A stretch of DNA of 64,000 nt from NCBI GenBank assembly GCA_020746835.1, contig JAGPNK010000001.1:2542001-2606000 (forward strand), read 5' to 3'. Of this stretch, positions 1-64,000 are shown one piece after another (within the stretch, counting starts at the first letter, position 1; each line of letters opens with the position of its first letter). The stretch comes from Stachybotrys elegans. Lineage: Eukaryota > Ascomycota > Sordariomycetes > Hypocreales > Stachybotryaceae. The position numbers and the translations under genes were made by a program. Below the pieces are notes generated by a model, which was given only the letters and a program-made list of their open reading frames with translations, ran no database searches and was not told where the DNA came from.

Positions 1-3000
1 GAAGACGGAGCAGTTTCCTGCTCCCAACAAGTATCCGCGTTTCCGCAGAACCAGGAGGTCGAGGGATGCAGGCGAGGAGACCAGGCCGACAATCTGGAAT
101 CCGCGGCGAAGCTGTTGGGGTAGCGTCGGGGAGATCAGCGTGGTGCAACACCAAATGGATGTTGCGGTTGGAGGGGGGGAATAGATAGAGGGATTGATGG
201 AGGGATGGAGGGGGGTTTATCCCAGTGCTGGCAGCGGGCGATAGTGGATTATATGGGTAGATAGGCAGGAAGAGGACAGCGGGCCGGCCAATTTGGAGGG
301 GTCGTTGTGCTGGGCTTCCCGAAGCAGAGAGAGAAGGGATGATGGCTAGACGCGGTTATCTCTTGCGTGTGGCACAGCCACAGGTTGATGTCTATAATTG
401 AATCAAAGACAACGCAGAGGAGGAAAGAAAAAGAAGACGGGAAAAGTAGAAGTAGAAGGAAGTAGCCGTAGTCGTAGTCGTAATCGTAGCAAGAAAGAGA
501 AGAGAAGAGAAGTGATGCAAGATTATGAAGGAATGGTGCACTGAGTGAGTGGTCTGCTATGTACGTGGAACGAAATGGAAAGGCGTCGTCGTAATGTTGG
601 TTTGTTTCAGATGTCTGGGAAGAGGAAGAAGGAGAGAAAGAGAGAGAGGGAAAGAGAGAGGAGAGAAAGAAGAAAGGGAAGTCAAGAGACGGGGAGCAAG
701 CAGGGAACTGGGAGTCATGGAAGCCAAGGGGACGATGATGACGGGACCGGGCGCCCTGGAGATGCCGTCCACTGGGAACGCGTCCGAGATGCAGCAGCAA
801 CGGCCTGCAGCCAGCCAGCGGCCAGCGACCAGCGGCCAGCGGCCAGCAGGCGGGAGGGTGGCAGATGAGCGCTGGCGCCTGGCCTGGCACCGTCTCCAAT
901 GACTCCCTCACCGGGGGAGGTACTTATCGCGATACTGAAATGCGGGGCTGCCCCAACGAGCACCAACAGCCCCCTCCCCAAGCTGTAGGGCGCATAATGC
1001 CGGGGCAGCAGGTACCGTCAGTCTCGCCCACCACTGGGGGGAGATAAGGTACAAGTGCCTCGGGCTGCTAGTGAGCTTCGTGGCTGGGGGGCCCTTCTCC
1101 AGGCACCCTCCCTCCACCCCCCCCTGTTACCCCTGTGAGAAAGGAGGCAGGCTGGATCTACCTTACGTAGTATCTAGGTTCCCCCATCCTCTCATGGCAA
1201 CCACATGCTCCCAGGCAGTGGATAAGACTGGCTGGACGGCGACGGCGACGGCTGGGCTGGGCTGATGGCCGCGGGAGGCGCCAGACACTTACCACTAAGG
1301 TAGGTAGTAGGTAGCAGGTGGTATCTCGGTACATCGGGGCAGCAGATCCCCAATCCGTCATACCAGCCGACTCAGCTGATGAGGTCTGGACATCGGCGAG
1401 GGGCGTGAGCGTGGGCGTGAGTTAATTACAGATGCGGACACCATCATCCATTTTGCTTGCTTGCCTGCCTGCCTGCTTGCTTGATGGCGCGTTTGTAGTA
1501 CTAATTAGGGTGAGCAAGCAGGCGCTGGGTTATCTCTGCCTCCAAGTCATGCCACTCGGCACACGGGGTGAGATGGGAAGAAGCGTTGCATTAAAGGTGC
1601 GTTGCTTTGGCCATGGGCATCCGCCCGTCCGTCATTCATCCATCCCAGCTGATCTGCGACCATGGGCAACGCAGGTACCAGCAGGGTACAAGGAGTACCG
1701 CTTGGCTCAGCTCGTGGGCTTATTCAGCGGCCATCGCATTGTCCGAGACACGCATCATGATCCATCATCATCATCTCAGACGTGCGACAGAAACAAGAAC
1801 CAAGGCCGCCGGCGCTGTCGACTGTGGGCTTTGCATAACTCGGCACAAAACCAGGCACACAAATACACAACTCTCGTCCAAGGTCCTTCCCGGCAACTTG
1901 GTTCCAGGGGAGAGGCGGGGGGCTGACTGGCGTTGGTGCCCTCAGTTGTCACCAAGTTCCCGTTTGTCGAGACGATGGGGGACCAGAACGATGAGCTCAT
2001 CAAAGGCCACCCCTCCATCCATCCAAAGCAATTCCCCTCCCCCCTCCCCCCGCCTCCCTTCCCCCTTCTTACATGTCGCTCACATATGTACGGCAAGCCT
2101 GCGTCAAGACTGTCAGGTACGCGCATGGCATGGCATGTGAGGTACCTACATAAGTAGTGACGGTGCGCAAGCCCATGGCAATCTCGAAAAAGCAGGATTC
2201 AGCACATCAGCAATATCAGTATATCAGTATATCAGTTCTAGCACTGACGACGGCCCCTCTAATCACACCCCCACCCCCCTCCTTCCTTCCGTCACCATCT
2301 GCCTATCTCTAAATAGTAGCAGTAAATCTCTCTCCTCGTTCTCTCACCAACAAACTAACACCCAAACAAGGCGCCGCATGCCCACCACACCGCCTGCGTT
2401 AGTCGACCATGAGCGCCTGTCAGGTGCACCATCTGCGGCCCCTTATGCCCGTCCATCCCGATAGGGGAAAGGGAGAGGGATGCCAGATGAACCCTCCCCA
2501 ACCTCCGATAATAAGAACGGCTCGAGCTTGCAGCCTCCGTCCCCTCTCAACGCAACGCGGCACGCATCAGAGATAAGGGCATGTACCTGTGCATGCATGC
2601 AAGGGGGGACCTCGGTCCAACGATCTACCCGTTCTGCATATCTGTCTCTGGCCGGCCCTACGTGCAACTACCTACCCAGTTCATTACACCGTAAGATACA
2701 GCATCTATCCGTCAGGATGAGCGTGAGCGGCGCATCCCGTGACTCTCACTTCAGGCAGGTCACGGTATGCCTCTCCTCCCGAGACTGTAGGGCACCAGCT
2801 ATCTCCCGCTCAGATGCCATGGCGGTCCGCTGATGCCGGACTCATCTCACGTGTGTCCACCAACATCCATCAAAACCAGTCATGCTAGGCATGGAAAATC
2901 CGCATAACATGGCTCAGCAATCGCATTCCACTAGGTCTCGGGTTTCAGCGGCGAGAGGAGAGCGGTGTCAGAAGGGCTACAGACTGGCTTGGTCCAGAAC

Positions 3001-3327
3001 CCGGTTATCCTCAGCCTCAGCGTATGTATGTATGTATGTCACATAGGTATGTCATATGTCAGGCAGGTAAGTAAGTAGGTGTCGTGGAAAGAAAGGAGCA
3101 TTAGACACACGTGACAAGAGACTTGACAAAGATGGCGACCGAGCACATCAGTTTAACCAAAGGCGCATCCCTCTGCGCAAGCTTGCCTTCCATTTGAGTC
3201 ACCCCGAACCAGAAGGCCTGGAGCTGAGGCCAGGCGTCAGTGTTTCTTCATGACGTGACCCTTTGCCGCGAAACCACGGTCGGCATGAGTCACAGATCGA
3301 GCCTTGCCTCCCCAGCCGCCCTGTCAT
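1..3327. other. gene-free leading region
   Basis: No convincing gene is visible. The open frames here are short, overlap on both strands and have low-complexity products rich in Arg, Ser or Pro. The stretch holds purine-rich runs near 600-690, short CAT/ATC runs near 1760-1780, pyrimidine runs near 2030-2065, and TAGGTA/ACCTAC-like motifs (for example near 2140). Positions 1-111 read as three open frames on the minus strand after an AG that could be an acceptor, so an exon of a gene running off the left edge is possible but not supported enough to call. Confidence 0.5.
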
Positions 3328-3862
3328 TCACTTCTGCAGCCAGACCCGATATCGGGCAAACTTCCATTCCTCCTTGTCTCCCGCATCCGTCTCCTTGTGT
3401 AGCACCGCATGCGCGGCCCAGGGCGTCGTCAACGAGCTGCCATCGCTCGTCTTGTACTGCACCTCCCCAAACATCATGCACTCGCAGTCGCTTGACTCTC
3501 CGTCGCTGGCGTCAGCTGGGGAGAAGCGCCCCGGGAACACCTTGGTGACGACGTGTTTGCGCTCCGCCATCGTCGCCCACATGAGCGCCCGAGCCTCGCG
3601 TATCTCTGTTCCGGCACGTTGCGTCGGCGCGGTCCGTGACAGCAGAAAAGGCAAGACATTACTCACCTTTCTCGCCCTTGGCGCCGTTGTCTCCAATCAA
3701 GATCTGCGCATCCTTGGTGAAGTAACTAACCCACAGCTCATCGGCGGTTGGGTTGTCCGACGTCTTGTAGAAGTTGGTGATGAATGTTCGAATCTCTGGA
3801 TCCGGAAGGCTGTCGTGCTGGGGATACAGCGGGAAATATCCGCCCGATAGTGAACTCGGCAT
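3328..3862 (-). CDS. SnoaL/NTF2-like small protein (2 exons)
   Basis: A protein of about 157 residues built from exons 3862-3667 and 3605-3328. The intron begins GTGAGT and ends ACAG, and the frame is kept across it. The start chosen is the ATG before PSSLSGGYFPLY; an in-frame upstream ATG at 3940 would add a Lys-rich low-complexity leader and looks like 5' UTR. The sequence has the look of a SnoaL-like NTF2-fold domain: an N-terminal helix around residues 20-35 (EIRTFITNFYKTSD), a WVSYFTKDAQI segment, a MWATMAERKH helix, and C-terminal strands ending KFARYRVWLQK. Fungal single-domain members are common and mostly of unknown function, so no substrate can be assigned. The ING-type gene lies 372 bp downstream on the same strand. 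The family call is by sequence character and moderately sure. Confidence 0.75.
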
Positions 3863-4234
3863 TATGTTGCAGGTATTTTTGTTTGACCTCTTTTTCTCTT
3901 TCTTTTCCTCAGAGAGAAGAGGAGGGGAACGAGGAGGCAAGATATATACTTCTCCAACGGCCCCAGCGTATCACCTTGTCGTCACCAATCGTCACATATG
4001 ATCTATAGCCAAGCATCATTCTTTCAGGATAATAGCACAGCAGCCAAGCCACCTTACACAAACCGGAATCAGCTGCAGCAAGGGCTTGATCGTATTCCTA
4101 CATTCCCATTGTGGTAAGATAAAATAAAATAAAAATCACTACGCATTAATCATACAAGCGCTGTCTCCTGGAGATGCATCTCAAAACGCTTCAACTCCCA
4201 AACACCGTTTCCTCGTAGACCCCAATACTCATCT
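3863..4234. other. spacer between SnoaL-like and ING genes
   Basis: A 372-bp gap between two minus-strand genes. It should hold the 3' UTR of the ING-type gene and the promoter/leader of the SnoaL-like gene. An AT-rich stretch with AAAATAAAATAAAAAT lies at about 4120-4137. No other element is seen. Confidence 0.5.
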
Positions 4235-6844
4235 TTACTTCCTCACGCCTCGTGCGCTAACTTCTCCCTTCTCCCCAATGTTGAGTAGCCTGCGGCAGTC
4301 AGGGCAGTACCACTTGGTCGTGCGAGCCGGTATTTCCGACAGCCCGACACACTCGAGATGGAACCACTCGTGCTTGCAATTCTGTGCAGTACTCGTCAGT
4401 CACCTGGTCCGTCGTGATATAGGGGTTCATAAACCGAGTCTTACCTCTACGTTGTCGCACTCAATCATGGTTCCAAAACCTACTCGGTTGCAGAGGCAGT
4501 AGCGAGGCTCGTCAGGATCGATGGGGTTCCCCTCGTCGTCCACCTCCTCCATCTCCGTTTCGACCTGTCCCTTATCCTTCCTCATAGCCCGTGCCTTTTT
4601 CCGCGGCGCCGCCTTGCGCTTACCCACGGCGCTGTTACCGCCACTGCTGGTGATGCTGACGATGCCGGGTGCAGGCCTCTTGGTGCGTTTGTTCTGCTGT
4701 CTCGCTTCCGGTGCTGGTGTGTTTCGCGCCGTGCTGGCCCGCCGTGGCCGGTCCGCTGCCGCCGAGGGCTGTGGCTCCTGGCTCATAGCCTTACCTCGCG
4801 AGCTGGGCCGGCGGCTGCCGATGCCTTCCGGGGCAGGGGTCGTCCGCGGAGTCGGGCCCCGGGATACCGACTGTCTCGGTTCCGATGATGGAGGCGCCGG
4901 CGGTGGCGGTGGCAATGGCTGCGGCTGTTGCTGCTGCTGCTGCTGTTGCTGTTGCTGTTGCTGCGGCAATGGCTGAGCCGGCTGCGTCTGCTGCTGCTGT
5001 GTCCTCTTAGCTGCCTCGCCGCGCGTCTCTCGCTTTATGGGTTCTTTTGGCTGCGCCGGAGGTGCGACGGGCGTGGCCGACTTTCGATACTCGGGTATTG
5101 GCAGAGGCACTGGCGTCTCCACAGTCGGCTGCTTGGCCGGAGCAGCACCCGTACCAGTCGAACTAGAGGACGGGGATGTCGCAGGCCCTATGGCCGCTAC
5201 GATGGATGATCCTTGCGGTGGGATAGGAATCGGCACTGGCGTTTCTGTCGGGGGCGTCGTCGTTCCCGAGGCTGTCGCAACAGTCACGGGCGGTGCGGAG
5301 CCTTCTGTCGTTGGTGCGGCCTGTCCGATGCTTGGCTGCTGCGGCGGAGGCACCGGCGTCTCTGTCTTGTTGCGCTTGAGCTGAGGTCGGGGTGTCTCAG
5401 CCGCCTCAGCAGGCTCCGTGGCGCCATCGCCTTCAGCTTCACGCTTGCGCTTTGTGCTGGACCGTGAACTCCTAGATTTGCCCGACCTCGACACCATCTC
5501 TTTGGTGCTATCTGGCGCGTTGGTCTGGCCGCTGGCCTGGCCGTTGTCTTGTCCTCCCAAAAACAACTTGGCCGCTTCCGCCGTCTTGCGGGCTGACTCC
5601 TCGGCCTCTTCGGCGGCGAGCTTGGCCAGAGCCTCTCTCTTGAGCTTCTTTGCTTCGTTGAGCTTCATGCCCCTATTGCTGGTGGGTACGTGCTCACCGG
5701 CTATGGAATCGGCGCTGATAGCACCAGCTGGGAGCTGCTGAGTCCCAGACTCATCATCAATCACCGGGGCCGGGACGACGGCTTCAAAGACCTTCCCCTC
5801 CTCCTCGGCCTTCTTCTTGGCCTCGCGATAGGCATCGGGCCCGCGCCCAAGATTCTTGAGCTCGCGAGCCACCATGGTCTCGCTGGGTGTCCATGTCGCA
5901 TTCTTCTTCATTCGCTTACGGAGCTTGGCCAGCTCGTAGTTTGTAAGCTGCAGCCACGGCGCATCTGGGCTGCCAATGACGGCGTTTTCAGGAGGTGGGT
6001 TCAGCAGCGCAGCGGCATTAGCGGCTGCGGCTGCAGACATGACATTCGACGTATGTGCAGGCCGCGCAGGTCGAGAGGCCGACTTGGGCGTCTTGTTGGT
6101 GACGAGCTTGATCTTGGAGGCGGCAGGCGTTCTCTGTATCGTTGCAGGTATTTCCTGCTCCTCCTCAGAGCTGGAGTCGCTCTCGTCCGTAAAGGTGTCG
6201 TACTCGAGATCGTACGGCGCCAAGACCTCTCCAGGAACCGTAATCCGGGGAACTCTGTGGCGCCGCACCTTTGGACCAGCTTCACCAGAGCGTGTCCCCA
6301 GCTGGGCTTTGGCGCGAACAAGCTGCGGCGACTTGCTGGCGACGGGGCTCTTCTGTTCATCGGTCGGGTAGTTGTCCATCATGGTCTGTAGTTTGGCAAG
6401 CAGCACCTTGGCCTTGTTGTAGTGACGGTTGACGTTGTCGGACATCCTCACGGCTTCCGCGTGGGCAAAGATTCGTGCGCTGACGGCTTGGTCGAGCTGC
6501 TCCGAGATATCTGCGCGAAGCTGCGCTGGCGTCGGACGCTCCTCGGCGGGGAGGCCGGGCAGCTGGCCCCAGAGCGTCGTGAGCTCGTCGACCTTGACCG
6601 AGGCATGTTCGTACGTCTGGTCGAGCTGTCCGATGAGGGTAAGCGAGCGGACCATGTCGGAGGGCAGGTACTCGGTGAAGTCGAGGAAGTCGGTCACGGT
6701 GGTTTGCGCATCGGGGTCTGCGCGCGGATCGAGTCCATCGCTGATGCTAGGCAGCGAGCGTTCGATGGTTTGCTGGATCGACGTCTTGTCCCTAGGCGAC
6801 ACAGCCTGGGCCATGTCGCCCGGAAGCCCAACAGCCGAGGCCAT
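4235..6844 (-). CDS. ING-family PHD-finger chromatin protein, large fungal form
   Basis: Two exons (6844-4445 and 4381-4235, a 63-bp GTAAGA...CACAG intron, phase 0) give about 848 residues. The N-terminal 150 residues match the ING helical domain (DFLDFTEYLPSDMVRSL, then a coiled segment ending KLQTMMDNYP). The C terminus is a C4HC3 PHD finger at roughly residues 786-830: YCLCNRVGFG, MIECDN, CKHEWFHLECVGL and WYCPDC. The intron splits this finger after DNVE. ING PHD fingers read H3K4 methylation and recruit histone acetyltransferase or deacetylase complexes (yeast Yng1, Yng2, Pho23). The middle 600 residues are long, disordered and rich in Pro/Ala/Lys, with a 13-Gln run coded by mixed CAG/CAA at about 4925-4963. 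Length far exceeds the yeast proteins. Which complex it joins cannot be told from sequence; a Pho23 or Yng2 equivalent is likely. Confidence 0.93.
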
Positions 6845-7496
6845 GGCTTTCGTGGTGCGATGAGAGGAGGCGAGGGGTTCGACGCGTCAAGGAGTGCGGG
6901 TTTCACGTCGAGGGCTTGCGAGGCGGATGAGCTGCGACTTCGGTTCCATTTGGCGCGCTTGTTGAGCGATGCCAGGCACAATCGCGATTGGAGCCAATCT
7001 GATGCACGCCTTTGGTCTGCGAACCTTCAGTGTTGCCCCATCTGGTCTGTGCGCAGGTCGATGATAGGTACATAGGTACCTACTAACCTTGTGTATGTGC
7101 TTAGGTTACATACTAGTATCAGTCCATCTGCACCTGCCTCAGCAGCATTGTTTCATCCATCCCCATCAGCCAAGTGCGATTCAGTGATATACATATTTTA
7201 TGTACGTTCTACGCCCAACATCATCTCAACGTCCCGTCAACAATCGCAAAGACGAGCCTTCTATGAATGTCTGCGTCTCTGCGTCTCTGCGTCTCTGCTC
7301 GTCTGTGTGTTCCTCAGATCTATGATGCCAGCCCCAAACGACGCCAATCCTCCGTAACTGGACAAAATAACGTTGCCAGTAAAAGGTTTACGCGGAGTAG
7401 AGGAGACAGAACTTAAAGGAATGATTACGATCAATATGCAATGAAGAATCGGCAGATATACCGGGAGGCAAGGCTCTTTGCTTCAAGTCTAAAATC
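6845..7496. other. divergent intergenic region (ING-type / Gfd2-like)
   Basis: A 652-bp gap between the start codons of two divergently transcribed genes, so probably a shared promoter region. It contains a TAGGTA-rich patch at 7067-7088 and three exact copies of the octamer CTGCGTCT at 7271-7294. No open frame in it is credible. Confidence 0.5.
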
Positions 7497-8735
7497 ATGG
7501 CCACGTACAAGGAGCTGCAGAGCAACCCGTCTTCACGAACGCTCTTCGGCAACAGAATTAGCACCCTACAGGGTCTTCAAGACGCGCTGAAGGACTCGTC
7601 CTCAGCCTTAATCTCTCTTGACACGGAGCATTTTGCTGTGACAAGCGAGCGGGACCGCATTCTCCATCAAGTCGGCTTGGCCCATATTGATACTGGGATG
7701 CTATCACGGCCAGATGAACCGCCATCTCCAGAACCGCCGTTAAGACCAAGTTGGCCGAGTCTCCTGGATTTCTACGCCAAAAATCAGGTCCAGGCTCTAA
7801 CCCTGAATATCGAGCTGAGCACTCAAGACCAACATCGCGTAATCTCCCGGCGAGGAAAAGCTCCGCTTCGGCGACCCCATCGCTTCGGCCAAGAGCAGCG
7901 ACTGGACATTCATGATGTCGAAGATTCCATCATCAGCTTCATCGACAAGATCAGCGCCACCCATACAACATTGATACTTGTGTGGTTTGAAATGGCAGCT
8001 GAATGGACCTACCTGTCTCAGATTTTCCCCAAAGCCATGCCCTACTTCTCACTGTGGGTAGACGTTCGAGATATTGCCAAGGATATCGCGTCGGCCGGCG
8101 TCATTCCTGGGCTCGTGTCGCTACTTCAAGTATGCGGTTATCATTGGAAGGACATCAAGTCTCGGAACCGGGGAAAGTCGAATCCTGGTGCTGCTGACAA
8201 TGCTGCGGATGATGCCGTATCAATCTTGGCCGCAGCGTGTGCACTTCTCGATCCCAGGGTCCAGGAGAAGCTGAGGGTTCGTCAAAATTGTAGTCAGATC
8301 GCTCGCATACATACGACCAAAAAGGGAAGTCAAGGTAGCGTTCAGCGCCGTCTCCTTGCATTCACGGCAACGATTCAATCAAGCGATGCATCAACCCTTC
8401 CACTTCCGATTGATTCAGGTATGAAGCTGGCCCGCCGGTTCCTCAACTCCAGCCCTAAATCGACCGGGATCCTCACCGCGCAGACGGTCTATATTTCTTT
8501 TGAAAACACATGCCAGCTAGAGCATTTCATCGAGCGAGTTGATGAAACAAAGCTGCCCGAGGGCGTAATGTTGTCCGTTCAACCGCTTCGGAATCATGCT
8601 CAAAAGAGTGCGATGGTGGAGGCTGAGAGGCTGGGGAAGCAGGAATTGAGGAAGGAGAAGAAGGAGAAGGAGATGCTTGAAACTTGCGAGGATAGTCTGG
8701 GGGGGTTGGACGGGCTCTTCAGCTTCCCGGCTTAG
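7497..8735 (+). CDS. Gfd2/YDR514C-like ribonuclease-H-fold protein
   Basis: An intronless frame of 412 residues. The N-terminal part holds a DEDD-exonuclease-like first motif (LISLDTEHFAV, Asp42 and Glu44). A second acidic segment follows (LVWFEMAAEWTYLSQIFP), then a WVDVRDIAKDI segment and a third motif NAADDAVSILAAACALLDP resembling ExoIII. This order and spacing match the fungal Gfd2/YDR514C-like C-terminal domain of the RNase H-like superfamily. Members are predicted nucleic-acid-binding or exonuclease proteins; Gfd2 was linked genetically to mRNA export. The second motif has Glu where Asp is usual for DEDD nucleases, so activity is uncertain. The start is the only sensible ATG, and the C terminus is a charged Lys/Glu helix ending FSFPA. 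A related gene lies at 27.9-29.6 kb. A 9-bp minisatellite starts 41 bp after the stop. Confidence 0.78.
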   Translation: MATYKELQSNPSSRTLFGNRISTLQGLQDALKDSSSALISLDTEHFAVTSERDRILHQVGLAHIDTGMLSRPDEPPSPEPPLRPSWPSLLDFYAKNQVQALTLNIELSTQDQHRVISRRGKAPLRRPHRFGQEQRLDIHDVEDSIISFIDKISATHTTLILVWFEMAAEWTYLSQIFPKAMPYFSLWVDVRDIAKDIASAGVIPGLVSLLQVCGYHWKDIKSRNRGKSNPGAADNAADDAVSILAAACALLDPRVQEKLRVRQNCSQIARIHTTKKGSQGSVQRRLLAFTATIQSSDASTLPLPIDSGMKLARRFLNSSPKSTGILTAQTVYISFENTCQLEHFIERVDETKLPEGVMLSVQPLRNHAQKSAMVEAERLGKQELRKEKKEKEMLETCEDSLGGLDGLFSFPA

Positions 8736-8776
8736 GCGCTGGTGCAACCCCTCGCCGCCGCGATGATCTCCGCGTC

Positions 8777-8911
8777 GTTGTCCTCGTTGTCCTCGTTGTC
8801 CCCGTTGTCCCCGTTGTCCTCGTTGTCCTCGTTGTCCTCGTTGTCCTCGTTGTCCTCGTTGTCCTCGTTGTCCTCGTTGTCCTCGTTGTCCTCGTTGTCC
8901 TCGTTGTCCTC
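8777..8911. repeat. 9-bp minisatellite, 15 units
   Basis: Fifteen contiguous units of GTTGTCCTC run without a gap. The third and fourth units read GTTGTCCCC and the rest are identical. The array lies just after the stop codon of the Gfd2-like gene, so it is probably in its 3' UTR. Because 9 is a multiple of 3, it creates spurious open frames on both strands (Ser-Ser-Leu, Asn-Glu-Asp and Gln-Arg-Gly repeats). Confidence 0.97.
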
Positions 8912-9730
8912 TCTCCGCTCGATTGATGGGTTCCAACCAGCGATGTGGCACACCCGGCAATTTGCTCGGCAACCTTTTGTGGCTACAGTGTTGGATCAGC
9001 AAGTCTTGCAAGGCTGACCTGAGGTTACTGAAGGACGTCAAGATATGGAGCCTCAGCTGAAAAGGCCTTGGCCGCGCGCGCGATTCTAACTGCCTGGGCT
9101 GGTGGGTCGGGAGCCCCATTGCTCTATCGACTCGGAGTATTGAGACTGCTGCAGGCTGAACCCAGCTGCTGACCCGCTGCTGCCCATGTGCTTTTACTGT
9201 GCCTCTGCTAGTCCAGTGTCCAGGTACCTGCATTCCTTGCGTCAGGTCGACCGTCGATCCCATCACAAGCTCGTCTGCCCAGCATCGCGAGGCACCCTCG
9301 TGGTCGATCCAATGAAGGCGAGTACCGAATTCGGCATGTTTCCCCTTGGCCCTCCTTTCTCAGCCCGGCCATTCACTCCGCGCGCTGCTGCTCGTGTAGA
9401 ACTGGCGGCCAAAAGGCTGTATCCAAATTGGGTAGATGTATGCAATGCACGTCAAGTCACAGATAACATATAACAGATAATATGTAGTATGTAATGTCCA
9501 ACTCCAAGAAAACCCGATCCCGTGCCTCTATCGACTCAACAAGAAACCGGGTAATAACCAATATCTCCTCCGACCAGACTGACGTCGGCCGAAAAGCCCC
9601 TCCCGTTCTGACCGTAACCATGCCGGCACCTGTTGCCGATCTGCCCTCTCGTGAACGAAGCCCAGTGAAACATATATCCAACGCCCGCACCCGCTGCCTG
9701 CCAAGCACGATCCCTTGCGCCGTGCCTCGC
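8912..9730. other. convergent spacer after minisatellite
   Basis: About 0.8 kb between the Gfd2-like gene (plus strand) and the bactofilin-like gene (minus strand), so it should hold both 3' ends. No gene is seen; the small open frames have no family character. Confidence 0.5.
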
Positions 9731-10444
9731 TCAGCCCGCCGTGCCCCAGTCCCAATCGGGTTCTTCTTCCCTCATCAGTTTGGGTCCCGTGATCTCCTCC
9801 GACTCCTCCACCACGTAGCTCGACTCGGGTCCGATCAAGGTTAGCGAGCCGTAGACGATCAATCGCCGGCATTTTCTGTCAAACGAGATATCTTGGTTAG
9901 CCTGACAAATTTCGCTCCCCTTCTCTACACATTGAGTTGTGATACTCACAGGTAGCCGTTGATGACCAAGTTGCCATAGATCCGTATCTCGGTGCCCTCG
10001 ACGGAGCCCAGGATCTGTAATTTGCCGTAGCCTTTAATCTTGTCCCTGGTAGTCATTGTGTGAGAAACGTGTATAGAAACTCAGTTCAAGTCCATCGGGT
10101 ACGCCTACTTTGCCAGCAGGTAACCGTTCAAGAGGATGTTACCGTAGGCCTTCATTCTTCCACTGGGCCAAGCCGTTAGCAATAGGGGCACGTCTTGCAT
10201 CTGTCAGAGGTACTCACTCGCAGCTGAGGTTGCCATTGATCTCTATAGAGCCGTAGGCGTCGAGCTTGTCTCGGATGACAAAGTCTCCCTCAAACTTGAT
10301 GCCGCGGCCCGACTTGACGGAGCCGACAATCTCGAGGGGACCCTGAAGGTCTAGCTGGCCTTCGCTTCGGATGCTCGCCGACCTTTTAAAGTGCGGTTCT
10401 GATAAGTAACCACCGGAGGAGCTTTCGCCATAGTAATCTGACAT
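9731..10444 (-). CDS. bactofilin-like polymer-forming protein (4 exons)
   Basis: Four exons (10444-10218, 10162-10109, 10045-9950, 9875-9731) join in frame to about 173 residues. Donors are GTGAGT, GTAGGC and GTGAGT. The product has the repeating right-handed beta-helix pattern of the polymer-forming cytoskeletal (bactofilin) family: short hydrophobic strands with turn motifs, such as LEIVGSVKSGRGIKFEGDF, DAYGSIEING, KAYGNILLNGYLL, KGYGKLQILGSV, RIYGNLVING and LIVYGSLTLIG. The [KDR]xYG-hydrophobic-x(3)-[ILN]-x-G repeat is visible across exon joins. Bactofilins form bacterial filaments; fungal members exist but their role is not settled. The C terminus is acidic (EESEEITG...EEEPDWDW). An upstream in-frame ATG at 10453 would add three residues. 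The family call is confident, function is unknown, and splice sites are predicted. Confidence 0.85.
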
Positions 10445-11684
10445 TACCAACACAGAGAGGATTCGACTGAGGCAGGTTCTGAGTATCGCGGGATGCTGAT
10501 CCGTCTGAATGCCTCGACTCCCGTGTGTGTTTGTCTTCTCATTTGATGTGAAGAGCGAAAAGAAGTGATAACCTGGTCAAGATATTGGATTAGCCTTGAG
10601 CAACAAAGAGGAGGTATACATATATATATACACACACATCCAGGTAGGCAAGTATATATACACAGCATACACATACACACACCCACTTACCTACCTAGTA
10701 CACGTGTATACCGATGGTTTCGAGGCCCCATCAGGCGAGGCAAGACAAGGCAAGGCACCACAGAGAAATCTACCTAGTGGGGGCTGATTTCTCGAGAATG
10801 CAAGCTTGCTGTCATGGCTCCCATTGGGGTGTGTGGTAGATGTGTGTGTGTGTGTATAGGTTTTGTTGGTTTTTTTCTGGTTTGCTTCTCCCTGCCTCCG
10901 CTCGACCAGGGGACCAAATGAAGGATTGGATGGGATGTATGCAGGCATTCACTTACAGACAAACGTCACACGGGCAGATAGATGGTGTATGTCATGCTCC
11001 GCCGAAGCAGCCAGTCGCCAGCTGAAGGAGGCGAGCTGAAAGAGATAATCGTCGCGCGGAAGAGCGACCAAGAAACGAACAAGGGGAAGGAGCAGCCAAG
11101 GGCAAGGGGGGGGGGGGCGTGCGAGCGTGCAGATGCCATTTTAAGTTTTTATTTTTATTTTAATTGGTAAATACCGTGTGGTAGGTACGGAGTAGTGGTT
11201 TCCAGGTTATCATTACTTCCCACCGCCACTTGCATGTACCTTCCTCCCACCATGAATTTTATTCCCTCCCTTTCTCACTCACGTTTGACGGATAGCAGGG
11301 GAGGGTCTTTGCTGTGTAGCACCTCCGTACTACTAGGTTAGTAGGTGCTCATTATCTGCCAACGTCTGGGAGGCTCAGACCTACAGTTCGGCGGATTACC
11401 TACCTGATATACATCTTCTCCTTTGAGGTACCCAGGTACGACAGTTAGATGTGTGCCAGGAGGGAAGGGAACTCGGAGCTAGACTAGAACAAATGACTAA
11501 GCCTGGATGGGGTGAGCTTGCAGCTTCCTCTTAGTCGCCGTCCTCATCACTTTGACTCAAAAACAGCCTCAACATCTCACCATCAAATCGCTCGCCCAAA
11601 CTGTCAGCTCGACTTTTGCACCCGCTCTTCTTCGCCCGATACTATTCTTCTAGCTCTCCCAATTGCATCAGAAAATTGCCCATC
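10445..11684. other. divergent region upstream of bactofilin-like and TPI genes
   Basis: A 1.24-kb stretch upstream of both neighbouring genes. It contains a TA/CA microsatellite at 10615-10639 with a second TATA/CACA patch near 10650-10680, a GT run near 10838-10855, a poly-G run near 11107-11118, and several TAGGTA/ACCTAC motifs (near 10690, 11185, 11335 and 11400). The last 150 bp before the TPI start are pyrimidine-rich, typical of strong fungal glycolytic promoters. Confidence 0.6.
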
Positions 11685-12679
11685 ATGGCTCGCAAGTTTT
11701 TCGTCGGCGGCAACTTCAAGATGTAAGTAGCTACCCCGCTCCACGATCACAGCTAGGATGCCCGCAGGCGGCGTGGGACGGAAGGAACCAGGCTATATGA
11801 CGCGCGAGCTCTTCTAACAATGCAATGTGCCTTGTAGGAATGGCACCATCTCCTCCATCAAGGAGATTGTCAACAATCTTAACAATGCCAACCTGGACCC
11901 CAGCATTGGTATGTTGATAGCCCAAGCATCTATCTTGTTCTTCCTCATTCTTTGCCTGCTGTGGTGGGGTGAAGCTGACCGTGGATCTAGAGGTCGTCAT
12001 TGCCCCTCCTTCGCTCTACCTGCTTCTCGTCCGCGAGAACCTTCGCCCCGAGATCGAGGTCGCCGCTCAGAACGTTTTCGACAAGCCCAACGGAGCCTTC
12101 ACTGGTGAGATCTCTGTCACGCAGCTCAAGGACAGCAAGATCAACTGGACAATTCTCGGCCACTCGGAGCGCCGCACCATCCTCAAGGAGTCCGATGCTG
12201 TCGTCTCCCAGAAGACCAAGTTCGCCACCGACAATGGTGTGAGCGTCATCTGGTGCTGCGGTGAGAGCCTTGAGGAGCGTGAGGCTGGCCGCACCATTGA
12301 GGTTGTCAGCAGCCAGCTCGAGGCCCTCAAGGCCGAGAACCCTGACTGGAGCAAGATTGTCATTGCTTACGAGCCCATCTGGGCCATCGGTACCGGCAAG
12401 GTTGCCACCACCGAGCAGGCCCAGGAGGTCCACAAGGCTATCCGCGACTGGCTCAAGGGGGTCAGCGACAAGGTCGCCGATGAGACCAGAATTCTCTACG
12501 GCGGTAGCGTCAGTGAGAAGAACTGCGGCGAGCTGAGCAAGCAGCCCGACATTGACGGTTTCCTTGTCGGCGGAGCTTCTCTCAAGCCTGCCTGTGAGTA
12601 GACCCAGGGCCATTCAAGACACGAGTATCATGCTAACTAGAGGGCAGTCGTTGACATTATCAACTGCAAGAAGCAGTAA
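11685..12679 (+). CDS. tpi1: triosephosphate isomerase
   Basis: Catalyses interconversion of dihydroxyacetone phosphate and glyceraldehyde 3-phosphate in cytosolic glycolysis and gluconeogenesis. Four exons (11685-11722, 11838-11908, 11991-12593, 12648-12679) join in frame to 247 residues, the normal length. Active-site residues are visible: Asn10 and Lys12 in GGNFKMNG, His94 in ILGHSERR, and Glu164 in AYEPIWAIGTG. The loop-6 IGTGK and the phosphate-binding YGGSV and GFLVGGASL segments are intact. The last intron leaves only ten codons in the final exon (FVDIINCKKQ). The first intron splits the Met13 codon. The antisense frame across exon 3 is long but is a codon-bias shadow. Confidence is very high. 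Confidence 0.98.
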
Positions 12680-14881
12680 GCGTCTGCATGGACAACATAT
12701 CAAGCAGCTGTTTCACTAGAACGGTGGTTCGGCAGCGCGGCTTGATTGATGACGGCACGGATTATGTTTTTGCAAGAATGAAGCTTGCTCATGAGAAAGA
12801 AGGCTATACAATATTAGAATTTAGGTAGTGCTGTAGGTAGTCAAGCTTCGACATTCTGCCTATCCTACAACATAAAACAGTAAAGAAGAGAAAATAGAAG
12901 GACAATGTAGTATTATTATCAATCCTAGTCTTGCAACCAAGCCCACACAATCCAGGTGAGCTCACCTCGGTGAGACTGCAGTCGGTGAAGCAACTTCCCA
13001 ATATGGTAGTACCTAGTCGAAAAGGCACGGATCTCTCCACCAATCTGCCTACCTGGACGCGAGTCTGCCCGAGCTAAAAACAAGCACGACGATCCATCCC
13101 TCACGCGTCCGTAGTCTACAGAACTGTCTGGGTGTGTGGCTTTGGCTGATACTGGCGGCGGGATAGCGTGTGCCAAGCAAATGGCAGCCGAACCACGACC
13201 AGCCCCCCCCTCAACGGACAGCCGGCACACAAAAGGGAGGGTTGAGAGACAGACATGGGACGATGATGCGATCTCCAACACATGGGCCAAGCTGCCCTGC
13301 GACTTCAGATACGATGCGGCATGTACGTATGGGCCCTCGCCTCCGATCTAGAGCCAAGAGTGAGGAGAAAAAAGGGAAAAAATTACCCGGATAGGCATAT
13401 GCGGATTCGCTTGCTCTCCCTTCCCCCCCACTCCCTTGAATGATCCATGCGAAGCTGGTGCACCACCTTGCTGCAATACTTACCTGAACACCCATCCCTA
13501 ATCCCCATACCGTATACGATACGACAACAACATCCCTGTCTACCTGATGCCCTCCGGACAAACCAACTGACGGCAAGGCAGCGACTGATCCTAGGCGATG
13601 GCGGCAATCGCCTGCGCCCTGCTATTGTTGAGATGATGATCATCGCCATGATCATCACCGTGATCGTCAGCCTCAAGCACATCAGACCAAAAAAAGAAAG
13701 TGAAGGGCGGGGAAAGGGAAAAAAAAACAAGACGGAGAGCCATGACACAAACTACATACGACCAGGGTCCTGCGCGTGCAGGCGTGTGAGTAAGGATGCA
13801 ATATGCAAGCCTCAGCCGCTCGTCAGCTTGTCATCTCGTCAGAACCCGCCATCCTCCAATGACTTCAGATGGATTGCCCGGGAAAGCTGCAGCCATCCCG
13901 TCCAGCCATCAGCCCAAAGCCCGCCACACCACCACCACCACCAACCACCACTCACACGGAGACCGCGCGCCCAGCCCTACGGATCCCCCCCCCCCCAGCT
14001 CCTGCATCCAGCCCTCGCGTGGCGGCATGCCATGGCCCCGTCGTCCTATTGAATTGTGTCGTATCGTGCCCACCCTCCCATCGTGCCCGTATCCTCGCCC
14101 CTGGCATGGCCTGCGCAGGTAGGTATCCGCCGTCATGCCATGCGTATGCCCGTCCTGGCATGGCAGCGGCCAGCTGCTGCCGCTGCTGCTGCTCCGACGC
14201 TCGCCCTTAGCTCCCTGTATACCCGATCCGGCCGAGCGCCGCCTGCGCACGGGAGAGCTGGACGCTGTTCCTTATCCTCACCCATGCCATGCTGTCATGC
14301 CACGAGGCAGCCCTGACCTGCCTGGCCCATGGATTTCGTCATTCGCTGAACACATGGTCTGCAGCTCGCATGCAGGTATTACTCCATCGCTCGAGGGGGC
14401 TCGCGGAGAATGCGTGGTGGGACGAGGCATATCAACTACTGCCAATATGTTTCTATTCTAATGCAAAACCCGCCCAGCTCGCATACCATTGACTGCCTCG
14501 GCTAGGCACAATCATCTACATAGTAAGTCAGTAGGCGCTTCTCGGAGCAATAGCGCCGTAATGCCCCAGTCCAACATGCAGCGGCGGCAACATGGATATG
14601 ATCAAGGTCAAGGGGTCTTGGTCATGATTCATGATTCATGATAATCAATGAAATGCTATGACATAGCTAGGCAACTGGCATTACACCCGCACCCTTTTAC
14701 ATGGCCCCCAAGCGCCCTCCCTTTCATCACCGGGGCATATCGGCTCCTTGGGCAAATTCTGCCCATCAACCCATCATAGATCATAGCACCCCGGGTTGGT
14801 ATGGTTTCAAATCCTCTGCAGCAACGGCGAATGCGAGCTTGACAGACCTCCCAGGCTGCCTTGTTGCCGCCTTTCGACCAA
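12680..14881. other. convergent gene-free spacer
   Basis: A 2.2-kb spacer between the 3' ends of tpi1 and the membrane-protein gene. It contains a CCA-rich patch at about 13928-13955, a C12 run at 13985-13996, and recurring CATGCCATG-type words around 14090-14300. No gene is supported. Confidence 0.5.
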
Positions 14882-16119
14882 TTACTCGTCCTCGCCAACC
14901 AGTCCGAGTGACATGCCCGTGAAGAGGGCTGCCACCACCCACACAAGGGAGTATATGGCAGCACCCGTTGGCTCGACGCCGTAAATGTTCATGGTGCAGT
15001 TGAGATATGTGTTGACGCCCGTCAAGACGGTGATGAGCGCCGTTCGTCGAATCACCACCTTGGCCTTGGCCGTATAACCCCAGAAATTCCACCACACCGT
15101 CTGGCCCAGGCTGGCCTCGGCGGGGTCAAACTCACCGATCTTATCGTCCTCTTTGGCCTTGCCGGTCGTCGCGAACGGCGCAAAGATGAATAAGCTCGCG
15201 GCCGCGCCGAAGAGGAGGGTCACGGGCAGGACGCTCGTGTAAGAGGCCGCATAAGCAGGCTCCAGCGTCGGGATGTGTGAAAAGTAGAGCACAAAGATAC
15301 GAGGCAGCAGGAATCGGAGTGACAGGACAAGCGTCACAGAGTAAATCACCGACGACAGCGCCGTGGTGTACAGCTGAAGTGGCGCATCCAGCAGCTCGCG
15401 GTTGGGCAGATTGGGTGATGCCCTGTGGACATCGGACAGAGGGCGGAAAAGATAGAACGGCACCGCCGCAGATACCACGTCAATGGCGAGGGCGCTGATT
15501 GCAGTCGCCGGGCTGAGCGTGTAGAATCTCACGAGGAGGTAAAGCTGAAAGTCATTGACAACGGTCAGCAAACGCCCAGCTTACACCAAGGGGAAAGGAG
15601 GGGGGGGGGGGGGGGGGGGGGGGCATCTCATCATGTCATCATCACATACCGAGGGCCCATGGGAGAGCAGGTCCATCAGGGCAACATCGAGGCTGTCCAG
15701 GCCTCCAAACCAGCCCAGCGTCAACTCCAACCTGTATCGCATCGTCAGCGTCCAACGCCCATAATGACTGCCCGTGGGGTGGTTTGGTTTGGTTGGCTCA
15801 GCGTTACTTACACCCTCCACGTCGCCAGCAGTCCCACCTCCTGCCAGGTCTCCTGCGTCCTCGTCACGGCCGCCAGCTCCCCCTTGCTCAGCTCGCCCAG
15901 CACGCTGTATCCCATGCTTGCCGCCGCGAAGCTGAGCAGCACCGTGATGGGGAACTGGGCGGCGGCGGGCAGCTCGACGCGTGGGCGCTGCGCAGAGGGG
16001 ACGTGCTCCGAGGCGGCCACCACCACGGCCGCGGGCGCGACGATGCTGGCCGCGATCGCTTCGTCCACCTCCGACTCTGCCTTGTCGGCTGCGGCGGATC
16101 TTCGCAGCGTGGGCGCCAT
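14882..16119 (-). CDS. conserved fungal multi-pass membrane protein
   Basis: Three exons (16119-15812, 15731-15650, 15544-14882) join in phase to about 350 residues. Donors are GTAAGT and GTATGT; acceptors are ATACAG and TTTCAG. Hydrophobic segments suitable for membrane spans include ITVLLSFAAASMGYSVL, AISALAIDVVSAAVPFYLF, VIYSVTLVLSLRFLLPRIF, SVLPVTLLFGAAASLFIF, ALITVLTGVNTYLN and IYSLVWVVAALFTGMSLGLV. So there are about six or seven spans, with a soluble Ala-rich N terminus and a short acidic tail (GEDE). I do not recognise the family and give no function. Intron 2 (15649-15545) contains a 24-base poly-G (poly-C on the coding strand), a polymorphism-prone feature. The clean phase across all three exons supports a real gene. 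Confidence 0.75.
15600..15623. repeat. poly-G (24) tract inside an intron
   Basis: An uninterrupted run of 24 G (C on the transcribed strand) lies inside the second intron of the membrane-protein gene, between its donor at 15649 and acceptor at 15545. On the mRNA it is a poly-C run 56 nt upstream of the acceptor. Confidence 0.97.
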
Positions 16120-17175
16120 CCCTGCCGGTATGCTCGTGGATGCGATATATGCGAACGACGGCTTCTTATCCTGCAGCCTAATTTTTCTCTTTCACACACA
16201 CCCCTCTTTGCGCCCAGCTCCTTGCTCGGGCTGCTGCCTTCGGGGTTCGCGACGTGGTCGACGAGAGAAGTCGGGCGTACTCGAGGAACAAAATAATAGC
16301 AAGGGCTCCGCTACGACAAGCAGGGAGGCCGATGTATGGTGCGTGATCAGGCAGAGACAATCCGACGCAGATGAGTCGGGTTTTCTTTTTGGGCGCAGAT
16401 TTGCTGACGGCTCATGCGATGGGATGGATGGAACAGGTGCGAGAATGGTGCGGGAGGGTGTTGGTTCGTTAGCTTTAGTGGAGTCTGTGACGTCGAAGGT
16501 CGCTGGGGAAACTGACGCCAACCGCTGTATGGCGGGCGGCTCTCCCCACCTTCTATCACCAGAATTTAGGGCGGGAGGTTCCATTCAGAAGAGACAAACG
16601 GCGATAGCGAGGCCTACTATCGACCTACAGGTGCCTACAGCCCAATTGACAACCTCAAGCACTGGAGGTGGTGCACTTTGGTCAATTTTCCCGCTCCTCC
16701 CCATGGGTGGTGCATCCTCCATGTGCTGCAAACATCTGCAAACATCTGCATCATATCAACGTCATGTCAACAACCACAACAGCAACCAGCTGCGCGCCCG
16801 CAGACTTTGACCTGTCACTTTCCGCTACGCCCACGGTACATGGCTTTAATATTTCAATTCATTTGGTATTTATTTCGGTGTTCGCTCGACGCCCCTCCGA
16901 GACCCTCACTTTAACCTCGTGGAGAAGCCTACTCGCCTGCGTATCATCCCAGGCGAGGCTCTCTACTCCTCGGTGCTGAAGGTGTCGGCAGCGGAGCAGA
17001 ACCACCATGCTGACGCTGTATAATATCGTAATACAAAGGAGACAATCGCGCCGGTTGTCCAAAAGTTATCCAATCCTATCCAAACTCCGGAGTTGGTGGT
17101 GCCCAGCTCCCGGGACGTGGTCCAAGATTATCCTGTCCCGTTTATGCTATTCAAGAAAGAAATTAAGAAGTGCAG
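16120..17175. other. spacer between membrane-protein and zinc-finger genes
   Basis: About 1.06 kb between two minus-strand genes: promoter of the membrane-protein gene on the left and 3' end of the zinc-finger gene on the right. A short duplication (TGCAAACATC twice) lies near 16726-16748. No credible gene is present. Confidence 0.5.
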
Positions 17176-18903
17176 TTATTCCTCCATGCGTCCGAAAACG
17201 CCATCGTCGTCTTCGTCGCTGCGGGCGCGCGAGCGCATGTCGAAATCGTCGTCCTCCATGCCCGAGTCGCCGCTCTCTTCCATCTTGACGTCCTCGCTGC
17301 CGCGGCGCAGCTCGCCTCGGGTGAAGCTTTCTGGCTGGCGCCCGGTGAAGCTGCTGATGAATCCAGTGCTAGCAAAGGACGCGGCTTGGTCGAGGTAGCG
17401 CGCCGGCACGGGCGGCACCGGTGGAGCATCGGCCGGAAGGGTCACGGCGCCCCTGGAGCCGCTGTTGCTTCCGAAGCTGCAGCTCAGAAGCTCCACAGCA
17501 GCCGCGAGATCCCGGTCTTCCTGTCCTGTATTGTTGAGGCCGGACGACGATGGGCGGTGGTCGCTGCTGACCTGGCGGAAATGGCCATGGCCGCGTCCAT
17601 TCGGGATGCTGCTGCCTCCGACAAGCGAGCTCGACGATCGGACAGACTGGTAGCTCCGGGAGAAGCTGCCGCCGCTGGCGTGGCCCTTGTTTCGGTACGA
17701 GGTGGTGCTGAAGCTGATGGCCTCCAGCATGGGGGGCGGAGTCGTATCAGCAGAGCTCTGCCGGTCGCCCTGGTCCGAGTATCCCGACGCCGTGGGGGAC
17801 GCTGATTCTCGGTCGCTAGGGAAGTCCTTGGTAGACTCGGGCGGCGTCGCAGAGCTGTCCTTGCTCGTACCATTCATGGCGACCAGCACAGACGCCGCCT
17901 CCAACAGCTGAACCTGCTGATGCTTGGAGATGAGAAGCTTGGAGGTGAAGGACCATTCGGGAGTATGCTCCCACCTAGCGGCCAAGAAGTCAACAAAAAC
18001 CATCTCAAACACAAGAGGCAAGCACGGCGAGAGGGGGTTGGCAGCTTTGCCTGTCCAGCGTCGACAATGGAGCGCGGATAGCCCCTGATCTTTCTATATG
18101 GGTAGCGTGGATAGGGGGCACCAACAAATGCTTGGTCAAGCAGCTGCTATGCTTGTATCCCTTTCCACACTTCTCGCATCGGACCTCGACCCGGTTGCTC
18201 TTCTTGCCCTCCTTGACAAGGGGCTGCCCGTCGCTGGCGCGTCGAACGCGGGCCTTGTCCGACTTGTCAAGGCCCTCGTCGGCCGACATTTCGTTGAAAT
18301 CGTCATCGATCGCGCTATCCTGGAGTTCCGGCTTGACATCGCTCATGGACTTGTGGGCGTGTGATGGGAGGCTCGCGGGCGGAGAGGGGAGGCTTCCGAT
18401 AATGGCAGCTCGGGCAGCGGCACTCTTGGACATGGTGCCTCGGCGAGACGTGGTTATTGGCAGGCCCGGGGAGCGTTCGCCGTCTCGGAGGGCAGCGGCC
18501 AGTGCGGCGACATTGGTGCCAGGGTTGGTGACGGACTTCCGGCGGGTGACGCGGTGCGTGGCATTGAGGGAGGAGGAGAGGAGAGAATGCGAGTTGGTTC
18601 GGGCATGGGGTTGGCGGCCGGGTGCTCCGGAAGACGACGCGCCCGAAATCGAGGGTCGATGCTGCGCCAATGGCCTGGCCGAGGTCGTTTGCATGTCCTG
18701 AGGTGGTCCAGTCAGACACGGTTCAAAGTCCATCGTATCAGGGGCTCTCGTGGTTCAAGGGACGTGGGCATGCGGAGGTCGGAGCAAGGGGAGGGGGAGA
18801 CGTGAGCAACCAGCTCGGCGTGTCTGGGCAGGTCTCGCAGCGAGCAACGAGCAACGAGCAACGAGGCATCGTCGGTTATCTGCCATACCTTGGAAGAAGC
18901 CAT
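17176..18903 (-). CDS. C2H2 zinc-finger protein, disordered tail
   Basis: Three exons are proposed: 18903-18889, 18697-18126 and 17974-17176, giving about 461 residues. The first exon codes only MASSK; its GTATGG donor and a CTGACTGG...CTCAG acceptor join in phase 0 to DMQTTSARPL. Starting instead at the ATG at 18733 would read straight through that acceptor and give a slightly longer N terminus. A single C2H2 finger lies near residues 177-197 (CEKCGKGYKH, KHLWEH); the second intron (donor GTTGGT) interrupts it, and joining is needed to complete the KHLWEH histidines. Serine-rich N terminus and Pro/Ser/Asp-rich C terminus (GDSGMEDDDFDMRSR) look disordered. It is probably a DNA- or RNA-binding regulator; targets are unknown. 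Confidence 0.82.
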
Positions 18904-21900
18904 TGTGGTACGAGGAGTCAGATAGCTCGAGATGCGAGACGACAGACTCGAGTCGGCCGCAACCTCGAGAGGCTATGGTGTTGAGTCAAGCCGATTGCGG
19001 GCGTGGACGGACGTGGACAATGATGGTGGTTATACAGCAGTCGGTTGGAGCAAAAAGGAGGGAAGAAAGAGGGAAGGGGAGAAGAAGAAAAAAAGGCCCG
19101 AGTCACCAAATCAGCAGAATGAGAAATAATATTTTGGGAGGAGGAGCAACAGTGACTACTTGGGTTTGGGTTGTGTGCGTGTGTGGCATGTCTCTCTGTG
19201 CCTGTCTGCCTATCGAATGGTGCGGTTCAGTGCGTGCGTGCGTGCGTGTGAGTGAGGAAAGTGTGGCCGCCAGTGGTGTGTGGTGTGTGGTGTGGCGTGT
19301 GGGTGAGCGTACGGGTGGCACGGCGGGGGTGCGCGCGTAACACCCTCCGTGTATGCAGTATTTGGGCTAGCTATGAGGGGACTAATGAGGACAGACATCT
19401 GGATGGGATGGGATGGGATGGGATGGATAGCGCCTCTACATAGTAGGACGGATGCGAGCAAGCAGGCCCGGGCAGACAAATAGACAGGGCAGGCCAGGCA
19501 GGCTGCGACAAGCCATATTGCATTGCAATATTACATTGTCAGTGTCAATGTTAATGTGCTTGGACTGATCTGATGGTGCTGGATAACTCTGTACATCCCT
19601 TTCCTCTCCTCCTCCCCTTGCCTCCTCCTTCCTTGTCCGATGGCGTTCTTTTTCTGGCATAGACGGGGGGGGAGGGCAAGCTTAAGGGGGAGTGCCGATA
19701 GCACAAGTACCTGAACCGTACCACAGCATAGAAGGAGGGGGAAAGAGAAAGAGGAGGGCTTTAGTGGGCTTCTGGCCAGCGAGTGAGCCAGCAGCCAACG
19801 AAACCCACCGGCCGGTCCTTGGACTCAAATCGTTCATTCAATCAATCAATCACGTCTACGCTCCGTCTGGGGGCAGCCCTTCAGCTCGCTCCACGCAGCG
19901 ACGGCTTTTTAGTTGGGTTGGCCTGGCCAGCCAAGCAGCCAGACTCACCGTCCCTCTATCTCCATCCAAGCCCTAGGTCTCGCTGCACAGAGCGGTAGTA
20001 TGGATGACAGTGGTCGGTTCCGGAATGGCTTGAGGATTCGCCGAGTCCAGCCCAACCCAGTACATACCATACCAGCCAGGTCAGCCAGGCCAGAAGGCCA
20101 GAGTCGGCATGAGGTGGTGGGGGAGCAGAAGTGGATTTATTGGGTTACGCTAACCCCGGCCGATCATCGATGCCTCCTTCACGATTGCTTCGTCTCACTT
20201 TCGTTATTTTTTTATTTTTTTTATTTTCTTTTCTTGTTTTGTTGCAAATACAATGCAATCTGGAATCGGATTTGTATTTCTTTGTTAGATGCATACTGGA
20301 GTGCGTTTCCCAAGAAGAAAAAAATAAGAAGAAGAAGGTCACATGATATTGACTACAGATAATGAGCAATGGAGAGACATAACAAAGGAGCGGGGGGAGG
20401 TACGGATACATATTGGACGTTCGTAGAAGGGAGAAGAACACTGACAGAACAGGCCTCGAGCATTGCCATACCTACGGTAGGTACCTAGGGCGTGTGACTA
20501 CCTACTGCTTACCCGGAGGCATCATGAGATTGCCCTTGACTGCCCGGACCTGGGGCTGTGGCTCGGGCGGGTACTTGGGTTTCCTAGTATTCTGGCAATG
20601 ACGTGAGGTAGGCGTGGACTGGACGTGGGCAGGTGAGCAGGTGAGCAGATTGGAGGTGGAGAGAAGGGCAAGGAGGGGGGCTGAGCAGATGGACGGTTGG
20701 TACAGGGCAGGCAGCAAAAAGGGAGACAGACCAAGGCAAGGTAAGTACCTCGCCCTGGTCTGACGTATACGCAGGTACAAGCAACATGGCTGGCTCAACG
20801 AGCCCGGTCTTCCAAGCAGAGTCCATATCTGACTGGCCGTATCCCAGGCCTGTACCGCTGTAACGATCCCCTCATCAAAGCAGGTACGGTGGTGTGTACC
20901 TGGCACTAGCGTCTACGCCTCCCCATCTGCTCTGCACCTGCTGTTGCACCTTGCTGCCAGGTACCTTCCCTCAGCATGAGGACCGAGGAACGGAGAACCG
21001 TCTTCCCAATCAAAGGGGAAATTCACAATTCACCAGGCCCTGTGACATGACTTGTCGCCTCAACAGCCTTCTATGACAACCACACCACCACAAAGGAAAC
21101 CGTTTCAAACATCCTGACGGATGGAGATTGTGTTGAAACCTCCCATTGACCGTGGGATTCCTTCACGATTCCTCCTTCCAGAGGACCCGCTGTCGCAGGT
21201 TGATACAGCACAGGGAAGTTTGCCCTCTCCATCTCACGGCCCATGAGCCAACGGCGTTCCCGGTTAGCGGCTGACGTCCTCAGTCTCAGAAGACTTTGTG
21301 GTGACCCAAACGCCAAATGCAAAACGCCAAACGGAGGGGGCACAGGGCAAACCTGTTGAATCTTCAAGCACTCCGCACTCCGCACTCCGTACTCGGTCCT
21401 GGACAAAACGGTTCCACCATACTATGCTCACATCACCACTCGAGATATGGAGGAAGTACGTGCAAGATGGAAAGCCCGTGCCAGCCATGCCCCCCCCCAG
21501 AGCCCAGGCAGCCCAGGCTCGGCTATGACCGCCACGCGGCTCGATGCTTGCTTCGTCTGAGACCAATGGCACGTCTGGGTGAAAAAGCTGGAATCAACCA
21601 GGTCAGAGACGCTGCGTCTGAGAAAATTTTCGCTCTCCCTCCCTTGGACCTGGCTCAATTGGTCATCGAGATGCTTGCTCAGCCAGGTTTGAGGGAGGGA
21701 GACATGGACTTCCCGAGAGAAGTTGTTTCGGTCACACCACGTGTCACAAGCATAGGACGGCCTCCCCCTCCCCTCTCAAGTGCCGTGTCGGAGCTGATCA
21801 CTACACGCCCACAAATTCAAGCTTTGGATTATCCATGCTCAGTTGTATCGACAGACAGTGCATTGGCGAGCTTCGAGTACATATGTATTTCTTCAACATG

Positions 21901-24900
21901 GGTCTCGTTGGTCGGATCCAAAAATCTGAGCATTCAGCAACGATGTCCCGGATACATCATCAATGGTCTCGAATTCGGCGATGGAATGCCTCATACGGTA
22001 TCCGTATACTAGTATGTAACGTCTGGACGTCAGTCACCCCGATTTTTGGGCCAGCCGGCCTTTTACGGTTTTGTGACTAGAGCCTTGTTTGTCTAGCCCG
22101 TTGCTCGATTCTCTTGCTTGTGGCAGCCAGATTCCGAGCATCGGGCAATCGGATAACCATGGAGTCACTATCGGAACTTTAAACGGAGGCCTCGCCATTG
22201 AAGAAAAACTGTGTCGATCAGGTACTCCGTGGCTACTCCGTACAGTCCCGACGGATCTCGACCTCTTAAGCATGTTGTTAGCACCGGACGAAAATAGGCC
22301 TCCCCAGGAAAATCATGTTCCCCTCCCCCCTCAAAAAAAAATTTAAAAATTATTTGCCATAATCTCTACAACATGGCCGGCACTCACATCCCACGAGGAG
22401 AGGGACAATAACATTTTCCCAGCAGCGCCACGTTGTCGGGCTCTGCCTTGATCGCTGACACCCCCATTGGCCTCGTTCTATTATTTTCCATTTCGATTTC
22501 CATGATTCTGGCACCAATACAGATACTGTTGATGTGTCAACTTTATCTGTGGGCACGCCTCTTCCACGCACGCCCCGAATCAGGTACGTGGTGGCTTTAG
22601 CCATGCCCACTGCATACCATCGAATCGGATACGTCCACCTCGATCCGTTAGAGGTGTGACAGGGTTACAGTCATCACATCTGATTCTGATCCTCGTTCAT
22701 TTCGGTCATCGAAAATGATCAGAGGAACACGCGTCCTTGGGTGGTTAACCGAGCATCCCTTCTAAGCTGGCATCAAGTCTGAGGTTTAGTGCCGTCCTTA
22801 ACACAGTCAGGCGTGCCAGGAAGAACATTTTCCTCGGAACATCAGCGCAGCAAGCACATATTCGTCTTTTCCTAGCTTGGCTGTTGCCGTCCACGCACCG
22901 CTCGCCATTGTCTTTTTTTTTTCTTTTAACACACACACCTTTGTTTTATTTTTGTGGGAGCTACGCAACGGCTAGCTCAACTGTCTCTGATGGTTCCTTG
23001 TGATCGAGGTCGGTTGTCTCGAGATCGTTCCCATCAGTCTAGATCGGGCTTGGAAGCAATGTTTGGTCAAGGATAATAGCTGGAGGAATGTGCAGGCGGC
23101 CTGCTCATGCCACGACAACGAATAGCTTGTCATGATGATCCCTGTCTCTTGGACATTTCCGGCTTACTGGAGAAATGGAATATCCCGTCATCGTTTAGCT
23201 CTTGCGAGTCAAAAGATTTGCAATTGTTGGCAGCATGACGAGCAGACATGGGCATTTTGGCCAGGGCAATGTGGGTTTCCGATGCCATTACACGGATGCC
23301 CCGGTATAGTAAATGGCTTCCGACCAGCCATCCTCTGCAGCTATTCCGCCTCACTCACAGAGAGGGGACATGCCCTAATGATTCATCAGTGTCTCGGCTG
23401 ACTTATTCCTGCTTTGGCGTTACCACATTGCTACCGCTATTTTGCACGTAAGTTATACGCCATCTCGGTCCTGTGTTGTTTCCCGACATTTGAGTTACGG
23501 AAGGGTACCTTGGCTTCCATGCTTGGATACCTATGTATCTTGGAGGTGCTAGGCGGGGAGAGCAGCTGGACATGCGCGCGCTTGTGAGCCATTTCCAACA
23601 GGTGCAGAGCTGCATACAAGGGCGTCCGCAATTGGCCGATATAGGAAGTCCCTGGGCAGCGAGAGCTCGTAGAGCCGAGTGGCTAGCCGGAGGCAAGATC
23701 GAACTCTGTGCCTGACAATCAAAACGCGATCTCTGGCGATCAGTCTTTTACAATGCCATTACACACACAGACGTGGATGGATCTTGAGTATTAGCCCGAG
23801 CCGAACCGCCGTGCCATTTGTGGGTGGATGGAACCACGGTACAACCACCATCGACCGCGGGCGTCTCCAATCTTAAGGCAGAACCGTTTGTCGATCATGG
23901 CCAAGTAGGGGAGCCGCTGTAGGTGAGTGCGTCCGATGGCCGATGGCAGCGAGCAAGCCACCAGCATCGTGGCAATTGCGCGGCAATTCTGGTCCGACCG
24001 TCCGTCCACGTAACGCTCGGCTAATGAATAATTGCTACCTCATGCCGCGTTTACTGTATTTTACACGGGTCCTTGGGTTGAGTCTTGCAAACAGCCAACG
24101 GTGGGTTGGAGAGATGGCTTCATTGGCCAAGCTCAGAGAGGCCCCTCTACGCTACCAGCGACGTTCATATGCTATTGGCTGAAGCATGGAAGAAGAAGAC
24201 CATGTTTCCCTTGGTCTTTATCAGCCAGAGCCAGGAGTTCGGGGGGATAAGAGGATTTTGGACGGTCCAATGAAGTGATAATGCCGCCATGATCCATCCG
24301 TCTTGATGGCGGTAGGGTAGGGCAGGGCAACAAGCCATGGAACGGACCAACAGAACCCCATTGGGCTGAAGGGGTTTATTGGCGACACACCATCTAATTC
24401 CCTTGTTGGGAAGAGCGAGGAGCGGTTTCTCTGGCAGCTTGCAGCTTGCAGAATTGCCACCGGAGCTGTCCAAAACTGAGAGTATACATCTCACCCCATG
24501 CACATCCGCGGGATGGATACACCGGGAAGGAAAAAACAGGTGCGTGGTGGAAAACACGTGAGTTGGAGCCGTGATGCTCGAACAGTAGCCGCTGGTGGTG
24601 GTGGCGATGGTGATGCCGCCCATAGGTCGACCCGCTTCTCCGGATAGACTCAGAAGACTGAGCATCCCCGGCCGCCCAACAAACCAAGCACAACGCCCAG
24701 GACCAGACGCCAGTACTGTGTGCCTGCCGTCAGTCAGTCGGGTACGAGCTGGCTACAAGTTGCAGGATGGAAGAGGCTACCTCTCCTTTCCCCTGGTCAT
24801 GCAAGTCACACGCCCCTCGCTAATCCCTGGCGCTCGCTCCTCTGGTGTGGCAGTTGGCTCCCCAGGCCGGCCGAGCCAGCCTCCCCTGCGGTGCGAACCC

Positions 24901-26122
24901 ACTCAAAAATTGGCTCTCGTTATCTTGTCGGCGCCTGTAATTACCTACGGAGAACGAGTCAGGCGATAGGATGGATGGATGATGGATGATGGATGGATGG
25001 ATAGGAGGCTGTACCTGCGCAAGCACCCAACATCACCACGTGGGTGAGAGCGACGAAAGCTGCCGCGCTCGTTGTCGTTGCCCATGCCCTTCAGCTTCAG
25101 CCCGGGGTGTTTGCCGCCGCCACTGCCGCCTTCCCCCTCAGGACGTACGTAAGTAGTGAGTGAGTGAGTGAGTGCGTGAGTGGTGTGGTGGATGTTGAAA
25201 GTGTGAGACTCCCAGGTCAGCTGGCTTCTCCATGGGGAGCGGGGCGATGGACTAGCCCGGAAGAGGCTGTCGCCTGACAGTTGGTGATATGATTATCCCA
25301 TATTCATCATTCTCGTCGTTTAGCTATCGCGGATGTGTAGGGACGAGGGGAGACGAGAAAGCCCATGTTCTGGGCTCGAGGGGAGGGTCTTTGATAACGG
25401 ACTATTCCGCGCGAGGGGGAATGGTTGTTTAATTGGAGGAGATATCAAAGACATAATCCTACTGGTCAATTGTCAGGCGAAATTGACTTTCATTTCCTAG
25501 CTGATCTGATGCAGATCATACTTGACAGATAATGCAGGTCATCTTACCCGGGAGTTCTGCGTGGATATTCCCCCAGCCGACATGCGTCAAGTCAGCTTTG
25601 AAGATACTTGTAGTTGTAGATAATCTCTGTAGATTTGCTTTTCCTCTTCCTCCCCTTCCCCATTTGGGAAGCGATGGGCTTCTCGTTGATTTGCATGTCC
25701 ATCCCGTCGATCGATCCGCACGAGGGACCCTGAAAAAAAAAAAAAGCCCTTGAAAGATGGCGACTAATTGGGGCCGGCGTCGCCTCGGCCAAGGTTGTGC
25801 AGCAATAACCAAGGGCGATGCAGGCCTGGCAAACGCCACGGGAGGCTGCGTACACGCGAGAAGCAGCCAATGTCACACAACGTGACGTCAAGCCTTTGGC
25901 CGTCCTACTGGGCAAACCTAATTCGAATTTGTCAACGGGAGCGCGCCTTACCTTATCTCGAGATGGGTAGAGTAGGTAGAACAGGTTATGCTTGAAATAT
26001 TCAGCATCCAAACCCACGAATAGGAAATTTCATCCTTGCCCCAATTGATACATCCAACCAGAACAAACCACATCCATCAACACGCAGTCACATAAATCAG
26101 TAGCGAATTATATCTTCCCACA
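18904..26122. other. 7.2-kb gene-free region
   Basis: The largest gap in the window. I see no gene, transposon or RNA gene. Open frames are short, overlap in several frames and lack family character. Simple repeats include a GTGC/GTGT patch at 19228-19300, GGGAT units at about 19401-19426, T-rich DNA near 20205-20240, GGAT/ATGG units at about 24970-25002, and GTGA units at about 25155-25175. TAGGTA and TACGGAG-type words recur (20474, 21385, 22218). It could hold long non-coding transcripts or decayed elements that cannot be identified by eye. Confidence 0.5.
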
Positions 26123-26668
26123 ATGGCACAGGATCAAGACGTCTATCGCAAGATTGGCCGAGGCGGTGCGGGCAACTTCTTCACGCCCAAGCAGGCTGAA
26201 CAGAAAGCCGAGGAGGCAGCATCCCGGGTGAGCCCCTCTCCCCCTCCCTCTCTCACCCCCCCCTTCTTTCCTGGTTGCTAACCGCTCGCTGAACCCCAGG
26301 ACCTCGAAGCCCAGAAGCGCGACGGCACGCCCATCAGTAAGGCCGGAGCCGCTCCGGCGGTGGGCATGGCGCGAGCGGGCCGGGGCGGCGCAGGCAACTT
26401 CGTGGACCGCGGCGAGGCGGCGAGGCGCGAGGACCAGGACCTGGCTTCGGCCGTGATGACGGCCGGGCTCAAGTCAGTGCCGCGCGTGGGCCGGGGCGGC
26501 GCGGGCAACTGGCTAGGCGGGAGCGGCGAGGAGGCGGACAAGAGGCAGGCCGAGGAGGAGGAGGGGCTGCGCCGCGCGGAGCTGGAGAGGCTGGCGGCCG
26601 AGGAGGTGGACAAGGGGCTGAGGATGCCGGACAAGGTGCACCACGGGGAGGAGAAGAGGAGGGAATAG
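26123..26668 (+). CDS. Par32/DUF3602-like GRGGAGN-repeat protein
   Basis: Two exons (26123-26227, 26300-26668; intron GTGAGC...CCCAG, phase 0) give 157 residues. Three copies of the motif GRGGAGN are spaced through the protein (IGRGGAGNFF near residue 12, AGRGGAGNFV near 68, VGRGGAGNWL near 101), the signature of the fungal DUF3602/Par32 family. In yeast, Par32 is a phosphoprotein downstream of TORC1 that inhibits ammonium transporters. The C-terminal third is a charged Glu/Arg/Lys helix. It is shorter than yeast Par32, so shared function is an inference. The start follows a CACA leader and is the only ATG giving the first motif. Confidence 0.88.
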
Positions 26669-27184
26669 AGGGGATGGCGTTGTCGTGACGGGAGACAAGC
26701 GGTGCTGCTACCTACCTCGTACTGAGCAGACCTACACACATGTATATCCATACGATGACGACGCGGTAATATACCATGTTTACGGGCACAAGAATCTCAT
26801 TTCCAAAATCAAGAGAGAAAAAATCCAGACTAGACGCCCAAAGCACCAAGCGATGCACGCACAAAGCCAACGACACACACCTCTCACAGCTCCAACCCAC
26901 CAATATGATGCCATCACCGAGACCGGGGCTCTCCCACAACGATAAGATAAGGAAAACACCCTCCCACAACATCTGGCCCCACCCCCCCTCCCCCCGGTCG
27001 GCGAAACTTAATATCCGAAGGCGATTCGCAAAACTTGCGATCCATCATCATCGTCGGGGAAAACGAAGACGCCAAAAAAAATACCAATCCCATCCCCCAA
27101 GCCCGCGCGCATCGGCTCGCCACCGCCAAACACACCTCTCCCTCCGAAAAAAAGAGACAGCCCTCGTCGCTCTCTATTCTCACC
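26669..27184. other. tandem spacer before pam18
   Basis: A 516-bp stretch between two plus-strand genes, holding the 3' UTR of the GRGGAGN protein gene and the promoter/leader of pam18. It is C- and A-rich near 26960-27160. No gene is seen. Confidence 0.45.
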
Positions 27185-27639
27185 ATGGCTTCTGTAGTTG
27201 CTTGGGGTGCTGGCGCCGCCGTGGCTGCTTTCCTCGTACGTCGACATCTCGAAATACCACTCCCTATATCATGCCTGTTTTCCGCTGACCATTCCTTTTT
27301 TTTCTTCTTGCAGGGCCGTGCTGGACTCGTCGCATGGCGTCGCTCGCGCGGCGGTGTGGGCGCCATGGGCAAGGCCTTCTACAAGGGCGGCTTTGAGCCC
27401 AAGATGACCAAGAAGGAAGCCTCGTTGATCCTCGCGCTCAAGTACGTCCCTCCCCCCATGCGGTTCCGAGTACGCGGCAGCCTTCTAACAAGCCATGCAG
27501 CGAGCGATCCATCACCAAGGAAAAGGTCCGCAAGGCCCACCGAACCATCATGCTGCTCAACCACCCCGATCGAGGCGGCAGCCCCTACCTCGCTACCAAG
27601 GTCAACGAAGCAAAGGAGTTCCTCGACAAGAACCACTGA
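27185..27639 (+). CDS. pam18: Pam18/Tim14, mitochondrial import motor J-protein
   Basis: Three exons (27185-27235, 27314-27441, 27501-27639) join in frame to 105 residues. The protein has an N-terminal membrane span (residues about 1-25, [17 protein letters not shown] then GRAGLVAW), a GGF linker, and a C-terminal J domain with the HPD tripeptide at residues 81-83 ([25 protein letters not shown]). Pam18 sits in the inner mitochondrial membrane and stimulates the ATPase of matrix Hsp70 in the TIM23 presequence-translocase motor. The short IMS extension of yeast Pam18 is absent, as is usual for filamentous fungi. Its 3' end converges on the Gfd2-like gene, whose stop is 260 bp away. Confidence 0.96.
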
Positions 27640-27898
27640 GTCTTCCTGGCTGCCGACAGCACGTTTGTCACGCCTAATATGTATTATCGACGGCCCCGTT
27701 CCGTCACCCGCGAGCAGCTCATGTCCATGTAAACCAACCATGCTGTACACTATACTGTACATTTCAGACTTGTTTCATAGCGAAGGCGTTCTTGGGTTCA
27801 TTCACTACCTGTATAGCTAGAGTGGTGCGGTTTCAGACCAAACCATATAGAAATCTACATGATGGGGCGTATGCGCCCTGGTTCTCTCCTCCCCCAAG

Positions 27899-29594
27899 TC
27901 AGTCCTCTGCGTTTGGCTCCTCCGTGCTCTCGGCCGCTGCAGCATCGGCTCTCCTCGGCGGCCTGATCGCAAGGCCAATCATGGCGCGAAGGGTGTACAC
28001 GGCGTCGTTTCCAGCGTTGTGCAGATGCTTGCTGTCCAGTTCTAGGTCGCCAAGCACGCCGCGCAGCCCGCAGCCGTTGTCTCGCCCGCTCCATGCTTGA
28101 TGCATCGTCTGGGTGTCGATGGTGCTTCGCTGGCGCATAAGCGATGCGACTCTCAGGCCCAGGCTAGCAAGATATTGCTCGTCGTGCTTGAAGTCGTGGC
28201 CGACAAAGACTAGGTCACGCTCTGCCTCGATGTATGGATTCAATATCTCCATAATGGCCTCTAGAATGTCTGCCTCGGCCGGGAATGTGCTTTTTCTGGT
28301 ACATGTCAGCTCGAGAAAGCAGGCGTTGCGGTGACTTGGCGCTCACCCAAAGTCGAAATGGTCCGGACAGCCCTGGACGTAAAGTCGGTTGACGAGACCT
28401 GCATACTCCTTGACTCGCAAGTGGAAGCTCTTGATCATCGGCCACCACGAACTCCCATCCGAGGCGTGGGGGACATCCATGATCTCGCCGGTATCAAGAA
28501 TGGCAATACCGATCTCGGATATGGGCTTCGGCGACACTTCGATCGCTTCCACATCTATGCAGACAAACACCACGTTCTCGCCGCCCTGCTTGTCGAGTCC
28601 GAGGAGGTGATGTGTCGCATTCAGCATAGCCTCACGGTGCTTTCGTTTCTGCAGCGACTTCCACTTGGTTTCCTGCTTCTTGCTTGGTAATTTTGTCTGG
28701 ACCAGACTGAAAGCCGTCGTCCACAGGGCCCGGTCTCTGTTGCGTGCAGCCTTGAACGAGACCATATCATCTGGGTCCATCTGCGGCCATGTTTCGACGT
28801 TCAGTGTCTTTTTATCTCTGCATCGCTGGAGATAACGCGGCCGGGGAGTTTGGCCTTGGCCAAACTTGATGTAAAATCGGTCTTGATTGACTCCGTCGGG
28901 AATCTTCAGGGATATGTCGAGTTGCTCGTTGATGAAGTAAAGGAACTCCTCGAGCTGAACTGTCGGAACCAGTAGCTGCGGCTTATCTTGGGGTGCTGAG
29001 ACATCGTGTATGTAAAAACTGCTCATCATCAGTCAACGTCTCCAGACCAGGTAGGGGAACCAACAAATCCCATACTCGACCCTCCAATATCTTGTCAAAG
29101 AAGGGTCTCACCTTGGCCATGTTAGTCCACATATTTCGTAAGAGGGTCTTGAGGACAGAACTAACCCGTGGTTTATTGGCCTTGCCAATGTAGCGCTCGG
29201 GATACCCAAGCACGAGGTTCCAGGAACAGAAGCACACCTCTTCAGCCACCGGCTCGCCGACTTGAAACGTGGAATAGTCCAAAACCTGGCTCAGCTTCAT
29301 CGCCTTGCTTGGTGAAGGCTCCTCCTTTTTATGCATCTGAGGGGCAGGAGCCTCATGCCATGTCTGACTATTCGAACTCCCCCGACGGCTGCTGCCGAGT
29401 CTCCCATCGCCCCAGATATCAGTCGGCTCATCTCGCAATGTCTCTTCCTCGTTGGCGTGCTCTCCAGAGGCAGACGTAGGCTCCGAGTCCACGGCAGGCC
29501 ATGCGTCCTTTGGCGGCTCTTTGAGGTCGACGGTCTGGCCGAGTATCTCCGCCAGGACCTTCAGACTGATCGCGACGTTTTCTTCCTCCGACAT
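27899..29594 (-). CDS. Gfd2/YDR514C-like DEDD exonuclease-fold protein
   Basis: Four exons are proposed: 29594-29166, 29111-29065, 29018-28347 and 28295-27899, giving about 514 residues. The second exon codes only about 16 residues (VRPFFDKILEGRVWD). Donors are GTTAGT, GTTGGT and GTGAGC. The 54-bp first intron is a multiple of three with no stop, so retention would insert 18 residues; joined NKPRVRPFFDK fits the family better. The nuclease fold starts with CIDVEAIEV (acidic pair near residues 314-316), continues with VGHDFKHDEQYL (GHD) and ends with HLHNAGNDAVYTLRA (ExoIII-like Asp). All four DEDD-type acids therefore seem present, unlike the relative at 7.5 kb. Role is probably nucleic-acid processing. 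An in-frame ATG at 29660 could extend the N terminus by 22 residues. Confidence 0.82.
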
Positions 29595-30126
29595 GATGCT
29601 GCCATTCAGTTTTGCGAGCAGACGAGAATGGGTTGTTGCCACGATGCTCTGACGGCGCATGCGGGGTTGGTGATTGTTTGCTTGCGAGTAGGAAGGAAGC
29701 AGAAATGAGATGGAAAACAACAGGGAAGGAGGCAGTGGGAAGAAGTAAAATGGCGTCCCGGCATGTGGCACGAGCGGCAGCTGACAGCTGCAAGGGAGGG
29801 AGTGGCAGACCGACAGCTGCACGTTGCCCCTGCGCAGGTCCATTGATAGTGGCAGGCCGTGTCAATGACCGAAGAGGCATTCAGCGAACCTGAGTTTGTA
29901 CTCAGAATTTGTACATTGTCTTTGTTGATCCTGGATAGATCCCCATGAAGTACGGAAACCACCTGAGGTGCGTGCTATAATCCGTCGGCCTCCTGCAGCA
30001 ACGACAACAAACACATCTCATCCGCTGGAAAATAGCACACTAAAATACAGTCCAATATGCAGATGCCTAGCCATCGATGCGCCTATCCGAATCCCACTCA
30101 TTCGTTGCTTGGCATTGCAAGCCACT
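29595..30126. other. spacer between Gfd2-like gene and ku80 3' end
   Basis: A 532-bp stretch between two minus-strand genes, holding the promoter and leader of the Gfd2-like gene and the 3' UTR of ku80. No gene is seen. Confidence 0.45.
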
Positions 30127-32573
30127 CTATCTTGATTTGTAAAACTGCACACGTTAGCAAACTGAGAGGCAACTCGGGTAGAAACAAGTACCTCATCTGC
30201 TGTTTCTGCCGTCACTTTGGACACGTCAGATTGGTTCTGGTCAATCAAACCCAGCTTCGACACTCGGATCTTGAACCAAAAGTCTCGCCGGTCACCGCCC
30301 AATGCGCCCGACAGCAGCTTCTTTTTGAGGTCCTGGATGAAGGTGTTGTACAACCCGGGCTCCTCCATGTTCGATAGCTCTTCTCGCATCACACCGAGAC
30401 ACTCGATTGCTTGCGCATATTTGCTGTCGCCAAAACTCTCCGACACAAGCGACTGGATGATGGACCCCATTTGCTTGGAGGCTTCATCAATCTCCTCCAC
30501 CTGTTGAGACGATGCCAGAGCCCGTTTGAAGTCTGGCACGGGGTTCTCCGAGGAGATTGTCTCTCTCTGATCACCGAGCAGAGCATCCACATCCAGTCCG
30601 GACAAGGGCTTGACTGTCTCTTTTCTGCGTTTACCCTTTGCTTTAGGAGGCACTGGGAAAGAATTAGCTCTGCAAGACTAGAAAGACGAGCACGCGCACC
30701 TTTCTTCACTTCTGCGGCTTCCACCAGAGCGTCTATCCTGGACTGGACTTTCTCGACGAGGTCCGTTGGTGGCGCCGCGAAGCGAAGGAGTATAGGGGGC
30801 ACAGCTGGCACATCTCTGTCCGGGTGCACTGCTCTGGTTTTTATAGCATTGTTGATTCGATGAATAGTAGGGTTGTATGTGTCCTCGATGGGTGCATATT
30901 CATCGGGTTCGCTGTTTGTGTCAGCATTTGATCGGCACAACGTTGGCACAGAGTGAGGGCTACCCAGCATCATCAATTCCATAAGTAGATAGATCCATGG
31001 CGTCGACGTAATCGCTCATCGCTTCGTTGAGGTCATCTGACGGCAGCAGACGATGCTTCGTAACCTGTTGGCCGTTGACGGCGATGACTTTGTCCAGTGG
31101 TGGAAACGGATAACTGCGGACATCCTCTGCAAAAGGCAGCGGCACGTCGTAGAGGCACTCGAGGTCGGGCTCAATATGCGGCGCCAACAGTACCAGCTGA
31201 GGATCCTTGCCCTCCTTGGTCACGATGCGAGCCACGGCATACGACTCGAGCTCCAAGAGTGCCCAGATGAGTGACGATAGTGCAAGTTCGGACTTGTGGT
31301 CGTATTTCCGGGCATGCGTGATGCAGACCTCACCCATGTTGAGGAAAGGCTCGTACTAGCGGGTGTGAGAAGTGGCATGGCCTTGAACGTGCTTTTACAT
31401 GACTTACTCTGTCCTGCGGGATGAAGCCCACGATGGAGAAGCTCTTCTGCGTCTCCAGCTTGGTGATGTTGTGATCTGACTCGCTGATGTGCACTGCTGT
31501 TCTGCCGTATTCGAAGCCCTTGGCAAGAGACTCAAACTCGACGTCTCGCTTGCCACCGGGTGCATCGGGGTCGTTGACCTTGTAGGCCCTGGCCTGCTTG
31601 ACTGCTGAGAATTCAACGCCCTCCATCTCGTCTCCGTCCAGTTCCTGGGACTCGGCCTGGTCCGACTTGAGCACAACTGTGCTGGCCCCGAGAGGCTTTG
31701 CAACATGCGTCTTGAAGTACCTCTCCACATTGATGTTCATGGCGGCAGGGAACTTGGCGGGATCGCCCAGAGTGAGGGCACCATCGTAGGTCTTGTAAGG
31801 CTTGACCGACTTGACTCTGGGGGTGTCGATCTCGTCAATGGCCTCAACAATGGTTGCGAATACCGCGCCTTCACACTCGCCCACCAGCGCCCTGAGAGTC
31901 ACTTCGTTCTCGGCCTGCGTAAATAGATAAGACGAGGTAGCTCATGAGAAATGACTGGAGTCCTTCCCTACCTTGGACTGCGTCTTGTCCTCCTCCTTGA
32001 AGCCATACTCGGCATCATCAAAGTCAATGCCCCTGAGCAGGTCAGCGTGGATCGTGGATCGATTTGAAGAGCAAGGTCGGCATACAGGACGGTAAGCTGA
32101 ATCTTAGAGTCATTCATCTTCTTGGCAATATCCGGAATGTCATCGGCGTCTATAGCACCCTGCCCATCGGTAACCAGAATAATCTTGCGGATGTACTTGA
32201 GCTTCTTGGTAAACGTGTCGATCATGTCCACTGCGACAACAATGGCCGACACCGCGTCTCCAGACTCTGTGCTGCTCGGCACAATGAGCGTTTGCAGAGA
32301 CCGCAGGGACGACATGGTCATCGGCCCCAGTTCCTGGAGCACCGAGATGTTTTCATAGCCGTCCTCGTCGCCGAGCTTGTTATTGGTCTCGTCGGTGCGC
32401 AGCCCGACAACCCCAACGCAAAGCGTCTTGCGGTTGGCTGCGACAATGTCCGTGATTTTGTCCCAGACATACCTCATGCTCCAGTCCAGATCCGACTCGT
32501 CGCGGCCGTTGTGACAATCGGCCATGGACGAGCCCAGGTCCAGGATGAAGACGGTAGCTTCCTTGTCCGCCAT
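30127..32573 (-). CDS. ku80: Ku80, DNA-end-binding subunit for NHEJ
   Basis: Partner of Ku70 in the ring that binds broken DNA ends, starts non-homologous end joining and protects telomeres. Seven exons (32573-32086, 32032-31972, 31914-31408, 31355-30964, 30911-30700, 30652-30192, 30144-30127) join in phase to about 712 residues, normal for fungi. Features in order are a vWA domain (TVFILDLGSSM to KIQLTVLGIDFDD), the Ku beta-barrel core (SFSIVGFIPQDRYEPF, VRSYPFPPLD), and the C-terminal arm and helical region (EDTYNPTIHRINNAIKTRA; LYNTFIQDLKKKLL). The last exon is tiny: GCTAACG...GCAG then FYKSR. A second AG 14 bp downstream would instead end in IEWLAMPSNE. The start ATG lies 345 bp from that of the divergent TMEM205-like gene. 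Confidence 0.95.
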
Positions 32574-32918
32574 AATGGAAGATCTGCTGAGGCGATTGAT
32601 GGAATGCGTCAAATCGTTTGCAAGGGGGGAGAATCGAGGTGCATTGTCTGCGATTGCCTCGAGAGCACGTAAACGATGTGATTCGCGCTCCCACGTCTTA
32701 CGTCTTCCACACAAGCCGAAGCGACCGTCATTAGGCAGAAGAGCTGGGATTAGAAGTGGATCAAACCGACGCGAGTCTCCCGCGAAGCCACGTGATCAAT
32801 ATACAGGGGTCTACGACATCATTGACCTGAGATGCATGGGCAAGGGCCCGAAACAACCTCACCTCATCCTCTCCTGCATCTTGTGCGTGCTCTGCAGGTC
32901 ACACGGCATCTCTCAAAA
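32574..32918. promoter_or_regulatory. shared divergent promoter, ku80 and TMEM205-like gene
   Basis: Only 345 bp separate the two start codons, which face away from each other, so both promoters must lie here or overlap. No TATA box is obvious. This is inferred from layout. Confidence 0.55.
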
Positions 32919-33629
32919 ATGGCGGGCTCTATCTTCGCCTCGCTGGCTCCGTACCACATCCTCTCGTATGTAATGATAGGCCTCGATCAGCACTAAACGC
33001 CGCCTGGCTAACGCCAACTTCAGATACGGAACTCTTTTAGGCACAACCTTCTTCCATGTATGATTGAAAGCCGCCTGACAACGCATGCCGGATATTAAAC
33101 TGTCCTGCAGAGCTTCATCAATGGCATCGTCATGTTCAGAACCGTGACTAGGCCGGCCTTTAGCGCCGTCCAGTCAAAGCTGTTCCCCATCTACTTTGGC
33201 ATGCAGACGGCGATCCCCATCGTGCTGGCCTTGACTTTCCCCGGGAGCACTCTTCTCGGTGTCCCGTCGGGCGTCTCCGGGCTACTTGACGCATCTTCTA
33301 GGAGCTCGCTTGTGTCCATCGCCTCCATGTTTGCGACGGGCCTCCTCAACTTGGCCGTCTTTCTTCCTGCTACCTTGAAGATTATGAAGGACCGTCGGGG
33401 CCAGGGTAAGTATGATTCGGTAGATTGCTTGAACGGTGTTTCTGACGCCCTTGTAGTGAAGCGCGATGGCAAGGAGTGGTACGCCGAGGGCCCCCATTCC
33501 CAGGAGATGCAGGCTCTCAACAAGAAGTTTGGCATGATCCACGGCCTCTCCTCGCTGTGCAATCTTGCCAGTTTCGTCGCACTGGTTGCCTACGGCTTCG
33601 CGCTGGGCGCTCGCCTGCAGCCCCTTTAG
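32919..33629 (+). CDS. TMEM205-like / DUF4149 membrane protein
   Basis: Four exons (32919-32965, 33024-33057, 33111-33405, 33457-33629) join in frame to 182 residues. Donors are GTATGT, GTATGA and GTAAGT. The second exon is 34 bp (YGTLLGTTFFH), and the first two introns are about 55 bp. The product has a conserved YG-LLG-TFFHSFINGIVMFR start, then membrane spans around KLFPIYFGMQTAIPIVLAL, SSLVSIASMFATGLLNLAVFL and HGLSSLCNLASFVALVAYGFALG, with the EMQALNKKFGMIHG segment typical of DUF4149. Human TMEM205 is linked to drug resistance and secretory traffic; the fungal role is unknown. Intron 3 is 51 bp, a multiple of three with no stop, so retention would not break the frame. Confidence 0.87.
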
Positions 33630-33988
33630 GCGGGCTGATCTTCCTCGCCAACCTTGTGGTGTGGTTGCCACGAGTGTGAAAGTATATTCGAGGTCCAGAG
33701 ACCTGTACGGCATGATGGAGGGTAGTGTAAGACATGACGTAAAGTTTTGTATTTCTTTTGATTAAAAGTCTATTGAAACTCCCTGGCAGCAACCTTATAG
33801 TGACACCGTGCGCAGACTCTTTCCCATGTCCGATGTAGGAGTGACGAGACGCATCCATGTGAACCTTCTTCCTCGGCCGCCGCCTGGCCAGTGGAACAAT
33901 GGGTATATACTGTACGAAAGCATGCAGCTCGCCGAAGCAATGACAAAAGAAGATAGACATTATTCGTGACGGGTGCTCATTGGAACCC
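33630..33988. other. convergent spacer
   Basis: A 359-bp stretch between convergent genes; it should hold both 3' UTRs. Nothing else is seen. Confidence 0.45.
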
Positions 33989-34381
33989 TTAGGACGGCAG
34001 GGGTCGCAGTGACTGGTGGGATGCGCGGAGCTCCTTCTTGGCCGCCTCGAACTCCTGGACCCGCTTCTCCTTTGCGGACAGGTCGTGCTGCATGGTCTGG
34101 AGGGCGCGGCGCTGGTTCGCCTCGATCTGGCCCTTGATGGTCCAACGGCCGGGCTGACGCTCGAGGGCTGCCTGGACGTCGATGTCGGCGGCAGGCTTGG
34201 GGAACTCGCGGCAGATGGCGGGCAGAGCGGTGGTGGCGCCGACGAGGGGAGCAGCCGGTCCAGCGACTTCGGAGAGGTCTGGAGTGGTGGCAGGGGTGGA
34301 TTGCTTGCTCTCGGTGAAGTAGGTGTTCTGGGATGCGGCAGAGCCAGCAGAAGGCAGTTCGACGATTTCCTGAGCCGCCAT
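33989..34381 (-). CDS. small conserved-looking hypothetical protein
   Basis: An intronless frame of 130 residues from the ATG of MAAQEIVELPSAG (an ATG three codons earlier is also possible). I do not recognise it. The first 60 residues are Ser/Thr/Ala/Pro-rich and probably disordered (NTYFTESKQSTPATTPDL). The second half looks helical and charged, with a predicted coiled segment (KGQIEANQRRALQTMQHDL, KEKRVQEFEAAKKEL). Ala/Gln/Lys/Glu composition and GC-rich third positions fit real coding DNA, and the frame is clean. The gene faces the TMEM205-like gene. It could be a small stress or cytoplasmic helical protein, but this is only inference. Confidence 0.6.
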   Translation of the reverse strand: MAAQEIVELPSAGSAASQNTYFTESKQSTPATTPDLSEVAGPAAPLVGATTALPAICREFPKPAADIDVQAALERQPGRWTIKGQIEANQRRALQTMQHDLSAKEKRVQEFEAAKKELRASHQSLRPLPS

Positions 34382-35757
34382 TTCGACCATTTGTCTTGAA
34401 GTGGATGTAGGTTGAAGATGGCGAGTGGGAGGAAGAGAGCACGAGGGCCTTAGGAAAGAAGGAGATTGTAGGTTGTTGGTTGAATAGGTAGTAGGCGAGC
34501 GTAGGAGCCGGACTGGTAGGGTAGGAAAAGGAGCAGGAGAAGGAGAAAGGATAATGGAGGGGAGGGAAAGAAAGGACTGCTTTGGTATTTATGCGAAACG
34601 GCGCATCGTGGTTTCGCTGACACACAACTTATGACCAAGAAAAATGGTATTATTATGCAGTATCGGAAACCTCCAGGCAATTTTGCACGACGCCATTGAC
34701 GGGGTGGGATATTAGTTCCAGCAAGACCTACCGGCCCTCCTTCACCTGGCGTTGGTGGGCGGATTCCAATTTAGGTATCCGTACCTACTAAGCGATAGGG
34801 GACCACCACGCTAGAGAGCTTAACCCAGATGGTATCCATTTTCAACTTTTTGTCTAAGTTTCTTGCCTGCAAGCAAGAATGTAATTGCCGTGCCCGTATC
34901 TGCTCGCCTCTGCCTGGACCTCCCTCCCTAGCAAACAGCCCCCCGCCTCAATCTCCCTGGCCCAGACTCCGAGGAATGCCAGCGTGACCTGTCTGGCCCT
35001 GCTTGACCGGGGAGGCATGCCGCGGATCTGTCGGTCACGGTCACGCATGGGGGTCGCCAACCAGGGCCCGAGATGGTGTTGGCAATTACCAAACGCAGTC
35101 GCGTCCAGCTGGGCCCTTCTAGAGCCATGTTGAGTGCTTCTAGTCAGGGTCGTCTTGCTGTTGGATGGTTCAGCTTTGCCACAGCTTCTTTCGGTCGTTG
35201 CCCGAGAGCGCCGTGACTCGCCGTGGCGAATGTAGATACAGAACGGTAAGCTCGGCCGAGGCCGATGGAACCGTTCCTTTGGAAACCTCGGGGTACTACA
35301 GGCGGCAAACCTGGTCAATCTGTCCCTACACCTAGTGCTTTTTCCCTGTCTACCCTACACCCAATTTGAACATGCGGCGTGCGTTCCGCGTGGGGGTCGT
35401 TAGCGATCTCGGAGTTAAACCAAGACCGTCATTCATCAGGTGAGCCATCTGAGTGATTGTGTTCCCATGTCATGGCATTTTGCCAGGCATTTCTGTTCTC
35501 GTCTCTTGTGCTGGGTTATGACAAGATGATTGCTTCATAGTGGCCATGTTTCACCCTCAACAAACACAACCAAACACGTCGATAGGAATCCATCCATCCA
35601 TATGCACCTTCATCCTAGTGACTAAGCCATTCCTGCATGTGGCTCAACGTGCTCGCTCGTAATAGACTCCGGTAGATGATGAGACCCGGATTGCCGTACA
35701 ACCGTCTCCACCAGTGTCATCTTCCAACCTCGTACTCAGTCGACACAGTTTCACAAG
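34382..35757. other. gene-free upstream region of PHO13-type gene
   Basis: About 1.4 kb between two divergent genes (the small hypothetical gene and the PHO13-type gene). A short CCATCCATCCAT run lies near 35590. No gene is seen; frames at 34.85-35.3 kb are low-complexity. Confidence 0.45.
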
Positions 35758-36846
35758 ATGGCATCACCTCCCAAGTACCTCACCGGCGACAAAGCTGCCA
35801 TACGCGAGTTCATTGACAAGTTTGACGTGCGTGACTTGAACCCGAGCTACCACCATGCCCTACCACCGCTCACAAGACATAGACGTTCCTGCTTGACTGT
35901 GACGGTTCGTCTCCCTCCTAGAGCCCCTCTCAGCCAGCCCCTCTCATCGCGATAGGCGTTCTCTGGTCCGGAGATCATGTGTACGAGGGCGTTCCCGAGA
36001 CAATCGCCTACCTGAGAGCCCAAGGTGCTTCACCCCGTCCCCGTCCCCGTCCCCGCTGCCCCGACCCAACTCACACCTTGCCAAGGGAAGAGAACCGTCT
36101 TCGTGACCAACAACTCGACCAAGGCCAGGCCCGAGTACCTGAAGAAGCTCAAGAATGCAGGCATCCCCAGTGAGGTAGAGGATGTATTCGGCTCCTCCTA
36201 CTCCGCAGCCATCTACATCTCCCGTATCCTCAAGCTGCCCGCAGACAAGAGGAAGGTCTTCGTCCTCGGCGAGGCGGGTATTGAGATGGAGCTCGCATCC
36301 GAGGGCATCCAGTCCATCGGTGGCACCGACCCAAACTTCCGCAGAGACATTACACAGGCCGACTTTGAAGCGCTCGCCAACGGTTCCGCCCTGGACCCTG
36401 AAGTCGGCGTAGTGCTGTGCGGCCTGGACTTTCATGTCAACTACCTGAAGCTGGCCTACGGCATGCACTACCTGCGCCAGGGAGCCATCTTCCTCGCCAC
36501 CAACAGCGACTCGACGCTGCCCATGCACCACAACTTCTTCCTGGGCGCTGGGTCGTGCTTCATCCCGCTGATCAACGCCACAGGCATGAAACCGCTGGAG
36601 CTGGGCAAGCCGAGCCAGGCCATGATGGATGCCGTGGAGGGCAAGTTTCAGCTTGACCGAGCCAAGACATGCATGATTGGAGATCGTCTCAATACCGACA
36701 TCAAGTTTGGCATCGAGGGCAAGCTCGGAGGCACACTGCACGTGCTTACCGGGGTTCACAAGAAGGCAGACTGGGACAAGGAGGATGCCGTTGCCGTCCC
36801 GGCGTTCTATGCTGATAAACTGAGCGACATTTGCTTGGATTCCTAG
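35758..36846 (+). CDS. PHO13-type HAD phosphatase (4-nitrophenylphosphatase / phosphoglycolate phosphatase)
   Basis: Four exons (35758-35826, 35883-35904, 35956-36024, 36086-36846) join in phase to 306 residues. The 22-bp second exon carries the catalytic motif I, FLLDCDGVLW (Asp28 nucleophile and Asp30). Motif II is VFVTNNSTK, and motif III/IV is the conserved GKPSQAMM lysine and MIGDRLNTDIKFG. This is the C2-capped HAD type of yeast Pho13 and mammalian PGP. These enzymes remove phosphoglycolate and other toxic glycolytic by-products (metabolite repair) and hydrolyse p-nitrophenylphosphate. The tiny motif-I exon needs both flanking introns; without it the enzyme would be dead. The 3' end lies 148 bp from that of the convergent DUF1295 gene. 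Confidence 0.95.
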
Positions 36847-36994
36847 ACTGCTATGCTATTGCTGTACTGCTGGTACAGACGTGCTAGATCATGAACATAG
36901 ATTTGGTCAGTATAAAAGAGAGAGAGAGAGAAGAAAAAGGGCCCCTTCGTGAGGCAAGTCTGCTGGTTGCTGCCCCAGCCGTAGATTCGTCCAC

Positions 36995-38229
36995 CTATTT
37001 CTGCTTCTCCTTCTGTTGCTGCCTCTTGGCCAGCTCACTTGTTCGGATCACCTTGGGCTGACGCTTCGGTGTCTCGTACGGCTTCAGCGACATTGGGATG
37101 AACATGCCCACCTGCTTCTGGTACTCCTTGTACTCGGGGTATTTCCCAGACGTGATGGCCTCGGTAAGCCAGGTAGAGCCTTGGAAAAGCAAGAACAATG
37201 AGACAGAACCGGCACTTGCCCAGCTGTACAGCGTGTTAGAGGCGAAACAGGCCCATTGGTAGAGCATGAACCAGATGGCTTGCTCGGCAAAGAAATTAGG
37301 GTGTCTGCTGTAACCCCACAGCCCCGAGGTTATGAAGCCACGGTCGAGATCAGCCTGGGCGTAGTCCTTGGGGAGCTGAGCATCCTTTAGATACTTGTGT
37401 TTTGCCGTCTGGTAGTCTGCAACAGTGTGGTCAGCGATAGCCCGGCCCATGTGCGGTTGTTTATGAGTGCGTACTCCATTGCTGCCCATCGCTAACCCAT
37501 TCGCTAGCCACCAGAGCCACCTCAATGAAGAAGTAGAAGGTGTCGGCAGCTGTGATGCTGGGCTCAAACTTGGTGGTGAGGAGAATAATGTAGGCAGGGA
37601 CGCAGGAAAAGGCAAAGAGAAGGACGCTCTGGATGAATGAGATGAAAGTCACGTTAAAGATGAACCAGAGGATCCCGGGGACGTATTTTTGAATAATCAT
37701 CCTGTCTCGTCGTTAGCGGGTGCAGGCCGAGACGACAGCCACACCAACCATCTGTAGTCCTCGGAGCCAATGTTGTAGCCGCCTTTCCGCCAGTAGTTGT
37801 AGGTCAAGCGGATCTGCGCCGTCAATGTCAGGAGAAAAGGTCCACAAATGTGCTGAAGAAAGCGAGGCTCACGCTCCAAAGCGTCGAAAAGACGGCGACG
37901 AGATCTATGCGACTATGCGGCAGGCCAGCCAAGCGCGCCCAGTAGGCAATGTGAAGGATGTAGAGGTTGGGCAAGATACTCCAGAGGCGGTCGACCTGGG
38001 AGTAATTCCTGTTGATCTCCGAGACGACCAGGACAACGGCGCTGAGGGCGATGGACACGGCGAGGCCCGTCATGAGGGGGTTTGTCTCGACGTAAACCTG
38101 GCCCAAGTCCTGGAGGCTGCGGGCACTCATGAGACGTGTGGGGAGCTCATAGAGCTGGGGCAGATATGGCTCTACCGTCTTGGAGTAGTCGACAGCCTCC
38201 TGAAGAGACTTGATGTTGGGAACGGCCAT
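36995..38229 (-). CDS. DUF1295 steroid-reductase-like membrane protein
   Basis: Four exons (38229-37873, 37813-37749, 37701-37475, 37416-36995) join in phase to about 356 residues. The protein has several hydrophobic spans (TGLAVSIALSAVVLVV, VPGILWFIFNVTFISF, IQSVLLFAFSCVPAYIILL). It carries the family signatures RLTYNYWRKGGYN-x2-SEDYRW, DGQQWNYQTAKHKYL and GLWGYSRHPNFFAEQ-x2-WFMLYQW. The latter resembles the C-terminal domain of 3-oxo-5-alpha-steroid 4-dehydrogenases and ICMT-like enzymes. The family is an integral membrane, NADPH-type reductase-like group; the substrate is unknown. The tail is Lys/Gln-rich (RQQQKEKQK), possibly an ER-retention-like end. A second intron donor is the unusual GTTGGT. 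Confidence 0.88.
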
Positions 38230-38919
38230 GGTCTTGGTCGCACGCAATGTATTGAGTGGGTGGTCAATGTTTTGGACAAGATGTCGAGGTAAAGCTTGAG
38301 AAGAAGCAATAATGAACTAGTATGTCTTCAGCTGGCGTCATAGACGGTTTGCAGGCGTCTGTGCACAGGGGATCACACTAGGAAGGCACTGGTAGGAAGC
38401 TTGGGCATTTGACAGGTCAATGGCACTTGGCACTTGGTGTTAAGCCGCCTAAATTTGTAGGTACTTAGGTAGGTAGGTACCTGTGGAGACTGACAGTAGC
38501 TGCATCTCTAGAACGTCTAAATTATTTTAGACAAGTATACCTACATGCAGTAACAGGTCCTGTGCTACCTATGTAGATAGATGCCCTTTTGGTGTTTTTA
38601 TCCTACCCTGTTACATATAAAAGAGATTTCAGGGCTGCAGGAATAGTCGAACATTTCATTACATCCGACGCTTTCTCTCTCTTGTGCCCTGTCTTTTAAT
38701 CCGGGTTTCATAATACTCACTGGCACTCGTCATAAAAATTTGTCATGACTACTAACTACTGCCTATGGGTCGCGACACGGGCAGGAACTGTGACGCGTTA
38801 TTAGCTGGTTGAGCTTGCCAAACTTGATGCCTGCCATCATCGTCAACCCACTTCATATCCGCACCACCAAGCTGCTCTTCCCCAGCAACAGGGCATATGG
38901 CCTCGTCCACGTCCGAAAC
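38230..38919. promoter_or_regulatory. divergent intergenic region, DUF1295 / top3
   Basis: A 690-bp stretch between two divergent start codons, so a probable shared promoter region. It contains a strong TAGGTA cluster at about 38458-38482 and AT-rich DNA around 38520-38640. No other gene is seen. Confidence 0.5.
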
Positions 38920-41225
38920 ATGCGTGTCTTGTGCGTGGCGGAGAAGCCCTCCATCTCCAAGGCTGTTGCTGGGCATCTCTCGGGCGGCAGCCTGCAGACC
39001 GTAAGTTTGCACGCTCACCGTCCCGTCCCCATCATTGCTGCATCATAGACGTCCCCTGTTGACCGCCACAACCACAGCACAACACCCGCACGCAGTACAT
39101 CAAGAACTACGCGTTCAATTTCGACTTTGGACAGCAATGGGGACAATGCGACGTGACAATGACCTGCGTTACCGGCCACTTGACCAATGTCGAGTTTCCT
39201 GACCAGTACAAGAACTGGAGTCACCCGCCCCCCGAGTCTCTCTTTGAGGCGCCAGTCATTACCGGTGTTCACGATGTAGGCCAAACTATCCGCGCCACGG
39301 CCACTCCGGGAGGTTGACACAGGCCTAGGACAAGAAGATGATTGCCAAGAACATTGCAGACCAGGCCAAGTATGCCGCCCTCTTGGTTATTTGGACCGAT
39401 TGTGATCGAGAAGGAGAGCACATCGGCCAGGAGATTGTTGACGCGGCACGCAAGGGGAACAACAACATACAGGTCAAGCGTGCCAGATTCAGCAACGTGG
39501 AGAGAGCGTAGGTGGTTGCAAGACCCCGACTCGAGATGTGGATGTGTGCTGACGATCCATACAGCCATGTGCTCTCAGCTGCGAGACAGCTTGCCGATCT
39601 GGACGAGAAACAAGTCAATGCCGTCGCCGCCAGAATCGAACTGGACCTACGCATCGGCTATGCCTTCACCCGCTTCATGACAAACAACCTCAGATCCCTC
39701 GGCGGCCCTATGGAGAAGATGACGCTCAGCTATGGTACGTGGCAGAAGAAGAGGAAGAAAAACCGGCCCGTTGTAGCCCCCAGCTAACTCGACTTGCCAG
39801 GCTCATGTCAATTTCCAACGCTCGGATTCGTGGTGGAGCGATACTTCCGTGTCAAGAACTTCGTACCGGAGCCGTTCTGGAGCATCAGGCTCATGCACAT
39901 GCGTGATGGCAAGAAGGTCAACTTTACCTGGGCCAGGAACCACCTCTTCGACCGCATGGCCGTGGTCGTCATGTACGAGAGGTGTCTGGCGGCCAAGACA
40001 GCCAAAGTCTCAAAGGTTCAGGAAAAGCCAACCAGGAAATTCAAACCGCTACCTCTTACCACAGTCGAATTGCAGAAAGCTGCGACGCGTCTACTCCGTA
40101 TGAGTGGTCAGCAGGCCATGACAATCGCCGAGGGCCTCTACAACAAGGGGTTCATCAGCTACCCAAGAACCGAAACCGACAGGTTTGACAAGGGCATCAA
40201 CCTGAGGGCGCTGGTGCAGAAACAGGCATCGGATCAGCGATGGGGCCAATACGCCCAAGGCCTGGTCAACGGTGCGTTCCAACAGCCTAGGGAAGGCTCC
40301 CACGACGACAAAGCACATCCACCCATCCATCCAATTGTCCATGCCGCCCCGAGTGTACTCAATCACGACGAAGGACGGTTGTACGAATATGTCGTTCGAC
40401 GCTTCCTCGCATGCTGCTCCGAGGACGCAAAGGGCATGGCGACAGATGTCGAACTCCAATTCGGCGACGAATTCTTCAACGCACACGGAGTGGTGGTGGT
40501 TGAGCGCAACTATCTGGACGTGTACGTATACGAAAACTGGAATACTGCAGAGCTGCCCAAATTCACCCTCGGGGAGCGCTTTGAGCCAACCGAAGCCATG
40601 ATGAGCGAAGGCAAGACGTCGCCGCCCAACTACCTGACTGAAGCCGACCTGATCGCCCTTATGGATGCCAACGGAATTGGCACGGATGCCACCATGGCAG
40701 AGCACATCCAGAAGATTCAGGACAGGGAGTATGTCGCCACCATTGACCGCATGGGGACAGATACAGACGGGGACGACGGACAGGATGCCGGCGCCTCCTC
40801 CAGAGGGGGACGAGGTGGACGCGGTGGTAGAGGGGGGCGAGGAGGCAGAGGCCGCGGAGGTGCAGCATCAACCAGCGGAAGAAGGGGTGGCCTCAGAGTA
40901 TTTGTCCCTACCCAACTGGGCGTCGCGCTGATATTGGGCTTTGATCGAATGAACTTCGAGACGAGCCTTGGCAAGCCCTTTCTGAGAAAGGAAATGGAGC
41001 TCAAAATGAAGGCCATCTGCGATGGTCGTACCACCAAAGCTGTGGTTCTTCAGGAGAGTATCGCGCAATACCGTCGCGTATTCCTCCAGTCACAACAGAA
41101 GCTAGACGTCTTACGAGCAGTACAACCCCCCCCCTTCCGTTCCTCTTCACATGCGACTGGCTGAGATGCAGCTGACGTCTATCTAGGCATGCCGTGAATT
41201 CGTGTTTGCCCAAACCGCGAGTTAG
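38920..41225 (+). CDS. top3: DNA topoisomerase III
   Basis: Type IA topoisomerase that works with a RecQ helicase and Rmi1 to dissolve recombination intermediates. Six exons (38920-39000, 39078-39275, 39329-39507, 39565-39734, 39801-41119, 41187-41225) join in phase to about 661 residues. The Toprim domain shows Glu8 in VAEKPS and the DCDRE triad at residues 117-121 (IWTDCDREGEHIG). The catalytic tyrosine is Tyr330 in GFISYPRTETDRF. Later family motifs are GIGTDATMAEHIQKI, REYV and FVPTQLGVALI. An RGG-rich insert (residues about 541-573, ten or so Arg-Gly-Gly units) sits between REYV and FVPT. A last tiny exon encodes ACREFVFAQTAS. An upstream in-frame ATG (38809) could add a possible mitochondrial leader. 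Confidence 0.95.
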
Positions 41226-44200
41226 ACGATGGCAATGTTGCCCTGAGCGAGCACCCCAACAATTGAGGGCTTGCAAACCCTTAGGGGCGCACAGGACGGG
41301 ATTATCGCGACTTCAATTGCTAAAGTTCCCATTCAATTTAACAAGGGTGAGCCGGTCAGAACTGACGACACGCGGGCGAGAGCTCGGACACATGGATACT
41401 AACGGGTGAGGCGGGGTTGAGTAATGTACAACAGTTGCAATCGGCACCCCCCGTGTATGTCCCACTACGAGCCTGTGGGCTCTCGAGGACACGATGTGAT
41501 GAACCTGGTGATAGGAGGGAGACCAAGACTAAGACCCGTCGTCTGGCCATAGCCAGACAACCCCACATAACGATGGCTTCTTACAAACTCCTTGGCCGAT
41601 CCATGGTTAAGCAAGGGATACCCTCTCTAGCGTTCGACTTACACAACGAGCTCGGACTATCATGAGGGGGGGTTGGCGGCCCAACAAGACATAGTATTCG
41701 GCACCTCTGCAGAGCACAGAGCGCGGCCTCAGAGGATAAGGTGCGGTAGCCGCGGCATCGCAACGGACGGAGTGCAAGGTGCGACGGGATGGCTCGTACA
41801 GGATGGACAGTTGCCGGTGGCATCGCATCTTGGGTGCGGCATCCCCGCAGCCCCCCCCGCGCAACCCCTCTCTCCTCCGTTATCGGGTATCGTCGTCATT
41901 GGCGATGACTCCCGGAGTCTGGTTTGCATGCCGGCGACGCACAATATCACGGCGCATTGTTGAGCCAACAATACAGTCCGCCTCCAGGAAGCGACCCAAG
42001 AGGGTTGCACTGGTGGCATGGTTGCCGCTGTGACCGAGGCGCATACATACACCATCCTTCCTATCTGACATATCTGGGCTGCCCGTTCCAGGTGCCATGC
42101 CCGAATATATTGCGTGGGATGACGGGGTTATTCTGTCCGCGTGATTGATGAGAACAAGCAAGTATCCCAAGTCCCTCCGGACCATTCTCCTGCAATTCAT
42201 TTGTACAGCCCGGTCGGTTCGAACCGGAGTGAAGAGGAGAGCGGGTTGGTGATGATAAGACATCCTTGCTCGACTTTCGGCTCCTCTGCCAGAGATAGAA
42301 CAATGTGCAGGAGTAGGGGACTCATCCTTTGGACCACCATGCTCTCCACCACGTATCGGCGGGTTCGCGCGATGATCACGAACACGGCCATGCCCTATGA
42401 CGGTATTACTACGGTCGTCGACGACCCTCGTCAAGTTGACCACTACCATTACGATTTGTGCAGGGTAGTCGGATCAGCGACATGGGCCTTGGTGATATGA
42501 ATTGCTTTACTGCAAGATGGTGCCTTGCTTGGCTACCCCTCACCGGTGGGCTCCTCACGCACGCGCACCGCGCAAGGAGGACCCATGGGCATTTCAAGGT
42601 GGTATTCAGCGCACACAGAGAAGGACCAGGTTGTGGCTGTTGGTGCTGGGATCAACACCTACACATGCACCGGCTCTGATAGAGAGTAGCATCTGAGGCA
42701 TATTACGCATTCGCCGTCGGGTCCACGACACCACAAGAGACAAATTGGCCCCATTGGGACAAATGACTTACATACACCATGATGAAAAGTGTTCTCGTGC
42801 TTGCCGAGGAAACCATCCATTACAGCAAGACGTATGCGGGAATTTCCAGAATCAAGTCGAACAAACGGCTTGCCATGGCCCGTTTTCTCACGACGGACGC
42901 ATTCACTGCCACCGAGGACGCAACGGCGGGGTTGATGTGAGCATACATGGAGGATGTGCATGCATCCCACAGCGGATGGATCAGTATCATGTCAGCAGGT
43001 GGTGGCTTCTGGAAGGCAGAGAAAACGAGATGCTTGTCTCGAAACGCATGCCCAGCACAGAGGCCTGCAGGCCATGCTGCGGCCGTGATGGCGCTGGGCT
43101 GGCAGCTGACCTCTCTTAGTCGGTACGGATGCAGTACATGTCACTTTCTTGGTTCGACAGCAGAGGAAACGAACCAATCGCGGGAAAATAGGAACCCGGT
43201 GACCACGCCCAGTTCACTGGGTGGACTTGCCTGGGAGCTTTGAGGTCCTATCGGCACACCCCCTTCCAGGTTGACTAAGGCTGCCGTGGATCATGCGATG
43301 ACGCTTCATCATCAACTTGGCGGCGCCGCGCCTTGGACACGCCCTCGACCCTATGGCTGGGAAGTCGCCTGAACAGGACGCTCCCCTCCCAGCCCGCGTC
43401 CGGTCCAGGGGCGAACCCACGAGACGTTCATGGTCATTCATGCCCATGCCTTGGATAATGGGAATAAGAAAGCCCTAGGGCATCACCACGCATCACACAA
43501 GATCCACTGCGAGATGCACGCAAATCAAGACGGAAGCCGGCAAAGCCCATGACGCATGTTTTCCTTGGGCCTTGTCCTGCATGCAAATCTTGAGATGGGC
43601 GATGAATCCAGGAACGGATGAGATGGGACGAGGGTAGTAGTATGACGGTGGTCGGATCGCGGTCCACGGTCGGCTGTGGCCGCCGATGTTTCCCAGGTTG
43701 CTTGCTGATTGCTTTGGCCCTTCGCGTCTGACACGCGTAGCAGACCGGAGGGGTCGCTTTATTTGGGGACTTTAGCACAGTCAGACAATCAAACGATCAA
43801 ACACCGAAAGCCCACAACCCGCCGTCCCCCGTGCCCGTTGTGCGTGCGCGCTGATCGGTTTGAATTGTGTGGGCTGCGCGCACTAAAGCAGCGCGAGCGT
43901 CGCGGGTATTGATTTGAGAACTCCATCCCGACTCCCCCAGACTTCGGGAGAGAGAGGAGAGGGAGGGGCGTTTGGAGGTTGGACTAGCAGCATGCGATGC
44001 CCCACGAATACACGGTAGCTCATGTGAAGCGCCAAAGACGGATCGGATGGGGTTGTTGATGCGGGTTTTTGGTAGCCCACAAGATAAGGCACGTTTTCGA
44101 ATCCATGGTCCAGCCGCTCCGAGGATGCGAGGATGCGCCGCGCCGCGCAAGGAAGCATATCAACAGACTCGGGCCAGTGGAAATGAATGAGGGAGCGGCT

Positions 44201-44253
44201 ACTAGGGCATTAGGGCTTGGCCAATTCATATTTCATCCTCAGCTCTATCTTTG

Positions 44254-44283
44254 CCCTGCCCTGCCCTGCCCTGCCCTGCCCTG
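44254..44283. repeat. CCCTG x6 microsatellite
   Basis: Six exact tandem units of CCCTG. It is intergenic and produces Pro-Ala-Leu repeat peptides in a shadow frame. Confidence 0.95.
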
Positions 44284-45477
44284 ACTCCCCTCCCGAGGAC
44301 CCGAGTCGTGATTGCGGTTGTGAGGCCGGCGAATTTGGTGAGGCCTGGTAGCTCACGCCAGTGTCAAGAGAACCCACCGACTACGACCGATTGCGGCCGG
44401 GAAAAGGGTCGAGTGATAGCTCTTATCTTGTAGCTGATGGAGGCGAGATATTCAGGTGAAAGAGAGAAGTAAAGTTCAGACGAAATAAAACTTGTTGAAT
44501 GAATGGATGGATGGACGATACGAAGTCAGCCACAGCATTTCCAACCACCAATATATGGCCACAGGCGCAAACCCAAAAGACACAGAGTGATAATGATTCA
44601 CCCTTGCGCAACCGTATCGTAAACAGCCCCCCCTTACCCCCTTTACCTGATGGAAAGAAATGCAAGGCACGCAAACATTACGTTGCCGAATATAACCCAA
44701 CATTTGATTGATTTTGTTTGTGGGTTTCTCTATGACGGCTTGTGCGCACACCCTCCCTCCCTCCCTCCTTCCCTCATCATCATCATCATTCACTAACACG
44801 AGGAGAGCTGACCCAACCCAAGGCAGCGACGACTACGGCTTGGGCGTGTGATTTCCATGTGTGCAGGCATGACCATTGCCTCGGGTCGCTGATTGGCTGT
44901 GCGCCAAGTCATTGCACGCTTCAAGCCACACTTCCCTGGGCCCGCCGACGCCAATCACAAATGCACACGCCCCCCCTTTTTTGCCCCCTTTGTTATTCTG
45001 AAAGGGGGGGCGTGCACGTATGGGTCGTCATCGACGGATTGTGTGAAGGCTGCTGCGTGCCTGTTGCTGGCTGGGCTGGACTGGGCTGGACTGGGCTGGG
45101 GCTGGGCTGGCAGGTGCCTTCCAGCTAATCAGTCACCCTTTATGCTAGCCCCGTTGCTGGCAGGCCCGGCCCAGCCCAGCACCGGCCGCCCAGGCCGCTG
45201 CGCAGGTGCCACTGGGAAGTGGTCAGAGTCACTCACTCACTCAGTTAATTACCTGGGATCCGACCTTCGCAGCGCTCATCCCTCCCCTTTCCATTCTCTT
45301 CAAGCAACAAACAACAACAACACCGCACCAGACCGCACAACTTGCACTTTGCGAGTCTCTTGTCACAGTCTTGATCGTCGCGCCAGCTCTGCCAGCCTGT
45401 TCTTCCTTGCTCTTTGCCTTGTCAGAGTCCTCACCGAGTGAGCTCCATCACCGACTAGACTGTGCTTCAGGACCTTG

Positions 45478-45714
45478 GTACGTATCCCTGGCATCGAGTT
45501 GCGCTCACGACAACCGTGCTGTTGTTGTTGGGTGACTCAGACCTTTGCATTTGAAATTTTTTCTCCTCTCCCCCCCTTTTCACATTCAGCTATTTCTTTC
45601 CATCACGGGCACGAGCGTGTCTTCTTGTTGTGTTATATACCTTTGATCTCGCTCCGCTCTTGTGCCTGCTCCGACTCTCCGCTACTTACACTGACCGCTC
45701 TCCCGCCGTTGCAG
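45478..45714 (+). other. predicted 5'-UTR intron of the stb3-like gene
   Basis: Donor GTACGT after CTTG and acceptor GTTGCAG before ACACG, with CTGACC about 20 nt upstream as a branch-like site. The intron would be 237 bp and end 44 bp before the start codon at 45759. It would remove the in-frame upstream ATG at 45630, supporting the start chosen. Predicted only. Confidence 0.55.
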
Positions 45715-45758
45715 ACACGTTCCGAAGCATCGCATCGCAAAGCCCACCCCGATCAACA

Positions 45759-46820
45759 ATGGCTACCATGGCATCAGCTGCTCGCGATATCCCCCAGGCC
45801 TCCGCCTGCCGAGACAACTTAACTGTTGTAGCGGCCCGGAGCGACCCTGCGACTGTGGCACGATCGCATACCCTCCCGACTCCTCCCAACTCCATATCCC
45901 CTGCGTTGCCGGCGCATGGCCTCAAGGCCCAGCTCCAGAAGGCCAAGCTCGAGCCCATCGACTCCGACTTGGATCTCCAGGACGCTAGCCATGGCCCTCG
46001 CCGCGGCGTCAGTCGCTCTCCTTCTCCCGCCGGCGACGGCGCCATTACCAGTTCCCTCCTCGCCAAGCATTACCTCCCCGATATCCTCGTCAACCACGGC
46101 CCTCTGGCCATCCGTCACATCATGGGGTATCTGACCACGTCGGTCCCTGGCTTCTCGGGTATCCCCCCCACCAAGGCGCGGAGGCTGGTGGTGGGAGCCC
46201 TAGAGGGCCGGGGTGTCGAAGGTGCCGGAGCCGACGGTGACGTCCAGTATGAGAAGGTAGGATGGGGTCGGTGGGACGCTCGCCGCCGGGGACAAGCGGC
46301 TCGCAAGCGTCAGGGAACACCGCCCTCGTCCTACACGACTGGCATTCCCATCTCCAAGACGGGCACGCGTGGTCTTGAGAGGCCGCGCGCCAACGGATCT
46401 GGATCAAGTGGCGGTGACTCCATCAGCTTCTCGCATGACGATCATGACATGCCCGAAGACGAGGCTGATAAGATGTCCATGGATGGGTATGAGTCAGCGT
46501 CTTGCTCCGAGGCCCCGGATGATGACGTTGTTATGAAAGACGACCCGGAAGATGTCACCGACGACGAGGACTGGGCTGCCATGGGAGCAGCGGCTCTTCG
46601 CGCCGACTCGTACCCGAACATGGCGGCCGCCCTTTCGGACCGCAACCACCCTTCCTCCCAGTCCTATGGCTTTGGCGGAATCCGGTCCTTCTCCGCCAGC
46701 TCCGGCATGGCTCGCCCGCCGCCGCAGCCCCTCAATATGGACTTTTCGGCTTTTGCTGGCACCTCGGACGCACAGGAGCGCGAGGCCGTCGAGGCACTTC
46801 TTCGTCTCGGTTCTGTATAA
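45759..46820 (+). CDS. Stb3-like Sin3-binding transcription factor
   Basis: An intronless coding region of 353 residues from the ATG of MATMASAARDI. The conserved block at about residues 95-180 matches the fungal Sin3-binding (Stb3) domain: SLLAKHYLPDILVNHGPLAIRHIM, YLTTSVPGFSGIPPTKARRLVVGALE, then VQYEKVGWGRWDARRRGQAARKR. In yeast, Stb3 binds the RRPE element of ribosome-biogenesis genes and represses them with the Sin3-Rpd3 deacetylase under TORC1/PKA control. The N terminus has TLPTPPNSISPALP-type Pro-directed sites, and the C-terminal half is acidic (DDDVVMKDDPEDVTDDEDW) and disordered. Target genes in this fungus are unknown. The frame continues upstream to an ATG at 45630 that lies in the predicted leader intron. 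Confidence 0.92.
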   Translation: MATMASAARDIPQASACRDNLTVVAARSDPATVARSHTLPTPPNSISPALPAHGLKAQLQKAKLEPIDSDLDLQDASHGPRRGVSRSPSPAGDGAITSSLLAKHYLPDILVNHGPLAIRHIMGYLTTSVPGFSGIPPTKARRLVVGALEGRGVEGAGADGDVQYEKVGWGRWDARRRGQAARKRQGTPPSSYTTGIPISKTGTRGLERPRANGSGSSGGDSISFSHDDHDMPEDEADKMSMDGYESASCSEAPDDDVVMKDDPEDVTDDEDWAAMGAAALRADSYPNMAAALSDRNHPSSQSYGFGGIRSFSASSGMARPPPQPLNMDFSAFAGTSDAQEREAVEALLRLGSV

Positions 46821-48751
46821 TACCACTCTGCATGCACGGCGTTGGGGGATATCATTTCACATAACAACCAACCAACATCTCGACTTTCTTCTTCTTCTTT
46901 TCTTTCCATTCCCACGGGGGGAATCTGGACTAGGGGTGGCTGGTTTGCCAAATGGCTGGCTCATTGAGATGGGCACGCCCCATCAACGAGGCGGCGACCT
47001 CAGGATCACTACTCTTATTTGACGATGACACGGACTCTATGCGTTTTCTTGGACTTTTCTTTTTGTTTCGACGAGGCGACAACCCCCAACTCTTGCGGAC
47101 GTTGAAATGCAACGTCCCCTACCTGGAGGACTCAGACCAGTCGACGATGCCTACGCGGCACACCGAATACCCCCTATTGCGTTGCTAATTGCTTGATGGA
47201 AGATATTCCGTCACCACACATTTTACGCAGTGTGTTTGGAGCGAGATATCGCTTACTCACTGCCGCCTGCTGGGCTACGCTTATAGACTGCCTCGGGCCC
47301 TCGCTGATCACGGCTCCCGAGTTGCCTCGACGAAACCTGCCTACCTATTTTTACACCATCTCCCTCACGGCTTTGGCTGGCCTTGCCATCTTATTTTACT
47401 CCGCGACTTTTTGCGATATATCTTCTTTCTTGCACATACAGTTTGTCGGCTACCCGGGACTCCTGCCCATTCGTCTGAAAAGACATGAACTGGGCAGCGT
47501 TTGTCTTGGGCCTTTGCCGTTCATATCGCTTTTTCTATTTTTATCCTTGAACTCAGTACCTGGGAACCTTGCTCGCGACATTGTTCTGGGTCACATAATT
47601 TATTTTGCGCGCACACACACACAGAGGCCAGGCTTTCGGAAGAGTCTCGAAATGTGGAGAATATGGAAGGAGAGAGGGATGGAGAGAAGTTTATGAGGAC
47701 AAGAGAGAAGATGTGATACGGAGATGAATACAGATTGGCGTGCTCAACTTGCCATTCTTGAGTAGTAGGAAGTATATCTAGTGACGAGGAAGATGACAGA
47801 TAATCCGGGAGATGGGTGGGAGCATAGCAGTTAAAAAAAGGCCTCAGCGAGTCAGCTATCCAATACAAATCTTGAAATATCAGACTCGAGTGCGACGGCA
47901 CCTGTGCCCCATGATACCTGACTGCTAGCGATGGTCTGTTGAGGCGCAACTAACTCGGTGACTAGAGAGGACGGAGACAGTTGGATCGACAGCCGACGTG
48001 GCTGGTGATTGGGGTAGGACCCTAGACCCTTATGATTCATCACACACTTGGGCTGTCAGTACGAACTCGTGATCTTGATGATCGTGAATGGCGCAAAGGC
48101 AATTCCAGCCAAGTCGCCCCGAGGGGGGTAGGCAGTTGAACAGGTACGAAGACCGTGGGAGAACAGCGGAGGCCTACGTGTTGCCTCTCACTCTGCTCGG
48201 TCCTTCTTCTCTCTCGTGACGCGGTTAGTCTGAGTTGGACTGAGACGGCTGAGGTCTCGGGCGGCGTCTTGATGGGTTTTGGTTTCCATTACGCCATGAT
48301 TCGAGTATCCTCTCCCTCTTGGCCACATCACAAGCCTCTAAACCCCATCAGCCATCTCGACAGTCTCTCGTCATGATGACTGACTGACCTGGCCCCAAGT
48401 TTTGGGAGCGGCAACAGGCGAGCGGCAGTGAATGCTTGGGTGAGGAGGTTGTCTGTCTCGGCCCTGGGGTATTCCCGTGGCTTGGACTCTTGGGGATTTC
48501 TTGGGGGAAAGGCGATCGTGCTGAATCATCCAGCTAGGCGGTCTTGGCGCCACGGCATCGCTCAATCGGATAACCTTAGCAGCCGTGGAGGGAGAGAGAG
48601 TTTAGGAGGACGATTTCCCTCCCTCTTGGCCTCCCCATAGTGGACTAGGGAAGGACTAGGGAAGAACCAGGGCGATGGTGCATGGGAGCTTGGCCAAGAC
48701 GCGAGTATGTACCTGTACACCGGCGCGCCCTGTACACTCAGCAACTCTGGA

Positions 48752-48784
<33 letters not shown>

Positions 48785-49060
48785 ATAGGAAGCAAGCCGG
48801 CGCAAGGGCTTGGCCAGCTGCAATTGTCGTCATTTGCACCAAGGGCTTGGCGTACACGCAAGTGTCCTGGGGTTGGAGGTCTTGGCTGCTACGGCGCGGT
48901 GGGGATGGTGAGAAGGAAGGGAGACGATGAGACTGAGGAGAAGGTGAGCTTTGAGATTGCGAAAGATGGATCGTGATTTAGCTTGAGCGGCACGGAGATG
49001 AGGTCTTCACGTTAGACTGGCTGATGCTCGGATCGGATGAGCTGAGGTCGAAGGGCTACG

Positions 49061-49150
49061 ATAACCTACATACCTACCTAGGTACTACTTAGTAGAGGTA
49101 CTTAATTAGTAGTATCTTTTATTAGAGGTAGGTAGGTTCCTAGGTAAGGC
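49061..49150. repeat. TAGGTA/TACCTA-rich cluster
   Basis: Dense overlapping ACCTACCTAGGTA-type words and TTAGTAG words in both orientations within 90 bp. It is the strongest example of a motif seen in many spacers of this window. Confidence 0.7.
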
Positions 49151-49335
49151 AGCGCTTAGGGTAGCCTGCCGGTACTTGGGCAGAACCAGGCAGGTCCCGA
49201 GGAGGTGCATCTCTCTCTCCCAATAGTCTGGCCAATTTACAGGACCCCCGGTTTAGTCAAGACAGGACGCGTGGCTTGCATCCACAAACGGCACATTATC
49301 GGACATGACATGTCGACATGGCGGCCACTTTATCT

Positions 49336-49361
49336 TACGGAGCAAAGTCCATTGCTCCGTA
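49336..49361. repeat. perfect 10-bp inverted repeat (hairpin)
   Basis: TACGGAGCAA, six bases AGTCCA, then TTGCTCCGTA: a perfect 10-bp stem with a 6-base loop. It lies in gene-free DNA. Confidence 0.9.
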
Positions 49362-51039
49362 TGGATGGATACGTGAGGCAAGGTAGTAAGTAGCACAGAC
49401 TACTACTACGATAAACGAGGAGGATCACCACAGTATGTACCCATACGGTACAGGCAGGTGCGTCAAGGGTGGACATGGCATACGGCGAATATACCGCCCA
49501 TGATGCCGTTTTGGGGATGGAATGGGCTTGTTCCGCAATCAACTACGAGTTTAAGCTTATATGTTGTATCGCCACTGGGCGTCATGCTTGTCGAGGCCTG
49601 GTAGCCGCTGCTGCGTCGCGCGTCTTGGACCAGGCTCCCGGAGGACTGGCCCTTGGCGTCGCATGTGAACGGACAGATGGACGGATGGGGATATGGAGGA
49701 TTGGCTCCAGATGAAAGAGAGCGTCTGTGAGATGGCATGGCACTGCCGGTCAGCAAGAGACAGGCGAGTGGACCGGCAAGGAGATGAAAGGATGGTGCCT
49801 GGCAACCTGGACCTTGGTTTCCTGACAGCCACCGAGCAGAGGAGAGAAGATTGGGATTAAGGCCGTCGTCGAGGTCGCAGCGAGGTAGAGGCAATATCCC
49901 AAGGCGGCAAGAGGCAAATTTGATGGTCCAAATAGTCTGCTCCTCCCCCCACGCAGCACTAATAGCAAGCCCTGGGGGAGGGGGATGGAGGATGGCACGT
50001 CTGGTAGAACAAGAAGTGTGAGCCAAGCCATCAAATCAACACCTACAGTGTTAAGAACAGAGGAGGATGAGGAGAAGGAGAAGGAAGAGGTGGACAGAGA
50101 AACAGATTGTGAGACGAGATGTGTGGTATAAGACAGGGGGAATGGGAAAATGGATGCCACCCGGGACCCAATTTGTGACCTGGCTGAGAAGGATACTGTA
50201 GGCTGGAGGAGAGGAGAGGAGGGCTGGTGGCACCACTTTCTCATGCAAAGAAGTGTGTGTATATTACATGACATGACGAAAGAGACCGAAACCAACGGTG
50301 CACAGCCAGCTTATTTGCCCAGACCAGAAGGCAAAACATGCTCTGAGGAGGCCCCTTGGCTCCGTGCCTCTTGGCTCGAGGGACAAGCATTGGCAAAGGA
50401 GAGAATAGACAACCCTTTCCCAGCAGCCCCTCTTTCGGCCCTGTCACCAAAGATAAAAAGAAAAAAGAAAAAAGTAGATATTGATCTTGGTGGGAGAAGA
50501 CGAGGAGGGGAGGGAAGCAGAGGCTGTTGTTGTAAGTACCGGTACCTGAGATGGGTGGCTGCGGTATGGAGGAGGGACGGACCCGTGGATTGGTAGCGCA
50601 TGCAGGGAGGACGGGGAGCAGCACGTGCGTGTCGGAGGAGGGTACATACTCTGTTTCTCCCTACGCGCTGGCTGACTGACTTATATGCCGATCCTGCGAC
50701 TGTGCCGATGTGACCATTCTGAGCATAAGTAGGACACGATCTCGGAGCCGGAGGATAGGCGCGGGCACACTTTTCAAGGAAGAGACCAGCAGAGACAGGC
50801 AAAAACAGGATTGCTAGAGAGAGGAGAGAGAGAGAGAGAAGGAGCGAGCACGCGTGCCCACGTGTGGAATGTGGCATGGCGGCGACAGATTTTGTCGTGC
50901 GTGGATGGGTGGGCGGCTCAGAGAATCCGTACTTCTCAGGTGACGTTGTGACGGATACAACGCCTGACGCACAGGCTGCGAGGGAAGCGAAGGCAGGCAG
51001 GCCAATCGAAGGCCGCCTTCGAGGGGCGGTGCCCAGGCC

Positions 51040-51229
51040 GCCAAGGCTTGGCACGCTCTTGGCATCCCCAGCTCCGCGCTGGCTGCGATTGTAGCTCGGG
51101 GTGGGAGGGTACCTGGGCCCCCCACGGCTTGCCCACCACCGCCGCAGGTCACTCCTCGTTTGCGTCGACCTCGGCCTTGTCGCCAAGAAACGCCAAGGAC
51201 CGCCAAGAGGAGCGCCAAGCGTCGCCAAG
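51040..51229. promoter_or_regulatory. cluster of eight GCCAAG (PacC-type) sites upstream of pacC
   Basis: GCCAAG occurs on the plus strand at 51040, 51182, 51192, 51202, 51214 and 51224, and on the minus strand (CTTGGC) at 51047-51052 and 51058-51063. The five sites at 51182-51229 are spaced 10, 10, 12 and 10 bp, about one helical turn each. GCCARG is the established PacC core site. The cluster lies 0.5-0.7 kb before the pacC start, so autoregulation is the simple inference. Confidence 0.75.
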
Positions 51230-51341
51230 CATTTCCGCTCGCCCTTACTGCGCTTCCTCAGACCTCTTGTGTTGATTCTAAAGGGAGCTGCAATCCCCCC
51301 CCCCTCCAAGGACCGAATCTTGAGAAAACATACAGATCTCG

Positions 51342-51393
51342 TCTTCTTCTTCTTCTTCCTCTTTCCTCCTCGCCCTCTCTCTCTCTCTCCTTC
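51342..51393. repeat. TTC/CT pyrimidine tract in pacC leader
   Basis: CTT/CTC-rich pyrimidine run with TTC units then CT units. Such tracts are common just upstream of transcription starts in filamentous fungi, so it probably marks the promoter/leader boundary. Confidence 0.6.
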
Positions 51394-51745
51394 ATCATCG
51401 CTCATCCCTTTGCCCAATCTTCCCTTTTCCGTGGAACCTGGGTCTTCTTGCCCGCCGTTGGTACCTCTTGCCCGTATTGGGGAAAGAAGTAAAAAAGGAA
51501 AGAAGTCAGTCACCCTTCCACTCGCCTTCTCCCTCCCGCGTGGAGCATCGCCGGAAACCTACGCCTTCTCAGCCTCGAGTTATACCGTTTGTACAAGCAA
51601 GAGATACCCTTTTGGACGGGCTTTTTGTCTCAAACAACACCCCCAGTCTAACGCGCCCGCCCGCTTATCGGTGGTCCCCTCTCGATAAGCTTTTTTTCTG
51701 CCCATCCCCCCCCTTACCGCCCGACTTCCGCCAGCACCGGCCGCC

Positions 51746-53693
51746 ATGACGCCTTCAGCCGCCGACGTGCAGCAGCCGTCTTCGGGCTCCAGCAGCAACA
51801 GCGACTCCAAGTCCACCACCCCGGCGCCCTCGAGCGTCACATCTTCAGCTTCCCAGGCCGCCGCCAGCGCTTCGTCTTCCAGCGCCGCTGACGAGAGCAC
51901 CCTGACGTGCCGCTGGAACGCCTGCAACCAAAAGTTTAGCAGCCCCGAGAACCTTTATGTAAGTCGTCCATTCCATGTCTCATCTCAACGTCTTTGCCAC
52001 ATGCGCGTCGTCGCATTTCGTCAGCTCCAAGCTATCCATTGCAAATGCGAATATAAAAACTGACAGTGCCATCCTCGTACAGGAGCACATCTGTGAGCGC
52101 CATGTTGGCCGCAAGAGCACGAACAACCTCAACCTCACTTGCCAGTGGAACTCATGCCGCACCACCACGGTGAAGCGTGATCACATCACCTCTCACATCC
52201 GTGTTCACGTTCCCCTCAAGCCTCACAAGTGTGAGTTCTGCGGCAAGTCCTTCAAGAGACCCCAGGATCTCAAGAAGCATGTCAAGACTCACGCCGACGA
52301 CTCCGTCCTGGCCCGCCCTGGCCCAGACCCTCAGGCCACCATGAACTACCGGCCTCAGCCAAAGGGTCCTACCGGCTACTATGACCACAACGGCCAGATG
52401 CGTCCCAACCCGGCTGCCTTTGGCCACCAGGGACACCCCAGCGGCTACTACTCGCATGCTCCTCAGCCGTCCACCAACTACGGCCTCTACTTCAACCAGC
52501 CCACTCTCAACACGCGCTCCGAGCACCTTGGCTACAGTGCCGCCCCCAGCTACGACCGTAAGCGCACTTACGACATGGTCGACGACTTCTTCGGCCATGC
52601 CAAGCGCCGCCAGATCGACCCGTCCTCGTACTCCCAGATTGGCCGCTCCCTGCTTCCCCTACACGGCTCGCTGTCCATTCCCAGCGGTCCCATGCCCGCC
52701 GCGGAGCACTACATGCCTCACCACGCCGCCCCGGCCGTCGTCCACGGAGGTGCTGGTCCAACCCACAACCCTCTGGCCCAGCAGTACTACCTGCCCATGC
52801 CCAACGCCCGCACTCAGAAGGACCTCGTCCAGCTCGACACCCTCCTGGGGCAGATGCAGGAGACCATCTACGAGAACGCCAACCACGCCACTGCCGGCGT
52901 CCACATCCACGGTAGCGACAACAGCTTTGGAGCCTACCGCGCCAGCCCCTCGCCCACCAGCCTGCACAGGGGCGTAGGCGGTGGCGGCGGCGGCGGCGCT
53001 GTTGCCGCTGACGGCTACCACCATCAGCCAGTCGGCGGAGGCAGCGTTGCCTCGCCGCTGACGGCCATTTCGTCCACGGGCACGCCCGCCGTGACGCCGC
53101 CGTCGAGCTCCATGTCCTACACATCAGGACACTCCCCTAGTCCCTCGTCCTCGGGCATGTCGCCCCAGTCCCGTCACAGCTCCATGGCCTCCTCTGTCAT
53201 GTACCCCAGCCTGCCGACAAGCCTGCCGGCTGTCAGCCAGGGCTTTGGCCAGTCGACCCCGACGACGCTGGGGTCTAGCTTCGAGAGCACCGAGCGCCGC
53301 CGGTACTCGGGCAGCATGCTGCAGAAGGCTCGCGCCGCGCCTCCCCGTCCGTATGAGGACGTGTCGGGAGCCTCGACGCCCAAGGCGAGCGAGTCGGCCA
53401 TGTCTATCGGGTCGCCGTCGTCCGAGTCGGAGGCCAGCGATGGGTCGCGCGAGCGTGACGAGCAGTACGACCGGTGGCTAGAGAACATGCGTGTCATCGA
53501 AACGCTGCGCAAATACGTGCAGGGCCGCTTGACGCGCAGGGAGTTTGTCGAGGACGAGGATATGCACCGCGGCGGCAGGGACGCCGAGGCCATGGACGTG
53601 GACATGCGCAGCCCCAGGAGCCCCCTGAGGGAGCTGAACCACCCCAAAGAGGGATCGTCGCTGTACCCTATCCTCCGCATGCCTGGATCCTGA
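51746..53693 (+). CDS. pacC: PacC, ambient-pH response transcription factor
   Basis: Two exons (51746-51958, 52083-53693; 124-bp GTAAGT...TACAG intron) give 607 residues. Three C2H2 fingers are complete: finger 1 C55-C60-H73-H78, split by the intron after Tyr71; finger 2 C91-C96-H109-H113; finger 3 C121-C124-H137-H141 ([21 protein letters not shown]). The order and the [14 protein letters not shown] linker are PacC/Rim101 hallmarks. In the Pal pathway, full-length PacC is cut at alkaline pH to a shorter active form that turns on alkaline genes and represses acid genes. The middle is Gly/Pro/Ser-rich; a C-terminal helical segment ([19 protein letters not shown]) and an acidic end are present. 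Upstream GCCAAG sites suggest self-control. Confidence 0.97.
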
Positions 53694-55284
53694 AACAGAG
53701 GCATTCTAGATGCCGCCTGGAACGGGCTCCTGTGTATTAGTATATGCTCTGCCCTTCCGCCCTCCCTGCCTTTCGAGACAGCAGGGATACGATCCCTATG
53801 ATAACGGCCTCGATTCACGAACATGTCCAAATGCCTGAGCATTCCTGACGACGGACTCTCGCGACTTTTACCCACCTTGTTGTTTCTTTTTCTCTTCTCT
53901 TTGGTTGGAATCTATCTCTTCTCTCGCCTTTGGCTTTTTTGTTGTCTGTGTTTCCCGCTTCTTGCCGCGATGTCCCTCCTCTCCCTTGCCCGCTGCCATG
54001 TTTCTCCTTTCTCCCTGTTTGCTGATCCCATTTCTCTACACGGGACCTGGGCTCTCCGAAAGCAAGGAAAGGTCAGGGTGCGGCCTCCGAAAAATAAAGA
54101 AAAATATGATGAAGTTCAAATTCGGCGAAAAATCACTCCATGTCTGTTGGTTAGAGAGGAAAGGGAACCTTGTTTTTTTCTTCTTCTTTTTCATATCCTG
54201 TCTTTTCTTTTGTCATGACAAGGGACACCAAAACAAAATATACATGATACCATCGTATCAACAATTGCCCTTGACTCACACTCCCCATTAGGTAGTCAAG
54301 ATGAATATGTCCTCTTCCATGTTATGTCTCTTGTGCCGTGCCGTTCCAACTAACTACAGCAGCCCGGTTTATTGTGCTCGGGTTACCGGAAAGAAAGAAA
54401 AGCCCATGGGGCAAGTATGGGAAATCTGTCGCGAACCGGATTACCCAAACGCGGGTGTTTCTCTGTCGGATCCTCCCTCGCACGGCTCGTTCCAACAAAC
54501 CCTATCCACACCAGGCGCGAGCCGTGTCTTGGTGCACACCGGCTATCTGCCACCCGTGCTCAGATGTCGATTTGCATGTCGCACAATTCGTACCCGCCGT
54601 CGGATGATATTCAGGGGTCAGTCTCTAGGGCACACTAGAGCCCTCTACACCAAAGAAAAGGAAGTTCGCCCAGAATCGCGGGGCCACGATCGCGACAGGG
54701 CGGCGGCCGAGCTGCATGTGCAATTCCGACACGACCACGATCTCCCCACGATCAAGACATGGAGGAGATGTTCCTCCGGGAATCATCCCGCGGAATGCAC
54801 ATCGACGGCTCAATTCAGCTTGCTTCTCCCCCCACGCCCAGATGGTGAGACTGAGTAAACGACTAAGCTTGGCTGGACGCTGCTATGGAAAGAATTACTC
54901 GGAAGCGCGTGAGAGAGATGGAGGGAAGTAGAGCAAGAGAATGGCTCAGAAACATGACTACCAATTGCTGCGATGGCAGCGCCATTCGGTACAATGGAGA
55001 CAGACAGGCAGAGTGAATTGGAACGAGGAGGCCTCATTTGGGAATGGAATGGCTATGAGGAATGCGAGGCTGGGCGCGAACGAGCCGACAACGCGAGCAT
55101 GAGGCATCGCGAGCCCAGGACTTTGAGCTCCTATAAGAAGACCCGGACGGCGATGCTCTTGGAAGTCCGCTTTCGACATGGTCAGCCAGGACAGCACGAA
55201 GACGCCGTACTAACACCTCCCCTTCCCCTCTAACCAACAGCACAGCAGTCCGGGATATACAGCTTCCCCCCGCCCGTGCCCGCC
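53694..55284. other. spacer upstream of the giant repeat gene
   Basis: 1.6 kb with no gene. The left part is T-rich (53880-54230) and belongs to the pacC 3' region. A TATA-like CTATAAG at 55131-55137 lies about 150 bp before the start codon of the giant gene, a plausible core promoter. Short open frames here are not credible. Confidence 0.5.
55132..55138 (+). promoter_or_regulatory. possible TATA box of the giant repeat gene
   Basis: TATAAGA lies about 150 bp upstream of the ATG at 55285. Position and sequence are compatible with a core promoter, but no transcript start is known. Confidence 0.35.
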
Positions 55285-58200
55285 ATGAGAGCCTGTATCC
55301 TCGCAGGCCTCCTGCTGGGCGGCGCCCTCGCCGCTCCCGAGGACGGACACCTCGGCCAGCGCCAGGCGCCCGACATTGTCGAGTCGCTCCCGCCGTCGTA
55401 CGCCCAGGGCAGCTGGCCTGCTCCCACGAGCGCCGGCGCGCCGGCCAACCCCTTTTCGCAGCTTCTGCCGGCCAGGCCCGTGCCCCCCGTCAACAACGAC
55501 CCGACCGCCTGCTGCTGCTGCGACGTGCTGGCCCGCAAGGTCGTCTGCTCGCACGCCGTCAGCCGCGACAGCTGCTCCTGCGCCAACATCCCCTGCCCCG
55601 CCGACGCCTCGACCGTCTGGCTCTCTTCTGCCGGGGTCCCGCATCCCACCCGGCTCCCGCTTTCGATCCCCGGCGCACCCGCTGTGCCCTCGGCCCCGGT
55701 TCCCGTTTTCACGGGTCTCCCTCTGCCCAACAACAACCCCTCCCTGCCGCAGAACCCGCTGTCGTGGGATCCTCAGCTCAGCAACATCGCCAACCTCCCC
55801 AATGCCCTGACGCAGAGGCCCCAAGGTATCCCCACGGCGCTGCCCAACCCGCTCAGCGGCCTTGGCCTCCCCTCGGCTCTTCCTGCGCAGCCCAGCGTCC
55901 CGGGACTGCCGAATGGCCCTAACAATCCATTTCCGATCCCGTCTGCGCCCGCTGCCGGCTTCCCAAGTGTCCCTGGCGCTCCTCAGGTGCCCAGTGTGCC
56001 GACGCCAGGAGTCCCCGCGCCTGGTTTCCCCAGCATCCCCAGTGTCCCGAGGCCGTCTATCCCCGGCGCACCCAACTTCCCTGCTCAGCCTCAGGTGCCA
56101 TCGGCAGGTGTTCCCAACATCCCGTCCATCGCTTTCCCAGATGGGCTTGCCGCTTCTATCTCCCTCGGGCTGAATCTCCCGGAGCTTGCTCTGCCAACTG
56201 GCCTCCCGAGACCCTCTATCCCGGGAGCACCCAATTTTCCGTCTCAGCCCCAGGTGCCGTCGGCGGGTGTTCCCAACATCCCGTCTATCGCTTTCCCAGA
56301 TGGGCTCGCTGCTTCCATCTCCCTTGGGCTGAACCTACCGGAGCTTGTTCTACCGACTGGTGCCCCGAACGCCCCGGGGCTGCCCCAGTTCTCTGCTCCC
56401 GGCCAGCCCAGCTTTCCTGGATTCCCGAATGACCCTGCGGCTGGGTTGCCCACGATCCCCGGGGTCCCACGCCCGTCTGCCCCTGTTGCTGGCTTCCCCA
56501 GCATTCCCAATGTGCCTCAGCCTTCGGCCCCGGGCCTTCCCACCGTTGGACTCCCTGGCAATCCTGGGATACCGACTGGTCTGCCTCAGATTCCCAACGG
56601 CCCAAGCCAGCCCAATATCCCGGGTCAGCCCAATGTACCATCTCTCGGTCTACCAACTATTCCGCGACCCTCTATCCCCGGCCAGCCTAATGTACCGACT
56701 CCTGGATTCCCCAATGCTCCGGGGCAGCCCAATGTTCCTTATCCCTCTATTCCTGGTCAGCCCAATATTCCAGGACAACCTAATATCCCTACTCCAGGGT
56801 TCCCTAATGTTCCTGGCCAGCCAAACATTCCCCAGCCATCCCTTCCTGGGCAGCCTAATGTCCCAGGTCTACCCAGTATCCCTACTCCTGGGTTCCCTAA
56901 TGCTCCGGGACAGCCCAATATTCCTCAGCCTTCTATTCCAGGACAGCCCAGCATCCCTACTCCTGGGTTCCCGAATGTTCCTCAACCGTCTATTCCTGGT
57001 CAGCCAAACCTCCCAGGACAGCCCAATCTTCCTCAGCCTTCCCTTCCTGGCCAGCCCAACATCCCAGGACAACCTAGCATCCCTACTCCCGGGCTGCCAA
57101 ATGTTCCAGGCCAGCCGAATGTACCATCTCTCGGCCTACCGACGATCCCTCAGCCTTCTATTCCTGGCCAGCCCAACATCCCGGGTCTACCAAGCGTCCC
57201 TACTCCTGGGTTCCCAGATGTCCCTGGGGCACCAAATGTGCCCAGCGCCGGGTTGCCAAACATGCCTCAGCCCTCTTTTCCTGGCCAGCCGAATATCCCG
57301 GGTCTGCCAAGTGTCCCTACTCCTGGATTCCCTAGTAACCCAGAACAGCCCAATGTCCCTGGGGGACCGAATGCCCCCAGCGTGGGTTTGCCAACCGTTC
57401 CTCGACCTTCTATTCCAGGCCAGCCTGATATCCCAAGCATCCCTACTCCCGGGTTCCCCAATGCCCCCAGTGTCCCCGGCCAGTCAAACTTCCCTCAGGT
57501 GCCAAACGGGCCGAGCGTGGGACTGCCTGCTATCCCGACACCAGGTCTGCCAAATGTCCAGATCCCCGGCGCCCCCAATACTCCAAGCTTCCCATTCCCA
57601 TCGGCTCCTGGTCAGCCACAAATCCCGGGATCACCAAACCTGCCATCGCCCGGGCTGCCTGGTATCCCAACTCCTGGTGCTCCCAACATTCCGTTCCCGT
57701 CGGTCCCTGGCCAGCCCCAAGGCCCTGGGTCACCAAATCTACCATCCCCTGGATTGCCTGGCGTTCCAACCCCTGGTGCGCCTAACAGTCCCTTCCCATC
57801 GGTTCCTGGTCAGCCTCAAGTCCCTGAGATTCCTGGTATCCCGACTCCTGGATTGCCAAACCTACCTTCACCAGGGCTTCCTGGTGTTCCAACCCCTGGG
57901 GCTCCTAATGTCCCGTTCCCCTCGGTCCCTGCTTCTCTGAACCTGCCGTCCCCAGGGCTGCCTGGTATTCCAACTCCTGGTGTTCCCAACCTCCCTTTCC
58001 CTTCAGTCCCTGGTCAGCCTCAAGTTCCGAGCGTTCCTAGTATCCCAACTCCTGGATCACCAAACCTGCCAACCCCTGGGCTCCCCGGCATTCCGACCCC
58101 CGGTGCACCTAATGCCCCCTTCCCTTCGGTCCCTGGTCGGCCTGATCTTGCTTTCCCTAGTGCACCAGGCGCGCCGAACGTAGGATTCCCCTCGGGATTC

Positions 58201-61200
58201 CCTCAGCTGAACTTCCCAGGGCAACCGAATGCGCCTAGCGCGGGCTTGCCTTCAGGACTGCCAAATCTGAATATCCCATCTGGACTTCCTCAAATTAGCA
58301 TTCCGGGTCAGCCCAATATTCCTACTCCTAGTCTTCCCGCTGGGCTCCCTCAGATCAGTATTCCAGGTCAGCCCAACATTCCTACGCCTGGTCTGCCCAC
58401 TGGCCTACCTCAGTTGAATATTCCATCAGGACTCCCTCAGATTAGCATTCCGGGCCAGCCTAATATTCCAACTCCCGGCCTTCCTTCTGGGCTACCTCAG
58501 CTGAATATCCCATCCGGACTTCCTCAAATTAGTATTCCGGGTCAGCCTAATATTCCTACTCCTGGCCTTCCCAGTGGGCTACCGCAGTTGAATATCCCGT
58601 CTGGGCTCCCTCAAATCAGCATTCCGGGTCAACCTAATATTCCAACTCCTGGGCTTCCCACTGGGTTGCCTCAGCCTAATGTTCCTGGCCAGCCTAACAT
58701 TCCGACCGCTGCACTTCCTTCAGGTCTGCCGAATCTGAATATCCCGTCAGGACTCCCACAGGTCAATATCCCAGCGCAGCCCAGCTTCCCCGGAAGACCA
58801 GCGTTGCCTGCCTTGGAGACACCCGGCGTCCCGAATATCCCTGGAGTACAAGTCCCCTCAGGGCTTCCTACGCCACCCGGCTCGCCGGCTATTCCTACTC
58901 CTGGCATGCCCGGTGGTCCTTCTCTGCCCTCTGGGTTCCCCAGCGCACCAGGGCTGCCAAACGCTCCCACGCCAGGTCTGCCTTCTATTCCAGGCCTTCC
59001 CACGCCTCCTGGAACCCCTAACATCCCGTCTATTGGGCTACCAGATGGCCTCGGCCTTTCTGTTTCGCTGGGACTCAACCTACCTAGCCTCCCAACGCCT
59101 GGTCTCCCGGAAGGCCCCAATATCCCGTCGGGTCTGCCGAACCTGTCTAACATCCAGGTTCCAACCCCTGGTATACCTGGTTTCCCTTCTATTCCAACTC
59201 CCGGGCTGCCTAGCATTAATATTCCCACGCCTGGCATTCCTAATGGTCCATCTGGTCTGCCTAACATTAATATTCCCACGCCTGGAATTCCTAATGGCCT
59301 GTCCGGCCTGCCTAACATTAATATTCCTACACCTGGAATTCCTAATGGCCCGTCCGGTCTGCCCAGCTTCCCCAATGTCCCGACGCCTGCTATTCCTGGG
59401 TCTCCGAACATCCCGACTCCCGCTATACCTGGTTTCCCTAATGTGCCAACGCCTGGCCTTCCCAATGTTCCATCATTGAGCCTGCCAGACACCCTTGGGG
59501 TCTCATTGTCATTGGGGCTGAACCTTCCTGAAGGCCTCCCTTCTTTTGGTCTCCCTAGTATCCCAACACCTGGGCTGCCAGGCCTCCCTACGCCGGGTTT
59601 CCCCAACGTGCCGTCCCTTGGCCTGCCGTCTCCTGGCCTGCCGTCTCCTGGCATTCCGGCTCTCCCTACGCCAGGTGTCCCTAACGTGCCGACTCCTGGT
59701 CTGCCGGGTCTCCCTACCATCGGTCTGCCTGATGTTATCGGCGCTACTGTTTCTCTCGGTCTTAACCTGCCTGAGATTCCTACTGGTCTACCTACGGCTG
59801 GTTTGCCTGACATTCCCACGATTGCTTTGCTCAACGGCCCAGCTCTATCTGGTCTCCCTAACATCCCGACCCCTGGTCTGCCTGGCGTTCCGGCACCCAG
59901 TAGACCTGTTTTCTCTTTTAGAGTGTTGGACCGTCCGAGTGTTGCTCTCCCTGCAATCCCGACTCCCGGTTTGCCAAACATACAACCCAGCATTCCAGGG
60001 ATACCGGGTGCTCCCAGCGTCGCTCTGCCGTCAGGTCTGCCTGCTATTCCCTCGGTTGGTGGCCCCGCCATACCGACCCCTGGCCTGCCGAGCATCCCCG
60101 GTCTACCTAACCCTGCTCAGCCGAGCTTCCCGGCCGGACCCGATGTCCCGGGGCTGCCTAACGGTTCCGGCTTGCCGACGCCGCCGGCTCTCACTCCTCC
60201 GGCCGTGGGTCTACCTTCGGGCCTGCCGAGCATTCCCAGCATACCCGGTCTTCCAGCTCAACCCAGTTTCCCTGCCAGGCCCGAGGTGCCTTCGCCGGCC
60301 TTGCCCAGTATTCCTGGACTTCCTAGCCTCCCGACCCCAGGACTCCCAGGTGTTCCTGAAGTACCAACGCCGGCTTTGCCAAGTGTTCCTGGGGTCCCTA
60401 ATGTCCCTACACCTGCTTTACCTAGCATTCCTGGGCTCCCCAATGTCCCAAGCGCTGGTCTCCCATCGGTAGCACCAAACATCCCTCAGCCATCTCTGCC
60501 TAGTATCCCCGGCGTGCCTAACCTGCCGACACCTGGCCTGCCGAGTGGTCTTCCTACCATACCATCCGCCGTCCTGCCAAGCATACCCGGTCTCCCGAAC
60601 CTGCCAACCCCTGGCGTCCCCAGTATCCCAGGCACGCCCAGCCTACCAACTCCCGGTCTGCCGAACAGTCCTCCAGCTGTGCCGTCTGCTAGTGTCCCCG
60701 GTCTCCCAACTCCTGGTCTGCCTAGCATTCCTGGATTCCCGAGCCTACCGACTCCCGGGCTACCTAGCATACCCGGCGCACCTAGCCTGCCAACGCCCGG
60801 AGCCCCGAACATCCCAACGCCCGGTCTGCCGAGTATTCCAGGAGCTCCCAACCTACCGACTCCTGGCATACCCAGCATACCTGGCGTACCTAGCCTCCCG
60901 ACTCCTGGAGTTCCGAACCTGCCAACTCCCGGCGCACCTGGCCTACCGAGTCCCGGTCTACCAAGCCCCGGTCTACCAAGCATTCCCGGAGCTCCGAACC
61001 TGCCGACTCCTGGAGTCCCAAGCCTGCCAACGCCAGGACTGCCTAGCATTCCTGGCATCCCTAACCTACCGACCCTAAGTGTGCCAAATGGTCTTCCTGC
61101 TGTCCCGTCAGCTGGCTTGCCTAGTATTCCTGGAGCCCCGAACCTACCCACCCCTGGAGCCCCGAATGTGCCAACGCCCGGCCTGCCTAGTATCCCTGGT

Positions 61201-63345
61201 GCACCCAACCTACCGACCCCCAGCTTGCCTAACGGTCTTCCAACTGTGCCGTCGGCTGGTCTCCCAAGCATTCCTGGATCTCCGAACCTACCGACGCCCG
61301 GGCTGCCGAGTATTCCTGGAGTCCCGAATGTACCAACCCCAGGCCTGCCTAGTATTCCCGGCGCACCAAACCTGCCAACACCCGGTCTGCCTAGCATCCC
61401 AAGCATCCCTACCATACCGACTCCCAGCCTGCTGAACGGTCCTCCTGCGGTCCCGTCTGCCGGTTTGCCAAGCATTCCTGGAGTCCCAAATCTGCCAACG
61501 CCTGGCCTCCCTAGTATACCGGGCGCACCTAACCTGCCGACGCCTGGTCTGCCGAGCATTCCTGGTGCACCTAATCAACCAACCCCCAGCCTGCCAAATG
61601 GTCCTCCTTCTGTCCCATCTGCCGGACTCCCCAGCATCCCTAACATACCAACCCTAAGCCTCCCGAACGGTCTTCCTCAGGTGCCAACTCCCGGCCTGCC
61701 CAGTATCCCCGGCGCACCCAACCTCCCGACACCTGGTCTGCCAACTCCGGGTCTGCCGACTCCTGGTCTGCCTAGCATCCCTGGTGCACCAAACCTGCCG
61801 ACTCCAGGCTTGCCGACTCCTGCTCTTCCTAGTGGTTTACCCACAGTACCCTCCGCTGGTCTGCCGAGTATTCCTGGAGCACCGAACCTACCCACTCCTG
61901 GCCTACCAACTCCTGGTGTTCCCAGTGGTCTGCCTACAGTGCCCTCTGCCGGCCTGCCAAGCATTCCTGGAGCTCCGAATCTACCCACTCCTGGCCTGCC
62001 TAGTGGTTTCCCTGCTGTACCCTCCGCCGGCTTGCCCAGCATTCCTGGAGCCCCCAACCTACCGACCCCTGGTCCGCCTAATGTACCAACTCCAGGTCTG
62101 CCGAGTGGTTTCCCTGCGGTGCCCTCCGCCGGCCTGCCGAGTATTCCTGGAGTCCCGAACCTCCCCACTCCCGGTCTGCCGAGTGGTCTGCCTGCGGTGC
62201 CCTCGGCTGGCCTGCCAAGCATTCCTGGAGCTCCAAATCTACCTACTCCTGGTCTGCCTAGTGGTTTCCCTGCGGTGCCTTCCGCCGGCCTGCCCAGCAT
62301 TCCTAGCCTGCCGACCCCGAGCCTGCCGAATGGTCTCCCTGCCGTGCCGTCCGCGGGCATCCCCAACTTCTCTATCCCCCAGCCCAATGTTCCTAGCATC
62401 CCAGGCTTCCCCAATGTTCCGTCTCAGGGTCTGCCGAATACACCAACGGTGCCAACTCAAGGCATCCCAACTATCCCAGGCTTCCCGATCCCGTCTGGAG
62501 TGCCCAATGTCCCCCAGCCCAGTCTTCCTGGCCTTCCCAGCATTCCCGTCCTTCCCTCCGGACAGCCCGGCCTGCCCACGCTGCCTCTCCCCTCTGGGCA
62601 GCCAGCTATTCCGACTCCTGTCATTCCTGGTGCCCCGACATTCGCGCTCCCCTCTGGCGTCCCGGCTCAGCCAAGTATTCCAGGTGCTCCCTCTCTCCCT
62701 TTCCCCCCGGTCCAGATTCCTGGCGCCCCTACTATTCCCGCTATACCCAATCTCCCATCGAACTTCCCACCCAGCTTCCCCAGCATCCCCGCTGTTCCGA
62801 GTCTCCCCAATCCTTCGGATCTACCGGCTATCCCATCTGGCGTGCCAACATTCCCCAACCGTCCTCAGCTCCCTGGCCAGTCTAATCCGGTTCTGCCCAC
62901 TCTGCCAGCTATTCCTACTCTGCCGGTTCTGCCCACCTTGCCGGTCGCGCCTTCGATCCCCGGCCTATCGGGCATACCTACGACTAAGCCCAATATAATC
63001 CCCACCTTGCCGCTGCCTATCAGTACGCCGGCGGTTCCCAGTGTCCCTGTTGTACCGACTCCTCCCGCGCCAACCTCGCGATCTAAAACCAGCTCGGTGC
63101 CGTGGTGGGTTATTCAGCCAACGAGTGGCCCCTACGGCAACTGCTGCTGCTGCTGTGACGCCTTCACCGGCGTCGTCAACTGCCAGGAGGTGGCTTCCGG
63201 CGGCTCATGCGTGTGCCCTGCGGTGCAATGTCCCAGCAACGCCCCGACTGTCTATTACCCGATCTCGACTGCCTCCTCTACTTCCAGGTCCTTCTCCACG
63301 TCGACTACTCGTGGCCTGGCTCTCCCGGCCCTCCCCACCCTCTAG
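55285..63345 (+). CDS. giant secreted Pro-rich repeat protein with matching Cys-rich modules at both ends
   Basis: A single 8.06-kb exon codes for 2,686 residues. Residues 1-17 are a signal peptide (MRACILAGLLLGGALAA), followed by a short linker with a possible processing site (LGQRQ). A Cys-rich module at residues 75-112 has four adjacent Cys (76-79), then C88, C97, C99 and C104. Residues about 113-2605 are low-complexity repeats with Pro at nearly every third residue (hydrophobic-Pro-small), such as GLPSIPGAPNLPTPG and GQPNIPTPGFPNVP. A second Cys-rich module at 2618-2657 has five adjacent Cys (2620-2624), then C2633, C2642, C2644 and C2649. The tail is Ser/Thr-rich with no clear GPI signal. 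I do not recognise a family. It resembles structural rods such as collagen-like or elastin-like proteins only in spirit: Gly is not at every third place. A cell-wall or extracellular fibre role is inferred. The GTG codon at 55276 is in frame but the ATG at 55285 is the start. Confidence 0.9.
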   Translation: MRACILAGLLLGGALAAPEDGHLGQRQAPDIVESLPPSYAQGSWPAPTSAGAPANPFSQLLPARPVPPVNNDPTACCCCDVLARKVVCSHAVSRDSCSCANIPCPADASTVWLSSAGVPHPTRLPLSIPGAPAVPSAPVPVFTGLPLPNNNPSLPQNPLSWDPQLSNIANLPNALTQRPQGIPTALPNPLSGLGLPSALPAQPSVPGLPNGPNNPFPIPSAPAAGFPSVPGAPQVPSVPTPGVPAPGFPSIPSVPRPSIPGAPNFPAQPQVPSAGVPNIPSIAFPDGLAASISLGLNLPELALPTGLPRPSIPGAPNFPSQPQVPSAGVPNIPSIAFPDGLAASISLGLNLPELVLPTGAPNAPGLPQFSAPGQPSFPGFPNDPAAGLPTIPGVPRPSAPVAGFPSIPNVPQPSAPGLPTVGLPGNPGIPTGLPQIPNGPSQPNIPGQPNVPSLGLPTIPRPSIPGQPNVPTPGFPNAPGQPNVPYPSIPGQPNIPGQPNIPTPGFPNVPGQPNIPQPSLPGQPNVPGLPSIPTPGFPNAPGQPNIPQPSIPGQPSIPTPGFPNVPQPSIPGQPNLPGQPNLPQPSLPGQPNIPGQPSIPTPGLPNVPGQPNVPSLGLPTIPQPSIPGQPNIPGLPSVPTPGFPDVPGAPNVPSAGLPNMPQPSFPGQPNIPGLPSVPTPGFPSNPEQPNVPGGPNAPSVGLPTVPRPSIPGQPDIPSIPTPGFPNAPSVPGQSNFPQVPNGPSVGLPAIPTPGLPNVQIPGAPNTPSFPFPSAPGQPQIPGSPNLPSPGLPGIPTPGAPNIPFPSVPGQPQGPGSPNLPSPGLPGVPTPGAPNSPFPSVPGQPQVPEIPGIPTPGLPNLPSPGLPGVPTPGAPNVPFPSVPASLNLPSPGLPGIPTPGVPNLPFPSVPGQPQVPSVPSIPTPGSPNLPTPGLPGIPTPGAPNAPFPSVPGRPDLAFPSAPGAPNVGFPSGFPQLNFPGQPNAPSAGLPSGLPNLNIPSGLPQISIPGQPNIPTPSLPAGLPQISIPGQPNIPTPGLPTGLPQLNIPSGLPQISIPGQPNIPTPGLPSGLPQLNIPSGLPQISIPGQPNIPTPGLPSGLPQLNIPSGLPQISIPGQPNIPTPGLPTGLPQPNVPGQPNIPTAALPSGLPNLNIPSGLPQVNIPAQPSFPGRPALPALETPGVPNIPGVQVPSGLPTPPGSPAIPTPGMPGGPSLPSGFPSAPGLPNAPTPGLPSIPGLPTPPGTPNIPSIGLPDGLGLSVSLGLNLPSLPTPGLPEGPNIPSGLPNLSNIQVPTPGIPGFPSIPTPGLPSINIPTPGIPNGPSGLPNINIPTPGIPNGLSGLPNINIPTPGIPNGPSGLPSFPNVPTPAIPGSPNIPTPAIPGFPNVPTPGLPNVPSLSLPDTLGVSLSLGLNLPEGLPSFGLPSIPTPGLPGLPTPGFPNVPSLGLPSPGLPSPGIPALPTPGVPNVPTPGLPGLPTIGLPDVIGATVSLGLNLPEIPTGLPTAGLPDIPTIALLNGPALSGLPNIPTPGLPGVPAPSRPVFSFRVLDRPSVALPAIPTPGLPNIQPSIPGIPGAPSVALPSGLPAIPSVGGPAIPTPGLPSIPGLPNPAQPSFPAGPDVPGLPNGSGLPTPPALTPPAVGLPSGLPSIPSIPGLPAQPSFPARPEVPSPALPSIPGLPSLPTPGLPGVPEVPTPALPSVPGVPNVPTPALPSIPGLPNVPSAGLPSVAPNIPQPSLPSIPGVPNLPTPGLPSGLPTIPSAVLPSIPGLPNLPTPGVPSIPGTPSLPTPGLPNSPPAVPSASVPGLPTPGLPSIPGFPSLPTPGLPSIPGAPSLPTPGAPNIPTPGLPSIPGAPNLPTPGIPSIPGVPSLPTPGVPNLPTPGAPGLPSPGLPSPGLPSIPGAPNLPTPGVPSLPTPGLPSIPGIPNLPTLSVPNGLPAVPSAGLPSIPGAPNLPTPGAPNVPTPGLPSIPGAPNLPTPSLPNGLPTVPSAGLPSIPGSPNLPTPGLPSIPGVPNVPTPGLPSIPGAPNLPTPGLPSIPSIPTIPTPSLLNGPPAVPSAGLPSIPGVPNLPTPGLPSIPGAPNLPTPGLPSIPGAPNQPTPSLPNGPPSVPSAGLPSIPNIPTLSLPNGLPQVPTPGLPSIPGAPNLPTPGLPTPGLPTPGLPSIPGAPNLPTPGLPTPALPSGLPTVPSAGLPSIPGAPNLPTPGLPTPGVPSGLPTVPSAGLPSIPGAPNLPTPGLPSGFPAVPSAGLPSIPGAPNLPTPGPPNVPTPGLPSGFPAVPSAGLPSIPGVPNLPTPGLPSGLPAVPSAGLPSIPGAPNLPTPGLPSGFPAVPSAGLPSIPSLPTPSLPNGLPAVPSAGIPNFSIPQPNVPSIPGFPNVPSQGLPNTPTVPTQGIPTIPGFPIPSGVPNVPQPSLPGLPSIPVLPSGQPGLPTLPLPSGQPAIPTPVIPGAPTFALPSGVPAQPSIPGAPSLPFPPVQIPGAPTIPAIPNLPSNFPPSFPSIPAVPSLPNPSDLPAIPSGVPTFPNRPQLPGQSNPVLPTLPAIPTLPVLPTLPVAPSIPGLSGIPTTKPNIIPTLPLPISTPAVPSVPVVPTPPAPTSRSKTSSVPWWVIQPTSGPYGNCCCCCDAFTGVVNCQEVASGGSCVCPAVQCPSNAPTVYYPISTASSTSRSFSTSTTRGLALPALPTL
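55507..55626 (+). other. N-terminal Cys-rich module of the giant protein
   Basis: Residues 75-114. The spacing after the four-Cys run is x8-C-x8-C-x-C-x4-C, followed by P-x2-A-x-T-V-W. It lies just after the signal peptide and linker, before the repeats. Confidence 0.85.
58261..58680 (+). repeat. 87-bp tandem repeats within the giant gene
   Basis: Units coding 29 residues (around QISIPGQPNIPTPGLP followed by GLPQLNIPSGL) recur with copy starts at about 58351, 58438, 58525 and 58612, exactly 87 bp apart, after a shortened 60-bp unit at 58291. DNA identity is high, indicating recent duplication or conversion. Confidence 0.85.
61840..62300 (+). repeat. 26-residue repeats (AVPSAGLPSIPG block) within the giant gene
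   Basis: Six or so near-identical units around SGFPAVPSAGLPSIPG followed by APNLPTPGLP, typically 78 bp each with longer variants. They differ from the N-terminal repeats, which favour IPGQPN and TPGFPN. Confidence 0.8.
63139..63258 (+). other. C-terminal Cys-rich module of the giant protein
   Basis: Residues 2619-2658. Five adjacent Cys, then x8-C-x8-C-x-C-x4-C, followed by P-x2-A-x-T-V-Y. The spacing is identical to the N-terminal module, with one extra Cys in the leading run. It lies after the repeats. Confidence 0.85.
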
Positions 63346-64000
63346 GGCCTGTGATGAGTGATTCACTGTGCGGCGGGTCTACGATTGGCCGGCCTGACTG
63401 CCTCCTTTGCGAATCATGTCTTCGGGTTTACGATAATGCGCATAATGCCTCTCACAGACACGTCTAAACTCAAGAGCTGATGTTGAACAATTTCCCTTTG
63501 CGCTGTTTTCCTTTGTCTATGTAGTCTTCAAAACGTGGTCTCTGCTTGGATAGAATGTTGAAAGAAACACACATCTGGAATGTCTCATTAACAACCTGTT
63601 TGATTTAGTACTCTACTTACTCACAATTTTCTTTTCTCTCAAAATAGACCTAGATGAATGTTTCTGCCACAAAGCCATGATTTCCCTCCATCTCCTACCC
63701 GTGAACGTGAACGTGGCATGCTGCAATCTGTAGCGTCTTATGCTTGGTCAAATACTCTGCTTGCCAGCTCTACAGGTGCTCTGCCAGGACTAGAGGTCAG
63801 CTCGATGGCATGGCTTGGTGATGAGCGATCTTGGCTTACGCTGTACCATTCCAACTAGCCACCAACGCACGCGTGTGAGCAAGCAAAAGTAATGTGATTC
63901 AGTCGTGACCGTCAGCCACGAGGCCAAAATCCAATACTTACCTACCTAGGACAAGGCTTCCATCTTTCCGAGGCAGTACATGTGCAGGAGTTGGCAGGAA
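63346..64000. other. 3' flank of the giant gene
   Basis: 655 bp with no gene. The left half is probably the 3' UTR of the giant gene. A TACCTACCTAGG word lies at about 63939-63950. Confidence 0.45.

Follow-up and report, generated by a model that had tools for sequence, protein, structure and literature searches.

Our analysis suggests that the giant protein encoded by one long open frame in the window (the whole stretch of 64,000 nucleotides of DNA that was analysed) is, with a probability of roughly 60%, a secreted, intrinsically disordered and two-ended (telechelic) structural polymer of the wall, the matrix or the spore mucilage. Its two Cys-rich ends are, as judged from alignment of their residues, copies of one 8-Cys module and thus homologous caps. 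The Pro/Gly-rich, hydrophobic core between them would remain extended as well as hydrated, in a state intermediate between a polyproline-II rod and an elastin-like coil, and at 0.31 nm per residue its contour length would reach ~770 nm at most. The 8-Cys end modules would fold via disulfides and hold the chains to each other or to the wall, and the chains would thereby assemble as fibre, film or gel within the cell wall, the extracellular matrix or the spore mucilage. A neighbouring protein of 77 aa would represent a free module which could occupy these contacts as a cap or a competitor, making it a potential chain stopper or partner.

Table 1. Features of the giant gene and its flanks, in window coordinates
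Feature	Position	Strand	Remarks
TATA-like element	55132..55141	+	~150 bp upstream of ATG, consensus match only
Giant protein coding sequence	55285..63345	+	single frame, 2,686 aa, ~261 kDa before modification
Probable signal peptide, aa 1-16, MRACILAGLLLGGALA	55285..55332	+	from hydropathy; cleavage site by eye
N-terminal Cys module, aa 76-105, CCCCDVLARKVVCSHAVSRDSCSCANIPCP	55510..55599	+	
Proline-rich core, aa 114-2600	55624..63084	+	~2,490 residues, Cys-free
Interrupting block 1, aa 278-302, with SLGLNLP	56116..56190	+	
Interrupting block 2, aa 331-355, with SLGLNLP	56275..56349	+	tandem copy of block 1 (53-aa lag, 159-nt period)
Interrupting block 3, aa 1246-1270, with SLGLNLP	59020..59094	+	
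Interrupting block 4, aa 1394-1418, with SLGLNLP	59464..59538	+	
Interrupting block 5, aa 1475-1499, with SLGLNLP	59707..59781	+	
C-terminal Cys module, aa 2621-2650, CCCCDAFTGVVNCQEVASGGSCVCPAVQCP	63145..63234	+	one extra Cys (aa 2620) just before
Ser/Thr-rich C-terminal tail	63235..63342	+	no convincing GPI signal by eye
Intergenic stretch toward small module gene	63346..64000	+	continues beyond window end
Small module gene, 77 aa	ATG at 64192 (L034:2192-2425)	+	just past window

The preliminary description had reported an uninterrupted frame of 8.06 kb, and this was borne out, since 2,686 codons are read through from the ATG at 55285 to the stop at 63345 with no internal stop. In the program-made list of open reading frames the frame begins at a GTG 9 bases 5' of this ATG, which is the likely start of the gene in the fungus. 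Over the same interval the other two forward frames contain 19 and 86 stops and the three reverse frames 56, 49 and 147. A scan for fungal-like intron patterns gave two candidates of 119 and 150 nt, which use one common 5' site at 58574 and both fall inside the open Pro-rich frame. The product consists of 29.8% Pro (800 of 2,686 residues) and 11.8% Gly and contains 3 Lys, 5 Tyr and 5 Trp. GC content at third codon positions was 0.91 over aa 1-113, 0.51 in the core and 0.65-0.81 in three nearby coding stretches.

For a view of how the repeat copies differ, the coding sequence was compared with itself in windows of 20 codons at 75% to under 100% DNA identity, which yielded 213 window pairs. Between these copies, which like the peptide pairs mentioned below share ancestry and are non-independent, so that their numbers are descriptive, 541, 346 and 2149 differences were found at codon positions 1, 2 and 3, respectively, and tallies in shifted frames located the excess at the same bases as the third codon positions. 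Synonymous changes account for 1776 of 2520 codon differences, compared with 29% of the possible single changes. The amino-acid differences (n = 744) stay within a broad residue class in 488 cases and leave it in 256, and 116 of them involve Pro. In the exactly repeated peptides of at least 14 aa (92 pairs) 45% of the codons are identical, compared with 30-32% when codons are dealt randomly. The longest perfect peptide repeat spans 57 aa and recurs after 29 aa, which means that it overlaps itself, and 34 of its 57 codons are identical. Exact DNA repeats reach 26 nt at most anywhere in the gene; codon shuffling gives a mean maximum of 22 nt, and in 96 of 100 shuffles the value was no higher than 26 nt. 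Codon scrambling beyond random was also considered and was rejected, the observed codon identity lying above and not below the shuffled range.

The repeat DNA of the giant gene has drifted far but short of saturation while the peptide has been retained, as follows from the codon identity of the 92 peptide pairs set against random dealing. The core repeat is maintained at the protein level, and the frame very likely represents a real gene. An artefact of the assembly, by which its length would have been collapsed or inflated, appears unlikely because the longest exact DNA repeat is so short. That the peptide is kept over DNA which has drifted to near-random exact matches (at most 26 nt) may help to explain the stability of the long repeat.

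The two Cys-rich ends noted in the preliminary description are confirmed by the distribution of the 18 Cys residues, which comprise one residue of the signal peptide, a group of 8 at aa 76-104 and a group of 9 at aa 2620-2649, with a count of zero in the core between the end modules. The pattern CCCCD-x7-C-x8-C-x-C-x4-CP is present in all three copies of the module, i.e. the N-terminal cap, the C-terminal cap and the 77-aa protein. The N- and C-terminal modules can be aligned over 38 residues with 42% identity, and none of 20,000 shuffles attained their score, whether CCCCD was kept in place or not. The same holds for the N-terminal module and the small protein (0 of 20,000 shuffles, and again 0 with CCCCD fixed), and the score of the C-terminal module with the small protein was reached in none of 20,000 free shuffles and in 6 of 20,000 with CCCCD held. 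The 77-aa frame starts 846 bp 3' of the giant gene's stop and combines the module with a separate signal-like N terminus. Because the caps duplicate one module that also stands alone next door, their putative role in cross-linking gains some weight. That the caps share ancestry, that a module gene lies next door and that the repeat shows a signal of selection are points which go beyond what had been described before.

A codon scan for CCCCD in the source genome, which comprises 43.4 Mb in 61 contigs, gave 36 sites compared with 7 for the reversed control pattern, and among the 30 of the 36 sites whose surroundings were inspected, one, lying past the giant gene, falls within the 77-aa frame. 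When all 43.4 Mb were searched with a typed consensus, three places were obtained, namely the two caps and the 77-aa gene, all of them within 9 kb. With single modules as queries the sensitivity was lower, the N-terminal module and the small protein each finding itself and the C-terminal module finding itself and the N-terminal one; a fourth copy, divergent or split by an intron, is therefore possible elsewhere in the genome.

For all three modules Pfam listed no family up to an E-value of 10, with filters that drop most matches above ~0.1, and neither CFEM nor any other Pfam Cys-rich domain matched one of the three. NCBIfam, whose models cover bacteria and archaea, gave no module match, and a sequence search of the PDB returned nothing for the N-terminal module alone or for a profile of the three modules. 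The AlphaFold2 models of the module have low confidence overall (mean pLDDT 59.7 and 63.5) and were judged too weak for use in full, although both contain a beta hairpin through the CCCC stretch, with a pLDDT near 80 in the second. Foldseek returned two matches to a module model, neither of them at an E-value of 0.001 or better, and no solved fold was matched. Relatives in viral and prokaryotic contig sets were found in none of four scans, which says little about fungi. Members of the module family may already have been deposited as hypothetical proteins.

The core is composed of 31% Pro, 12% Gly, 15% Ser/Thr, 25% L/I/V/F and 1.6% charged residues, and it is free of Cys and, by hydropathy, of transmembrane-like segments. 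Using the disorder measure in the form 2P+G, with the line drawn at 0.6, a value of 0.75 was obtained for the core, and 19 of 244 windows of 50 aa lie below the line. The preliminary description had proposed triplets of a hydrophobic residue, Pro and a small residue, with Pro at every third place. The order of residues can be upheld, as a residue of the set L/I/V/F/M stands before 65% of the core prolines and after 4%, while the next residue is G/S/N/T/Q/A in 92%. A strict triplet, however, cannot, since the gap between successive prolines of the protein is 3 in 489 of 799 cases, 2 in 136 and 1 in 13, and the strongest Fourier period in the core is 2.79. Runs of at least four prolines spaced by 3 cover 42% of the core, the longest containing 9 prolines.

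In four of eight core stretches examined the best repeat lags are 98, 68, 29 and 14 aa, and because these lags differ between stretches the core probably grew in several rounds. The best lag of 14 residues applies to aa 1701-2380, and LPSIPGAPNLPTPG, which has 5 prolines in 14 residues (2.8), occurs in 11 exact copies in the core. Five blocks with SLGLNLP interrupt the hydrophobic-Pro-small pattern. A genome search with a typed mosaic of the core repeats placed all 38 of the 38 places listed inside the giant gene, these counts being lower bounds. Low-complexity matches of the giant protein in Pfam to Cornifin (PF02389, 25.2 bits against a cut-off of 34.8) and to the GLTT repeat (PF01744, 17.8 bits against a cut-off of 21) were rejected. 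The earlier exclusion of a collagen G-X-Y repeat is in agreement with a longest Gly-every-third run of 3 in the core. The case for a polyproline-II-like rod, on the other hand, is weaker than had been stated, in view of the irregular spacing, the Gly content, the 2P+G value and the SLGLNLP blocks, and an elastin-like coil would fit the core as well as a stiff rod.

The N terminus of the giant protein shows a hydrophobic peak of 2.82 (9-residue Kyte-Doolittle window) followed by a cleavage site between ALA and AP as judged by eye, which is consistent with the signal peptide suggested previously. Inspection of the tail by eye for a GPI signal gave nothing convincing, the hydropathy of 10-mers within the last 22 residues peaking at 1.45.

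The next gene upstream of the giant gene (51975-53693, + strand) codes for a C2H2 zinc-finger protein, for which Pfam gives zinc-finger families only and whose zinc-finger segment and body appear similar to those of the pH regulator PacC/Rim101. A plasmid search with this protein returned one record, matched through a zinc finger that covers 9% of the query, and a PDB search returned 94 zinc-finger-type chains, with no name among the 60 of the 94 that were listed. Control of the giant locus by PacC was considered and rejected, as GCCARG occurs twice in the 1,591 bp upstream and twice in the 846-bp gap compared with 3.0 per kb window-wide, which is no enrichment. Just 5' of the ATG, the sequence at 55210-55240 resembles a branch point with a 3' splice site and may mark an intron in the 5' UTR; a matching 5' splice site was absent from the 500 bp searched.

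Past the window and downstream of the small gene, Pfam identified Zn2Cys6 and fungal-specific transcription factor stretches (L034:5494-8728, + strand), which are apparently several exons of one gene, and a possible second Cys6 cluster upstream of the one found by Pfam was seen by eye. Within the window, coding stretches for a Topoisomerase (39794-41164, + strand; Topoisom_bac, 303.5 bits) and for Stb3 (45630-46820, + strand; 128 bits) belong to ordinary fungal genes. The 5.8S rRNA was found at one place (L048) among the matches listed genome-wide, 39 of 1281 first-look candidates having been scored, and since there is only this one place among them the assembly may contain a collapsed rDNA array. 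The ITS of the source genome resembles that of Hypocreales.

By the defining tests, the giant protein is not a member of the collagens, elastins, extensins, hydrophobins or HFS proteins, and it is possible that it works like an elastomer or an extensin. Metarhizium MCL1 is likewise fungal, a surface protein with a long low-complexity part, but has a collagen-like Gly repeat, whereas the Gly-every-third runs here do not exceed 3. Spidroins also place a long repeat between two end domains, which steer assembly; their ends are helical and unlike each other, whereas both ends of the giant protein are one Cys module. Extensins are characterised by Ser followed by runs of Pro, a feature that is absent here, adjacent prolines being rare (13 of 799 gaps) and Tyr few, and they differ further from this fungal protein in its homologous Cys ends. 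What is shared with plant extensins and proline-rich tandem repeat proteins are secreted Pro-rich tandem repeats, and an extended polyproline-II rod is reported for carrot extensin (excerpt of PMC3149072). Elastin is alike in being disordered, hydrophobic and Pro/Gly-rich (excerpt of PMC5703643), as is the core with its 2P+G of 0.75; the core, however, contains no copy of VPGxG, and the 3 Lys are without cross-linking blocks, with Cys ends instead.

Hydrophobins and the HFS hyphosphere proteins are secreted fungal proteins with 8 conserved Cys, the former (~100 aa) being near the 77-aa neighbour in size and the latter measuring 219-280 aa in the species of that paper (excerpt of PMC8596622). 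The arrangement of the module is CCCC-C-CxC-C in all three copies and thus differs from both the C-CC-C-C-CC-C of hydrophobins and the C-CXXXC-C-C-C-C-C of HFS proteins (same excerpt). A proline-rich glycoprotein of the biotrophic interface of Colletotrichum is fungal, extracellular and proline-rich by its title, as given in the references of PMC5225507. The excerpts of PMC7490268 and PMC5225507 themselves held no fit to the giant protein.

The long frame might also be an unexpressed or decaying stretch of low complexity that is open only since Pro codons contain no stops, and C-rich DNA of low complexity does lengthen other frames too, one of them being open for 535 codons. Against this stand the third-position excess of changes, the peptide conserved over drifted DNA and the 19 to 147 stops in the other five frames, and we consider it very improbable. 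Mammalian salivary proline-rich proteins take up tannins and other phenols, and the giant protein could, although this seems rather improbable, be a polyphenol-binding shield, i.e. a proline-rich protein of the mucilage that sequesters tannins and other phenols around the spores while the caps only anchor it. Its 30% Pro overall and the hydrophobic residue ahead of most prolines would suit such a task, for which homologous caps and a conserved repeat order would, however, not be needed. Binding of phenols by proline-rich fungal mucilage proteins has been suggested with citation of wood-rotting basidiomycetes, and the spore matrix of Colletotrichum graminicola is described as consisting mainly of glycoprotein of high molecular weight in which hydrophobic and hydroxylic residues abound (excerpt of PMC5431061), yet the ITS of the source fungus does not look like that of Colletotrichum.

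It is quite unlikely, too, that the protein acts as a surface adhesin or effector shield somewhat like Rsp3, with caps that bind glycans of the wall or the host and a core that serves as a long spacer. Compared by description only, Rsp3 of Ustilago maydis is a fungal, secreted and repetitive protein with a signal peptide, a Gln/Pro-rich region, a Cys-rich region and long repeats, which is located on the hyphal surface and has no predicted GPI anchor; it differs in its length of ~869 aa, its layout and its one Cys region, compared with two homologous ends here (excerpt of PMC5923269). The lack of any Pfam match to the module also counts against this reading.

The structural polymer, in turn, is suggested by the make-up of the core, since its Pro and Gly, its hydrophobicity and its near lack of charge resemble elastin. 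A high content of Pro plus Gly has been described for disordered elastomers, with which the core values are in line, and the hydrophobic, Pro- and Gly-rich make-up of elastin lets it stay disordered and hydrated while aggregating (excerpt of PMC5703643). A secreted chain with one Cys-rich module at both ends would amount to a linker design. In favour of the polymer are also the signal-like N termini on both proteins, the homologous caps, the lone neighbouring module and the conservation of the repeat at the protein level. Irregular Pro spacing, five pattern-breaking blocks and low-confidence module models with no match to a solved fold count against it, as do the lack of Lys-rich blocks for cross-linking (the protein has 3 Lys) and the small number of Tyr (5), which leave the Cys ends as the only obvious links. 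Secretion, disulfides, binding of modules to each other or to the wall, elasticity and the location of the protein are inferred, whereas the single frame, the signal-like N termini, the duplicated caps, the lone module frame nearby and the conservation of the repeat peptide are directly shown.

Most of what is known about protein elastomers and fibre proteins comes from animals and plants, and to our knowledge no fungal one with homologous ends has been described; among the matches listed in the literature, judged by title and the start of the abstract, there was no such fungal example. A tentative idea, which we regard as being on the unlikely side, is that of a fungal counterpart of elastin or spider silk, in which a disordered spring carries one self-associating Cys module on each end and is accompanied by a free single module, encoded by the adjacent gene, that regulates the length of the network as chain stopper. 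If the ends do link chains, this would constitute a genetically simple two-gene system, in which the linker and the possible stopper are separately removable.
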